A stretch of 50,324 bases of DNA from Chloroflexota bacterium. Lineage in GTDB: Bacteria > Chloroflexota > Limnocylindria > Limnocylindrales > CSP1-4. A program made the translations under genes and the position numbers. The stretch's first letter is position 1, and every line of letters starts with the position of its first letter. The notes under the pieces are model-generated. The model saw nothing but the letters and a program-made list of their open reading frames with translations, ran no database searches and was not told where the DNA came from. This document shows, in pieces, positions 1 through 50,324 of this stretch. The stretch covers positions 1 to 50,324 of the forward strand of contig JANYJG010000162.1 in the NCBI GenBank assembly GCA_025358515.1, written 5' to 3'.

Positions 1-412
1 CGCCGTTCCCCGCGTCGGGCGCGTCGAGCATGCTGGTGCAGGCTCGGCACCTGGTCGCGTCTGCCGGCACTAATTCCTTACAGAAGGGGCACGTCCTGGT
101 TGGGGCTTCAGGACCCTGGCGGAGAAGGACGGACGAGAGCACGTACACCACGAACGCAATGATGACGAAGGTGATCATTGTGTTGAGGAACATGCCATAG
201 CGAATCGCGACTTCGGTTTTGGGATCGCCCGTAGACCTGATCACCCACCGCAGGTTCGCAAAGTCGATTCTGCCCATCGCGAGGCCGACAGGCGGCATGA
301 TGATGTCACTCACTAGGGATTTGACGACATCGCCCACTGCCACGCCGATGATGACGCCAATCGCCAGGGCGGGCGCATTTGTCTTGAGCAGGAAATTTCT
401 GAAGCCGGACAT
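1..412 (-). CDS. mscL: Large-conductance mechanosensitive channel MscL with C-terminal zinc-ribbon tail (runs off left edge)
   Basis: Own translation of minus strand from ATG at 412: MSGFRNFLLKTNAPALAIGVIIGVAVGDVVKSLVSDIIMPPVGL..., ending TRTCPFCKELVPADATRCRACTSML (CxxC...CxxC). SD-like GGAGG upstream. Absent from the ORF track because no stop lies in the window. Confidence 0.9.
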   Translation of the reverse strand, partial: MSGFRNFLLKTNAPALAIGVIIGVAVGDVVKSLVSDIIMPPVGLAMGRIDFANLRWVIRSTGDPKTEVAIRYGMFLNTMITFVIIAFVVYVLSSVLLRQGPEAPTRTCPFCKELVPADATRCRACTSMLDAPDAGNG

Positions 413-552
413 TAAACCTCCACGACCCCCGATGGGCCGCTTGACCAGGGCAGCTACCGCCGACCCGCGAACTGACAAGTTGCTAAAAGGATGCCACGAG
501 CCCGGGCCGAGGGTCCAGCGGCTGCGTCGGGCGGGCGTTGCCCGGTGCTAGG

Positions 553-1374
553 ATGGGCCGGCGTGTAGGGGGTCCCGAGCCGAGATGGAGGTTTCCGCAA
601 TTGTTCTCGGACGACGAGCCCAGGACTCCAGGCGACTCCGGCTCATCCGGCCTGCCGCCACGGCAGAGTCTGCCGCCGACACAACCGACACAACCGACAC
701 AACCGATTGACCGCTGGGGGTCAGACCCAGCGAAGGCGGCGGGTCCGAGCGTGGTGACTCCGACGGCCGCTCCACCGCAGCCCGGGTACACACCGCAGCC
801 CGGGTACTACCAGCCGCAGCCGGGCTATCCGTCGCAGCCGGGCTATCCGCCAATGTATCCGTATGCCCCCGTCCAGCCCGGTTCGGGCTACGGTCCGAAT
901 CCCTGGCTCTCGGCCGTGCCGCCTGGCCCAACACCGGGTCTCGTCTGGGGCGGCATCGGCGTTCGATTTGGCGCGCTGGTCCTGGACGCGGTGGCTTTTG
1001 TCGGCTTCCTGGCGGTAGTCGGCGCACTTCTGGGGGCGCTCGGATTCCGAACAGCCGACGGTGTCACCATCCACACCACGGCGTCAGACGTGTTCATCGG
1101 TAGCTATATCTTGATCATGTTCCTGTGGGTTCCAACCTGCTGGTACGTCTTCGAGGGCACGATTGGGCAGCGCCTGCTCGGCCTGCGCGTCGTTCGGGCG
1201 TCTGACGGCCGACCGCTGGGGCTAGGGCGGGTTTTCGTTCGCTACCTCATGTGGACGATCTGCCTGGTCACCGTAGTCGCCGGCGTGATCGCCGCGGCCA
1301 TAGCCTCCGGCGACCCCTACAAGCGAGCCTGGCCGGACAACGTCGCCGATTCGGTCGTTGTCAAGCGAGTCTGA
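553..1374 (+). CDS. RDD family membrane protein with Pro/Gln/Tyr-rich N-terminus
   Basis: RFGALVLDAVAFVGFL...GTIGQRLLGLRVVRASDGRPLGLGRVFVRYLMW matches RDD domain pattern; N-terminal TQP and QPGY repeats. TTG at 538 is an alternative start. Confidence 0.8.
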   Translation: MGRRVGGPEPRWRFPQLFSDDEPRTPGDSGSSGLPPRQSLPPTQPTQPTQPIDRWGSDPAKAAGPSVVTPTAAPPQPGYTPQPGYYQPQPGYPSQPGYPPMYPYAPVQPGSGYGPNPWLSAVPPGPTPGLVWGGIGVRFGALVLDAVAFVGFLAVVGALLGALGFRTADGVTIHTTASDVFIGSYILIMFLWVPTCWYVFEGTIGQRLLGLRVVRASDGRPLGLGRVFVRYLMWTICLVTVVAGVIAAAIASGDPYKRAWPDNVADSVVVKRV

Positions 1375-1412
1375 GTGCGGAGCCATCTTGCGCGGGGCCC
1401 CTTTCGGATTCA

Positions 1413-3200
1413 CTAGCTTGGAGTGGCCAGCCGCCGCTGTAGGCCGCCGTTGAGAAATCCCCGCGCAGGCTTCCGATCGATAAGCAGCAGCGCCGGGGCG
1501 AGAATCGGGAACATCAGAAGGACCGGGCTCCAGGGATAAGGTCGGCTCGGGACCGGCGGCACACCGAAGGCGGCGGCACCGGTCGACGCGACCTCCAACT
1601 GGGGCGGAGTGGCACCGGTACGCGAAGAGAGCGCCAGAGCCGTGGTGTTGGTCGTGGACAGGCCGAAGCTGACCAGGCCATTCCCGGTCACGGCCGAGGT
1701 GACGTCCACGCTGGTCCATGATCCGGCGGTGACTTTGCCGGAACTGCCGAGCTTTACGCCGAAGGGCGGCGCGGTTGAATCGGTGATCGTGGTTTCGCCC
1801 CAACTCGTGTCGGCCACGGAGTAGGCGTCATAGCCCGTCGATTGGGCGCTGGTGGCCCAGACCCGTAACGATGCGGAGGTTACGGTGCCAGTCACGCCCG
1901 TCACATTGAAGGTCAGGTAAGAGCGCACCACAGGCGAGGCGTCCACTCGAAGCTGGGCCAGGGTGCCGTAGTTGCTGGTCGGCAGCGAGGCGTCGACATA
2001 GCTGTCGGCGGCAGGCAGCAACGTCGAGGTGCCGGGCACCGGCGTGGGCGTCGGCGTCACCACCGGCGTGGGCGTCGGTGCGGGCGTGGGCGTCGGTGCG
2101 GGCGTGGGCGTCGGTGCGGGCGTCGGCGTGGGCGTCGGTGCCGCGACGTTGTGGCAGGCGGCCGATCCGCTATCGGTGAAAACTCCATCGACCGGGAGGA
2201 AGCTCCAATCGTAGCTGCCCTGATGGAGCGTTAGCTGCAGAACGCCGAACGACGTGATATCGCGGACGGCGCTGTTGGCAGCAATCGACGCGATGGAGGT
2301 GTGGTTCGCGCCACCCGTGCCGACGGTGATCTGGCGGATACCGTTGGCCGAATCGGCGATCCCAGCCGGGGTTTGTGGATCGAACCGCTCGTAAATGTGG
2401 TCGTGGCCGTTGAGGACTAGGTCCGCGTGGGCCGCGTACAACTGCTGCCAAACGAACTGGGTGTTATTGGCGGCCCGGCCACCGGAGCTGAATAGCGGAA
2501 TGTGCCAGTAGGCGAGGATGCATTGGCCGGTGTGCGCGGCGAGATCGGCGGCCAGCCACTTGCCCTGGGGCGAGGTGGACGTGCAGCCGCCGGCGCCCGT
2601 GCAGCTCGAGTTGATGGCGATCAAATGCCACGCGCCAACGTCAAAGCTGTAATAGCCCCGGCCGGCCGTCCCAGCCGCAGAACCAAAGTACGAAAAGTAG
2701 CCGGCGGCGTTGGCATTGGTGGCGTCGCAGCCGGTCGAGATGCTCGATCCGCTGGTGGTCAGGTACTCATGGTTGCCGACAACGGGATGAGTGATCGCCT
2801 TCACGCGCCCCCAGCTGAGGTCGTACGACTGCTGATATGCAGCCAGACTGCCGCAGTAATACTGGTTGTCCCCCAGAGCGAGCACGCCGCTATAACCGCC
2901 GCCGACCAGCAGATTGGATACGGCGCCCTGCCGGCAGTAGTCATGGAAGCCGGAGCCTGTGCCGCTCCCGTTGTTGAACTGAGGGTCGGCCGGGTCACAA
3001 GCGATGTCGCCGGCGGCGGCGATCACCGGATCGGAGGCCGCAACCACTTGCCTCGTAACTCCCGGGACCGTCGTGAGCCAAACGAGCACGAATCCTGCTG
3101 CCAGAACGGCCCGCGCCCTGCGAGACCATTTCACGTGTGCTCCCCGATCGAGAGGCGCCACCTTGCGATGGCTCGGGCGGGCGGCGGAGGCTATCGGCAT
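1413..3200 (-). CDS. Secreted metallophosphoesterase with PT-rich linker, DNRLRE-like domain and C-terminal TM anchor
   Basis: GDIACDP, LGDNQYY, VGNHEY, GHDHIYERF metallophosphatase motifs; (PTPA)n linker; LLPAADSYVDASLPTSNYGTLAQLRVD...YLTFNV DNRLRE pattern; start trimmed to ATG at 3200 before a signal-like segment. Confidence 0.85.
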   Translation of the reverse strand: MPIASAARPSHRKVAPLDRGAHVKWSRRARAVLAAGFVLVWLTTVPGVTRQVVAASDPVIAAAGDIACDPADPQFNNGSGTGSGFHDYCRQGAVSNLLVGGGYSGVLALGDNQYYCGSLAAYQQSYDLSWGRVKAITHPVVGNHEYLTTSGSSISTGCDATNANAAGYFSYFGSAAGTAGRGYYSFDVGAWHLIAINSSCTGAGGCTSTSPQGKWLAADLAAHTGQCILAYWHIPLFSSGGRAANNTQFVWQQLYAAHADLVLNGHDHIYERFDPQTPAGIADSANGIRQITVGTGGANHTSIASIAANSAVRDITSFGVLQLTLHQGSYDWSFLPVDGVFTDSGSAACHNVAAPTPTPTPAPTPTPAPTPTPAPTPTPVVTPTPTPVPGTSTLLPAADSYVDASLPTSNYGTLAQLRVDASPVVRSYLTFNVTGVTGTVTSASLRVWATSAQSTGYDAYSVADTSWGETTITDSTAPPFGVKLGSSGKVTAGSWTSVDVTSAVTGNGLVSFGLSTTNTTALALSSRTGATPPQLEVASTGAAAFGVPPVPSRPYPWSPVLLMFPILAPALLLIDRKPARGFLNGGLQRRLATPS

Positions 3201-3489
3201 CGACGACTGCTCTTTCTCGTACACATGAGCGGGTAGCCGCCCCGGTCGGCAAACCGCGACGAGTTTGGCGATTTCGTTTGGAATGCAGAGCGGTTTAGTT
3301 ATTGATACTGACGTGCGCTGCACTTGGGCGAAAGGAACGTCCTGCCTGGTGGTGAGGTCGGCCCACAACGCAAGCCCGGCGCCCTCATCGGCGGATCCGA
3401 TCGCCGCGAAGGTGTAGACAAAGGCCAGCTTCGCCTCTGGCGGTGGCCGCCGGCCCGCCATCGCGGGGCCCGTTCGGGAGGAGCACGCC

Positions 3490-4449
3490 GTGCCCAATCG
3501 CGGTTGCCGCGTCGTGATGCTCGTTCTACTGGCCGCATTGATGGCAGCCTGCGCGGGAGCCCCGTCCTCGTCCCCTTCCCCATCCGCTTCCTCTTCCCCA
3601 TCCGCGACGGTCACGTCCCACTCGCCTGCGCCGACGGCGCCTGCAACGGCAGGTGTAGTCCCGCCCTTCGCGCACGTTTACACGATCGTCCTGGAGAATG
3701 CCTCGTTTGCGACAATGGTGGGCAACTCGAAAGCGCCGTACCTGAACGGGCTGATAGCAAAGTACGGCCTCTCCGCCAGCTACTTCGGGGTATCCCACCC
3801 GTCCCAGCCGAACTACCTGGCCCTCTTCTCCGGGTCTACCCAGGGCATTACCGACGATAGTCCGCACGATCTGGCAAACACCAACCTGGCAGACCAGTTG
3901 GAGGCCCACGGAAAGACCTGGCGCGTCGTGGAGCAGGACTACCCGGGCGGTTGCTTCACCGGCTCGTCCAAGAATGGACAGGGCGAGGGCATCGGCTCAC
4001 CCGGAACGTACGTCCGCAAGCACAACCCTGCCATCAGCTTCGCCGATATCAGGACCAACCCGGTGAGGTGCGCCAACATTACGAACCTGGTCGCCTTCGA
4101 CCCGTCCGCGGCGAACTACCAGCTGATCGTACCCAACGAGTGCAACGACATGCACAGTTGCCCGATCGCGACGGCCGACGCCTTCCTTGCCACCTTCGTG
4201 CCGCGCATCACGTCCAACGCCGCATTCACCGACAGCGTCCTCTTCATCACGACCGACGAAGGCGAAGGCACGGCTGGGGGTGGCGGACGAGTCGCAACAG
4301 TCGTACTGAGTCCCCTTGCCAAACCGGGTTTTACATCGTCGGTGCAGCACGACCATTACGCCCTGCTGCGAACAATCGAGGATTCGTGGGGTCTTGGCTG
4401 CCTGGGTCAGTCCTGCTCGGCCGGCAACATGGCCGAGTTTTTCAAGTAG
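3490..4449 (+). CDS. Phosphoesterase family (PF04185-like) lipoprotein
   Basis: Lipobox LLAALMAACAG; FAHVYTIVLENASF, YVRKHNPAISF, NDMHSC motifs; paralogous to the C-terminus of the 17286-19163 CDS. Confidence 0.8.
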   Translation: MPNRGCRVVMLVLLAALMAACAGAPSSSPSPSASSSPSATVTSHSPAPTAPATAGVVPPFAHVYTIVLENASFATMVGNSKAPYLNGLIAKYGLSASYFGVSHPSQPNYLALFSGSTQGITDDSPHDLANTNLADQLEAHGKTWRVVEQDYPGGCFTGSSKNGQGEGIGSPGTYVRKHNPAISFADIRTNPVRCANITNLVAFDPSAANYQLIVPNECNDMHSCPIATADAFLATFVPRITSNAAFTDSVLFITTDEGEGTAGGGGRVATVVLSPLAKPGFTSSVQHDHYALLRTIEDSWGLGCLGQSCSAGNMAEFFK

Positions 4450-4457
4450 CCGGCGGC

Positions 4458-5621
4458 TCAGTAGGAGTGGAGAGCGTCCAGGTAGGCACCGTATCCGGAG
4501 GCGCTTGACCATTCCGAGGCACTCTCCACGGAGGTCCCTTCACCCCACTCGTTGAAGGTTGTGACCAACTGCCACGGCTCACGAGAGGCGACCATGTCGC
4601 GAACCTCCTGCTGCCAGCGAGTGACGCTGCGGGCCAGTCGCTGAGGGGCCGTTGCCAGCCAGAAGCCGGGACTGATTGTGAAGCTGTGGCCGGCCTGGTT
4701 ATTCTCCGCCACGGCCGGCGAGTACTGGTGCCAGGCGTTCGGCTGACCGGCGCAGGCGCCAAACCCCCGGAAGACCTTGAGCACGACGTAGTCGGCGCCC
4801 GACGCATTGGCCTGGGACCACCTGCTCACCATCGCGCAGCCGTCCGACGGCTGGCCGTAGACGAAGATCACTGGTCGACCGCCGATGCGATAGAAGGACG
4901 GGTTGGAACCGTAGCGGCTATTGATGTACGCGAGGTCCGACTTGATCGTGGTCACGCTGGGATCCGAGCCACCTTCAGCCTCGTAGTAGATCGCCCACTT
5001 GAACCCGGTTCCCGCCGCTGCGGATAGCAATATCGGCATCTTGGCGTTCGTGCCGCTGTTCTGGCCCCACCATGAGGCGATGCCAACGCTGATCTTGCCG
5101 TATTGCATGGCGTCGATCTGCCGGGCAACGACCGCCCGATCGGCGCCGTTGTAGAAGCCGGCCGACGGATGGTAGTGCGTAAATGGGTTGACCCCGGACT
5201 GGTCCCAGGCCTCGGAGAACCACGGGTAGTAGAAGGCCGCTCGCACCGGAGTGGCGGCCGAGGGCACGGTCGGGGCCCGCGGCCTGGTAAAGGAAGCGGT
5301 CTGTCCGCGCGAGGCGGTGGCCGTCGGAGACGTCGATGACGATGTGGACGCGCTCGGCGTGGTGCCCGGCACGGTGCCCGGGGTGCTGCCCGGCGCGGTC
5401 GGAGAGGTCGGGGCCACCGCCGACGAGGCGCCTGGCGGGGGCGTAGCGGTCGCGCTCGGAGTGGCGATCGGCGCCGAAATGGCGGAGACCGCAGTTAGAA
5501 GTAGGAGCGGCGAGTTCTGAGCGCACGAAACGGACGTCACGACGAGCGCGACGGAGGCCACCACCGCGAGCAGGTGGGCCCGCGGTCCGGCAGATCGGCG
5601 GTGCGACAAGGGGCACTCCAT
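4458..5621 (-). CDS. GH99-like glycoside hydrolase (secreted/lipoprotein)
   Basis: RAAFYYPWFSEAWDQ...ISVGIASWWGQ...TTFNEWGEGTSVESA; signal VASVALVVTSVSCAQ. TTG at 5636 is an alternative start. Confidence 0.75.
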   Translation of the reverse strand: MECPLSHRRSAGPRAHLLAVVASVALVVTSVSCAQNSPLLLLTAVSAISAPIATPSATATPPPGASSAVAPTSPTAPGSTPGTVPGTTPSASTSSSTSPTATASRGQTASFTRPRAPTVPSAATPVRAAFYYPWFSEAWDQSGVNPFTHYHPSAGFYNGADRAVVARQIDAMQYGKISVGIASWWGQNSGTNAKMPILLSAAAGTGFKWAIYYEAEGGSDPSVTTIKSDLAYINSRYGSNPSFYRIGGRPVIFVYGQPSDGCAMVSRWSQANASGADYVVLKVFRGFGACAGQPNAWHQYSPAVAENNQAGHSFTISPGFWLATAPQRLARSVTRWQQEVRDMVASREPWQLVTTFNEWGEGTSVESASEWSSASGYGAYLDALHSY

Positions 5622-5949
5622 TGACGGTAGGTCCAATCCGAAGGCGGGGATGATACGGCGACCGGCGGCGTTGAGGAAGCCTGGCCACCGTAGATGAGGG
5701 GGAAGTAATCGGACATCGCCCAGTCATATGGAACTGCGGCGGCCATCCGGGCCAGTGCGAATGGGTGGGTTCGGCATGGGTAGTTCCCTACCTACCTGAT
5801 TAGGCGGGCAATACAGCCGTCCCCTTGCGCCTGACGGGACGCTTTTCGTCTGCTCCGTTGAAACCGGGAACAGGGCTCGCACCCGGGCTTGGTGTCGCGT
5901 AGATTTCCGCCCCTCGACACCCATCTGCTTCATTTGGAGGAGACATCGC

Positions 5950-6708
5950 ATGTCTGTTGCGATTCCCCGGATCTGGTTCGTACTCCCCACATACAACGAG
6001 AAAGACAACCTTAGGCCTATCGCCGAGGCCATTCTGGCGACGATACCCGAGGCCTCGATCCTCATCGTGGATGACAACTCTCCAGACGGCACCGGCTCGC
6101 TGGCCGATGCGCTGGCCGCCGAACGACCGAACATTGCCGTGCTCCACAGGGAGGCCAAGCAGGGCTTGGGCCGCGCCTACGTGGACGGGTTCCGCAGCGC
6201 ATCCGCCCGCGGCGCCGAGATAGTCGTCCAGATGGATGCCGACTTCAGCCATCCGGTGCGGTTCCTGCCGGCGCTCCTGGAGCCCATCCTCGCGGGCCGG
6301 GCCGACCTGGTGTTGGGGAGCCGGTATGTGCCGGGCGGCCAGATACCTCGCTGGAACGCAACGCGGCGATTCATCAGCAAGGGCGGCGGGCGGTTCGCCC
6401 GCATCGTGCTGCGGCTGCCCTACCGCGACCTTACAGGCGGCTTCAAGGCCTGGCGAGCGGACCTCCTGGGGTCGATCGACCTCGACGCTGTCCATGCCGG
6501 CGGCTATGCCTTCCAGATCGAGACCACGTTCCGCGCTCATCGACTGGGCGCGCGCGTGGTCGAGGTCCCGATCACGTTCGAGGAGCGCCGCGAGGGTACC
6601 TCAAAGATGAGTTCCGGCATCGTCTTGGAGGCCCTCAAGGTCGTCCTCGCCCTTCGCTGGGCCGCTGCTCGAGGCCAAGTCCCAGCGATCAAGCCCAGTC
6701 GCCTCTAA
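5950..6708 (+). CDS. Polyprenol-phosphate mannosyltransferase (Dpm1-like GT2)
   Basis: VLPTYNEKDNLRPI, VDDNSPDGTG, QMDADFSHP, GSRYVPGG, LTGGFKAWR; SD TTGGAGGAG upstream. Confidence 0.9.
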   Translation: MSVAIPRIWFVLPTYNEKDNLRPIAEAILATIPEASILIVDDNSPDGTGSLADALAAERPNIAVLHREAKQGLGRAYVDGFRSASARGAEIVVQMDADFSHPVRFLPALLEPILAGRADLVLGSRYVPGGQIPRWNATRRFISKGGGRFARIVLRLPYRDLTGGFKAWRADLLGSIDLDAVHAGGYAFQIETTFRAHRLGARVVEVPITFEERREGTSKMSSGIVLEALKVVLALRWAAARGQVPAIKPSRL

Positions 6709-6848
6709 CGCACCCCCGCCCGGATCTGCCCGGAGAGTGGCTTCTCCCGCGGCATTTCCCGGTCGCGGGCCGGATCAGCTGCCCACCCCCGTCCAGCGTC
6801 CCATCCGCCCATGCGGAACACAGGGTTTGATCATCAGTGGAGGTTCAA

Positions 6849-9800
6849 ATGATAGGAGTGTCCGAGAGCCGAGTCTCGCCGAGGCTCGTCTTGCTCGCCC
6901 GGTTCCTGCTCGTGGGACTGAGCGGTATTGCCGTCAACGAGCTCGTGTACGTCGGTCTCGTACAAGGCCTGGCCATCTGGTTCGTCGTCGCGGCCATCGT
7001 CTCAACCCAGGTCTCCACGACCTGGAACTTCCTGGGCAACGAGATGTGGGCCTTCTCAGGCCGACGCTTCGCGGGCCCGGCCTGGGCCAGGTACGTGGCA
7101 TATGCGGGTATGAACAACGCCTTGCTGCTACTCCGCGTGCCGATGCTCTGGGCGCTGAGCGATGTCGGGCACGTCAGCCCGGCGCTGTCCAACCTGGTCG
7201 CCCTGGGCGTCCTCTTCGCCGTTCGATTTGCGATCGCCGACGGCCTGGTGTGGCGCAAGAAGCATGCCGATGCTTTTGCCGACGAGCTCGACGTTTCCTC
7301 CTCAGGCAGGGCAGCCTACCGCTACGACATCGGCGGCCTGATCCGACTCGACTCGGACTCGGAGCTTCCGGAACTGGCCTACTTCCGATCCAAGACCACT
7401 ACCCCTCCGGACATCCGCATCCGCATCCGTCGGATCGGCATCATGCCGAACGCCCGAGTGCGGCTGCGTCGAGACGGCGATCGAGTCACCTATAGGGAGC
7501 ACCTGGGCATCCTGGGCGCCGACTTCAATGTGACTATGGGCCAGCCAATCGAGATCGAAGCCTCGCCGCTGCTTGCCTTCTCCAGGCACGTCCTATATAC
7601 GAACGTGGTCGAGGCCCTGCTCAGGTTCGTGCTCGTTTCGAAGGGCTACGTCCTGCTGCATTCGGCCGGAATGGAAGTCGACGGCCAGGCAACCCTATTG
7701 TCCGCTCAGACCGACACGGGCAAGACCAGCACCGTCATCAATCTCGTCCGCCAGCGCGGCTGGGGCTTCATCTCGGACGACATGGCAATCATCGATCCGG
7801 CCGGCCGGGTTCGTACCTTCCCCAAGCCGATGACGCTCTCCTACCACACCATGGTCCGTGCGGTTGACGCCGATAGCCTCAGCTCCAAGCAGCGTCTGCA
7901 GCTGCAGGTTCAGAGTCGCGTCCATTCCAAGAGCGGCCGATCCGTGGGCAAGGGTCTGGGTTCGCTCAACGTTCCGATTATGTCGATCAACAGTGTCGTT
8001 CAGCTCATCGTCCCCCCGCCCAAGTACCACATCACAGCACTGATGCCGGCGCGAATAACGCCGGAGGCGCCGATCGCCAACGTATTCCTTATGGAGCGTG
8101 GCGAGCCGATCCAGGAACAGGTCTCGCTTGAGGCCGCCGTGGATCAACTCATCGAGAATACCGACGACGCCTACGGCTTCCCGCCGTTCGCCACCCTGGC
8201 CCCCACCCTCGTGATCGGGGGCGAGGACTATCAGCAGCTTCGAACCCACGAGCGAGCGCTCCTGACCGAGGCCCTCAAGAACGTCAACGTGTGGCGGCTC
8301 CGAGTTCGTGGCCACGAGTGGGGCGACCTGCTGCCACGGCTCATGGGCGTCGACGAGCGCGAACCGGTCGGCATCCCGATCGAAACCAACGACCGTGGGA
8401 CGGTCGGCATCCCGATCGATTCAGGCGCTCCAGTCGCGCTGGCGACATCGGTCGAACGCGACTACATGCCAGTCGGAGTGTTTGCGTCCGCGCCGGCCGA
8501 GGCGCACGCCGACATTGCCGCCACCTCAGTCTCATTCTCAGTCCCAGGGCGCCGCGAGAGCTACGGTGTCGAGACCTATGGCTCCAGCAATCGCGCCCGC
8601 CAGAGCCATCACGACGACGAGGCCCCACCTCGCCGTCGTGGTGGCGGGCAAGGTCAGGGACAGGGTCCGCGAGGCGACGGCCCGCCGGCAACTGGGGCGG
8701 CTGACGCCTCTCCCCCCAACTTAGCCGAGGCGGTGGCCATGCCCGCCAGCGGAAGCTTCGGTCTGGCCGGCGTGTCACTCGTGTCGGACCTCACCGAAAT
8801 CCGCGCGCGAGCGATCGGCCGCATCAGAACCAACGCCAGGGTCTGGGTCACGCTGGCCGGGATCCTACTTGTCGGCGCCGCCGTTCGACTGTGGTCGGTG
8901 GGCGCGGTCGGGTTCAACAACGACGAAGCGGTCTATGCCGGTCAGGGCGCTGCCCTGGCCGGCGACCAGACATATGGTGGCCTCTTCGCCATCTTCCGGG
9001 CGCATCCCCTGCTGGTGCAGTTCCTGAACTCAATCCCATTCCGGCTGGTGGGCGTAAACGACATCACGCCCAGGCTCCTTTCGGTGGCCTTCGGGCTGGC
9101 CGGCGTGGCCCTGGCCTATTCCACAGGCGCGCTTCTGTACAACCGCAGGGTCGGACTCATCGCCGCGGCGATCCTGGCCCTGATGCCCTATCACGTGGTG
9201 GTAACGCGCCAAGCTTTGCTCGATGGTCCTGAAACCACCCTGTTCCTGCTGAGCATCTACCTGCTTGGCCGGTTCATTCGCAGCAACCAGAATCGATGGC
9301 TATTCGGGGCGGCCTTTACCACCGGCCTGACAGTGCTGGCCAAGGAAACCGCGGTCCTGATCGTCCCTGTAGCCGTCGCATTCTTGCTGCTGACCCCGGA
9401 GATCAGGATCGCGTTCCGTAACCAGGTCGTGGCCATCGCCCTGTTCCTGTTGGCCGCGGCCCCATATCCGGCGGCAATTCTCATCGGCAAGGGCAGCAAC
9501 GCCGCCGGATCGTTCGTGCTGTGGCAAGTGCTTCGGCAGGCGAACCATACCTGGACCTTTTACGGCGACATCCTGCCCGGCGCCGTAGGACCGCTGGTCC
9601 TCTTCATCGGCCTGATCGGGCTGCTCTACGTGATCCGACGCGGGCAGTGGCAAGACCGGCTGATCCTATGCTGGGTCGCCGTCCCCGTTGCTTTCTTCGA
9701 AATCTGGCCGGTCAAGGGTTTCCAGTATCTGCTGCCTATCGCACCCGCGATCGCCATCCTGGTCGGGCTTTCCTTCGACCGCCTGCTGAACGCAGCGACC

Positions 9801-10463
9801 GAATCCGACGCGGTCGATGTGCTCCAGGACGGGGCCGAGGTGTCGCCCTCGACGGCGAGACGACTCGGGCTGCCGCAGCAGATCCACAACATCGCGAGCG
9901 TGGCTGACGGTCATAAGAATGGCCTCACCGCTCGTCTGAGGGTGCCGCGCCAGCTGGCCATCCGCGCGTCTTCCGCCTTGCTCGCAGTCACACTCGTGAG
10001 CATCGCCATCCCGACGGCCGTGGCCGTCGGCGCGACGTCGATGACCGGCTCGCTGGCTGGAACCGGCGGGTTGCCTGGGGGCCGCCCAACCGGTATGTGG
10101 ATCAGAGACAACGTCCCTCAGGGCGCGGTGTTCCTCACTGAGGGTCCCACCCTGGCAAACATCATCGAATATTACGGGCAGCGGCGCGCGTACGGACTCT
10201 CGGTCAGCCCGAATCCGATCCGCCGCAACCCGGCATACGACCCGATCGTGAACCCGGACAGAGCCCTGCAGTTGAACCAGATCCAATACATAGCTACGGA
10301 CATTTGGTCGGCGCAGCGCTCGCCGTTCTTCAACACACTGCTCAAGCGGTACGTCTCGCGCTACCACGGGAAGCTGGTGTTCCAACAATCCGGTGACACG
10401 ACCGATGCGGCGGGCCGGGTCTCCACCCAGGTCGTCATCCAGATCTTCGAGGTTAGGCCGTGA
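6849..10463 (+). CDS. Fusion: GtrA-like membrane domain + HprK/PEPCK-like P-loop domain + GT39 (PMT/ArnT-like) glycosyltransferase
   Basis: GtrA-type TM N-term ([20 protein letters not shown]...[12 protein letters not shown]); central [17 protein letters not shown] and [12 protein letters not shown]-term [17 protein letters not shown]...[16 protein letters not shown]...[15 protein letters not shown]. Continuous frame. Confidence 0.85.
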
Positions 10464-11950
10464 AATCCTTTAGCCACATGAGGGCCGCATTCGGGTATCG
10501 CCGTCGGCTTGCGCATGCCGCCGGCCTGGCGATGGCTGTCGGCCTGACGGCAGCGCCGCTGGCCTTCGCAGCACCCGCAGCTGGCGCGTCCAAGCCGATC
10601 CAGCACGTGGTTTTCCTGATGCAGGAGAACCACACCTTCGACAACTACTTCTCGGCGTTTCCGGGCGTGGACCAGCCGCCGGCCTCGTACTGCGCGCCCA
10701 ACTGGATCCCGACCCCCAGCCCAATCCCTAAGCCGGTCCCGAGTTCGAACCCGTCTTCCTCGCCCAAACCGTCACAGGTCTCCAAGAACAAGGCCACGCC
10801 GAGCCCCTCGCCGTCGCCGACGCCCGTGCCATCGGCCAGCGCCTGCTATGCCCGCTTTCATCTCTCGAGCCACCGCACGGTCGATCTCAACCACAGCACC
10901 GAGGCAGCCCTGCGCTCTTACGACGGCGGAAAGATGGACGGTTTTTCGGCCGCGCAGAACCAATACAACCTGCCGGCCAACCTGGCCATGGGCTATTACG
11001 ACGGCACCGACCTGCCCCTCTACTACAACCTGGCCAGCCAGTACGTCTTGGCCCAGAGGTTCTTCAGCTCGGCCTGGGGTTCCAGCCAGATCAACCACAT
11101 GTACACCGTCGCGGCACGTGGCGGTGGGGCAATTCCCGCTACCGGCTACGACTTCCCCACGATCTTCGACCGGCTACAGGCGGCCGGCGTCTCATGGAAG
11201 TTCTACGTTCAGAACTATGACCCTGCAATCACGTTCCGAGTCCAGGGCCTCACGTCGGCCAAGGCATCCCAGCTGATCTGGGCTCCACTGCTCAACTTCG
11301 GCCGTTTCGTCGACGACCCAAAGCTCTCATCCCACGTCGTGGATATGCAGCAGTACTACACCGACCTGCAGAATAACCAACTGCCGGCAGTGGCCTACCT
11401 GGTTCCGAGTGGACTCTCGGAGCACCCGCCCGGCGACATCACCGTGGGTCAGTCATTCGGGGCCACGACGATAACCTCGCTCATGCGCAGCGGCGCCTGG
11501 GACAGCAGCCTGGCAGTGATCACCTGGGATGATTGGGGCGGCTGGTACGACCACGTTGCGCCACCGCAGGTGGACGGCGACGGATACGGCTTCCGAGTCC
11601 CTGCAATCTTCGTGTCGCCGTACGCCCGCAGCGGAACGATAGACAACACCACGTATGACTTCACCTCGGTGCTCAAGTTCATCGAGGACAACTGGTCGCT
11701 GCAGCCGCTGACCGCGCGAGATGCGACGGCGAACAGCATTGCCAACGCTCTCGATTTCAGCCGCCCGGGAGCTGCCCCGATTTTCCCTGCGCAAACCTAT
11801 CCACAGCCGGGGCCTCCCGGCGCCGTCAATCGGTCGATCCTACTCGCCATCTACGCCGCCGTTGTCGCCTTCGCGGTCATCTGCGGCGCATTCCTTCTCC
11901 GGCCCTGGCTCCGCCAAGGGTCGAACAAGCGCGAGGTCCCGCATGCATAA
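10460..11950 (+). CDS. Phosphoesterase family (PF04185) protein with C-terminal TM helix
   Basis: [53 protein letters not shown]-term [25 protein letters not shown]. Confidence 0.85.
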
Positions 11951-13343
11951 GTCCGCTGCGAGCCTGTCGCCCCGACGCAGGATCGTGTCCGCAACCGCGG
12001 CGTTGGCCATCGTCTGGGCAATCGGATTTAGTGTCGCCCCGGCGGCGGCAGCTGGGCTTTCTCTGCACGCGCCGAGCGGTGGCAGAGGCAGGCACGCTGC
12101 AGCCGTGCCGGTCGCGCCGACCGAGGTCGCCCTGCAGGTCCCCACCGGGAGCATCCTGGGCAACGACGTAACCGTTACCGCGACCCTGCGTACTCGCACC
12201 GGGAGAGTGGTCGGAGGCGAGCATCTTTCACTGCTTCTTGACGGTATTCAGGTCCGCAGCGACAAGGCCGACGCCAATGGGAAGCTCGTATTCGTGATCC
12301 CAGCCAGGAATCTGGTCGAGGCACGCGCCTACAACGTCGTGGTCACCTTCGGCGGGGCTCACGGCTTGGCAGCGTCCAGCGCCAATGCAACCCTCACCAT
12401 CCTGGCCGCCGCCATCCAGATCCATACGGTTCCGGCTCTGCCCAACCTGCGATTCACACTGGGCACGGAGACCGCCTTGACCGGAGCTGACGGTGTCGCG
12501 GCGCTGCCCGTGCCCAAGAAGGGCGCATATACGCTGACGGCCGATCTCAATCCCGACAACTCCCCTACGGCGACCATCAAAGCAAGTTTCGTGCGGTGGG
12601 TCGACAACGTTTATCTGGCAAACCGAACCATCGACGTGACCGGCCCGGCCAACTACACGATGGGCCTGCGGGTAGCCTACCGGGCGAGCATCAAGTTCGT
12701 GGATCTCAACAACCGTCTTGTCGATCCGACTCTCGTCGAGCAGGCCCAGTTCAGCACCGGTACCGGCACTGACGATATCGTCCTGAACTCACAGACGGGC
12801 GCCAGTGACGTGTGGTGGACGTCCGCGTCGGCCGTGCGAGTAAGTGCCCAACTCAGTGCCTCGGCCATCACCTACCGCGTGCTGTCGGTCAAGATCCACG
12901 GAGCCGAAGTCGTCAACCGCGGCCAGCAAGCCTGGACGCCGACCCAGAACGGCGTTTGGACCATTCAGCTGTTGCTCTACAGCATGACCGTGCAGACCCG
13001 CGACGCCCTCCTTGGCACGCCGGTGCTAGGCCAACTGAAGCTGACCTATCCGGACGGAGTACTTGTCCAGCAACAAGTCGACTCCGCCGGTCGGATCACG
13101 TTCACCAACCTGCCGCGGGGTCAGTACCAACTCGCACTCGGCTCGGTTGCCTACTCGCCCCCGACGCCCGTCGCCCTTTCGCGGGCACAGGAAACGACGC
13201 TGCGAGTGGTCAGCTTCTTGGACGTCGCCCTGGTGGTCGGACTCATTCTTCTGATCGGCTTTGTCGTCGTGGGACGGTGGGTCGTCCTCTCCAGGCGCAT
13301 TAAGCGAAGAGAGAACCACGCCGCCATTCGAGCCCTGGCCTGA
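11943..13343 (+). CDS. Secreted Ig-like/carboxypeptidase-regulatory-like protein with C-terminal TM anchor
   Basis: Signal peptide, beta-rich repeats ([22 protein letters not shown]...), C-term [22 protein letters not shown]; start trimmed from 11721 to ATG 11943, overlapping the previous stop. Confidence 0.65.
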
Positions 13344-13360
13344 CACCTGAGGCTACGCAC

Positions 13361-14746
13361 ATGGATCCATCCAAACCACCAAGCTCAGCCTTGCGGCCGG
13401 GCTTGGGTCGCATCCGCCTGAACCGGCCCGACCCGCGCCACGCTGGCCGTGGCTGGACCCGGGTCTTGCCCATCGTTCTAGCCCTGGCCGCTGGATTGAT
13501 TTCGCTTGGTGCGGCTCCGTCTGCGTCGCCAACTCCAACCACCTCCCCGTCGGGCGCGCAGGGCCTGCCTGTTGCCGGCGCTCCAGCGGCACCTCCGCCA
13601 GTTCTGGCCTACTTCTACATGTGGTTCACGCCTTCGAGTTGGCAGCACGCCAAGTCGGACCTGCCGGCCCTTGGGCCGTACAGCAGCACCGATCCGGCGA
13701 TCATCAAACAGCAGGTGGCCTGGGCAAAGCAGGCCGGCGTGGATGCGTTCATTGTTTCCTGGAAGAGCACGCCTTCACTGAACCTGGCTCTGTCCGAACT
13801 GGTTGCCGAATGCCGTCTCCAAGGGCTGAAGTTGGTCTTGATTTACGAAGGCCTGGACGTCAATCGAAACCCGATACCCGTCGGCACCGTGCAGGCCGAT
13901 CTCCTCTGGTTCGAAAACCAGTACGGGTCCGATCCGGTCTTCAACGTATACGGCAAGCCGGCCATCGTCTGGTCCGGCAGTTGGCGGTTCAGCAATACCG
14001 ACATCTCCACCGTCCGCAGCCTGATCGACGCACCGAATCGTGTCCTACTGCTCGGGTCGGAAAAGAGCGCTGCTTTGTACCAGCCGCGGGCCAGCCTGCT
14101 GGACGGGGACGCCTATTACTGGTCTTCTGCGGATCCGCTCACTACTCCGGGCTACCAGAAGCGTCTGAGCGATCTGGCAGCCGCTGTTCACAGAGGCAAG
14201 GGCTTGTGGCTGGCCCCGGCCGCGGTGGGCTTCGACGCCCGTTTGAACGGCGGAACAACGGCCGTGGACAGGCGCAACGGCGCCACCCTTACCTCCGCCT
14301 GGAACGACGCCCTGGCAACTAATCCAGACGGAGTGGCAATCATCAGCTGGAACGAGTACACGGAGAACTCATACATCGAGCCCAGCCGCGACCTGGGCAA
14401 TCGGTACCTGACCGTGCTATCGATTCTCACCGGCGGACCGGGTCCGTCCCACTCGCCGGCGACCGGTATTCCGCCGTCGGGAGGCACGGCGTCCCCTGGA
14501 TCGTCGCCGGCACAGTCTTCGCCCAGCGCCGCAGTCGGGGCCGGTGGCAGTGGCTCGGTTCCAGGTCGCCTGCCGCCGTCGGATTGGATTGCATCCCTGC
14601 TCGTGGCGGCGACATTGCTGGGCCTGTTGGGGCTGCTGGGATATAAGCTCAGAAGCCGCAGCCGGCGGGCGTTGGGCGGGGCCGACCCGGCCGACCCACC
14701 AGACTCGAATGGACAGAGCGATTCCCTCGGGCGACCGCTGGGATGA
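13361..14746 (+). CDS. GH99-like glycoside hydrolase with C-terminal TM anchor
   Basis: PVLAYFYMWFTPSSW...AGVDAFIVSWKS...IISWNEYTENSYIEPS; C-term TM LLVAATLLGLLGLLGY. Confidence 0.75.
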   Translation: MDPSKPPSSALRPGLGRIRLNRPDPRHAGRGWTRVLPIVLALAAGLISLGAAPSASPTPTTSPSGAQGLPVAGAPAAPPPVLAYFYMWFTPSSWQHAKSDLPALGPYSSTDPAIIKQQVAWAKQAGVDAFIVSWKSTPSLNLALSELVAECRLQGLKLVLIYEGLDVNRNPIPVGTVQADLLWFENQYGSDPVFNVYGKPAIVWSGSWRFSNTDISTVRSLIDAPNRVLLLGSEKSAALYQPRASLLDGDAYYWSSADPLTTPGYQKRLSDLAAAVHRGKGLWLAPAAVGFDARLNGGTTAVDRRNGATLTSAWNDALATNPDGVAIISWNEYTENSYIEPSRDLGNRYLTVLSILTGGPGPSHSPATGIPPSGGTASPGSSPAQSSPSAAVGAGGSGSVPGRLPPSDWIASLLVAATLLGLLGLLGYKLRSRSRRALGGADPADPPDSNGQSDSLGRPLG

Positions 14747-15426
14747 CCGAAGGGCAACGACCGAACTTGGACCAACCGAACCTTCAGATACCAGGCTCTC
14801 CTTTGGGACGGGTCCGACGGCCGCTCCCTTCCGGCCGCGGCGGGAAGGCCATTGCCATCGCTCTCGCCGTCGGGGCGATCGCCTTGGTGGCCGTGTGGGC
14901 AGTACCAAACATGGCCGGACGGGTCTTCGTGCAGGTTCGGGCGGTGGCGACGGCCAGGACCGCGACTAGTGGACCGAGCCTTGCCATCGCCGGTAGTCCG
15001 GCCGTCCGAGCCGCAGCCATCGAGATCTCTATAGACGTGGAGAACCGCTATCCCCTGTCCGTCGTCCTGGGCGCAGGTCCCATGGCCTTTCGAGCGGCGG
15101 CCTATCGGCGCGATGCCTCAGGGCGACTCAACCGCGTCTGGGGGGTCGGCGTGGGTGACGCCACAGCCGAGGAGGGCTCCGATTCCCCGGTCGGGGGCGG
15201 GTCCGCCGGCGGCGCGTTCGTCGTCTCGTCGGGGGTCACGCGCCACAGCATCGCCAACGGCTCCAGTGCCTTCGGCCTGGTGGACGCGACCGGCGCCTCG
15301 CTGCCTGCGGGCGTCTACTACCTGCGGGTCTGGGCTTACGGGATAGGCAGCGCGCTGGTGCCGCTGTCGCTTGACGGCGGAACGGATCCGCTGGGCCCGC
15401 CGACCGATCTACCTGCCGCGAACTGA
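14743..15426 (+). CDS. Hypothetical membrane-anchored protein
   Basis: ATGA overlap with upstream gene; N-terminal TM AIAIALAVGAIALVAVWAVP. Confidence 0.6.
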   Translation: MTEGQRPNLDQPNLQIPGSPLGRVRRPLPSGRGGKAIAIALAVGAIALVAVWAVPNMAGRVFVQVRAVATARTATSGPSLAIAGSPAVRAAAIEISIDVENRYPLSVVLGAGPMAFRAAAYRRDASGRLNRVWGVGVGDATAEEGSDSPVGGGSAGGAFVVSSGVTRHSIANGSSAFGLVDATGASLPAGVYYLRVWAYGIGSALVPLSLDGGTDPLGPPTDLPAAN

Positions 15427-15448
15427 GTCGAACTCTCCGCGCGGCGAC

Positions 15449-16612
15449 TCAGCCGCCGGCCCGCATCTGCCCTATCCAGTACGCGGTCCTGGCCAGGTAG
15501 GCGACCGGCGCATTGGCCGCGGCGGTTCCGTAGGCATTCTCATAGCCCGTGTACTTTCGCGTTCCGGCGCTGAAGTCGACGGCGGGTTCGATCTGCGTAC
15601 CCTCGTGCCATTCGTTGAACGACGTAATGCTCACCCACTCCGAATTGGCGGCCAGTGCCGCTTGCCACATGGCGTCGTAGCGGGCACCGTCCTGCCGCTC
15701 CACCACCTTCTGATTCGTCGCCACCGCCTGCCGATTATCGAAGCCCGGGCTCACACTAGGGCTGCATATCAAGTTGGCCGCCCGACAGTCCGAAACCAGT
15801 CCGGCAAAACTGGCGGGCGACGCCATCGCGTCGTAGGTGTACACGCCGTCCGCATCGACGCGTGTCGCCGACGCGGCCTTGGGTGAGTGGACTAGGACGA
15901 TGGAATCGTTCGGTGTGCCGCGCAGTCCATCGAGGGCCGTCTTGAGCTCGGCCGGCACCAGCCGGCTGCTGGCGAAGATGTAGAACACCGCCCTCCGTGA
16001 TTGTGAGGAGTCAGAGGCCGTTGCCCGCGACACCCGGAATAGCGCCGGCGACGACCCGAACCGGCCGAGCAGATAGCGGATGTCCGTCGCGACCGAGGCC
16101 GCCGTCTGGCCTTGGTATGGCTCCAGGTGGAAGGAAATCCGGATCCCCGCTGCTTTGGCCGCGGCAAAGAGAGCATCGAGCGATTGATCATCCCAGCCGC
16201 CCTGGCCCCACCAGCTCACAGCGATGACGCCGATTCGGGCCCGGCGCAGCTCCTGCATCTGATCGGCCAATACGGCGGGATCCCGGGAGCTGTAGGGGGC
16301 ACGTGCCGGGTAGAAAGCGGACGCGATGTCACCTGCCGGCTGGTGGGCCAGCTGATTCCAGTGCCGCCAGGCGCCATCGTGGGCCGCAGTTCCGTACCAC
16401 AGGTAGTAGAAGGCAGTCACGTCAGGCGAAGCCGACACCGAGCCGCTCGGTGCGACGGCAGATGCGGAGCCGGACGGAATCACCGAGCCGGAGGGCTTCC
16501 GACTGGGAACAGGAGATCCGCAGGATGCAACGAGAAGCACTGCGACCAGCCCGAAGACGACCTCCCGGCGCACTGCCACGAGGCGGCGCAGACGGGATTC
16601 AGGTGGATGCAC
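15449..16612 (-). CDS. GH99-like glycoside hydrolase lipoprotein
   Basis: Lipobox VLLVASCGS; VTAFYYLWYGTAAHDG; IGVIAVSWWGQGGWDD; ITSFNEWHEGTQIEPA. Confidence 0.8.
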   Translation of the reverse strand: MHPPESRLRRLVAVRREVVFGLVAVLLVASCGSPVPSRKPSGSVIPSGSASAVAPSGSVSASPDVTAFYYLWYGTAAHDGAWRHWNQLAHQPAGDIASAFYPARAPYSSRDPAVLADQMQELRRARIGVIAVSWWGQGGWDDQSLDALFAAAKAAGIRISFHLEPYQGQTAASVATDIRYLLGRFGSSPALFRVSRATASDSSQSRRAVFYIFASSRLVPAELKTALDGLRGTPNDSIVLVHSPKAASATRVDADGVYTYDAMASPASFAGLVSDCRAANLICSPSVSPGFDNRQAVATNQKVVERQDGARYDAMWQAALAANSEWVSITSFNEWHEGTQIEPAVDFSAGTRKYTGYENAYGTAAANAPVAYLARTAYWIGQMRAGG

Positions 16613-16871
16613 AGGCGCTAATGAAACGTTAAGGCTGCGTTCATGCGGCTTGCCTATGGTGGGCCTCGTAATAGAAAGAAGAAAGGAGCAGACGATTACT
16701 ACCGTGACGGTGGTCCGATGTCGATCCTACCCGGCCCAGACATTCGATGGCTGCTCGGCCTGCATAAGTGCGGCGCTTGACGCGATCGGCCAGGCAGGCA
16801 TCTTTGTCCTCGGTCGGGCGGCGCCGGGTCTTACCAGCCAGGCCCAGGGCCCGCTCGAGATGACCTACCTC

Positions 16872-17135
16872 TTAAGGGTGAAGCTGTTCGATGATTTGGG
16901 CGAGAGAATCGGGTCCGACGAGATCGAGGCGGAGCAAACGATCGAGGCTGTCGATCTCCCCGACGAAGCGGACCAGGCTGTCGGCGAGCACGGGGACGGC
17001 GGCGAGGAGGCCGAGGGCGATACGTCCATGCGGCTCGAAGATTTCCAGACTGTGCTCGATCGGCTGGAGCTTTCGCAGGCCGGTCCGCACGGGCTGTGCG
17101 GATCCATCGCCGGACACTTGTACGCCTTCCAGCAA
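16872..17135 (-). CDS. Small hypothetical protein (start codon uncertain; overlaps a competing plus-strand ORF 16650-17195)
   Basis: Helical sequence ...IALGLLAAVPVLADSLVRFVGEIDSLDRLLRLDLVGPDSLAQIIEQLHP with high GC3; only TTG/CTG starts available. Confidence 0.3.
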   Translation of the reverse strand: MLEGVQVSGDGSAQPVRTGLRKLQPIEHSLEIFEPHGRIALGLLAAVPVLADSLVRFVGEIDSLDRLLRLDLVGPDSLAQIIEQLHP

Positions 17136-17225
17136 TTGGTCGGGACCTTCGAGATCGAGGTAGTCCGGGCCCGCTCATCGCGCCGAGGCGACTGATCGCC
17201 GACGCGTAAGCCGCCGCAACACATG

Positions 17226-17262
17226 GAGAGGCGGCCGACCGGAGAACGGTCGGCCGCCTCTC
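17226..17262. terminator. 16-bp perfect inverted repeat, probable terminator of the 17286-19163 gene
   Basis: GAGAGGCGGCCGACCG-GAGAA-CGGTCGGCCGCCTCTC. Confidence 0.6.
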
Positions 17263-17285
17263 GCTATGAGAGATTTACACCCGTC

Positions 17286-19163
17286 TCAGTAAGGGAAGCT
17301 CATGGCCGAGGCCGACGTTGCGTTCCCAAGGTACGGGAGACCCCAGGCCTGCTCGACGGTGCGAAGCATCGAGTAGTGGTTGTAGGCCGTGGCGGTCTTG
17401 TAGCCGGCGGTCATTCCGGGCGTGACCGCCAGGGTGAAGATGTGGCCGCCGCCGCCGACACCCGACGAACCCTCGTCGAAGGTGATGTAGACGACGGAGT
17501 TGGCGAAGGCCGAGCTGTTGGTGATCTTGGGCAGGAATGCCTTCAGGAAGTTGTCGCCATCGGCAACGGTTCCGTCGTGCATATCGTTGATCAGGTTGGG
17601 GGTGATGAACTCGAAGTTCGCCGCCGCCGGATCGAAGCTCGCCAGATTGGCGATGTTCGCGCAGGCGGACGCGTTGCCGCTGATGCTCGTGTAGCTGATG
17701 GCGGGGTTGTGCTTGCGAACATAGCCGCCGGACTTGCCCACTCCGTCGGTCACGGCAGCGGAGCTGCCACCGGCGAAGCAGTTGCCCGAATAGCCCTGCT
17801 GATAGGTCTTCCAGGTTCGACCGGACGCTGCCACCTGGCTGAACAGGTTGTCAACGCCCAAGTTATAGACACCGTCATCGGTAATGCCCTGAGTGCCTCC
17901 CGACGTTAGGGCGATGTAGTTGGGCTCGGAGGGGTGTCGCTCGGCCGTGAAGTTAGTCGACAGCCCGTACTTCGAGATCAAAGAGTTGAAATAGGGAGCG
18001 CTGCTTGCGCCGACGATGCTCGAGTATTCCTTATTCTCGAAGATGATCACGTAGACGTGGTCGAAGTTCGGCAGGCTGCCGGCCGGCGTCGTGGCCGTGG
18101 GAGTCGGAGTCTGCGTTGGCGTGGCCGTCGGGTTTGGCGTTGGCGTGGCCGTCGGGTTTGGCGTTGGCGTGGCCGTCGGGTTTGGCGTCGGCGTGGCCGT
18201 CGGGCTGGGAGTGGCGCTCGGAATCGGGCTGAGCGTGGGCGCGCCGGCGCCGACGGTCATGGTGGTGGTCGCGATCAAGGCGCCGGAACTCGTCTTGGCC
18301 GAGATTCGGCCGGCGCTGCCGGTGGCAAGACCCACCGGGATCGCAAACGCGGCGCTGAATGTCCCTCGCGACGTCGCGGTGAATGCAGCCTCGGGGATGC
18401 CGTTGTAGGTAAGGATCCCTGTCTGGCTGCCGACGAAGGAGATTCCGTCGACCGTGATACTCGAACCTGACGCAGACAGTGAGGGGACAGAAATCATCGG
18501 GCCGGTGACGTTAACCCCGACAGCCATTGTCGTGGTGGCAACGATGGCGTTCTGGGCGTCCTTGGCCACGATGCGACCGATGCCGATCGTCGTGTTGGCC
18601 GGAATGGTGAACTGGGCGCTGAAGGCGCCGTTGAGGGCGGCGGTGAATGTGGTGACGGCCACTCCGTTAATCGCGAGGCCGCCGGCCTGGGCAGCCGTGA
18701 AGCCCGCGCCCCCGACCGTGATCGTGGTGCCCGGCATGGCCTGCGTCGGCACGGCGAGTGTCGCCCCGCCGACGTTGGCAGAAATCGCGATCGTCGTGGT
18801 GGCGAGCAACGTGCCGGAGGTCGTCTTCGCGGAGATGCGACCGACGCTACCGACAACCGCGCCGGTGGGAATGACGACCGGAATACCGATCGCCCCTGCG
18901 GTGGTTGCCGTAAACGCCGCCACGATGACGCCGTTGTACGTCAACTCGCCGGCCTGGCCGGACGCGAACCCCGAGCCGGAGACCGCGACGGAATCGCCCG
19001 GAGCGGCCGACGACGCAACAGAGATCTGGGCAGTTGCGGCGGAGACGGCGACCGCCGACAGGGCCAGGACGAACGCGGCCGCAAACGCAGCGATGCGCAG
19101 CTTTTGCGACGGGCGACGGCGGTGCGAGTCTTGTGCGGGTGCCCGGTGATGGCGAGTAAACAT
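17286..19163 (-). CDS. Secreted protein: three Ig/IPT-like tandem repeats + NPTATPTP linker + PF04185-like phosphoesterase domain
   Basis: Three ~85-aa repeats (TISVPSLSASGSSITVDG...); FDHVYVIIFENKEYSSI, YVRKHNPAISY, NDMHDG; SD AAGGAGG before ATG 19163. Confidence 0.8.
   Translation of the reverse strand: MFTRHHRAPAQDSHRRRPSQKLRIAAFAAAFVLALSAVAVSAATAQISVASSAAPGDSVAVSGSGFASGQAGELTYNGVIVAAFTATTAGAIGIPVVIPTGAVVGSVGRISAKTTSGTLLATTTIAISANVGGATLAVPTQAMPGTTITVGGAGFTAAQAGGLAINGVAVTTFTAALNGAFSAQFTIPANTTIGIGRIVAKDAQNAIVATTTMAVGVNVTGPMISVPSLSASGSSITVDGISFVGSQTGILTYNGIPEAAFTATSRGTFSAAFAIPVGLATGSAGRISAKTSSGALIATTTMTVGAGAPTLSPIPSATPSPTATPTPNPTATPTPNPTATPTPNPTATPTQTPTPTATTPAGSLPNFDHVYVIIFENKEYSSIVGASSAPYFNSLISKYGLSTNFTAERHPSEPNYIALTSGGTQGITDDGVYNLGVDNLFSQVAASGRTWKTYQQGYSGNCFAGGSSAAVTDGVGKSGGYVRKHNPAISYTSISGNASACANIANLASFDPAAANFEFITPNLINDMHDGTVADGDNFLKAFLPKITNSSAFANSVVYITFDEGSSGVGGGGHIFTLAVTPGMTAGYKTATAYNHYSMLRTVEQAWGLPYLGNATSASAMSFPY
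18115..18205. repeat. 24-bp tandem repeat encoding NPTATPTP linker
   Basis: GGCGTGGCCGTCGGGTTTGGCGTT repeated about four times in frame. Confidence 0.85.
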
Positions 19164-19455
19164 CGTTCCTCCTTGCCGCCGTCCGCACGAATCAGCACGG
19201 TTGGAGCGGCTGGAGACGGACGGGGCCCTCCGCGCCGCGTGGAGTTCCCGTTTGGAAGCACCATGGGGCGGTCCCTGTCTGCCTGCGGTAAACGCCGGCT
19301 GGTGACCGACTAGACGCGGCCTACCTTGGCCCTCGAGGCCGTCCGAGTCGATGGCAATGATGTACTCAAATGATTAAAGTTTCTGAGCCAGGGCCGGCTG
19401 GTCCATCCAGCCCAGCACAGCCCCAAGGGGTAGGGCCGCAGGTTGCCGCGCCTGG

Positions 19456-19470
19456 TATATACTTCGTGTC
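19456..19470 (+). promoter_or_regulatory. Putative leaderless promoter of marR gene
   Basis: TATACT (19458-19463) 7 nt before ATG, preceded by TG; no Shine-Dalgarno. Confidence 0.5.
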
Positions 19471-20082
19471 ATGTTGAATATCCAGCTACCACAGAGCGGT
19501 AGCCAAGCCGATGCCATCGGCGATGGCGACAGCGTTGGCGACGGCGACGGCGTTGGTGGCGGCGATGGACGGTCCGGCCAGATGCCTACAGATCGCGCGA
19601 CACTCGAACGCGAGCTCCTCGACGAGATGACGTCCTGGTCGCCCCACGACCGCGGCGGCGTCCTCAAGAAGTGGCATCGCCACTCCCTCAGCCTAGTCCA
19701 CCTGACGGTCCTCACGGCTCTCGAAGCGGAGGGCCCGATGGCTATGAAGCGTCTGGCTGAGGCGCTGGACGTCTCCGACGCGAGCACCACGGGGATCGTC
19801 GATCGCATGGAGAAACGCGGCCTGGTGGAACGCCGCCACGCAACCGAGGACCGCCGCGTGGTCCGCGTCTACCCCACCGCAGCCGGGGAGCAGGTCTTTC
19901 GAGATATGGCGGCCCACCGTCGGCTGGCGCTTTCGAACGTCTTGGCTGAACTCACAGAGGACGAAATGCAGGCGCTGCTCATCGGCATGAGGGCAATCCA
20001 CGCCGCCCGCCGACGGGTTTGCGAGGCAGCGGAACCCGCGGAACCCACACAAGCAGCGGAACCCGCGCAGCCCGGCGACTGA
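19471..20082 (+). CDS. MarR family transcriptional regulator
   Basis: LTVLTALEAEGPMAMKRLAEALDVSDASTTGIVDRMEKRGLVERRHATEDRRVVRVYPT wHTH; low-complexity GD-rich N-terminus. Confidence 0.9.
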   Translation: MLNIQLPQSGSQADAIGDGDSVGDGDGVGGGDGRSGQMPTDRATLERELLDEMTSWSPHDRGGVLKKWHRHSLSLVHLTVLTALEAEGPMAMKRLAEALDVSDASTTGIVDRMEKRGLVERRHATEDRRVVRVYPTAAGEQVFRDMAAHRRLALSNVLAELTEDEMQALLIGMRAIHAARRRVCEAAEPAEPTQAAEPAQPGD

Positions 20083-20184
20083 CCGCCCAACTCATCGCTC
20101 CCGATGCACGCGGTCGCCATTCCTGTATCCACTGCCAGCCTGACAACCAACACGGACTTCATCGTCGACCACCAGGAGCCGCGA

Positions 20185-21915
20185 ATGACGAAACTGCTCA
20201 TCAAATACCTTCGGCCATACCGCGCCCAACTTGCGATTGTGGTCATCCTGGTCTCCGTTCAGGCGCTGACGAACCTATATCTACCCAGCCTGAACGCGGA
20301 CATCATTAACAACGGCGTAATCAAGAACGACACCGGCTACATAATCCGAACGGGCGGCTTCATGCTGCTCGTAACGTTGTTGACCGGCCTGGCTGCCATC
20401 GTGTCCGTCTACTTCGGCGCGAAGACAGCGATGTCATTCGGGCGCGACGTCCGCAGCGCGATATTCCGCCAGGTGATGGGCTTCTCGCAGAAGGAAACCA
20501 ACGTCTTTGGAACCCCCACGCTGATCACCCGCAACACGAACGACGTGCAGCAGGTTCAGATGGTCCTGGTGATGATGTTCAACATCATGATCATGGCCCC
20601 GATCATGTGTGTCGGCGGCTTGATAATGGCCCTGCGTGAGGACGTTCCGCTCTCGGGCCTTTTGGCTGTGATCGTTCCGCTTGTGGTTGTCGTCATCGGG
20701 ACCATCGCCTATATCGCTTTACCGCTGTTCCGATCCATGCAGAAGCGGACGGACCGGATCAATCAGGTCATGCGCGAGGTCCTGAGCGGCGTTCGGGTCA
20801 TTCGCGCCTTCGTGCGAACCGACCATGAGGAGAGGCGCTTCGACCAGGCCAATCTAGAGCTCACAGACAACGCTTTGCGTGTCAACCGGCTCTTTGCGGT
20901 GATGGTTCCATTCCTGTTTGCGATCATGAGCCTATCCAGCGTCGCAATCGTGTGGTTCGGCGGTATGCGGGTCGACTCCGGCGGCATGCTGATCGGCAAC
21001 CTGACGGCCTTCCTGCAATACGTCACTCAAGTTTTGTTCGCGGTCATGATGGCCGCCCTGATCTTCGTCATGGTGCCGCGAGCGGCTGCGGCGGCCGAGC
21101 GGATCCAACAGGTCCTCAACACTGAGGCAGACCTGTGCGACCCGGACGAGCCGGTGGCGATCGCCAATCCTCGCGGCGTCGTCGAGTTCCGCGACGTCGA
21201 GTTCCGCTACCCAGGTGCGGAGGATGCCGTCTTGTGCGGTATCTCGTTTACGGCTAAGCCGGGCCAGGTCACGGCCATCGTCGGCGGCACGGGCTCAGGC
21301 AAGACAACCCTTGTAAATCTGATCCCGCGCTTCTACGACGTCACCTCCGGCAGCGTCCTCGTCGATGGCGTGGATGTTCGCAACATGCGCCAAGAAGACT
21401 TGTGGCGGCTGGTTGGGTTCGTGCCTCAGAAGTCATTTCTGTTTAGCGGCACAGTGGCCAGCAACCTTCGCTACGGTGATGAGTCGGCCGATGAAGATGT
21501 CCTCTGGCACGCCCTCTCGATCGCTCAAGCAAAGACGTTCGTCACCGAGATGGACGGCCAACTGGAGGCACCGATCGACCAGGGCGGAACGAATGTCTCG
21601 GGCGGTCAACGGCAGCGCTTGGCAATCGCTCGAGCCGTCATGAAGAAGCCCAAGGTGTACGTTTTCGACGACAGCTTTTCTGCCCTGGACTTCAAGACCG
21701 ACGGGCAACTCCGGGCGGCGTTGAGGCTAGAGACCACGGACGCGACGGTCCTGATCGTGGCCCAGCGCGTGGGCACCATCCTCCGCGCCGACCAGATCAT
21801 CGTTCTGGACGGCGGCGAGATCGTGGGTACAGGGACACACGCCGAACTCATGAAAACCTGCCCAACCTACCAGGAGATCGTGTACTCGCAGCTCACCCGG
21901 GAGGAAGTCGCATGA
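20185..21915 (+). CDS. ABC transporter permease/ATP-binding protein (half-exporter, degenerate catalytic site)
   Basis: GGTGSGKTTL, NVSGGQRQR, VYVFDDSFSALD; start trimmed to ATG 20185 with upstream CAGGAG. Confidence 0.92.
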   Translation: MTKLLIKYLRPYRAQLAIVVILVSVQALTNLYLPSLNADIINNGVIKNDTGYIIRTGGFMLLVTLLTGLAAIVSVYFGAKTAMSFGRDVRSAIFRQVMGFSQKETNVFGTPTLITRNTNDVQQVQMVLVMMFNIMIMAPIMCVGGLIMALREDVPLSGLLAVIVPLVVVVIGTIAYIALPLFRSMQKRTDRINQVMREVLSGVRVIRAFVRTDHEERRFDQANLELTDNALRVNRLFAVMVPFLFAIMSLSSVAIVWFGGMRVDSGGMLIGNLTAFLQYVTQVLFAVMMAALIFVMVPRAAAAAERIQQVLNTEADLCDPDEPVAIANPRGVVEFRDVEFRYPGAEDAVLCGISFTAKPGQVTAIVGGTGSGKTTLVNLIPRFYDVTSGSVLVDGVDVRNMRQEDLWRLVGFVPQKSFLFSGTVASNLRYGDESADEDVLWHALSIAQAKTFVTEMDGQLEAPIDQGGTNVSGGQRQRLAIARAVMKKPKVYVFDDSFSALDFKTDGQLRAALRLETTDATVLIVAQRVGTILRADQIIVLDGGEIVGTGTHAELMKTCPTYQEIVYSQLTREEVA

Positions 21916-23894
21916 GCGGGCCTATGGGCGGCCACGGCGGTACCGGCGGTTCAGGCGGGCGGCCGCGCGCGATGCGCGGTCCAGGCATGGGCGGCCCGAT
22001 GGGCGGCATGATGATGCCCGCGGAAAAGGCGCAGAACTTCAAGGGCACGTTCCGCCGACTGATCGGCGAATTGCGGCCGGAGCGGCCCAAGATCGTGCTC
22101 GTCATGATCGTCGCCTTCCTCAGCACCGCCGGACAGGTCTTCGGTCCCAAGATCATCGGCAACGCCACGAACCTGCTGGTTGGTGGGCTGATCGGCAAGC
22201 GATTCCCAGCGGGCATGACGCAGGCGCAGGCGATCGAACTCGCCGGCAAGTCCGGGGACGCATCGTTCCTGTCGAAGTACGCCTTCACACCCGGCTTGGG
22301 AGTGGACTTTGGAGCACTGGCCGGGATCCTGTCCGTGGCAGCTGCGCTGTACCTGGCGGCCGCGTTCTTCAGCTGGTGCGCCTGGTACACCATGGCCGGC
22401 GTTTCGCAGCGGACCGTCTATCGGCTCCGACGCGACGTCGATCAGAAGCTGGCCAGGTTGCCTCTCAAATACTTCGACACACACGCCCGCGGCGACACCC
22501 TTAGCCGAGTTACGAATGACATCGACAACATTGCCAACACCCTACAGCAGAGCTTGACGCAGATCATCACGTCAATCGCCGTGATCATTGGGATCCTGGC
22601 CATGATGCTCTGGATCAGCCCCCTCCTGGCTCTGGTTTCGCTGCTGGTCATTCCGGTCGCAGCGGTCACGACGTTGCAGATCGCCAAGCGATCGCAGAAA
22701 CAATTTGCGACCCAGTGGGCCAGGACCGGTGTGCTCAACGGCCAGGTCGAGGAGTCCCATACCGGCCACGCCATCGTCAAGGTATTCGGCCATCAGGAAG
22801 ACGCCATCCGGCGCTTCGACGAAGAGAATGAGCGCGTCTACCAGGCGAGTTTCAAGGCACAGTTCATCTCGGGCATCATCCAGCCCGCCATGAACTTTGT
22901 GAGCAACCTCAACTATGTCGCCATCGCCGTTATTGGCGGCCTGCAAGTTGCAAGCGGCGCAATGACGCTGGGCGACGCTCTGGCGTTCATCCAGTACTCG
23001 CGCTCGTTCACAATGCCGATCACCCAGACTGCCAGCATCGCCAACCTATTGCAGTCAACCGTAGCCTCGGCCGAGCGCGTCTTCGAGCTGCTTGACGAGC
23101 CCGAAGAGATCCCCGATCCGGTGGAGCCGGCGCTGCTGGAAAATGCGACCGGCCACGTAGCGCTGAGTGGGCTGTCCTTCCGATACGATCCCGAAAAGGC
23201 GCTCATCGACGACCTCAACGCGGACGTTAGATCGGGTGAGGTTCTGGCGATTGTCGGACCCACCGGTGCCGGCAAGACCACTCTCGTGAATCTGCTGATG
23301 CGCTTCTATGAGATCGACGGCGGTACGATCAGCATCGATGGGATTGACATCCGGCGTCTGACCCGTGACAACCTGCGGCGCACTTTCGGCATGGTCCTCC
23401 AGGACACGTGGCTCTTCGGGGGCACGGTCCGTGAGAACATCGCGTACGGACGCGAGGACGCGACCGAAGAGGAAATCGTGGCCGCCGCGAAGGCTGCACA
23501 CGTCGACCATTTCGTGCGGACGATGCCTCTGGGCTACGACACGGTAATCGACGACGACGCCTCAAACCTCTCGTCGGGCGAGAAGCAACTCCTGACGATC
23601 GCGCGGGCGTTCCTGGCCGACCCGCAGATCCTGATCCTCGACGAGGCCACGAGTTCCGTGGACACTCGCACCGAGGTTCTGGTTCAGCAGGCGATGTCCC
23701 GTCTGATGAAGGGCCGCACGGCCTTCGTTATCGCCCATCGCCTCTCCACAATCCGCAACGCGGACGAAATTCTGGTCATGGACCGCGGCAAGATCGTGGA
23801 GCAGGGCAGCCACGATGAGTTAATCGCTCGCAAGGGTTTCTACTACGACCTGTACAACTCGCAGTTCGAGGAGGCCCTCGCGGAGGTGGTCTGA
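21912..23894 (+). CDS. ABC transporter permease/ATP-binding protein (partner half-exporter)
   Basis: GPTGAGKTTL, NLSSGEKQLL, ILILDEATSSVD; Gly/Met-rich N-terminus; ATGA overlap. Confidence 0.92.
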   Translation: MSGPMGGHGGTGGSGGRPRAMRGPGMGGPMGGMMMPAEKAQNFKGTFRRLIGELRPERPKIVLVMIVAFLSTAGQVFGPKIIGNATNLLVGGLIGKRFPAGMTQAQAIELAGKSGDASFLSKYAFTPGLGVDFGALAGILSVAAALYLAAAFFSWCAWYTMAGVSQRTVYRLRRDVDQKLARLPLKYFDTHARGDTLSRVTNDIDNIANTLQQSLTQIITSIAVIIGILAMMLWISPLLALVSLLVIPVAAVTTLQIAKRSQKQFATQWARTGVLNGQVEESHTGHAIVKVFGHQEDAIRRFDEENERVYQASFKAQFISGIIQPAMNFVSNLNYVAIAVIGGLQVASGAMTLGDALAFIQYSRSFTMPITQTASIANLLQSTVASAERVFELLDEPEEIPDPVEPALLENATGHVALSGLSFRYDPEKALIDDLNADVRSGEVLAIVGPTGAGKTTLVNLLMRFYEIDGGTISIDGIDIRRLTRDNLRRTFGMVLQDTWLFGGTVRENIAYGREDATEEEIVAAAKAAHVDHFVRTMPLGYDTVIDDDASNLSSGEKQLLTIARAFLADPQILILDEATSSVDTRTEVLVQQAMSRLMKGRTAFVIAHRLSTIRNADEILVMDRGKIVEQGSHDELIARKGFYYDLYNSQFEEALAEVV

Positions 23895-23975
23895 GCCAGT
23901 AACTCGCAGATGAATGGGCCGGGTCCGCACCCACCTTCCCGCCCGACGGCGGCGCAGCCCCCGATCCCCGCACAC

Positions 23976-24220
23976 TTCTTGCTCAATGGACGCAAGATGA
24001 GCGCTAAGCAAATGGAGCGGGGCCTCGTTGCCCGGAATGACCACGCGGATCCGTCCACCCTTCCCGACCGATCATTTGAGAGCGCGAATTGGCTCAGGAT
24101 CCCCATATTCCTCCCCATTGCAACGCACCTTGAGTCGGCTCACGGACCTCAGGCCTCTCTGGCGCCTGTTTGGTGCCACGGACCTTGGATAACGCTCACC
24201 TCAGGACCGTTGAGCAAGAA
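23976..24220. repeat. Intergenic element bounded by imperfect ~31-bp inverted repeats
   Basis: TTCTTGCTCAATGGACGCAAGATGAGCGCTAAG ... right end reverse complement TTCTTGCTCAACGGTCCTGAGGTGAGCGTTATC. Confidence 0.5.
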
Positions 24221-24323
24221 TGCGCCGCCACATGGCAGGATCGTCGCCGAGGTCTGATAGCCGACGCACCGGGCCCGGACCTCTAGCCGGCGCGCCTCTT
24301 GGTCGGCGCGATCGGGTCTGACA

Positions 24324-24362
24324 GCGTGCTGCCGCCGCGTGCCGCCGCCGCGTGCTGCCGCC
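24324..24362. repeat. Three tandem 13-bp repeats
   Basis: GCGTGCTGCCGCC / GCGTGCCGCCGCC / GCGTGCTGCCGCC. Confidence 0.8.
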
Positions 24363-24408
24363 GCGGCCCCCACCGCGCGCAGACACTGGTCAGGAGTAAC
24401 CTCAGCCC

Positions 24409-25332
24409 GTGCATGCCTTTCGATTTGCCGTTCAGCATGACTCCGCGCCCAACGGCGGGGCCTGGTCGGAAATCGCGCGGCGAGCCGAAGCAATCGGCTA
24501 TGACGTGCTGGTCATGCCCGACCACCTCGGGCACCAGCTCTCGCCGTTCGCCGCCCTCGCGGCGGCTGCCGCGGCCACGACCCGGCTGCGGGTGGGCGCC
24601 TTTGTTTTCGCCAACGATTACCGTCACCCGCTGATCCTGGCGCGCGAAGCGGCCACGCTGGACTTCCTGTCCGGAGGGCGGTTCGAATTGGGGCTGGGCG
24701 CAGGTTGGATGACTGCCGATTACCGCCAGCTCGGCATAACCTACGATCCCGCGCCGCGCCGCGCCGATCGTCTCGAGGAAGCCGTCCCGCTGTACAAACG
24801 GCTGCTCGCCGGCGAGACAGTTACGCATCACGGCGAGCATTACAACCTGGACCGCGCCTACGTCGGCGTGCCGACAATCCAGAAGCCCCGGCCGCCACTG
24901 GCCATCGGCGCGGGCGGGCCTCGAATGCTCAGGCTCGCCGCTCGCGAAGCCGACATCGTGGGACTGATCCCCGGCTTCAGCGAACGAGGCCGGCCCATCT
25001 TCGGCCAGGCGACCGAGAAGGCAACGGTGGCAAAGGTCGCGCTGATCAAGGAGGCGGCCGGCGACCGATTCGAGGAGCTGGAGATCAACCTCATGGTCGG
25101 CTCTGCCGGTCTGGTTGGCAGCGGCAACTCGCTGTTCGGATCCGCAAGGGCCGCCACGGTCCGTGCCGCGACCGCCGTTTACGGCAGCCCGTACGTCCTC
25201 TACGGAACACTCAAGGGCGTGCGCGAGCAACTCCTTCGGCGGCGCGACAAGCTCGGCATCAGCTACTACACGTTCCCGAGTCGCTCGATGGAGACAATGG
25301 CGCCACTGGTCGAATCATTGGCTGGCAAATGA
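24409..25332 (+). CDS. LLM-class (F420-dependent-like) oxidoreductase
   Basis: GYDVLVMPDHLG, VFANDYRHPLILAREAATLDFLSGGRFELGLGAGW. Confidence 0.88.
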   Translation: MHAFRFAVQHDSAPNGGAWSEIARRAEAIGYDVLVMPDHLGHQLSPFAALAAAAAATTRLRVGAFVFANDYRHPLILAREAATLDFLSGGRFELGLGAGWMTADYRQLGITYDPAPRRADRLEEAVPLYKRLLAGETVTHHGEHYNLDRAYVGVPTIQKPRPPLAIGAGGPRMLRLAAREADIVGLIPGFSERGRPIFGQATEKATVAKVALIKEAAGDRFEELEINLMVGSAGLVGSGNSLFGSARAATVRAATAVYGSPYVLYGTLKGVREQLLRRRDKLGISYYTFPSRSMETMAPLVESLAGK

Positions 25333-26516
25333 CGACGGACGCGCGCCGGCCGATTCCGCCTGAACGATATCTCGATCGTTTGCGCGCCTGCCGGGAGGAG
25401 GTAGCGGCACGCGGCTTCGCGGCGCTGCTCATCGGCGTTGGGCCGGACCTGCGGTACCTGACCGGATTCGTTGGCGAGCCGATGGAGCGGATCACCCTGC
25501 TGGTGGTCCCGAGCGAGGGTCCGGTCTCGTTCGTGGTGCCGCGCCTGGAGGCGACGAAGGCCGGCGCAACTCCAGTGGCAGCCAGTGGCGCCGCCAGAGT
25601 GGTCCCGTTCGGCGAATCCGACGACGCGTCCGCCCTTGTGGCCCGACTGGTGGCTTCCGCCGGCTCGGGCGCCGCGGGCTCGGAAGCCGCGGGCTCGGAA
25701 GCCCCGATCGGGCTGTCCGATCGGCTGTGGGCGATGCACGTCCTGCAAATGCAAGCCGCCCTGCCCGGCCGAAGGTTCGCATCCGCGAGCACGATCATGC
25801 GTGACCTGCGCGAGGTCAAGGACGCCGACGAGGTTCGCCTGCTGGCGCTTGCCGCCGCGGCTGCCGACCGGACAATCGACGCAATCTCGGCCGGGCCGCT
25901 GGTCGGTCGAACCGAAGCGGATGTCAGCCGCGAGATTCGACGGCGCCTCATCGACGAGGGTCACGACCTGGCCGATTTCGCGATCGTCGGGTCCGGGCCC
26001 AACGGCGCGTCGCCCCACCACGATGCATCCGAGCGCGTCATCGGGCCCGGCGAGCCCATCGTCCTGGACATCGGAGGGACGCTGGCGGGCTACCTGAGCG
26101 ACACGACCCGCACGATCTGGGTCAGCGGCCCCAATGGCATCGTGCCGGAGCCCGAGTTCGTGAGCGTCTACGACCTGGTACGCGAAGCGCAGGCTCAGGC
26201 CACCGCGGCCGTCCGACCGGGCGTCGCGGCCGAAGATGTCGATGCCATCGCCCGCGCGGTCATTGCAGCTTCCGGATACGGCGACTTCTTCACTCATCGA
26301 GTCGGCCACGGTATCGGCCTGGAGGTTCACGAGGACCCGTACATGGTCGCCGGCAACGCCACCGTGCTGCGGCCCGGCATGGCGTTCAGCGTCGAACCGG
26401 GCATCTACCTCTCGGGCCGTTGGGGCGTACGCCTGGAGAACATCGTGATGTGCGTACGGGACGGCGCCAAGGTCCTGAACCACTCGAGCCTGGACCTGAG
26501 GGTCGTTCGGGGCTAG
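25329..26516 (+). CDS. M24 family Xaa-Pro peptidase
   Basis: VLDIGGTLAGYLSDTTRT, HRVGHGIGLEVHEDP, GMAFSVEPGIYL; ATGA overlap with previous gene. Confidence 0.9.
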   Translation: MTTDARRPIPPERYLDRLRACREEVAARGFAALLIGVGPDLRYLTGFVGEPMERITLLVVPSEGPVSFVVPRLEATKAGATPVAASGAARVVPFGESDDASALVARLVASAGSGAAGSEAAGSEAPIGLSDRLWAMHVLQMQAALPGRRFASASTIMRDLREVKDADEVRLLALAAAAADRTIDAISAGPLVGRTEADVSREIRRRLIDEGHDLADFAIVGSGPNGASPHHDASERVIGPGEPIVLDIGGTLAGYLSDTTRTIWVSGPNGIVPEPEFVSVYDLVREAQAQATAAVRPGVAAEDVDAIARAVIAASGYGDFFTHRVGHGIGLEVHEDPYMVAGNATVLRPGMAFSVEPGIYLSGRWGVRLENIVMCVRDGAKVLNHSSLDLRVVRG

Positions 26517-26595
26517 TTGGGGCAACGCACCGCGATGCGAAGCGGAGCGGAGCTGGGGCGCGCCGCGCTGCGCCGCGCGGCTCCGGGGCACGCCG

Positions 26596-26766
26596 TTTCT
26601 GCTCAACTTCGCCCGGAGTGCTGATAAGTGAGCAGGAACCTCCCAGGCGCCGCCGACCCGACCCAAACAGAGCCGATCCACGAGGGGCTGAGGCGCGAAG
26701 GACGGAGACTTGGTCGCAACCGGCCGCCGCGGGTCACTTAGCAGCAACCGGGGCGAAGTTGAGCAA
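26596..26766. repeat. Intergenic element bounded by ~32-bp inverted repeats
   Basis: TGCTCAACTTCGCCCGGAGTGCTGATAAGTGA ... TCACTTAGCAGCAACCGGGGCGAAGTTGAGCA, 28 of 32 complementary. Confidence 0.6.
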
Positions 26767-26945
26767 TTTTCTGTTCGACTACGCCCAAACGGCGGGCTGG
26801 ACGGTTCCTGGCGTGTTCGCGGCTGCCGACCGGTGTATATGCTCGACCTGACAGGCCTCCCGGGGCCGAAAACGGCCGTGCCGCCAACGTCGCATTCAAT
26901 CGACCAGCCCCTCGCCAATCGCACCAGCAGAACAAGGAGGTAACC

Positions 26946-27935
26946 GTGAAGCGGATATTGGGACGAAGCGGGATCGAAGTCTCGGCGGTCGGGATGGGCT
27001 GCTGGGCAATCGGCGGACCTTGGACCTTCATTGGCTCGACCGCGGGCTGGAGCGATGTAGACGACTCAGAGTCGACCCGCGCCATCCACGCCGCCCTGGA
27101 CCTGGGCGTCAACTTCTTTGACACGGCCGCCAACTACGGCTGTGGCCACAGCGAGCGAATCCTTGGAGCGGCCCTCGCCGGACGTCGCGACCAGGCCGTA
27201 ATTGCCACCAAGTTCGGGTACAACGTAGATGAGGCTGCCAGGGCGGCATTGCCCTACGGCGCCACCGAAGAAGAGAGCGACGTCGCGAGCCACGTCCGCG
27301 AGGACTTGGAGCGGAGCCTTGGGCGCCTGAACACAGATCACGTGGACATTTACCTGCTCCACGTCTGGGGCCTGACCTTGCAGCGAGCGCTGGCGGTCCG
27401 CGACGTCCTGGAGGAGCTGGTCGAGGAGGGCAAAGTCCGAACCTACGGTTGGAGCACCGACCAGACCGACGCGATCGAATCCTTCGCCACGCTGCCGGCC
27501 TGCGGCGTCGTGGAACAGCAGTTGAACGTGTTTGACGGCAACGCCGAACTGCTGGCCCTGTGCGAACGTCAGAACCTCGCCAGCATCAACCGTGCGCCGC
27601 TCGGCATGGGCGTACTGACAGGCAAGTTCACCCCGCAATCGACCTTCGCCACAAATGATGTTCGCGGCCATGCCCAGTGGTTCCCCGGAATCCAGAACGG
27701 CCGGCCCGCAAAGGAGTGGCTGGACTCGCTCGAATCCGTCCGTGAGGTCCTCGCTAGTGACGGCCGAACCCTCGCCCAGGGTGCCCTGGCTTGGATCTGG
27801 GGGCGCAGTCCCAACACGGTTCCGATTCCCGGCTTCAGAACCGTCAAGCAGGTCCAGGAGAACGCGAAGGCGATGGAGTTCGGGCCGCTCACGCCCACGC
27901 AGATGGCGGAAATCGATCGAATTCTCGGCCGATAG
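26946..27935 (+). CDS. Aldo/keto reductase
   Basis: RILGRSGIEVSAVGMGCWAIGG, NFFDTAANYG, VIATKFGY, LNTDHVDIYLLH; SD AAGGAGG. Confidence 0.93.
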   Translation: MKRILGRSGIEVSAVGMGCWAIGGPWTFIGSTAGWSDVDDSESTRAIHAALDLGVNFFDTAANYGCGHSERILGAALAGRRDQAVIATKFGYNVDEAARAALPYGATEEESDVASHVREDLERSLGRLNTDHVDIYLLHVWGLTLQRALAVRDVLEELVEEGKVRTYGWSTDQTDAIESFATLPACGVVEQQLNVFDGNAELLALCERQNLASINRAPLGMGVLTGKFTPQSTFATNDVRGHAQWFPGIQNGRPAKEWLDSLESVREVLASDGRTLAQGALAWIWGRSPNTVPIPGFRTVKQVQENAKAMEFGPLTPTQMAEIDRILGR

Positions 27936-27949
27936 AAACTGGCGGCTGT

Positions 27950-28930
27950 CTACTGCGCTAGGCCGGGAGCCGACGATCGACGGGCGGCCGGCTCGATCGT
28001 CTTGCCGCGCCGGACTCGATCCGCCTCCACGGCCTGAAGGTCTTCCTCCTCCAGTTGCGCGCCCCACAGTGCGGCGTCCCGGCCCCAGATTCGCCTCACA
28101 TTGTCGAGGCCATCTGGGCCCAGGACGCTGAAATCGTAGGACTCGATCCACGGCCTAGCCGCAAGCGGGTCGGCCAGCCAACTATCGCCCGACTTCTTCA
28201 CCTCGTCGATGAATACCCCGGTGTCCGAGCGACGATAGCTCTCGAGCGACGCGAGCAGCCCCGCGAACTCCTCGCGCGCTGCCGGCGAAACACCCACCAC
28301 GCCGATCTCCATCAGCCGGCCGAAGGCCCGATAGAGACGCCATCGGAAGGTGGCCTCATCGGGGTCGAAGTCCGGCGGCGGCACGGCGCCCGGCCACAGC
28401 GTCCGGCTCAGCTCGTCCATTCGAATGGCTCGCCGGCCGGCTTCGTTCCACGACTCGAACCCTGACAGCAAGTCCTCTAGCTCGGCGATCATGAGATCAC
28501 AAAGCGGCGAAGTCTCGGGCGTCCGCAGCCCCTCGATCAAGCCTCGGTCGTCGCGGATCCGTGCGATCTGGACCTGCCCAGCACCCGCGCGGATCCGATT
28601 GGACATTCGCGTCAACTCGACCTTCACCCGCCGAAGGTCCCACTTCACGTCACGTCCGCCCAGCAGGGCGAACCACCTGACCGGCAGGAGCATCAGGGCT
28701 GCAATGAGGGTGGTCATCTCGATGATCGTGGCGACCGGTTGCGAGTCGGCCGACAGATAGGCCAGCGGGATGAGGGCCCAGCTGAGCAGGACGACCGCGC
28801 CCCACCGCAGCGCGTTGAGCATATCCGCGCGCAGCCGAGCATGGTCTTCGATGAGTTGATCGCCCTGTGTCAGGTAGAGGTACATTGCGCAGGCGCTGAC
28901 ACCAGCAGCCGCAATTACAACGACGCCCAC
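27950..28930 (-). CDS. Hypothetical membrane protein
   Basis: N-terminal TM helices, acidic/helical cytosolic domain; antiparallel ORFs have implausible composition. Confidence 0.65.
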   Translation of the reverse strand: MGVVVIAAAGVSACAMYLYLTQGDQLIEDHARLRADMLNALRWGAVVLLSWALIPLAYLSADSQPVATIIEMTTLIAALMLLPVRWFALLGGRDVKWDLRRVKVELTRMSNRIRAGAGQVQIARIRDDRGLIEGLRTPETSPLCDLMIAELEDLLSGFESWNEAGRRAIRMDELSRTLWPGAVPPPDFDPDEATFRWRLYRAFGRLMEIGVVGVSPAAREEFAGLLASLESYRRSDTGVFIDEVKKSGDSWLADPLAARPWIESYDFSVLGPDGLDNVRRIWGRDAALWGAQLEEEDLQAVEADRVRRGKTIEPAARRSSAPGLAQ

Positions 28931-29120
28931 GGCCCGTCCTTGAATGGAGCCGGCCCACTGGTTGCGATCCGGTCCCGGGCAGCGTACTCACGGGAACCTT
29001 CGATGCCAAGGGCTGTCGCGCCGGGCGTCCTATTGGTGCGGCCTTCGCCTTGCACAGCCACGCGAGCCGAACCCACGCGCTAGGCTAGCCATCGATCGAT
29101 CCGTAATTCGTCAGGTTGCT

Positions 29121-30203
29121 ATGACCGCCACTCCGCCGGTTTACGACAAGCCGAGCGCTCCCGTGGACAAACGCCTGCTCGTTGTTGGCGCAGGCGCCGT
29201 GGGTACTTTCCTGGGGACGCTGCTCGGGTCCGTTGGGTACGACGTGACGCTGGTTCGCATCTTCGAACCGCCCTCCGAGAAGCCCGTGACGCTGACCCGC
29301 CCCGACGGTACGCGAGTCGTGGTACCGGTCCATCGCGTGACCCGCACGGAGGACGCCCAACCACCGGACCTGATTCTGGTCGCGGTCAAGATGCCGGCCC
29401 TGCGCGAAGCCCTGGCGCCAACCCAAGTCTGGCCCGACGTGCCAACACTCACCGTCGAGAACGGCATCGGTGCGGAACAGGCCGCGGCGGAGGTCCGAAA
29501 CCTCGCACCCATCCTCGCCGGTTCGATGACGGCGCCGATCCGGCTCGCCTCCGGAGACGAGGTCTCCTGGCTGGGGCGCGGCGGGATCGGGCTGGCGGCG
29601 ACCAATGGCCCGGCGGAACGGTTCATCGCGCCGCTCCTCGCGGACTTCAGGCGAGCCGGTCTGCGTGCCGCCGAGCTCCCGGATGCCGGCTCGATGAAGT
29701 GGTCCAAGCTGCTCGCCAATCTCGTCGCCAACGCCACGGGAGCCATCCTGGACATGGACCCGGACGCGATCTACGCCGATGGGCGGCTCTTCGAGATCGA
29801 GCGACGACAGCTCCTCGAGACGCTGGCGGTAATGTCCGCGCTAGGGCTTCGGCCGGTGCGATTGCCCGGGGCAGCGGTTCCGTGGCTGGCGCGGGCGGGT
29901 CGGCTGCCCAGCTGGCTGAGCCGGCCGATCCTTCGCCGAATCGTCGGTGGGGCTCGCGGCGGCAAGCTGCCGTCACTCCGGCTCCACGTACACGCCGCCG
30001 GCGACGCCCCATCGGGCGAGCAGACCGAGGTCATGTGGATGAACGGCGCCGTCGCGAGCTTCGGCGCGGAAAATGGCGTGTCGGCGCCGGTCAACGCTCG
30101 GCTGGCCGAACTGGTGGACGAAGTGGCGGCCAACCCCGACCGCCGCGCCTATTTCCGCCACAACCCCGGGCGGCTGCTGGCCGACCTTGCGAGCACTTCT
30201 TAG
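29121..30203 (+). CDS. 2-dehydropantoate 2-reductase family (ApbA/PanE)
   Basis: RLLVVGAGAVGTFLGTLLGSVGYDVTLV, LILVAVKMPAL, TVENGIGAEQ, KWSKLLANLVANATGAI; start trimmed to ATG 29121. Confidence 0.85.
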   Translation: MTATPPVYDKPSAPVDKRLLVVGAGAVGTFLGTLLGSVGYDVTLVRIFEPPSEKPVTLTRPDGTRVVVPVHRVTRTEDAQPPDLILVAVKMPALREALAPTQVWPDVPTLTVENGIGAEQAAAEVRNLAPILAGSMTAPIRLASGDEVSWLGRGGIGLAATNGPAERFIAPLLADFRRAGLRAAELPDAGSMKWSKLLANLVANATGAILDMDPDAIYADGRLFEIERRQLLETLAVMSALGLRPVRLPGAAVPWLARAGRLPSWLSRPILRRIVGGARGGKLPSLRLHVHAAGDAPSGEQTEVMWMNGAVASFGAENGVSAPVNARLAELVDEVAANPDRRAYFRHNPGRLLADLASTS

Positions 30204-30232
30204 GCCCGGACCCCGGCCTCCGCGAGCCGTCA

Positions 30233-30246
30233 TATACTTCCCCGCG
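30233..30246 (+). promoter_or_regulatory. Putative leaderless promoter of plsY
   Basis: TATACT ending 8 nt before ATG 30247; no Shine-Dalgarno. Confidence 0.4.
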
Positions 30247-30870
30247 ATGCAAACCGCAGACCTCGTTCGGGTCATTTTCGCCCTCGTCGCAGGGTATCTG
30301 CTGGGCGGAATCCCGTTCGGCATCATTGTTACGCGGTTAATCGGCGGGACCGATCCCCGGACCATCGGCAGCGGCCGGACCGGCGGCGCCAACGTCTCGC
30401 GCGCTGTAGGTCTGCGCTGGGCCCTGGTTTCCGGGCTGCTTGACGTCGCCAAGGCGTCGCTGGCGGTGCTGTTAGTCATAGTCATCGGCGGGGGCGTGGT
30501 GCCGCAGGTTGTCGCCGCCCTGGCAGCCATCCTCGGCCACAGCCGCTCGCCCTATATCGGGTTGCACGGCGGCCGTGGTGTCGCACCGGCAACCGGCGGG
30601 GCGCTGATCATCGCGCCCTACATCGTCGCCGTGATGCTGCCCATCTTCATCATCGTCATCCTCGTCACCCGGATCTCGTCACTGGGATCGCTTGGGGCGA
30701 GCGCGATCGGCGGCGTGGTCATGGTCGTCGCCGCGGCCGTGATGCCACTGGCGCCCATTTATTACGTCTACGGTGTTTGCGCCCCGGGGCTCATCTGGCT
30801 CTTCCACGCCGACAATATCGGCCGTCTTCTGGCCGGTGAGGAGAGGCGGATCGGTCCCTCGAAGGGATAG
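30247..30870 (+). CDS. plsY: Glycerol-3-phosphate acyltransferase PlsY
   Basis: GYLLGGIPFGIIVTRL, GSGRTGGANVSRAVG, GHSRSPYIGLHGGRGVA; multiple TMs. Confidence 0.88.
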   Translation: MQTADLVRVIFALVAGYLLGGIPFGIIVTRLIGGTDPRTIGSGRTGGANVSRAVGLRWALVSGLLDVAKASLAVLLVIVIGGGVVPQVVAALAAILGHSRSPYIGLHGGRGVAPATGGALIIAPYIVAVMLPIFIIVILVTRISSLGSLGASAIGGVVMVVAAAVMPLAPIYYVYGVCAPGLIWLFHADNIGRLLAGEERRIGPSKG

Positions 30871-31147
30871 CCCGACGTGTTCGGTAGACGTGTTCGGTGG
30901 ACGCACGCCGGTGGCGCCCGGCGGCAAAGAAGTGGCCCCGGTGACGCAGGCGGCCCTAATCGGACTCGGACGCCCGAACCTGGCATGATGGGCGCCGCAC
31001 CGCACGGGTCAGCGAGGAGTATCCGAACTGTCGATAAATCGGACCCAGGCCGGCACGGGCACATCTCCCCGCCCGATCACCGGACTGGCCGCTCTCCAGA
31101 GCCTCGAGGATCTGCTCGAGGGAATCGAAGACCTTCAGACGCAGCGC

Positions 31148-33049
31148 GTGATCTGCAGACAGGTTATGGACGCGCGCCGCAAGCTGCTCTCGTCGGACCA
31201 CCCGACGACCATGGAGGTCGAGGCGCGGCTGGCAGCTATCGCCCTGGAGCTGGGTGAGTTTGCGCAGGCCCGCGAGCAGCTGTCGCTCCTGGCCGAACGC
31301 TGTGAGCGAGTCCTTGGGCCGCGTAATCTCGAGACGCTGACCGCCATGCACGACCTGGCCGTCTGCCTCTCGTATCTGGGTCAGTTCGAGGATGCCCGGC
31401 CGCTGTACGAGCGGGTAGTTACGAACCGGCGGAACGCCCTGGGGCTGGAAGACCAGGCCACGCTGACCGCCATGAACAACCTGGGCGTCACCCAGCGGAC
31501 CCTGGGCGACAACGAAGGCGCCCGCGCCACGTTCGAGGTCCTGCTAGACGCGCAGCGCCGCGTTCTCGGGCCCGAGAGCGCCACGACTCTCAAGACGATG
31601 GCCCTCCTGGGCAGCGTTCTGATCGAGCTTGGAGATTTCCCGCGAGCGCGCGAAGTCATCGCCGAGCGCGTGGATCGCAGCCGCCGCGTCCTGGGTGCGA
31701 CACATCCCGACACCCTGGACGCGATGCTTGGTCTGTCCCAGGCCCTGTGCGGCACGGGCGATCGAGCCTCCGGGCGGTCGCTCTCTGAGCAGGCGCTCGC
31801 GGCCACTATTTCGACCCTTGGGTCGGACGACCCCGGCACCGTGGATGCCATGACCCGGCACAGTCGCCTGCTGCTCGGGCTTGGCGACGCCAAGGCTGCG
31901 GCAAAAGCGTACCGCGAGCTGTACGACAAACTCACCCGCCTGAACGGACCCGAGAACGCGGCGACAGTGGACGCCTTGGCCGGCGTTGTGGGGGCTCTTG
32001 GGCTGGCGGGCGAGCACCGCAAGGCTTACGCCCTGGCCTTCGGGCTCGTGGAGCGGCGCGAGATACAGCTCGGCCCCGAGGATCCGGCTACGCTGCAAGC
32101 CATCGGCGATCTGGCCTGGAACACCGAGAGCCTCGGCAACCTGGACGAAGCCGCCACCCTCTATGCCAATCTCCTGGAGACCAGGACGCGGGTCCTGGGC
32201 GACGACACCCCGGACGTGGTCTGGACCCTCAAGGGCCTGACGCGGGTGTTGCGCCGCATTGAGTCTCATAGGGACGCGCGGCGCGCCTGCAATCGTCTGT
32301 ACCAGACCCAAGCGCGGCTGCAGGGGCTGGAGGCAGACGAGACGCTTGACGCCCTGAGGGGCCTGGCCTGGGAGCTGGGCAAGGTAGGCGACCTGGCCGC
32401 TTCCCGGACTTGCTGGGAGGAACTCGTGGCCGCCAATGAGCGCCACAACGGCCCAAAGGACGATCAGACCCTGGACAGCCTGTTGTGGCTGGCCGAGATG
32501 ACAGAGGAACTGGGCGAGGAAGAGGCTGCGCGGAGCATCTCCGAACGAATCGCCGGTCCACTCGGCCGACTGTATGCGGCGAGCGGCGAGGCGAGTGGAG
32601 CCGACGATCCGCGAACGCTGCGGCTGGGTCACAACCTGGGCCTGACTCTGGAACGGCTGGGCCAGTTTGAGGCGTCGCGCACCACCTATCAGGCCGTTCT
32701 GGACGGCTACCTACGAGCGGAGGGGAAGCGTGGCCGCTCCGTCGCGGACATAACCGGTCACCTCGGTGACGTCGCCCTCAAGTTGTCCGAGCCCGAGGCC
32801 GCCAGGGCCCTGTACCGCGACGCCCTTTCGATCATGCGCAAGCAGCCCGGCCCGGAAGACCCCGACACTCTCACCATCGTCGCCCACGACGCCGACGCGC
32901 TGCATGCCATGGGCCGCAAGGTCGCGGCGCGAAACCAGGCCCAGGGTATCCACGACGTGTATTGCCGAACTCTGGGCGAGGACAACCTCCTAACGAAGCA
33001 CGCCAAGATCCACGTTGAAGTGCTCTCCGCCCGCCGCCGCTCCCGCTGA
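31148..33049 (+). CDS. Tetratricopeptide (kinesin-light-chain type TPR) repeat protein; true start probably upstream
   Basis: About 12 repeats of L..LG.F..AR.LYE.V...R...LG.E...TL.AM. Confidence 0.85.
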   Translation: MICRQVMDARRKLLSSDHPTTMEVEARLAAIALELGEFAQAREQLSLLAERCERVLGPRNLETLTAMHDLAVCLSYLGQFEDARPLYERVVTNRRNALGLEDQATLTAMNNLGVTQRTLGDNEGARATFEVLLDAQRRVLGPESATTLKTMALLGSVLIELGDFPRAREVIAERVDRSRRVLGATHPDTLDAMLGLSQALCGTGDRASGRSLSEQALAATISTLGSDDPGTVDAMTRHSRLLLGLGDAKAAAKAYRELYDKLTRLNGPENAATVDALAGVVGALGLAGEHRKAYALAFGLVERREIQLGPEDPATLQAIGDLAWNTESLGNLDEAATLYANLLETRTRVLGDDTPDVVWTLKGLTRVLRRIESHRDARRACNRLYQTQARLQGLEADETLDALRGLAWELGKVGDLAASRTCWEELVAANERHNGPKDDQTLDSLLWLAEMTEELGEEEAARSISERIAGPLGRLYAASGEASGADDPRTLRLGHNLGLTLERLGQFEASRTTYQAVLDGYLRAEGKRGRSVADITGHLGDVALKLSEPEAARALYRDALSIMRKQPGPEDPDTLTIVAHDADALHAMGRKVAARNQAQGIHDVYCRTLGEDNLLTKHAKIHVEVLSARRRSR

Positions 33050-33105
33050 GGACGATATGGCGCAGCTGGGCGCTGCAGCAAAACCGCCGCGACCCGATTC
33101 TGTGG

Positions 33106-33117
33106 TCTAATTCGGGC
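33106..33117 (+). promoter_or_regulatory. Putative leaderless -10 for cysteine leader peptide
   Basis: TCTAAT (33106-33111) + 6 nt + ATG. Confidence 0.45.
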
Positions 33118-33204
33118 ATGAATTCTGTGCGCATCAGCTGTACGTGTCCGCGGCGGCCCCGCCATCGAAAGATGGGGCCTGAGCCCGAGCGCGTCGCCAT
33201 CTGA
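33118..33204 (+). CDS. Candidate cysteine leader peptide MNSVRISCTCPRRPRHRKMGPEPERVAI
   Basis: 28-codon ORF with TGT-ACG-TGT, located between a -10-like element and an intrinsic terminator upstream of cysteine genes. Confidence 0.55.
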   Translation: MNSVRISCTCPRRPRHRKMGPEPERVAI

Positions 33205-33229
33205 CGAGGGCTGGCACAGACCAACCGGG

Positions 33230-33259
33230 GCCGCAGCTCAACGGAGGCTGCGGCTTTTT
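33230..33259 (+). terminator. Intrinsic terminator / attenuator upstream of cysteine synthase
   Basis: GCCGCAGC-TCAACGGAG-GCTGCGGC-TTTTT. Confidence 0.8.
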
Positions 33260-33344
33260 GATTCCGGTCAATCTGCTCGTAAGGAATCGCCGCCCTCCGT
33301 CGTCGGCCGGATCCAAGCACTGAAGACCTCAGCGGAGTCCGAAG

Positions 33345-34808
33345 ATGACATTCCCGACATCGCACCCGCCCGCCGAATTCGCCGAATCCATCCTGGACCT
33401 CGTCGGCAACACGCCGCTGGTTCGGCTCGGCCGAGTCACCCGCGATCTTGGCCCGATCGAGCGCCAACCCCTCGTGCTGGCCAAGCTTGAGATGCTCAAT
33501 CCGGGCGGCTCGGTGAAGGATCGCATTGGCCTGCCTATGATCGAGGCGGCCGAACGCGCCGGCTTGTTGCGCCCGGGCGGCACGATCATCGAGCCGACGA
33601 GCGGCAACACCGGCCACGGTCTCGCAATTGCCGCCGCCCTAAAGGGCTATCGCTGCGTCTTCGTCATGGCCGACAAGCAGTCCGCCGAGAAGCAGGCCTT
33701 GCTGCGTGCTTATGGCGCCGAAGTGGTCGTGTGCCCGGCGGCCGTTCCCCCCGAATCGCCCGAGAGCTACTACTCGGTGGCGGCGCGCCTGGCCCGTGAC
33801 ATTCCGGGCGCGTTCATGCCGGGCCAGTATTGGAACGAGGAGAACCCTGCTGCCCACGAACGTACGACCGGCCCCGAGATCTGGCGGCAGACGGCGGGAC
33901 GGATTACGCATTTCGTTGCGGGCGTCGGCACGGGCGAGACGATCACGGGTGCGGCACGCTATCTGCGGTCGCAGCGGGCGGAGCTCGTCGTCGTCGGCGC
34001 CGACACGGAGGGAAGCGTGTTCTCGGGCGACATCCCCAGGCCGTATCTGACGGAGGGCGTCGGTGAGGACTTCTGGCCGGATACGCTCGATCCAAAGATC
34101 GTGGACAGGTGGGTGCGCGTGCCGGATGCCGATGCTTTCGCGGCCGCGAGGCGCCTCACGCGTGAAGAGGGCATCCTGTCGGGCGAATCGTCGGGGACGG
34201 CCCTGGTGGCTGCGCTGACGGTTGCCCACGAGCTGACGGCGGAGGGCAAGGGCGCCGATGCGGTCATCGTGGTTCTGTTGCCGGACACCGGCCGCAACTA
34301 CCTTTCCAAGCTGTACAACGACGAGTGGATGCGCGAGCACGGGCTGCTAACGCGGCCGTCGCCGAGCGCGCGGGTCGGCGACCTGCTGTCCGACCATCAT
34401 CACGGCGCGCCAGTCCCGCCACTCGTCATCGTCCATACCGGCGAGACGGTGGGCGCGGCGATCACGCGGCTGCAGGAGTTCGGGATCAGCCAGATGCCGG
34501 TTTCGGAGGCTGCGGTCGGTTCGCCGGTGGACGCGGCATCGCTGGTGGGGTCCGTCTCGGATCGTGGCCTGCTGGACCGCGCCTTCCGGGATTCAGCGGT
34601 CATCGGCCGGACCGTGGGTGAAGTCATGGACAGGCCGCTGCCACTCGTAGACGAGAATGCAGCCATCGACGAGTCATTTGGGCTACTGTCTGGCGGCGCG
34701 ACGGCGGTCATCTTGATCCGCGACGGGAAGCCGACGGGAGTCGCGACTCGGCTCGACCTGCTGGAGTTCCTGAACCACACTGCCGCTGCCGGAGGACGAC
34801 GTGGCTGA
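33345..34808 (+). CDS. Cysteine synthase / cystathionine beta-synthase with C-terminal CBS domains
   Basis: LVGNTPLVRLGRV, LNPGGSVKDRIGLPMIEAAE, EPTSGNTGHGLA, GTGETITGAARYL; C-terminal CBS pair. Confidence 0.92.
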   Translation: MTFPTSHPPAEFAESILDLVGNTPLVRLGRVTRDLGPIERQPLVLAKLEMLNPGGSVKDRIGLPMIEAAERAGLLRPGGTIIEPTSGNTGHGLAIAAALKGYRCVFVMADKQSAEKQALLRAYGAEVVVCPAAVPPESPESYYSVAARLARDIPGAFMPGQYWNEENPAAHERTTGPEIWRQTAGRITHFVAGVGTGETITGAARYLRSQRAELVVVGADTEGSVFSGDIPRPYLTEGVGEDFWPDTLDPKIVDRWVRVPDADAFAAARRLTREEGILSGESSGTALVAALTVAHELTAEGKGADAVIVVLLPDTGRNYLSKLYNDEWMREHGLLTRPSPSARVGDLLSDHHHGAPVPPLVIVHTGETVGAAITRLQEFGISQMPVSEAAVGSPVDAASLVGSVSDRGLLDRAFRDSAVIGRTVGEVMDRPLPLVDENAAIDESFGLLSGGATAVILIRDGKPTGVATRLDLLEFLNHTAAAGGRRG

Positions 34809-36003
34809 CGAAAGCGATTTCGAGACTCGAGTCGTCCATGCGGGCGCCGAACCGGACGAGCTGACCGGGGCAATCTCGCCTCCCATCTACCAGACCAGCA
34901 CCTTCGCCCAGGACGGGATCGGCCGGCCCCGCGGCGGCTGGGAGTACGCCCGGACCGGCAACCCCACGCGATCGCGTCTCGAGCGGGCGGTGGCGGAGCT
35001 GGAGGGCGCAGCGCACGGCATCGCCTTTGCCTCCGGCAGCGCCACGACAGCCACGATCGGCGAGCTGGCCCTGCCCGGCGACGAAGTGATCGTCGGCGAC
35101 GACGTCTACGGCGGGACGTACCGCTGGTTCGACAAGGTGGCCCGGCCAAGGGGCGTTGACGCGCGCTACGTCAACCTATCCCAGGACCCCGCGGCTGCCC
35201 TGCGCGCCGCGCTTACGGGGCGGACCCGGATGGTCTTGTTCGAGACGCCAAGCAACCCACTCCTGCGGCTCGTCGATATCGGCGCGGTCGTGGCCGCGGT
35301 CGCCGGACACCGCGGCTCCGGCGGAAGGCGGCCGCTCGTGGTGGTAGACAACACCTTTGCCTCGCCCGTTCTGCAGCGCCCACTGGAGATGGGCGCCGAC
35401 ATCGTCTACCACTCCGCCACCAAGTATTTGGGCGGGCACTCCGACACGATCGCGGGTGTCGCCGTCACCAATGACGAGGAGGCGGCCGAGCGGCTCCGCT
35501 TCCTTCAGAACGCCAACGGAGCGGTGCCCGGGCCGCAGGACTGCTTCCTCGTGCTGCGCGGGCTCCGCACCCTGGCATTGCGCATGCAGCGCCACGGCGA
35601 GAACGCCGCGGCCGTGGCCCGGTTCCTTGCCTCGCGCGAGGATATCGCCGAGGTCCGCTACCCGGGCTTGGCGGACGGCCCCCATGCCCATCCCCAGGCC
35701 GCCCTCGCCGCCCGCCAGATGAGCGGCTCCGGAGGTGGCATGATCGGCTTCATCCCGGGGCCGCGCGGTGGCCGCTCCGCCCGCGAGCGGGCCATCGCTG
35801 TCTGCGAGCTGACGCGCATTTTCGCCCTGGCCGAATCGCTGGGCGGTGTCGAGTCGCTGATCGAACTGCCGGCGGTGATGACTCACGCGTCGGTCGCGGA
35901 TTCGCCGCTGGCGGTTCCGGACGCCTTCGTCCGCCTCTCGGTCGGCATCGAGTCGGCCGCCGACCTGATCGCCGATCTCCGCCAGGCCCTGGATCGGGCG
36001 TAG
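34801..36003 (+). CDS. Cystathionine gamma-synthase/lyase-family PLP enzyme
   Basis: TRVVHAGAEPDELTGAISPPIYQTSTF, GWEYARTGNPTR, VVDNTFASPVLQRPLEMGADIVYHSATKYLGGHSD. Confidence 0.93.
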   Translation: MADESDFETRVVHAGAEPDELTGAISPPIYQTSTFAQDGIGRPRGGWEYARTGNPTRSRLERAVAELEGAAHGIAFASGSATTATIGELALPGDEVIVGDDVYGGTYRWFDKVARPRGVDARYVNLSQDPAAALRAALTGRTRMVLFETPSNPLLRLVDIGAVVAAVAGHRGSGGRRPLVVVDNTFASPVLQRPLEMGADIVYHSATKYLGGHSDTIAGVAVTNDEEAAERLRFLQNANGAVPGPQDCFLVLRGLRTLALRMQRHGENAAAVARFLASREDIAEVRYPGLADGPHAHPQAALAARQMSGSGGGMIGFIPGPRGGRSARERAIAVCELTRIFALAESLGGVESLIELPAVMTHASVADSPLAVPDAFVRLSVGIESAADLIADLRQALDRA

Positions 36004-36007
36004 GACT

Positions 36008-36061
36008 CTCAGGAAGTCCTAAGGATCGGCTCAGGTGCCGCTAAGCGGAGCGAAACATGAT
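36008..36061 (+). promoter_or_regulatory. Array A: four 11-bp direct repeats + -10 CATGAT
   Basis: CTCAGGAAGTC CTAAGGATCGG CTCAGGTGCCG CTAAGCGGAGC GAAA CATGAT; units at 36008, 36019, 36030, 36041. Confidence 0.7.
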
Positions 36062-36177
36062 CATGAACATATGGACGAACGCCTGATCCGGATCCGGCTT
36101 CTAGACCTGGGTTGCGCAGGCGAGGCCATCGGGCTCGAACGCCATCAGGTACGAACCACGACAGTAAGGAGGTCCAC

Positions 36178-36384
36178 ATGGATCAGCATTCGATGTCCAC
36201 GCAGCCCGGTGAGATCAAGGATCCCGTATGCGGGATGACCATCGACGCCAAGCAGGCAATCGCGAACAGCTTGACGACGGAACACGAAGGCACGACTTAC
36301 TACTTCTGCGGCCGCGGCTGCAAGCTTGAGTTCTCGGACGATCCCGGCCACTACCTGGATCCGTCGCACCGGCCCTCGATGTAG
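36178..36384 (+). CDS. YHS domain metal-binding protein
   Basis: KDPVCGMTIDAKQAI...GTTYYFCGRGCKLEFSDDPGHYL; SD AAGGAGG before ATG. Confidence 0.88.
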   Translation: MDQHSMSTQPGEIKDPVCGMTIDAKQAIANSLTTEHEGTTYYFCGRGCKLEFSDDPGHYLDPSHRPSM

Positions 36385-36461
36385 AGCCGTCCAGGGGCCG
36401 CGACGCACGATGGCCCGACGTCGCGACACCTGGACGAAAGGCGATTCACGCGCCCTGTGCT

Positions 36462-36674
36462 CTACTCCAGCGGCTTCAGGCGCAGCAGGCGGCCAACCCA
36501 CCGCAAGGAAGAGGGCGTCCCACGGGTCGACACGAACAGGATCGCCAAGCCGATGACCGCGACTGCCAGCCAAACGAGCTCAAGTCCATCGCGCGACTCG
36601 AGGGCGGAGTCCGTGCCGAGGAGCGCGAACGAGCCACCGACGACGGCTAAGGCGACTCGCTCCGGGACGGTCAC
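36462..36674 (-). CDS. Small single/double-TM protein
   Basis: GTG start overlapping the TGA of the 36671-36928 gene; VALAVVGGSFALLG...LVWLAVAVIGLAILFVSTRG. Confidence 0.55.
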   Translation of the reverse strand: MTVPERVALAVVGGSFALLGTDSALESRDGLELVWLAVAVIGLAILFVSTRGTPSSLRWVGRLLRLKPLE

Positions 36675-36928
36675 AGAACCCACTCGCTGGCGGGCGAAGC
36701 CGCACACGCGTCGGTCGAGCAGCAGTAGTCGAGAGTCGCGACGTAGCGCCCGGGTTCCCTGCGGAAGCTTGTCAGGCAGCCGGAGCAACGGAACCTCAGC
36801 AACCGCCCGCCATAGAGGGCCGTAAGACCTTCGCCGGCACCGATCGACTGCCCGCAGGCCGCACAAGCGCCGGCCGGCTGGGCGGCGGAGTCAATCAGAA
36901 CCAGGTCCTCCCGAGCGTCGAGCATCAT
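36671..36928 (-). CDS. Small Cys-rich (zinc-ribbon/metal-binding) protein
   Basis: GACAACGQSIGAGEGLTALYGGRLLRFRCSGCLTSFRREPGRYVATLDYCCSTDAC. Confidence 0.65.
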   Translation of the reverse strand: MMLDAREDLVLIDSAAQPAGACAACGQSIGAGEGLTALYGGRLLRFRCSGCLTSFRREPGRYVATLDYCCSTDACAASPASEWVL

Positions 36929-37236
36929 CCGTCGCTACGGGGCGGCGCGTCATCGGCCGGACCGGCGCCGCCGGCGCCGCCGGCAGGTCCAGGCTGACCA
37001 TGCCCTCCGCCGTGGCTCATGCCGTGGCCCATAAAGAGGTGCATGCCCAGGCACCCACCCAGGAAAATGAGGGGCGTGAGTGTTGCGAGCGGCACCCCGA
37101 CCGCAAGCAGTCCACCGATCACTACCGCTGCGCCGCCGATGATTCGGACAGTGCGGGGCAGGGCCATCAGCTTCCCCAGAGCTGTGACGCCCGCGCCGTC
37201 GGTCTCGGTGGCATGTTCGCTCGTGTGGACGGTCAT
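36925..37236 (-). CDS. Small membrane protein with His/Met/Gly-rich tail
   Basis: ATG at 37236 within the 430-aa track ORF; RIIGGAAVVIGGLLAVGVPLATLTPLIFLGGCLGMHLFMGHGMSHGGGHG; ATGA overlap downstream. Confidence 0.65.
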   Translation of the reverse strand: MTVHTSEHATETDGAGVTALGKLMALPRTVRIIGGAAVVIGGLLAVGVPLATLTPLIFLGGCLGMHLFMGHGMSHGGGHGQPGPAGGAGGAGPADDAPPRSDG

Positions 37237-38051
37237 GGCAGTGCCATCTCCTTCGGGGTGGATGCGGATGCGGCAAGGTGTCGCCGAATCAGGTTGGCCA
37301 GGATCGCGAGGCCCGCGATCGCAAGACCGAGGCCTATCAGTTGGGCCGTCTTTAGGCCGAAGAAGACGGGCGGCTCGTCCCGCAGGAAGAACAGGGCGAA
37401 GCGAGTGGCCGCGACCGCCAGCAAGTAACTGCCGGCAACAGCCCCATCTCCGAGCCGGCCAAGACGCTCCCGACCGAGCCATAGCCCGGCGAATAGGAGC
37501 CCGAGAGCGATCGCCTCGTACGCCTGTGTTGGTTGGAGCGGGATTCCCTGAGGTGCCATGGCCGTGGGATTCCGGTAGATCACTGCCCACGGCAGCGTTG
37601 TCGGCAGACCGTACGAGTCGCCCGTGATCAGGCAGCCAACGTGGCCGACCGCCTGGCCGATGGCGGCTGCGGGGGCCGCGGCGTCCAGAATCGGCCACAG
37701 CGGCAGACCGCGCAGTCTCGTCAAAACGACAATTGCCACCAGCGCCGCGATGAGTCCGCCGTAGAAACTCAGGCCGCCTTCCCAGACCATGAACAGATGG
37801 AACGGATTTGCCCCGAGCATTGGCAGGTCGTTCTGAAGCTCGTAGAGAAGGCGCCCGCCCACGACTGCCGCGATCGCAACCCACCATATGCCATCGCTGG
37901 TGGCCCGTTCGTCGAGCGCTCGGCGCCGCGCCTCGTGGTTGAAAACCAGGATCGCGACCGCCGCCGCGGCCAGCAGGGTCAAGCTGTACCAGCGAATTGC
38001 CAGGCCTCCGAAGGCGGCGATTACAGGGTTGATGTCGATGGTGAAAGGCAT
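37233..38051 (-). CDS. lgt: Prolipoprotein diacylglyceryl transferase (Lgt family)
   Basis: FGGLAIRWYSLTLL, WEGGLSFYGGLIAAL, GHVGCLITGDSYG, LQPTQAYEAI. Confidence 0.85.
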   Translation of the reverse strand: MPFTIDINPVIAAFGGLAIRWYSLTLLAAAAVAILVFNHEARRRALDERATSDGIWWVAIAAVVGGRLLYELQNDLPMLGANPFHLFMVWEGGLSFYGGLIAALVAIVVLTRLRGLPLWPILDAAAPAAAIGQAVGHVGCLITGDSYGLPTTLPWAVIYRNPTAMAPQGIPLQPTQAYEAIALGLLFAGLWLGRERLGRLGDGAVAGSYLLAVAATRFALFFLRDEPPVFFGLKTAQLIGLGLAIAGLAILANLIRRHLAASASTPKEMALP

Positions 38052-38062
38052 CGAACTCCCGT

Positions 38063-38554
38063 TCAGGATTGCTTTGCGGGACGAAGCGCGACGCGCCGCG
38101 ACGCCACGGTAAAGGCCGCAGGGGCGCCGCCGACGAGCACAGCCACGCCGGCGGCAGGCTCAAGCTGGAGCGCGCCCGTAGTGACGAGCAACGCGAACAC
38201 CGCCGCGCCGGTCGCAATCATGAGGACGATCCGGGCTCTCGGTACGAGCGCCGCCCGATGCCCTGCGATCTCGATCTCGCCGCGATAACGGCCCATCCCA
38301 CACGTGAACCGAAGGACACCGGGCGGCTGCGCTGGAAGGTCGATCACCGTCGTCCCGTTGGCCACCAGTCGTCGCTCGATGTGCGGGGAAGAGAAGATCA
38401 CCCGCTCCGTGCAATGCTCGGCATCGCGCCGCTGGAAGACCAGGCGGAGTGGCACGTTCGCCTGGGCCACGGACTGAGCCGGCCGGTATCCACGATCGAC
38501 GCGGATCCGGACGATCTGCGGCTCCGCTGTCGGGACGCTGGTGAAAGTGCTCAT
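38063..38554 (-). CDS. Cupredoxin-like domain protein with C-terminal TM helices
   Basis: IRVDRGYRPAQSVAQANVPLRLVFQRRDAEHCTERVIFSSPHIERRL...LRFTCGMGRYRGEI. Confidence 0.75.
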   Translation of the reverse strand: MSTFTSVPTAEPQIVRIRVDRGYRPAQSVAQANVPLRLVFQRRDAEHCTERVIFSSPHIERRLVANGTTVIDLPAQPPGVLRFTCGMGRYRGEIEIAGHRAALVPRARIVLMIATGAAVFALLVTTGALQLEPAAGVAVLVGGAPAAFTVASRRVALRPAKQS

Positions 38555-38560
38555 GCAAGC

Positions 38561-38614
38561 AGTACAACGTTTCCGGATGAGACGTACGTGAGAGCGACTT
38601 AACGAACGGCTGAG
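38561..38614 (-). promoter_or_regulatory. Array B: four 11-bp direct repeats (one degenerate) + -10 TGTACT + leaderless ATG
   Basis: Minus strand CTCAGCCGTTC GTTAAGTCGCT CTCACGTACGT CTCATCCGGAA ACGT TGTACT GCTTGC ATG. Confidence 0.7.
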
Positions 38615-38629
38615 ATTCGCCTCGGGAGG

Positions 38630-41047
38630 TCAGCGCGCCATCGCCCCGGCAACCCGAGGTGCGCGGAACCCACGCAGGCGGAGGGCGTTGGAGACGACGG
38701 TTACGCTCGACAGAGCCATCGCTGCGGCGGCGAAGATCGGGTCGAGCAGAATGCCGCTGAACGGATAGAAGACACCCGCGGCAAGTGGGATCAGGGCCAC
38801 GTTGTAGGCGAAGGCCCAGAAGAGGTTCTGCTTGATATTGCGCATCGTCGCCCTCGAAAGAGCGAACGCGGTTACCAGGCCCAGCAGGTCGCCGCTCATG
38901 AGCGTGACGCCCGCGGACTCGATGGCGATATCCGTGCCGGTTCCGATTGCCACCCCGACGTCGGCCGAGGCGAGGGCCGGGGCATCGTTCACTCCGTCGC
39001 CGACCATGGCAACCTTCTTGCCTTCGGCCTGGAGTCGGCGAATCTGGGCGGCCTTCTCATCGGGCCGAACATCGGCCAGGACACGGTCGACACCCGCCTC
39101 ATGGGCGATTGCCGCGGCGGTCGTCTCGTTGTCGCCGGTCAGCATCACTACCTGGAGCCCGAGACGGCGAAGCTGCGACACGGCGGCCGACGAGCTGGCT
39201 TTGAGGGTGTCGGCAATGGCGATGACGGCGGCGAGGCTGCCGTCTACCGCGACGTAGACGGGGGTCTTCCCGGCGGCGGCCAGGTCCTGGGCAGCCGCGC
39301 TGAGCGGCGACGCGTCGATGCCTTGATCGCCCAAATACCCGGCGCGCCCCACGAGGACCTTCCGTTGCCCAACCCGAGCCGAGATGCCCTGGCCGCTCAC
39401 GGACGCGAAATCGGTCGTGTCCGACAGGCTGAGACCGCGCTCCTCCGTCGCATACCGAACGATAGCCTCGCCGAGCGGATGCTCGGACCCACGTTCTGCT
39501 GCGGCCGCCAGGGCCAAGATGTCGGCTTCGGTCAGGACGGCGGGGGCTTCGGCGGCGAGGGACTCGGGGGCGCCGGGGGCTCGCACAATGTCCGTCACCC
39601 GCGGACGACCCTCGGTCAGAGTGCCCGTCTTATCGAGAACAACCACCTTGACCTGGTGCAACCGCTCGAGGGCTTCGGCGTTTCGGAATAGGATGCCGTG
39701 CTCCGCGGCCTTGCCAGTGCCCACCATGATCGAAGTCGGTGTCGCCAGCCCGAGTGCGCAGGGGCAAGCAATGATCAGAACCGCGACCATGTTCAGCAGC
39801 GCCAGGTTGAAGGCGGGCTGTGGGCCGAAGAGAAGCCACACGGCAAACGTGAGTCCGGCCGCACCCAGGACTGCGGGCACGAAGTAGCCGGTGACGGCAT
39901 CCGCGAGCCGCTGGATCGGCGCCTTGCTGCCCTGGGCCTCCTGGACGAGGCGGACGATCTGGGCGAGTACCGTGTCCCGGCCGACCCGGCGGGCCTCAAA
40001 TGTGAAGGATCCGGAGCCGTTCATCGTGCCGCCGATCACTTCGTCGCCGCTGGACTTGGTGACCGGCATGCTCTCGCCCGTGACCATGCTTTCATCGATG
40101 TTTGACGAACCGTTCGCTACCGATCCATCGACGGGAACCCTCTCGCCCGGCCGGACCCGGACCTGGTCTCCCACGATGACCTCTTCCACCGCGATATCGA
40201 GCTCGACGCCGTCCCGCACGACGCGAGCGGTACGCGGTGCCAGGGCGATGAGCTTCTTGATCGCGTCGGACGTATGGCTGCGCGCCCGAGCCTCAAGGAA
40301 CCGGCCGAGCAGGATCAGGGTGATGATCGCCGACGACGTGTCGAAGTAGAGCGGCATCTCCCCGTTCCGCGCCACGCCGGCAGCCTCGAAGAAGGCCGGG
40401 AAGAGGATCGCCGCCAGGCTGTACACGTACGCCGCCGAAGTTCCAACGGCGATGAGCGTGTTCATGTCGGTGGCGCGATGGCGAGCGACCTTGAAGGCGC
40501 CGGCGTAGAAGCCGCGGCCCGCGTAGAACTGCACAGGCGTGGCGAGCGCGAGTTCAAGCCAGGGGTTGGAGAGCCAGTGCGGCAGGAAGGGCGCGATCGT
40601 CATGGACGCGAGGGCGACGATGAGCGGCGCCGTGAGGATGGCGGCCACGATGAGGTGTCGGCGCGTCTCGGCCAGGTGGCGCTCGGCGTAGGTCCCCTCG
40701 CCTCTCGACTTCGCTCGTGAGTCTACGGCCGCGTCTGCGGTAGTTGCGAGGCCCGCCACGGATCGGGCAGCAACGCTGCCCGCTGAACTGTCGGCCATGG
40801 TTCCGCCATGCTCGGCCCGATCAAGCCGCGCCTCGTAGCCGGCGGCCTCAACGGCCTTGCCCAGCGCGGCAGGAGCGATGCGGCGCGAGTCGTATCTGAC
40901 GCTCGCGGTCTCGGTGGCAAGGTTTACCGTGGCCTCGATGACTCCGTCGGCCTTGCGGAGATACCGCTCGATGCGGTTCACGCACGAGGCGCAGGTCATT
41001 CCCTCGACGGGAAACTGGATGGTGGCCGTCGGGATGGTTTCGTTCAT
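38630..41047 (-). CDS. copA: Cu(+)-translocating P-type ATPase with N-terminal HMA domain
   Basis: EGMTCASCVNRIE, ACPCALGLATPTSIMVGTGKAAEHGILFRNAEALE, DKTGTLTEGRP; start trimmed to ATG 41047. Confidence 0.93.
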   Translation of the reverse strand: MNETIPTATIQFPVEGMTCASCVNRIERYLRKADGVIEATVNLATETASVRYDSRRIAPAALGKAVEAAGYEARLDRAEHGGTMADSSAGSVAARSVAGLATTADAAVDSRAKSRGEGTYAERHLAETRRHLIVAAILTAPLIVALASMTIAPFLPHWLSNPWLELALATPVQFYAGRGFYAGAFKVARHRATDMNTLIAVGTSAAYVYSLAAILFPAFFEAAGVARNGEMPLYFDTSSAIITLILLGRFLEARARSHTSDAIKKLIALAPRTARVVRDGVELDIAVEEVIVGDQVRVRPGERVPVDGSVANGSSNIDESMVTGESMPVTKSSGDEVIGGTMNGSGSFTFEARRVGRDTVLAQIVRLVQEAQGSKAPIQRLADAVTGYFVPAVLGAAGLTFAVWLLFGPQPAFNLALLNMVAVLIIACPCALGLATPTSIMVGTGKAAEHGILFRNAEALERLHQVKVVVLDKTGTLTEGRPRVTDIVRAPGAPESLAAEAPAVLTEADILALAAAAERGSEHPLGEAIVRYATEERGLSLSDTTDFASVSGQGISARVGQRKVLVGRAGYLGDQGIDASPLSAAAQDLAAAGKTPVYVAVDGSLAAVIAIADTLKASSSAAVSQLRRLGLQVVMLTGDNETTAAAIAHEAGVDRVLADVRPDEKAAQIRRLQAEGKKVAMVGDGVNDAPALASADVGVAIGTGTDIAIESAGVTLMSGDLLGLVTAFALSRATMRNIKQNLFWAFAYNVALIPLAAGVFYPFSGILLDPIFAAAAMALSSVTVVSNALRLRGFRAPRVAGAMAR

Positions 41048-41089
41048 GAGGTCACGGCTTTCGGATGGCGGCGCGGTGTGTTTGCACCA

Positions 41090-41132
41090 ATCGTGCGCCA
41101 TAACCATGAGAGCCGGCTGAGACCGCGGTGAG
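41090..41132 (-). promoter_or_regulatory. Array C: three 11-bp direct repeats + -10 CACGAT (copA promoter)
   Basis: Minus strand CTCACCGCGGT CTCAGCCGGCT CTCATGGTTAT GGCG CACGAT; TGAG at 41107, 41118, 41129. Confidence 0.7.
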
Positions 41133-41171
41133 TGTTCCGACGGCTCGCCCAGGTCGCAGACAGGGCGGGCT

Positions 41172-41203
41172 CTCACATTATTCTCAGGTTGACGTGGCAA
41201 GAT
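41172..41203 (+). promoter_or_regulatory. Array D: two 11-bp direct repeats + -10 CAAGAT
   Basis: CTCACATTATT CTCAGGTTGAC GTGG CAAGAT. Confidence 0.65.
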
Positions 41204-41242
41204 GCGGCCGCATCCAGGGATTAGTCAAATGAAGGTCACGAC

Positions 41243-41761
41243 ATGACAACACGCGCCGCCCGACGCGCCCAGCTTCGCGATCTCCCTCCAGGTGAGGCTC
41301 TGCCCGATAAACCGCGTCGGACCTCGATCCCGGACGCAAGGCCCCGGCCGAGCAAGCTCCGGGTCGCGGCGTTCCTCGCGATCGCGGCCCTCGTCATTGG
41401 CGGCGGAGTGTACCTGGCCGGCAACGTGTTCATGGGTCAGCGCGACAAGACCAACGTCGTCGGCGCCCTCGTCGTGGGAATCAGCATGGACGGCTTCAGT
41501 CCGAATGTCCTCAACGCGAAGCCGGGCGCAACCCTCACCCTCGATTGGTGGAACGAGGATGCGCCGATGCATCTCACGGGCGGCATTCACACGATGGTCT
41601 CAGACAAACTCAATGTGCGGCTCGAGTTGCCTGCGCAAAGCCGAAAGACCGTGACTTTGACGGCACCCATGGCGCCCGGCGACTACGACTTCTGGTGCGA
41701 CAGCTGCTGCGGCGGCAAGGACAACCCCAAGATGCACGCCACGCTCCGCGTCGAGGCATAG
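41243..41761 (+). CDS. Membrane-anchored cupredoxin-like protein with CuA-like Cys loop
   Basis: TM AAFLAIAALVIGGGVYLAG; FSPNVLNAKPGATLTLDWWNEDAPMHL...DYDFWCDSCCGGKDNPKMHATLRV. Confidence 0.75.
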   Translation: MTTRAARRAQLRDLPPGEALPDKPRRTSIPDARPRPSKLRVAAFLAIAALVIGGGVYLAGNVFMGQRDKTNVVGALVVGISMDGFSPNVLNAKPGATLTLDWWNEDAPMHLTGGIHTMVSDKLNVRLELPAQSRKTVTLTAPMAPGDYDFWCDSCCGGKDNPKMHATLRVEA

Positions 41762-41764
41762 GCT

Positions 41765-42637
41765 GTGGCGGCTCGTACTGACGCGGAGCCGTGGGTGAGG
41801 CTGGCCGATAACGCCGGCGTCCCGAAGGCTGCCCTGCTTCTGTTCGGTGGTCTGGCCGTGGTGGGGGTCTCGGCCTCGCTCGTCGTCCTGCTGGGACCCG
41901 GGTTTTCCTCGCCGCGGTTCGGGACGCTCACGGCCCCGCTCGTCATCGGGTCGGGCTTCGCCGACGGCTTCAACCCGTGCGCCTACGCGCTCCTGGTTCT
42001 CTTCGCCACGTACACGCTCACGCTTGTGAACGCAGTCACAGCCGACGGACGTCCCACGCCGTTCGCTCGCCGGACCCTCCTGGGAGCAGGCTCGCTATAC
42101 GTCGGTGCGGTCTTTGTGACCTACTTTCTACTCGGGCTGGGGCTCTACACGCTGTTCGAGGGATTCGGGCGCGACCACATCGTCGCCCGCGTCGCGGCGG
42201 TTCTGGCGCTCCTTATGGCGGTCTGGATGCTCAAGGATGTGTTCCTGCCGGGCTGGGGTCCGACGATGGCCGCCCCAACCGGAACGCACGGCTGGATGAA
42301 CAAAGCCATGCAGCGCGGCGGTCTCGTGGGGATGCTCATGGCCGGCATCCTCGTCGGCATCTGCACGGTCCCCTGCTCCGGGGCGATGTATTTCTCGGTG
42401 ACCGCGGTGCTTCACGCCTCGGGTGGCGGAATCGTTGGGCTGGCTCTCCTCGCTCTCTACAACATCGCCTTCATCCTGCCGCTGGTGCTGTTCCTCCTGT
42501 TCGTGTCGAACCGTCGCGTCCTGGGCACGATCGGGCGCTGGAACAAGAAGAACGGCACAGTCGTCAAGGCCACGCTGGCACTCGGCGTGATGGCTATGAG
42601 CTTCGGCCTGCTGATCTCTCTTGGAGGATCGATGTGA
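41765..42637 (+). CDS. CcdA/DsbD-type cytochrome c biogenesis transmembrane protein
   Basis: GFADGFNPCAYALLVLFATYTLTL, GILVGICTVPCSGAMYF paired Cys TMs. Confidence 0.85.
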   Translation: MAARTDAEPWVRLADNAGVPKAALLLFGGLAVVGVSASLVVLLGPGFSSPRFGTLTAPLVIGSGFADGFNPCAYALLVLFATYTLTLVNAVTADGRPTPFARRTLLGAGSLYVGAVFVTYFLLGLGLYTLFEGFGRDHIVARVAAVLALLMAVWMLKDVFLPGWGPTMAAPTGTHGWMNKAMQRGGLVGMLMAGILVGICTVPCSGAMYFSVTAVLHASGGGIVGLALLALYNIAFILPLVLFLLFVSNRRVLGTIGRWNKKNGTVVKATLALGVMAMSFGLLISLGGSM

Positions 42638-42912
42638 TGGCCGAGCTTGTGCGATTCCCAATCGAAGGGATGACCTGCACGTCGTGTGTGTCGCACATCA
42701 CGAAGGCCGTCCGGAAGGTCGAAGGCGTGGAGGTGGTGAAGGTGAACCTCGGATCCGACTCCGCAACCGTTGGCTTTGACCCCGCCCTTACGTCACTCAG
42801 GGCGATCGCCGAGGCGATTGGCCGGGCCGGCTACGAGGCGCGCGTGGACCAGGCCGAACCATTTGTTCCCTCGGCACGCCGCGGCATTCTCTCGCGGCTC
42901 GGGATTCGCTAA
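42637..42912 (+). CDS. HMA (heavy-metal-associated) domain protein
   Basis: ATG overlapping upstream stop (ATGTGATG); RFPIEGMTCTSCVSHITKAVRKVEGVEVVKVNLGSDSATVGFDP. Confidence 0.88.
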   Translation: MAELVRFPIEGMTCTSCVSHITKAVRKVEGVEVVKVNLGSDSATVGFDPALTSLRAIAEAIGRAGYEARVDQAEPFVPSARRGILSRLGIR

Positions 42913-43070
42913 GACGCGGGCCTCGGGGCCGATTGGGTGAATTCTCTGGTTCTTCTTAGCTCACATTCACGCCGCTCTCAGGAGCCGCCACGAGACTGAC
43001 CAAATCCCCGATCAATGAAAAAACAGAGGCGGCCGGATTGCCTCCCCTCTCCCGGCCCGCCGAGTCCCCG

Positions 43071-43101
43071 CGAGAAGCCGGCCCCTGTGGCCGGCTTCTC
43101 G
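43071..43101. terminator. 13-bp perfect inverted repeat (probable terminator)
   Basis: CGAGAAGCCGGCC-CCTGT-GGCCGGCTTCTCG. Confidence 0.5.
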
Positions 43102-43108
43102 TCGAATC

Positions 43109-43151
43109 CTCACCCTGCGCTAAGGTCCGACTCAGGTTCCGAGGCCAAGAT
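43109..43151 (+). promoter_or_regulatory. Array E: three 11-bp direct repeats + -10 CAAGAT + leaderless ATG
   Basis: CTCACCCTGCG CTAAGGTCCGA CTCAGGTTCCG AGGC CAAGAT AGGCGC ATG. Confidence 0.7.
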
Positions 43152-43157
43152 AGGCGC

Positions 43158-43640
43158 ATGAGAATCCCATTTCGACCGCTCCTCGTGGTATCGATTGCAT
43201 TGCTGGCGGGCGCATGCAGCTCCGCATCTTCGACCGTAGCCGGCCCCAATGTGGCCACCAGCGCAAGTGCTCAACCAGTGGCCGCCGGGGCTGCGGGGGT
43301 GACGGGCGATTCGACCCAGACCAGCGACCGGGCCAGCATCACCATCGTCGTGACCTGGGCCGGGCCGGCGACGGGGGCAGCCTTCGAGGTCAAGATGGAC
43401 AACCACATGATCGACCTTGCGTCTGTCGACCTGACGGCCGCGACACTGACCAACAATCGCGGCGAAAAGCTATCTCGGCCAACCTGGGAGGGCGGAGCAT
43501 CGGGACACCACCGCGAGGGCAAGCTCACGTTTGGAACCTCAGTAGCGGCCCTCTTCGCCGGCGCGACTCAGGTTGATCTCCAGCTACCGGCGGTGGGCGA
43601 CACCTCGCCCAGGGACTTCAAGTGGACATTGGCCAAATGA
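43158..43640 (+). CDS. Hypothetical lipoprotein
   Basis: MRIPFRPLLVVSIALLAGACSS lipobox; start trimmed to ATG 43158. Confidence 0.75.
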   Translation: MRIPFRPLLVVSIALLAGACSSASSTVAGPNVATSASAQPVAAGAAGVTGDSTQTSDRASITIVVTWAGPATGAAFEVKMDNHMIDLASVDLTAATLTNNRGEKLSRPTWEGGASGHHREGKLTFGTSVAALFAGATQVDLQLPAVGDTSPRDFKWTLAK

Positions 43641-44134
43641 CGCATCGGGTGTTGCCCAGCTGGTCGGGCTCGCTGGTTGCGGGCGCCACAGGCACGGCAG
43701 GGCTGGTCGTTCTGTATGTGGCTCTCATTAGCCTTGCCCAGGGGCCCGGGCACGCTGTAGACCAGCTGCGGGCCGATCTCCCCTTCGTCCTCGCCATTGC
43801 GATTGGCTTTGGAACGCAGGTTGGCCTGTTCGTGGAGCTTCGCGCCATCCACTCGAGGCAGCGTGCGTCCGGTGCGCTGACCCTGGCGAGCGCCGGGGCC
43901 GGTACCGCCGCAATGCTCGCCTGCTGCGCGCACCATCTCGTGGACGTCTTGCCGCTGGTCGGCCTGTCCGCGGCCACGGTCTTCCTGGCCGATTACCGAA
44001 CGCCGCTGCTCGCAATCAGCTTGGGCATGAACGCCCTTGGGATCGTCGTTATCGGCCGCCAACTAATCGTCGCCCGGCGGGCAATGGGAAGCTCGATGGC
44101 GGTGCTCAGCGACCCGCCGCAGGAAGCTCAATAG
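43637..44134 (+). CDS. Hypothetical multi-TM membrane protein with CCAHH motif
   Basis: ATGA overlap; TMs; AAMLACCAHHLVDVLPLVGLSAATVFL. Confidence 0.7.
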   Translation: MTHRVLPSWSGSLVAGATGTAGLVVLYVALISLAQGPGHAVDQLRADLPFVLAIAIGFGTQVGLFVELRAIHSRQRASGALTLASAGAGTAAMLACCAHHLVDVLPLVGLSAATVFLADYRTPLLAISLGMNALGIVVIGRQLIVARRAMGSSMAVLSDPPQEAQ

Positions 44135-45515
44135 AGACGACCGTGCCGCCCCCTTGTCTGGGCGAGACGGCGATCGAGCCCGCATGCGACTCGACGATCC
44201 ATTTTGCGATCGCCAGGCCAAGCCCCGTGCCGGCAGGGCGCAACGAGCGCGCGGCCGAGCCTCGATAGAGACGCTCGAAGACATGGTCGCGGTCGTCCTC
44301 CCGGATGCCGATGCCAGTGTCTGACACCTCGACCCTGACCCACCGATCTCTCAGGGTCAGGCTCGCCGTTACGGTTCCACCTGCCGGTGTGTATCTCCCG
44401 GCGTTGTCGAGCACAATCAGAAAGAGCTCCTTGAGGCGGTCGCGGTCGCCCTCGACGACAACCGGCTCGATCGCATCGACCTCCATCCGGACGTGCGGGG
44501 CGGCTGGACCAGCCTGACGCACGGCTTCGAGAAGGACCGCGTCCAGCTCCACGGCAGCGACCTCAAGTCGGGCGCCTGACTCCGCCCGAGCCAGTGACAG
44601 CAGATCGCCAACAAGGCGAGCCATCCGTTCCGTCTCGGATCGGGCATCGGCCAGCAGGGCCTCGCGCTCTTCGGCCGGCAAGGCTGGACGGCCGGCCAGA
44701 TCGAGGCTCGCTCGCAGGGTCGTGAGGGGAGTGCGTAGCTCGTGCGATGCGTCGCCGAGGAAGCGCTGCAGGGCCTGATGGTTCTCCTCGAGCGCTGCGA
44801 GCATCTCGTTGAATGCCACCGCGAGCTCCGAAACCTCATCGCCGCCCGAGCCTGCGGCCTCGACGCGCGCTCCGAAGTCGCCCGACAGCGAGATCGCCCT
44901 GGCCGTGTCGGTCACGTCAGAAACCGGTGCGAGGGCGCGTCTGGCAAGCAGTGAGCCGACGCCGAAGGCGAGTGCGGTCAGCAGGAGCCCACCGAGCACG
45001 AGCACAAGCGCCACGGTCCGAAGAAGGTCGTCGGAATCGCGAGTGGACGCGGCCCAGACGACGTAGCCGGCGACGCTCTGCCCGGTGGCGGCGATGGGCT
45101 CCACGACGAGACGAAGCCGCTCATCGCCGGCGATTACGGCGTGGACGTCCTGCGAGTGGGTGCGCGTGGAAATGTCGCCAATTGGGACTTCCAACGGTGG
45201 CGAACCGGGGGCTGCGGAGTCGAGGACGAGCTTGCCTGTTGAATCGAGGATCTCGACCCGCCCGCCGGTCGAAGCGAACTGATTGAGCAGGCGCGCGGTC
45301 GGATGAAGCCTGCCGTCGGTGCCGACGTCCTGAGCAAATGCGCCGGCCGCATGCTCGGCATTGGCCATCAGGCCCACATCGAATGACGACTGGAGCTGTG
45401 CCCGCAGGACCAGGAACACGCCGGTCCCGAAGACGGCCAGCGCGGCGACGAGTAGGCCCGTGTAGATGAGCGCGAGGCGCGTCCGGATCGGCAGCCGCCG
45501 GACAGACAGATTCAC
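44106..45515 (-). CDS. Sensor histidine kinase (HAMP-HisKA-HATPase)
   Basis: [54 protein letters not shown]. Confidence 0.93.
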
Positions 45516-46192
45516 TCCTTGAGCACGTATCCGGACCCACGAACCGTGTGGATCAGGCGTGGCTCGCCCCCGGCCTCGAGCTTGTTGCGTAGATACCGGA
45601 TGTAAACCTCGAGGACGTTCGACTCGCCGCCGAAATCGTAGGACCAGACGCGGTCCATGATGACGTCGCGGGTCAGAACCTTGCGAGGATGGCGCAACAG
45701 CAGGAGGAGCAGGTTGAACTCGGTCGTGGTCAGGGTGATCGGGCGGCCGGAGCGTCTTGCTTCACGCGCGTCGACATCCAGTTCCAGGTCGCCGAACCGG
45801 AGAACCTCGCCGGATTGAGTCGGCCGTCGTCGCAGCAGCGCCCGAACGCGGGCCAGCAGCTCCTCAAAGCTGAACGGCTTGACGAGATAATCGTCGGCAC
45901 CCGTCTCGAGTCCCTCGACGCGATCCTTTACCTCGTCACGGGCCGTGAGCATCAGTATCGCCACCTCGTCGCCGGCGGCACGCAGGCGGCGGCAGACTTC
46001 CAGGCCGTCGATGCCGGGCAGCATGACGTCGAGGACCACGAGATCCGGCGTCTGATCGCGCGACTTTTCGAGGCCCTCCTCGCCGGAGCCGGCGTCGGTG
46101 ACCCGGAAGCCCTCGTAGACGAGGCCGCGCCGGACGACCGACCTGATCTTTGGGTCGTCATCGATGACCAGGATGCGTGCGGCGTCGCTCAT
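45512..46192 (-). CDS. OmpR/PhoB-family response regulator
   Basis: [56 protein letters not shown]; wHTH C-term; start trimmed to ATG 46192. Confidence 0.94.
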
Positions 46193-46198
46193 GGATGA

Positions 46199-46241
46199 AT
46201 GATCCCACGCGAAGCTGAGAGTTGCATGAGAGCGGGCTGAG
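46199..46241 (-). promoter_or_regulatory. Array F: three 11-bp direct repeats + -10 GATCAT + leaderless ATG (response-regulator promoter)
   Basis: Minus strand CTCAGCCCGCT CTCATGCAACT CTCAGCTTCGC GTGG GATCAT TCATCC ATG. Confidence 0.7.
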
Positions 46242-46263
46242 TCAAGGAGCCGGCTAGCAATCG

Positions 46264-46297
46264 CGGATCCGGCCGCAAGCCGGATCCGGCCGCAAGC
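46264..46297. repeat. 17-bp tandem duplication creating a 9-bp-arm inverted repeat
   Basis: GGATCCGGCCGCAAGCC x2; GGATCCGGC-CGCAA-GCCGGATCC. Confidence 0.8.
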
Positions 46298-46403
46298 CGT
46301 GAACTTGACCAACTCTTGAGGCGGCCATGCGCTTCGCCAGAGATTGGCCTGCGATGCTGTAACGGTGAGCCCGGGAGTTCCGGGCGGAAACAAATGGAGT
46401 CCG

Positions 46404-46652
46404 ATGATGATGGGATACGGTGCCGGGTCCGGATCCGCGGGGCTTATGTGGGGCCTTGGCGGGATGCTCCTGATCGTCGGTCTGGTGGTCCTGGTCGTTT
46501 GGGCCGTCTCGCGTGGGACCTCGAATAGTGCCCCGTCTGCCAGCCCAGATCGCCTCGACGCTCAATCGATCCTGCGGGCGCGATTCGCCCGCGGTGAAAT
46601 CACCGAGGCCGAATTCGTGCAGGTCAAGAAGGTCTTGGGGGACGATCGATGA
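46404..46652 (+). CDS. SHOCT domain membrane protein
   Basis: [44 protein letters not shown]. Confidence 0.85.
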
Positions 46653-47167
46653 ACGGTCGAGCTACTCTCCTGCTGGGGGCTGTACTGACGCTGGCCGGTG
46701 TCATAACCATCGGAGCCGGAGCCCTTGTCGCGCCGGCTGAGGGCAACTCCCAGGGGACGGCCTGGACGGGCATGATGGGCGGCGCCAACGGCATGATGGG
46801 CGGCGCCACGTCGGCTCCGGGGCCCGACGCCGCTGGTTTTGTTGCCGGCACGACGGCCAGCCCGCGCCTGGTGCGGATCCTCGCCACGCCCGTGCTTCGC
46901 TTCTCACCTGACGTCGTGACGGTTAAAGCGGGTGAGACGATCACCTTTGTGCTGACGACGATGGGCCCCACGGTCCATGAGTTCATGGTCGGACCGGCCG
47001 CCGACGTGGCAGCCAACAAGGACGGGACGCCAGAGATTACCGATATCGGCATGATGCAGACGAAGTCGCTCACGTACACATTCACTGGTTCCGGGCCGTT
47101 CGCCTTCGCTTGCCACGCGCCCGGCCACTACGAGGCTGGGATGAAGGGGACGATCGTCGTCCGGTAA
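46649..47167 (+). CDS. Type-1 copper cupredoxin (plastocyanin-like) with Met-Gly-rich segment
   Basis: VTVKAGETITFVLTTMGPTVHEFMVG...FAFACHAPGHYEAGMKGTIVV; MMGGANGMMGGA. Confidence 0.85.
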   Translation: MNGRATLLLGAVLTLAGVITIGAGALVAPAEGNSQGTAWTGMMGGANGMMGGATSAPGPDAAGFVAGTTASPRLVRILATPVLRFSPDVVTVKAGETITFVLTTMGPTVHEFMVGPAADVAANKDGTPEITDIGMMQTKSLTYTFTGSGPFAFACHAPGHYEAGMKGTIVVR

Positions 47168-47199
47168 CCTGTCCGGCAAGTCTTGGGGGCGTCTCGACG

Positions 47200-47988
47200 A
47201 TGGCGGCTACGATGTCGGACAGACCGCCTCGGCCGCCGTCCGACGGCACGGAGCTCCAGCGGTCGGATGCGAGGTATGAATTGGCGGAGGACGGAACCCC
47301 GATCCGCGTCCTGGTCGTCGATGACGAGGGCTCGATCCGCGATATCGTCCGGGGTTTCCTGGAGCGGGAGGGCATGACCGTCCTGGAGGCGGTCGATGGA
47401 CCTTCCGCCGTAAAGGCGGCGCGTGAGTTCCGGCCGGACGTCGTCGTACTCGACGTGATGTTGCCGGGCTTCGATGGCCTGGAAGCTCTCCGCCAGATCC
47501 GGTCGTTCGCCGATCCGTACGTGCTACTGCTGACCGCCCGCCACGAGGAAGTCGATCGAATCGTCGGGCTCACCCTGGGGGCCGACGACTACCTCACGAA
47601 ACCATTCTCCCCGCGCGAGCTGGTGGCGCGAGTCCTCGCCCTCCTGCGCCGTCGCCGTGAACAGGAGACGAGCGGCGGCCGGCTGGTGCGGAGCGGCGAC
47701 CTCTCGGTGGACGTGCCCGGCCGGACGGTGACGGTAGCGGGCGAACCCGTCGAACTCACCGCCCTTGAGTTCGATCTCCTGGTGACCCTCGTCCGCGACC
47801 CCGGCGTCGTCCTCACTCGGCAGCGGCTCCTGGACGCAGTCTGGGGCGCCGACTTCTTCGGCGACGACCACGTTCTTGACGTCCACGTCGCGAACCTGCG
47901 GCGCAAGATCGGACGGGTCGGCGCCGACCCGAGCCCGATCGAGACGGTCCGCGGCGTCGGATTCCGCTTCGCCCGGGATCGGCGATGA
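47200..47988 (+). CDS. OmpR-family response regulator
   Basis: [52 protein letters not shown]; start trimmed from 47110. Confidence 0.92.
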   Translation: MAATMSDRPPRPPSDGTELQRSDARYELAEDGTPIRVLVVDDEGSIRDIVRGFLEREGMTVLEAVDGPSAVKAAREFRPDVVVLDVMLPGFDGLEALRQIRSFADPYVLLLTARHEEVDRIVGLTLGADDYLTKPFSPRELVARVLALLRRRREQETSGGRLVRSGDLSVDVPGRTVTVAGEPVELTALEFDLLVTLVRDPGVVLTRQRLLDAVWGADFFGDDHVLDVHVANLRRKIGRVGADPSPIETVRGVGFRFARDRR

Positions 47989-49082
47989 AAGGCTTGGACC
48001 TGGGACGCCTGCGCTGGCGCCTGCTCATGGGCAACCTGCTGGTGGCTGGCGCGGGGGCCTTGGTCGTCGCCGTCGCCGTGAGCCTTGCCGCTCCGCAGGC
48101 CTTCGACAACGCAATGGGCAACGGAAACATGTTCGGCATGGGCGGCATGATGAGTGCGACCGTTTCCACGGCCTTCGGCGCGGCCGTCGGCTCGGCGCTC
48201 TTGCTCGGGCTCGTCGCAGCGGGCATCGTCGCTGTCGTGGTTGCCCTCGTCATCTCGGCCAGATTGGCGCGCCCGATCAGCGCTCTGGCGGAGGCAAGCG
48301 GCCGCATCGCAGCGGGCCACTACGACCAGAGAGTGCGGGGCGGCGGCGGCGAGCTCGGCCAGCTCGCCAACTCGTTCAACGCCATGGCGGCCTCCCTGGA
48401 AGAGACCGAACGTCGCCGGCTCGAGCTCATCGGTGACATCGCGCACGAGCTGCGGACGCCGATCGCGTCGCTGTCGGGGTATCTCGAGGGACTCGAGGAT
48501 GACGTCTTCAAGCCGGGGCCGGATACGTGGCGCGTTCTGGGCGACTCAACGGCCAGGCTGGCGCGCCTTGTCGACGACCTCTCCGACCTGTGGCGAGCCG
48601 AGGCGCACGAGATCGACCTGGTCCCCGAAGACCTCGACGGGCCGACCGTGCTCGCGGACGCGGTGGAGCGCCATCGGGCTGCCGCTGTGGGTCGGTCGAT
48701 CGAGCTCAGGGTTGCTGACGCCGTCCCCGTCCGGCTCAGGGCCGACCGCGCCCGTCTGACCCAGGTGCTCGACAATCTGGTCGGAAACGCCCTCCGGTAC
48801 ACCCCGGAAGGTGGGGCGGTCCGTCTTGCGCTAGCCAGTCACGACGGGATCGCCGCGATCACCGTCTCCGACACCGGGCCCGGCCTAAGCCCCGACCAGA
48901 TCAGCCGCGTATTCGAGCGCTTCTACCGCGCCGATCGGTCGCGCTCCCGAGAGGCGGGCGGCAGCGGGCTGGGTCTCGCGATCGCGAAGGCCCTCACCGA
49001 GGCTATGGACGGTCGGATATGGGCGACGAGTGCGGGCCTGGGGCACGGCGCGACCTTCGGACTGGAGCTTCCCAGGGCGTAG
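47985..49082 (+). CDS. Sensor histidine kinase with Met-rich extracytoplasmic loop
   Basis: NGNMFGMGGMM loop; HAMP; LIGDIAHELRTPIASLSGYLEGL, DNLVGNALRYTPEGG, DTGPGLSPDQISRVFERFYRAD. Confidence 0.92.
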   Translation: MKGLDLGRLRWRLLMGNLLVAGAGALVVAVAVSLAAPQAFDNAMGNGNMFGMGGMMSATVSTAFGAAVGSALLLGLVAAGIVAVVVALVISARLARPISALAEASGRIAAGHYDQRVRGGGGELGQLANSFNAMAASLEETERRRLELIGDIAHELRTPIASLSGYLEGLEDDVFKPGPDTWRVLGDSTARLARLVDDLSDLWRAEAHEIDLVPEDLDGPTVLADAVERHRAAAVGRSIELRVADAVPVRLRADRARLTQVLDNLVGNALRYTPEGGAVRLALASHDGIAAITVSDTGPGLSPDQISRVFERFYRADRSRSREAGGSGLGLAIAKALTEAMDGRIWATSAGLGHGATFGLELPRA

Positions 49083-49121
49083 ATGATGGGCCCAGCCTCT
49101 GTCAACTACGAGTGCTGGCAA

Positions 49122-50252
49122 CTACGAGTGCTGGCTCACGAGCCGGCTGCGCTGCCACAGGTATCGACGGGACTCGGCTCGAAGCCGCAGGAGCAGCTGT
49201 CGAACGACGAGGTAGACGACCAACGCGGCCACAAAGACGGCACCGTGAATCGGGCGCAGGTGGACGAGGGTGAGCGGGAGTGCGGCGGCGCCGATGAGCA
49301 AACCGGCGGCCGATTCCAGGAGCTGCGTGGGGATTCGACGTGCACCGATCCGGCGGTCCGACGACCACATGCCCCAGCGCGACGCCGTGATCCGGCCCGC
49401 GCAGCAGCCGGTTAGGAAGCAGCCGAGCCGGCCGATCGCCACAGCCAAGAACAGGCCGGGCGCGGTGGCGTCGAGATAGGCGCCGATCGGTAGACCAAAG
49501 GCGACGAGCGCGACGAGCGCGACGAGCAGTGCGGTCACGAGGAAACCGTCGACTGCCCAGCCGCCTTTCAGAATCGATTCACGCGGATGGAGTACCGCGT
49601 ACCACAGCTTCGCCCCTAGGAGGCCCGCGGCAAGAGCGAGCAGCGACACCAGCAGCGAGCGCGGCATTGCGATCTGCTCGCTCGCGAGGAGCGCGAACTG
49701 CATTGCGAAGGCGACGATGAGCCCGACGATGAACAGTGCGGTGTAACTGCCCGGTATCACGGCCGGGATCCGTGCCAGCGGCGCGGTCAGGGCCCAGCGT
49801 GTCTTGACAGTCGACGCCGGCGCGGTCTGGAGCGACCAGTGGCGCCACGACCAGGCTGCAGGCCTCAACGGTTCTGGGCTACGGCGCGTGCGGTCAGCGG
49901 CGCCTGCTCTAGCCAGGGTGCCCGAAACGGTCCACTCCCCGGGATTCAGGCCATATATCCAGGAGCTGATCGAAACCGGGCCGCTACCGGGCGCCACGAC
50001 TTCGATCGTCTCCTCGTGGCTGAACGTGTCGGCTGGTCCAGGGTGACCCTGGACGTCGGCCCGGCGTCCGCTCAGCCGGATCTTCGCCGAATACGGCTCG
50101 CCTGCCTCGCCTGAGTCAAACCAATGGCTCAGGACTAGCGCCTCGGGCTCGACCGCGGCGCCTGGCTCGCTGCTGGGGCGTGCCGCTTCAGTCGGCCGCT
50201 TCGATCTCGTGTTCGCGGTGTTCCTCCCCTTTCCCGTATTCCGTCGTGCCAC
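49122..50252 (-). CDS. Lgt-family (prolipoprotein diacylglyceryl transferase-like) membrane protein with N-terminal beta-rich domain
   Basis: C-terminal AVAIGRLGCFLTGCCAGRITASRWGMWSSDRRIGARRIPTQLLES; N-terminal ~150-aa non-Lgt region; GTG start with AGGAGG. Confidence 0.65.
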   Translation of the reverse strand: MARRNTGKGRNTANTRSKRPTEAARPSSEPGAAVEPEALVLSHWFDSGEAGEPYSAKIRLSGRRADVQGHPGPADTFSHEETIEVVAPGSGPVSISSWIYGLNPGEWTVSGTLARAGAADRTRRSPEPLRPAAWSWRHWSLQTAPASTVKTRWALTAPLARIPAVIPGSYTALFIVGLIVAFAMQFALLASEQIAMPRSLLVSLLALAAGLLGAKLWYAVLHPRESILKGGWAVDGFLVTALLVALVALVAFGLPIGAYLDATAPGLFLAVAIGRLGCFLTGCCAGRITASRWGMWSSDRRIGARRIPTQLLESAAGLLIGAAALPLTLVHLRPIHGAVFVAALVVYLVVRQLLLRLRAESRRYLWQRSRLVSQHS

Positions 50253-50302
50253 GTGCCAATCCTCCTGGATGCCGTTTACGAACGCCCCCGTCGGTCGATT
50301 CC

Positions 50303-50323
50303 ATGCTGTGGCTGGCTTCTGAG
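50303..50323 (-). promoter_or_regulatory. Partial array G at window edge: one CTCA unit + CAGCAT at canonical 15-bp spacing
   Basis: Minus strand CTCAGAAGCCA GCCA CAGCAT upstream of the 50252 gene. Confidence 0.35.
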
Positions 50324-50324
50324 A

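Follow-up and report, generated by a model that had tools for sequence, protein, structure and literature searches.

The window analysed here, a stretch of 50,324 nucleotides from a Chloroflexota bacterium, carries a response regulator (RR) gene on its minus strand, the neighbourhood of which encodes a copper-type P-ATPase (copA), cupredoxin-like proteins, a CopZ-like HMA protein, a YHS-domain protein and a plastocyanin-like protein. Profile searches detected a receiver and a winged-helix DNA-binding domain in RR and thereby placed it in the OmpR/PhoB family. Like the CusR/CopR/CzcR regulators (TIGR01387), RR is an OmpR-family protein encoded beside metal-resistance genes; unlike them, it stays below the curated cut-off of this heavy-metal subfamily (237 bits versus 279.2). 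The nearest named records are derived from Chloroflexi MAGs. The genes and the promoter region in front of RR are arranged as follows.

44106 to 45515, minus strand: sensor histidine kinase, overlapping the RR stop by 4 bp (operon)
45512 to 46192, minus strand: response regulator, OmpR/PhoB family, 226 aa (PF00072 and PF00486, far above cut-off)
46193 to 46198, minus strand: TCATCC, the 6 nt between GATCAT and ATG (from the sequence)
46199 to 46204, minus strand: predicted −10 hexamer GATCAT (NANNNT type), located where A2 (75%) and T6 (87%) are conserved after arrays
46205 to 46215, minus strand: 11-bp gap between the last half-site and the −10 hexamer, without a −35 hexamer (alignment, sigma-70 scan)
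46216 to 46241, minus strand: predicted RR binding array of three CTCA half-sites (period, conservation, shuffles)

Reading into the RR gene, the minus-strand order is CTCAGCCCGCT CTCATGCAACT CTCA GCTTCGCGTGG GATCAT TCATCC ATG. The CTCA units at 46238-46241, 46227-46230 and 46216-46219 repeat with a period of exactly 11 bp, and three units in this register matched twice in the window compared to no match in 100 dinucleotide shuffles. The first-pass annotation had described the same order with 6 nt in front of the ATG, and this part stands; its 15 bp between the last CTCA and GATCAT, in contrast, is the start-to-start distance, and the real gap is 11 bp. The array is also refined to three units. 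GATCAT departs from TANNNT by the missing first T. A sigma-70 −35/−10 pair was not detected within 46000-46500, no Shine-Dalgarno sequence (SD) precedes the RR ATG, as had been noted before, and an Rfam search of 44000-47300 gave no match. A perfect 17-bp tandem repeat, CGGATCCGGCCGCAAGC, in two copies together with a 10-bp inverted repeat, lies at 46264-46297, in the interval separating the array from the divergent gene.

For comparison, 107 genomes of the family were searched and 28 further loci were taken, comprising 27 RRs with 77-96% identity and a 62% paralog (G003b). Including the window, the set consists of 29 loci with 28 orthologs and 468 kb. CTCA-N7-CTCA runs occurred 95 times in this set versus twice in the reversed control; the loci are homologous and the counts thus not independent, yet the spacer sequences vary and the runs stand before different target genes. 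Alignment on the last CTCA clearly demonstrated an A at +16 in 75% and a T at +20 in 87% of the runs, so that NANNNT begins 11 bp after the unit. In 71 runs NANNNT was found at this fixed position, with the third unit present there at 90-99% per base, and the half-site consensus across the regulon is TCTCAG[CG]. Arrays with the 11-bp gap precede RR, CopA-like, CopZ-like, YHS, cupredoxin and lipoprotein-like genes. Near Anaerolineae, actinobacterial and proteobacterial relatives, the number of runs was at or close to the control (7/3, 2/3 and 3/3, respectively). A fortuitous similarity, or sequence that was inherited but has no function, would find some room in the homology of the loci; we give it next to no weight, since the bases between the units diverge, whereas unit, period and distance to the −10 hexamer hold at many unrelated genes and shuffles gave no matches.

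Within the window, the same geometry is found in front of several island genes.

36008 to 36061, plus strand: CTCA/CTAA/CTCA/CTAA with a period of 11 bp, gap of 11 and CATGAT, 5′ of the YHS-domain gene 36178-36384
38561 to 38592, minus strand: two CTCA half-sites, gap of 11, TGTACT, 6 nt and the ATG of a putatively leaderless cupredoxin-like gene, 38063-38554
41107 to 41132, minus strand: predicted copA promoter, three CTCA half-sites, 11-bp gap and CACGAT at 41090-41095 (copA ORF 38630-41047)
41172 to 41203, plus strand: predicted cupredoxin operon promoter, two CTCA half-sites, gap of 11 and CAAGAT (geometry)
43120 to 43151, plus strand: CTAA/CTCA array, gap of 11, CAAGAT, 6 nt and the ATG of the putatively leaderless lipoprotein-like gene 43158-43640

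The cupredoxin operon encodes, from 41243 on, a cupredoxin, a membrane protein and the CopZ-like HMA protein. The lipoprotein-like protein, which had no Pfam match, is an uncharacterised member of the island; its relatives have an array promoter of equal type in 8 loci and are mostly leaderless by prediction. By eye, a weak array appears possible at 42957-42985 (CTTA, TTCA, CTCA, period 11 bp), between the CopZ-like gene and 43158. A second copper-island piece of the same assembly (C134, L188) carries arrays before genes for cupredoxin-like, membrane and DoxX-like proteins and a second copper-type ATPase, these names being taken from reading the sequences rather than from a profile search.

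The 16/17 identity between the cores of the RR and copA arrays, from which a common binding protein had been proposed, was confirmed, and the 2.78-Mb assembly contains CTCAGCCNGCTCTCATG at just two places, the RR promoter and the copA promoter. The resemblance of the two arrays is not chance. Nevertheless, the case rests mainly on the comparison of related loci. Of the 17 matched bases, 8 belong to the CTCA units, and relatives do not conserve most of the bases between units, so that the identity carries less weight than the unit, spacing and −10 position that are shared. The proposal of one protein for both promoters is supported at the sequence level, as an equal array and gap precede copA and other genes and the number of arrays tracks RR.

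Arrays are also a regular feature of the RR orthologs. An array plus −10 hexamer was present within 400 bp upstream of RR in 23 of the 27 orthologs with full upstream sequence (23/28 overall; G012 was left out, as its contig gives only 92 bp upstream). Three units plus the hexamer were found in 22 of these, and two units plus the hexamer in the remaining one (G007). Neither shuffles of the ortholog upstream regions (400-bp scan) nor the upstream regions of 32 more distant Chloroflexota RRs (57-66% identity) contained an array plus hexamer. These findings argue for the predicted autoregulatory promoter put forward in the first-pass annotation. A scored array within 400 bp was absent in G003, G022, G032 and G086. 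In the first three of these, another gene ends 19 nt 5′ of RR, and in G003 and G032 an array is located about 1.2 kb upstream of RR. This gene (loci L041, L050 and L052) shows a multicopper-oxidase-like end (LLHCHDLHH) followed by a Met-rich tail of MPGM repeats. A short Met-rich leader peptide before RR was considered and rejected, because in these three genomes the segment forms the end of a longer protein that has the multicopper-oxidase-like motif. Similar Met-rich tails, without the rest of the gene, separate array and RR in G006, G099b and G103 and look like remnants left by a deletion of the gene. In the cultured Ktedonobacter racemifer (L086, 5897-5950), a variant array (CTCA, CTCA, CTTA, ATCA, period 11 bp, 11 bp to TATACT) precedes the orthologous RR, kinase and TerC genes.

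The distribution of the arrays also bears on the identity of the binding protein. Genomes with an RR ortholog have a mean of 8.5 array-plus-hexamer sites compared to 1.6 in genomes without one and 0.3 in the control (Mann-Whitney p = 5e-11), and within the genus of the window the three RR-bearing genomes have 7-11 sites versus 0-3 in the others. Another OmpR-family RR, either the neighbour encoded at 47200-47988 or an unlinked one, might bind the arrays instead, in which case the RR operon would be a target and not autoregulated. The genome of the window indeed contains six RR matches at E ≤ 1e-50, and some genomes without an ortholog possess 6-8 such sites, where another RR may use similar sequences. 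We consider this unlikely, as the arrays cluster around this RR, their number tracks its presence and the neighbouring RR differs in its recognition helix (HVLDVHVANL). RR itself, judged by these comparisons, very probably binds the array upstream of its own gene.

The recognition helix SN[VI]LEVY[VI]RYLR is found in all orthologs, with the contact positions unvarying except for one V-to-I change. By PDB sequence match, PrrA ranks first and PhoP second among the solved relatives, both being proteins of M. tuberculosis. PhoP contacts bases of its TCACAGC-N4 repeats through N212, V213, E215, S216, Y217 and Y220 and binds a three-repeat site at 4.6 nM (PMC4832192). RR carries N, V, E, V, Y and Y at these positions, which are thus identical in five of six cases, with Val in place of Ser216. 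The unit TCTCAGC is distinct from the PhoP unit, matching it at six of seven bases in equal register, and the base that differs is contacted by Ser216 of PhoP via a water molecule. The match between Val for Ser216 and the base change is suggestive only. A strict code of one residue for one base (Ser216 to Val, A to T) was not firmly held, as L119 combines a Leu at this position with TCACAG repeats. Furthermore, arrays cannot be predicted from the helix alone, since Anaerolineae RRs with 57-66% identity share a practically identical helix and have no arrays nearby.

With GATCAT and ATG separated by 6 nt, the start of transcription would fall on the A of the ATG and is thus predicted at 46192. 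Among the 71 runs, the ATG most often follows the hexamer after 6 nt (14 runs) or 7 nt (8 runs), together 22/71 against a background of about 1 per position. RR further conforms to the description of leaderless genes, a −10-like hexamer about 12 nt before the start codon and no SD (PMC3160421). In 4 of 12 Chloroflexi genomes, leaderless genes preceded by TANNNT at about 12 bp account for 4.7% of the genes on average (PMC3160421). In comparison, RR likewise lacks an SD and has NANNNT 12 nt upstream of its ATG, but its hexamer is coupled to the RR array in place of a −35 element. Alternatively, RR might be activated by its own product without being leaderless, with a transcription start further upstream or a later start codon. 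A leader of about 26-130 nt precedes most orthologs, and the leadered orthologs mostly carry an SD (−7 to −13 kcal/mol; exceptions G090, G096a and G022), which would favour this possibility. We assign it a small but real chance, as the ATGAGCGA start is kept in most orthologs, the 6-7 nt spacing recurs, and G000, G054 and G037, as well as G056 if the upstream ATG is used, have no SD (−2.7 to −4.0 kcal/mol). The leaderless start suggested in the first-pass annotation is thus supported in the genus of the window and probably in G056 only, and does not extend to most orthologs.

Based on these comparisons, we regard it as likely that the RR-kinase operon has a class II promoter of the PhoB/PhoP type that is self-activated, leaderless in the genus and shared with copA, cupredoxin and other island genes. 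Phosphorylated RR would bind the three TCTCAGC-like half-sites as head-to-tail subunits 11 bp, or about one helical turn, apart. Occupying the place of a −35 hexamer, it would position RNA polymerase on a −10 hexamer that lacks a −35 partner and lies exactly 11 bp further downstream, and transcription would begin at or within one base of the A of the RR ATG, resulting in a leaderless message. Through equivalent arrays, RR would also activate copA, cupredoxin, CopZ-like, YHS and other island genes, and a positive feedback loop would be established. Copper is probably the signal because of the nature of the target genes. Autorepression is common among regulators, and RR might accordingly act on its array as a repressor. 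This we hold to be very unlikely, as the array lies 5′ of the −10 hexamer, at the −35 position and without a −35 hexamer, and as copA and other targets show an equal layout, which suits activation.

The array geometry in the window and its relatives, predicted direct-repeat sites of about 11-bp period, is that of OmpR/PhoB regulators, and the fixed 11-bp gap together with the absence of a sigma-70 pair corresponds to class II activation of the PhoB type, in which the array replaces −35 at a fixed distance from −10. The pho box of Escherichia coli has the same 11-bp period and spacing to −10 as the RR promoter. Its direct repeats likewise stand in for −35 (PMC3413638), but half-site and regulon (phosphate) differ, the promoter is leadered, and the RR promoter has three half-sites. 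M. tuberculosis PhoP, also an OmpR/PhoB RR, recognises a 7-bp unit with a 4-bp spacer (11-bp period) and uses a third repeat (PMC4832192; PMC3413638), and sites overlapping −35 are read as class II (PMC3413638). Here, in contrast, the unit is TCTCAGC, Val replaces Ser216, the predicted targets belong to a copper island and the array lies just upstream of a putatively leaderless promoter; the autoregulatory repeats of phoP itself are located downstream of +1 (PMC3413638). CopRS of Corynebacterium glutamicum is also a two-component system of copper genes, and its RR binds an 11-bp-period direct repeat, TGAAGATTTnnTGAAGATTT, beside its own gene (PMC3140484), but the half-site is unrelated and forms a single site between divergent operons, whereas here many arrays are spread across the island. 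In the papers searched, no relevant description of an RR that binds CTCA or TCTCAG repeats was found. The sequence CTCAG is contained in the mycobacterial MprA box.

Combining these observations, one might tentatively imagine, although we rather doubt the scheme as a whole, that a Chloroflexota RR lineage reads TCTCAGC, one base away from TCACAGC of PhoP and matching the Ser-to-Val exchange at the residue contacting that base, that in this family the RR acquired a copper island of about ten promoters, and that RR came to lie next to its own array when the multicopper-oxidase-like gene between them was lost, with leaderless autoactivation as the outcome.

Every component of the proposed mechanism is already known, which limits the surprise. 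The type of switch is well known, and this predicted case is unusually well supported by the comparison of related genomes. The leaderless and leadered orthologs represent a natural comparison for a change of translation start in a putatively self-activated regulator. For an uncultured Chloroflexota family, the arrays provide a testable promoter code, TCTCAGC repeats with an 11-bp period and 11 bp to NANNNT, by which the predicted metal-gene regulon, including uncharacterised genes, may be read from sequence.
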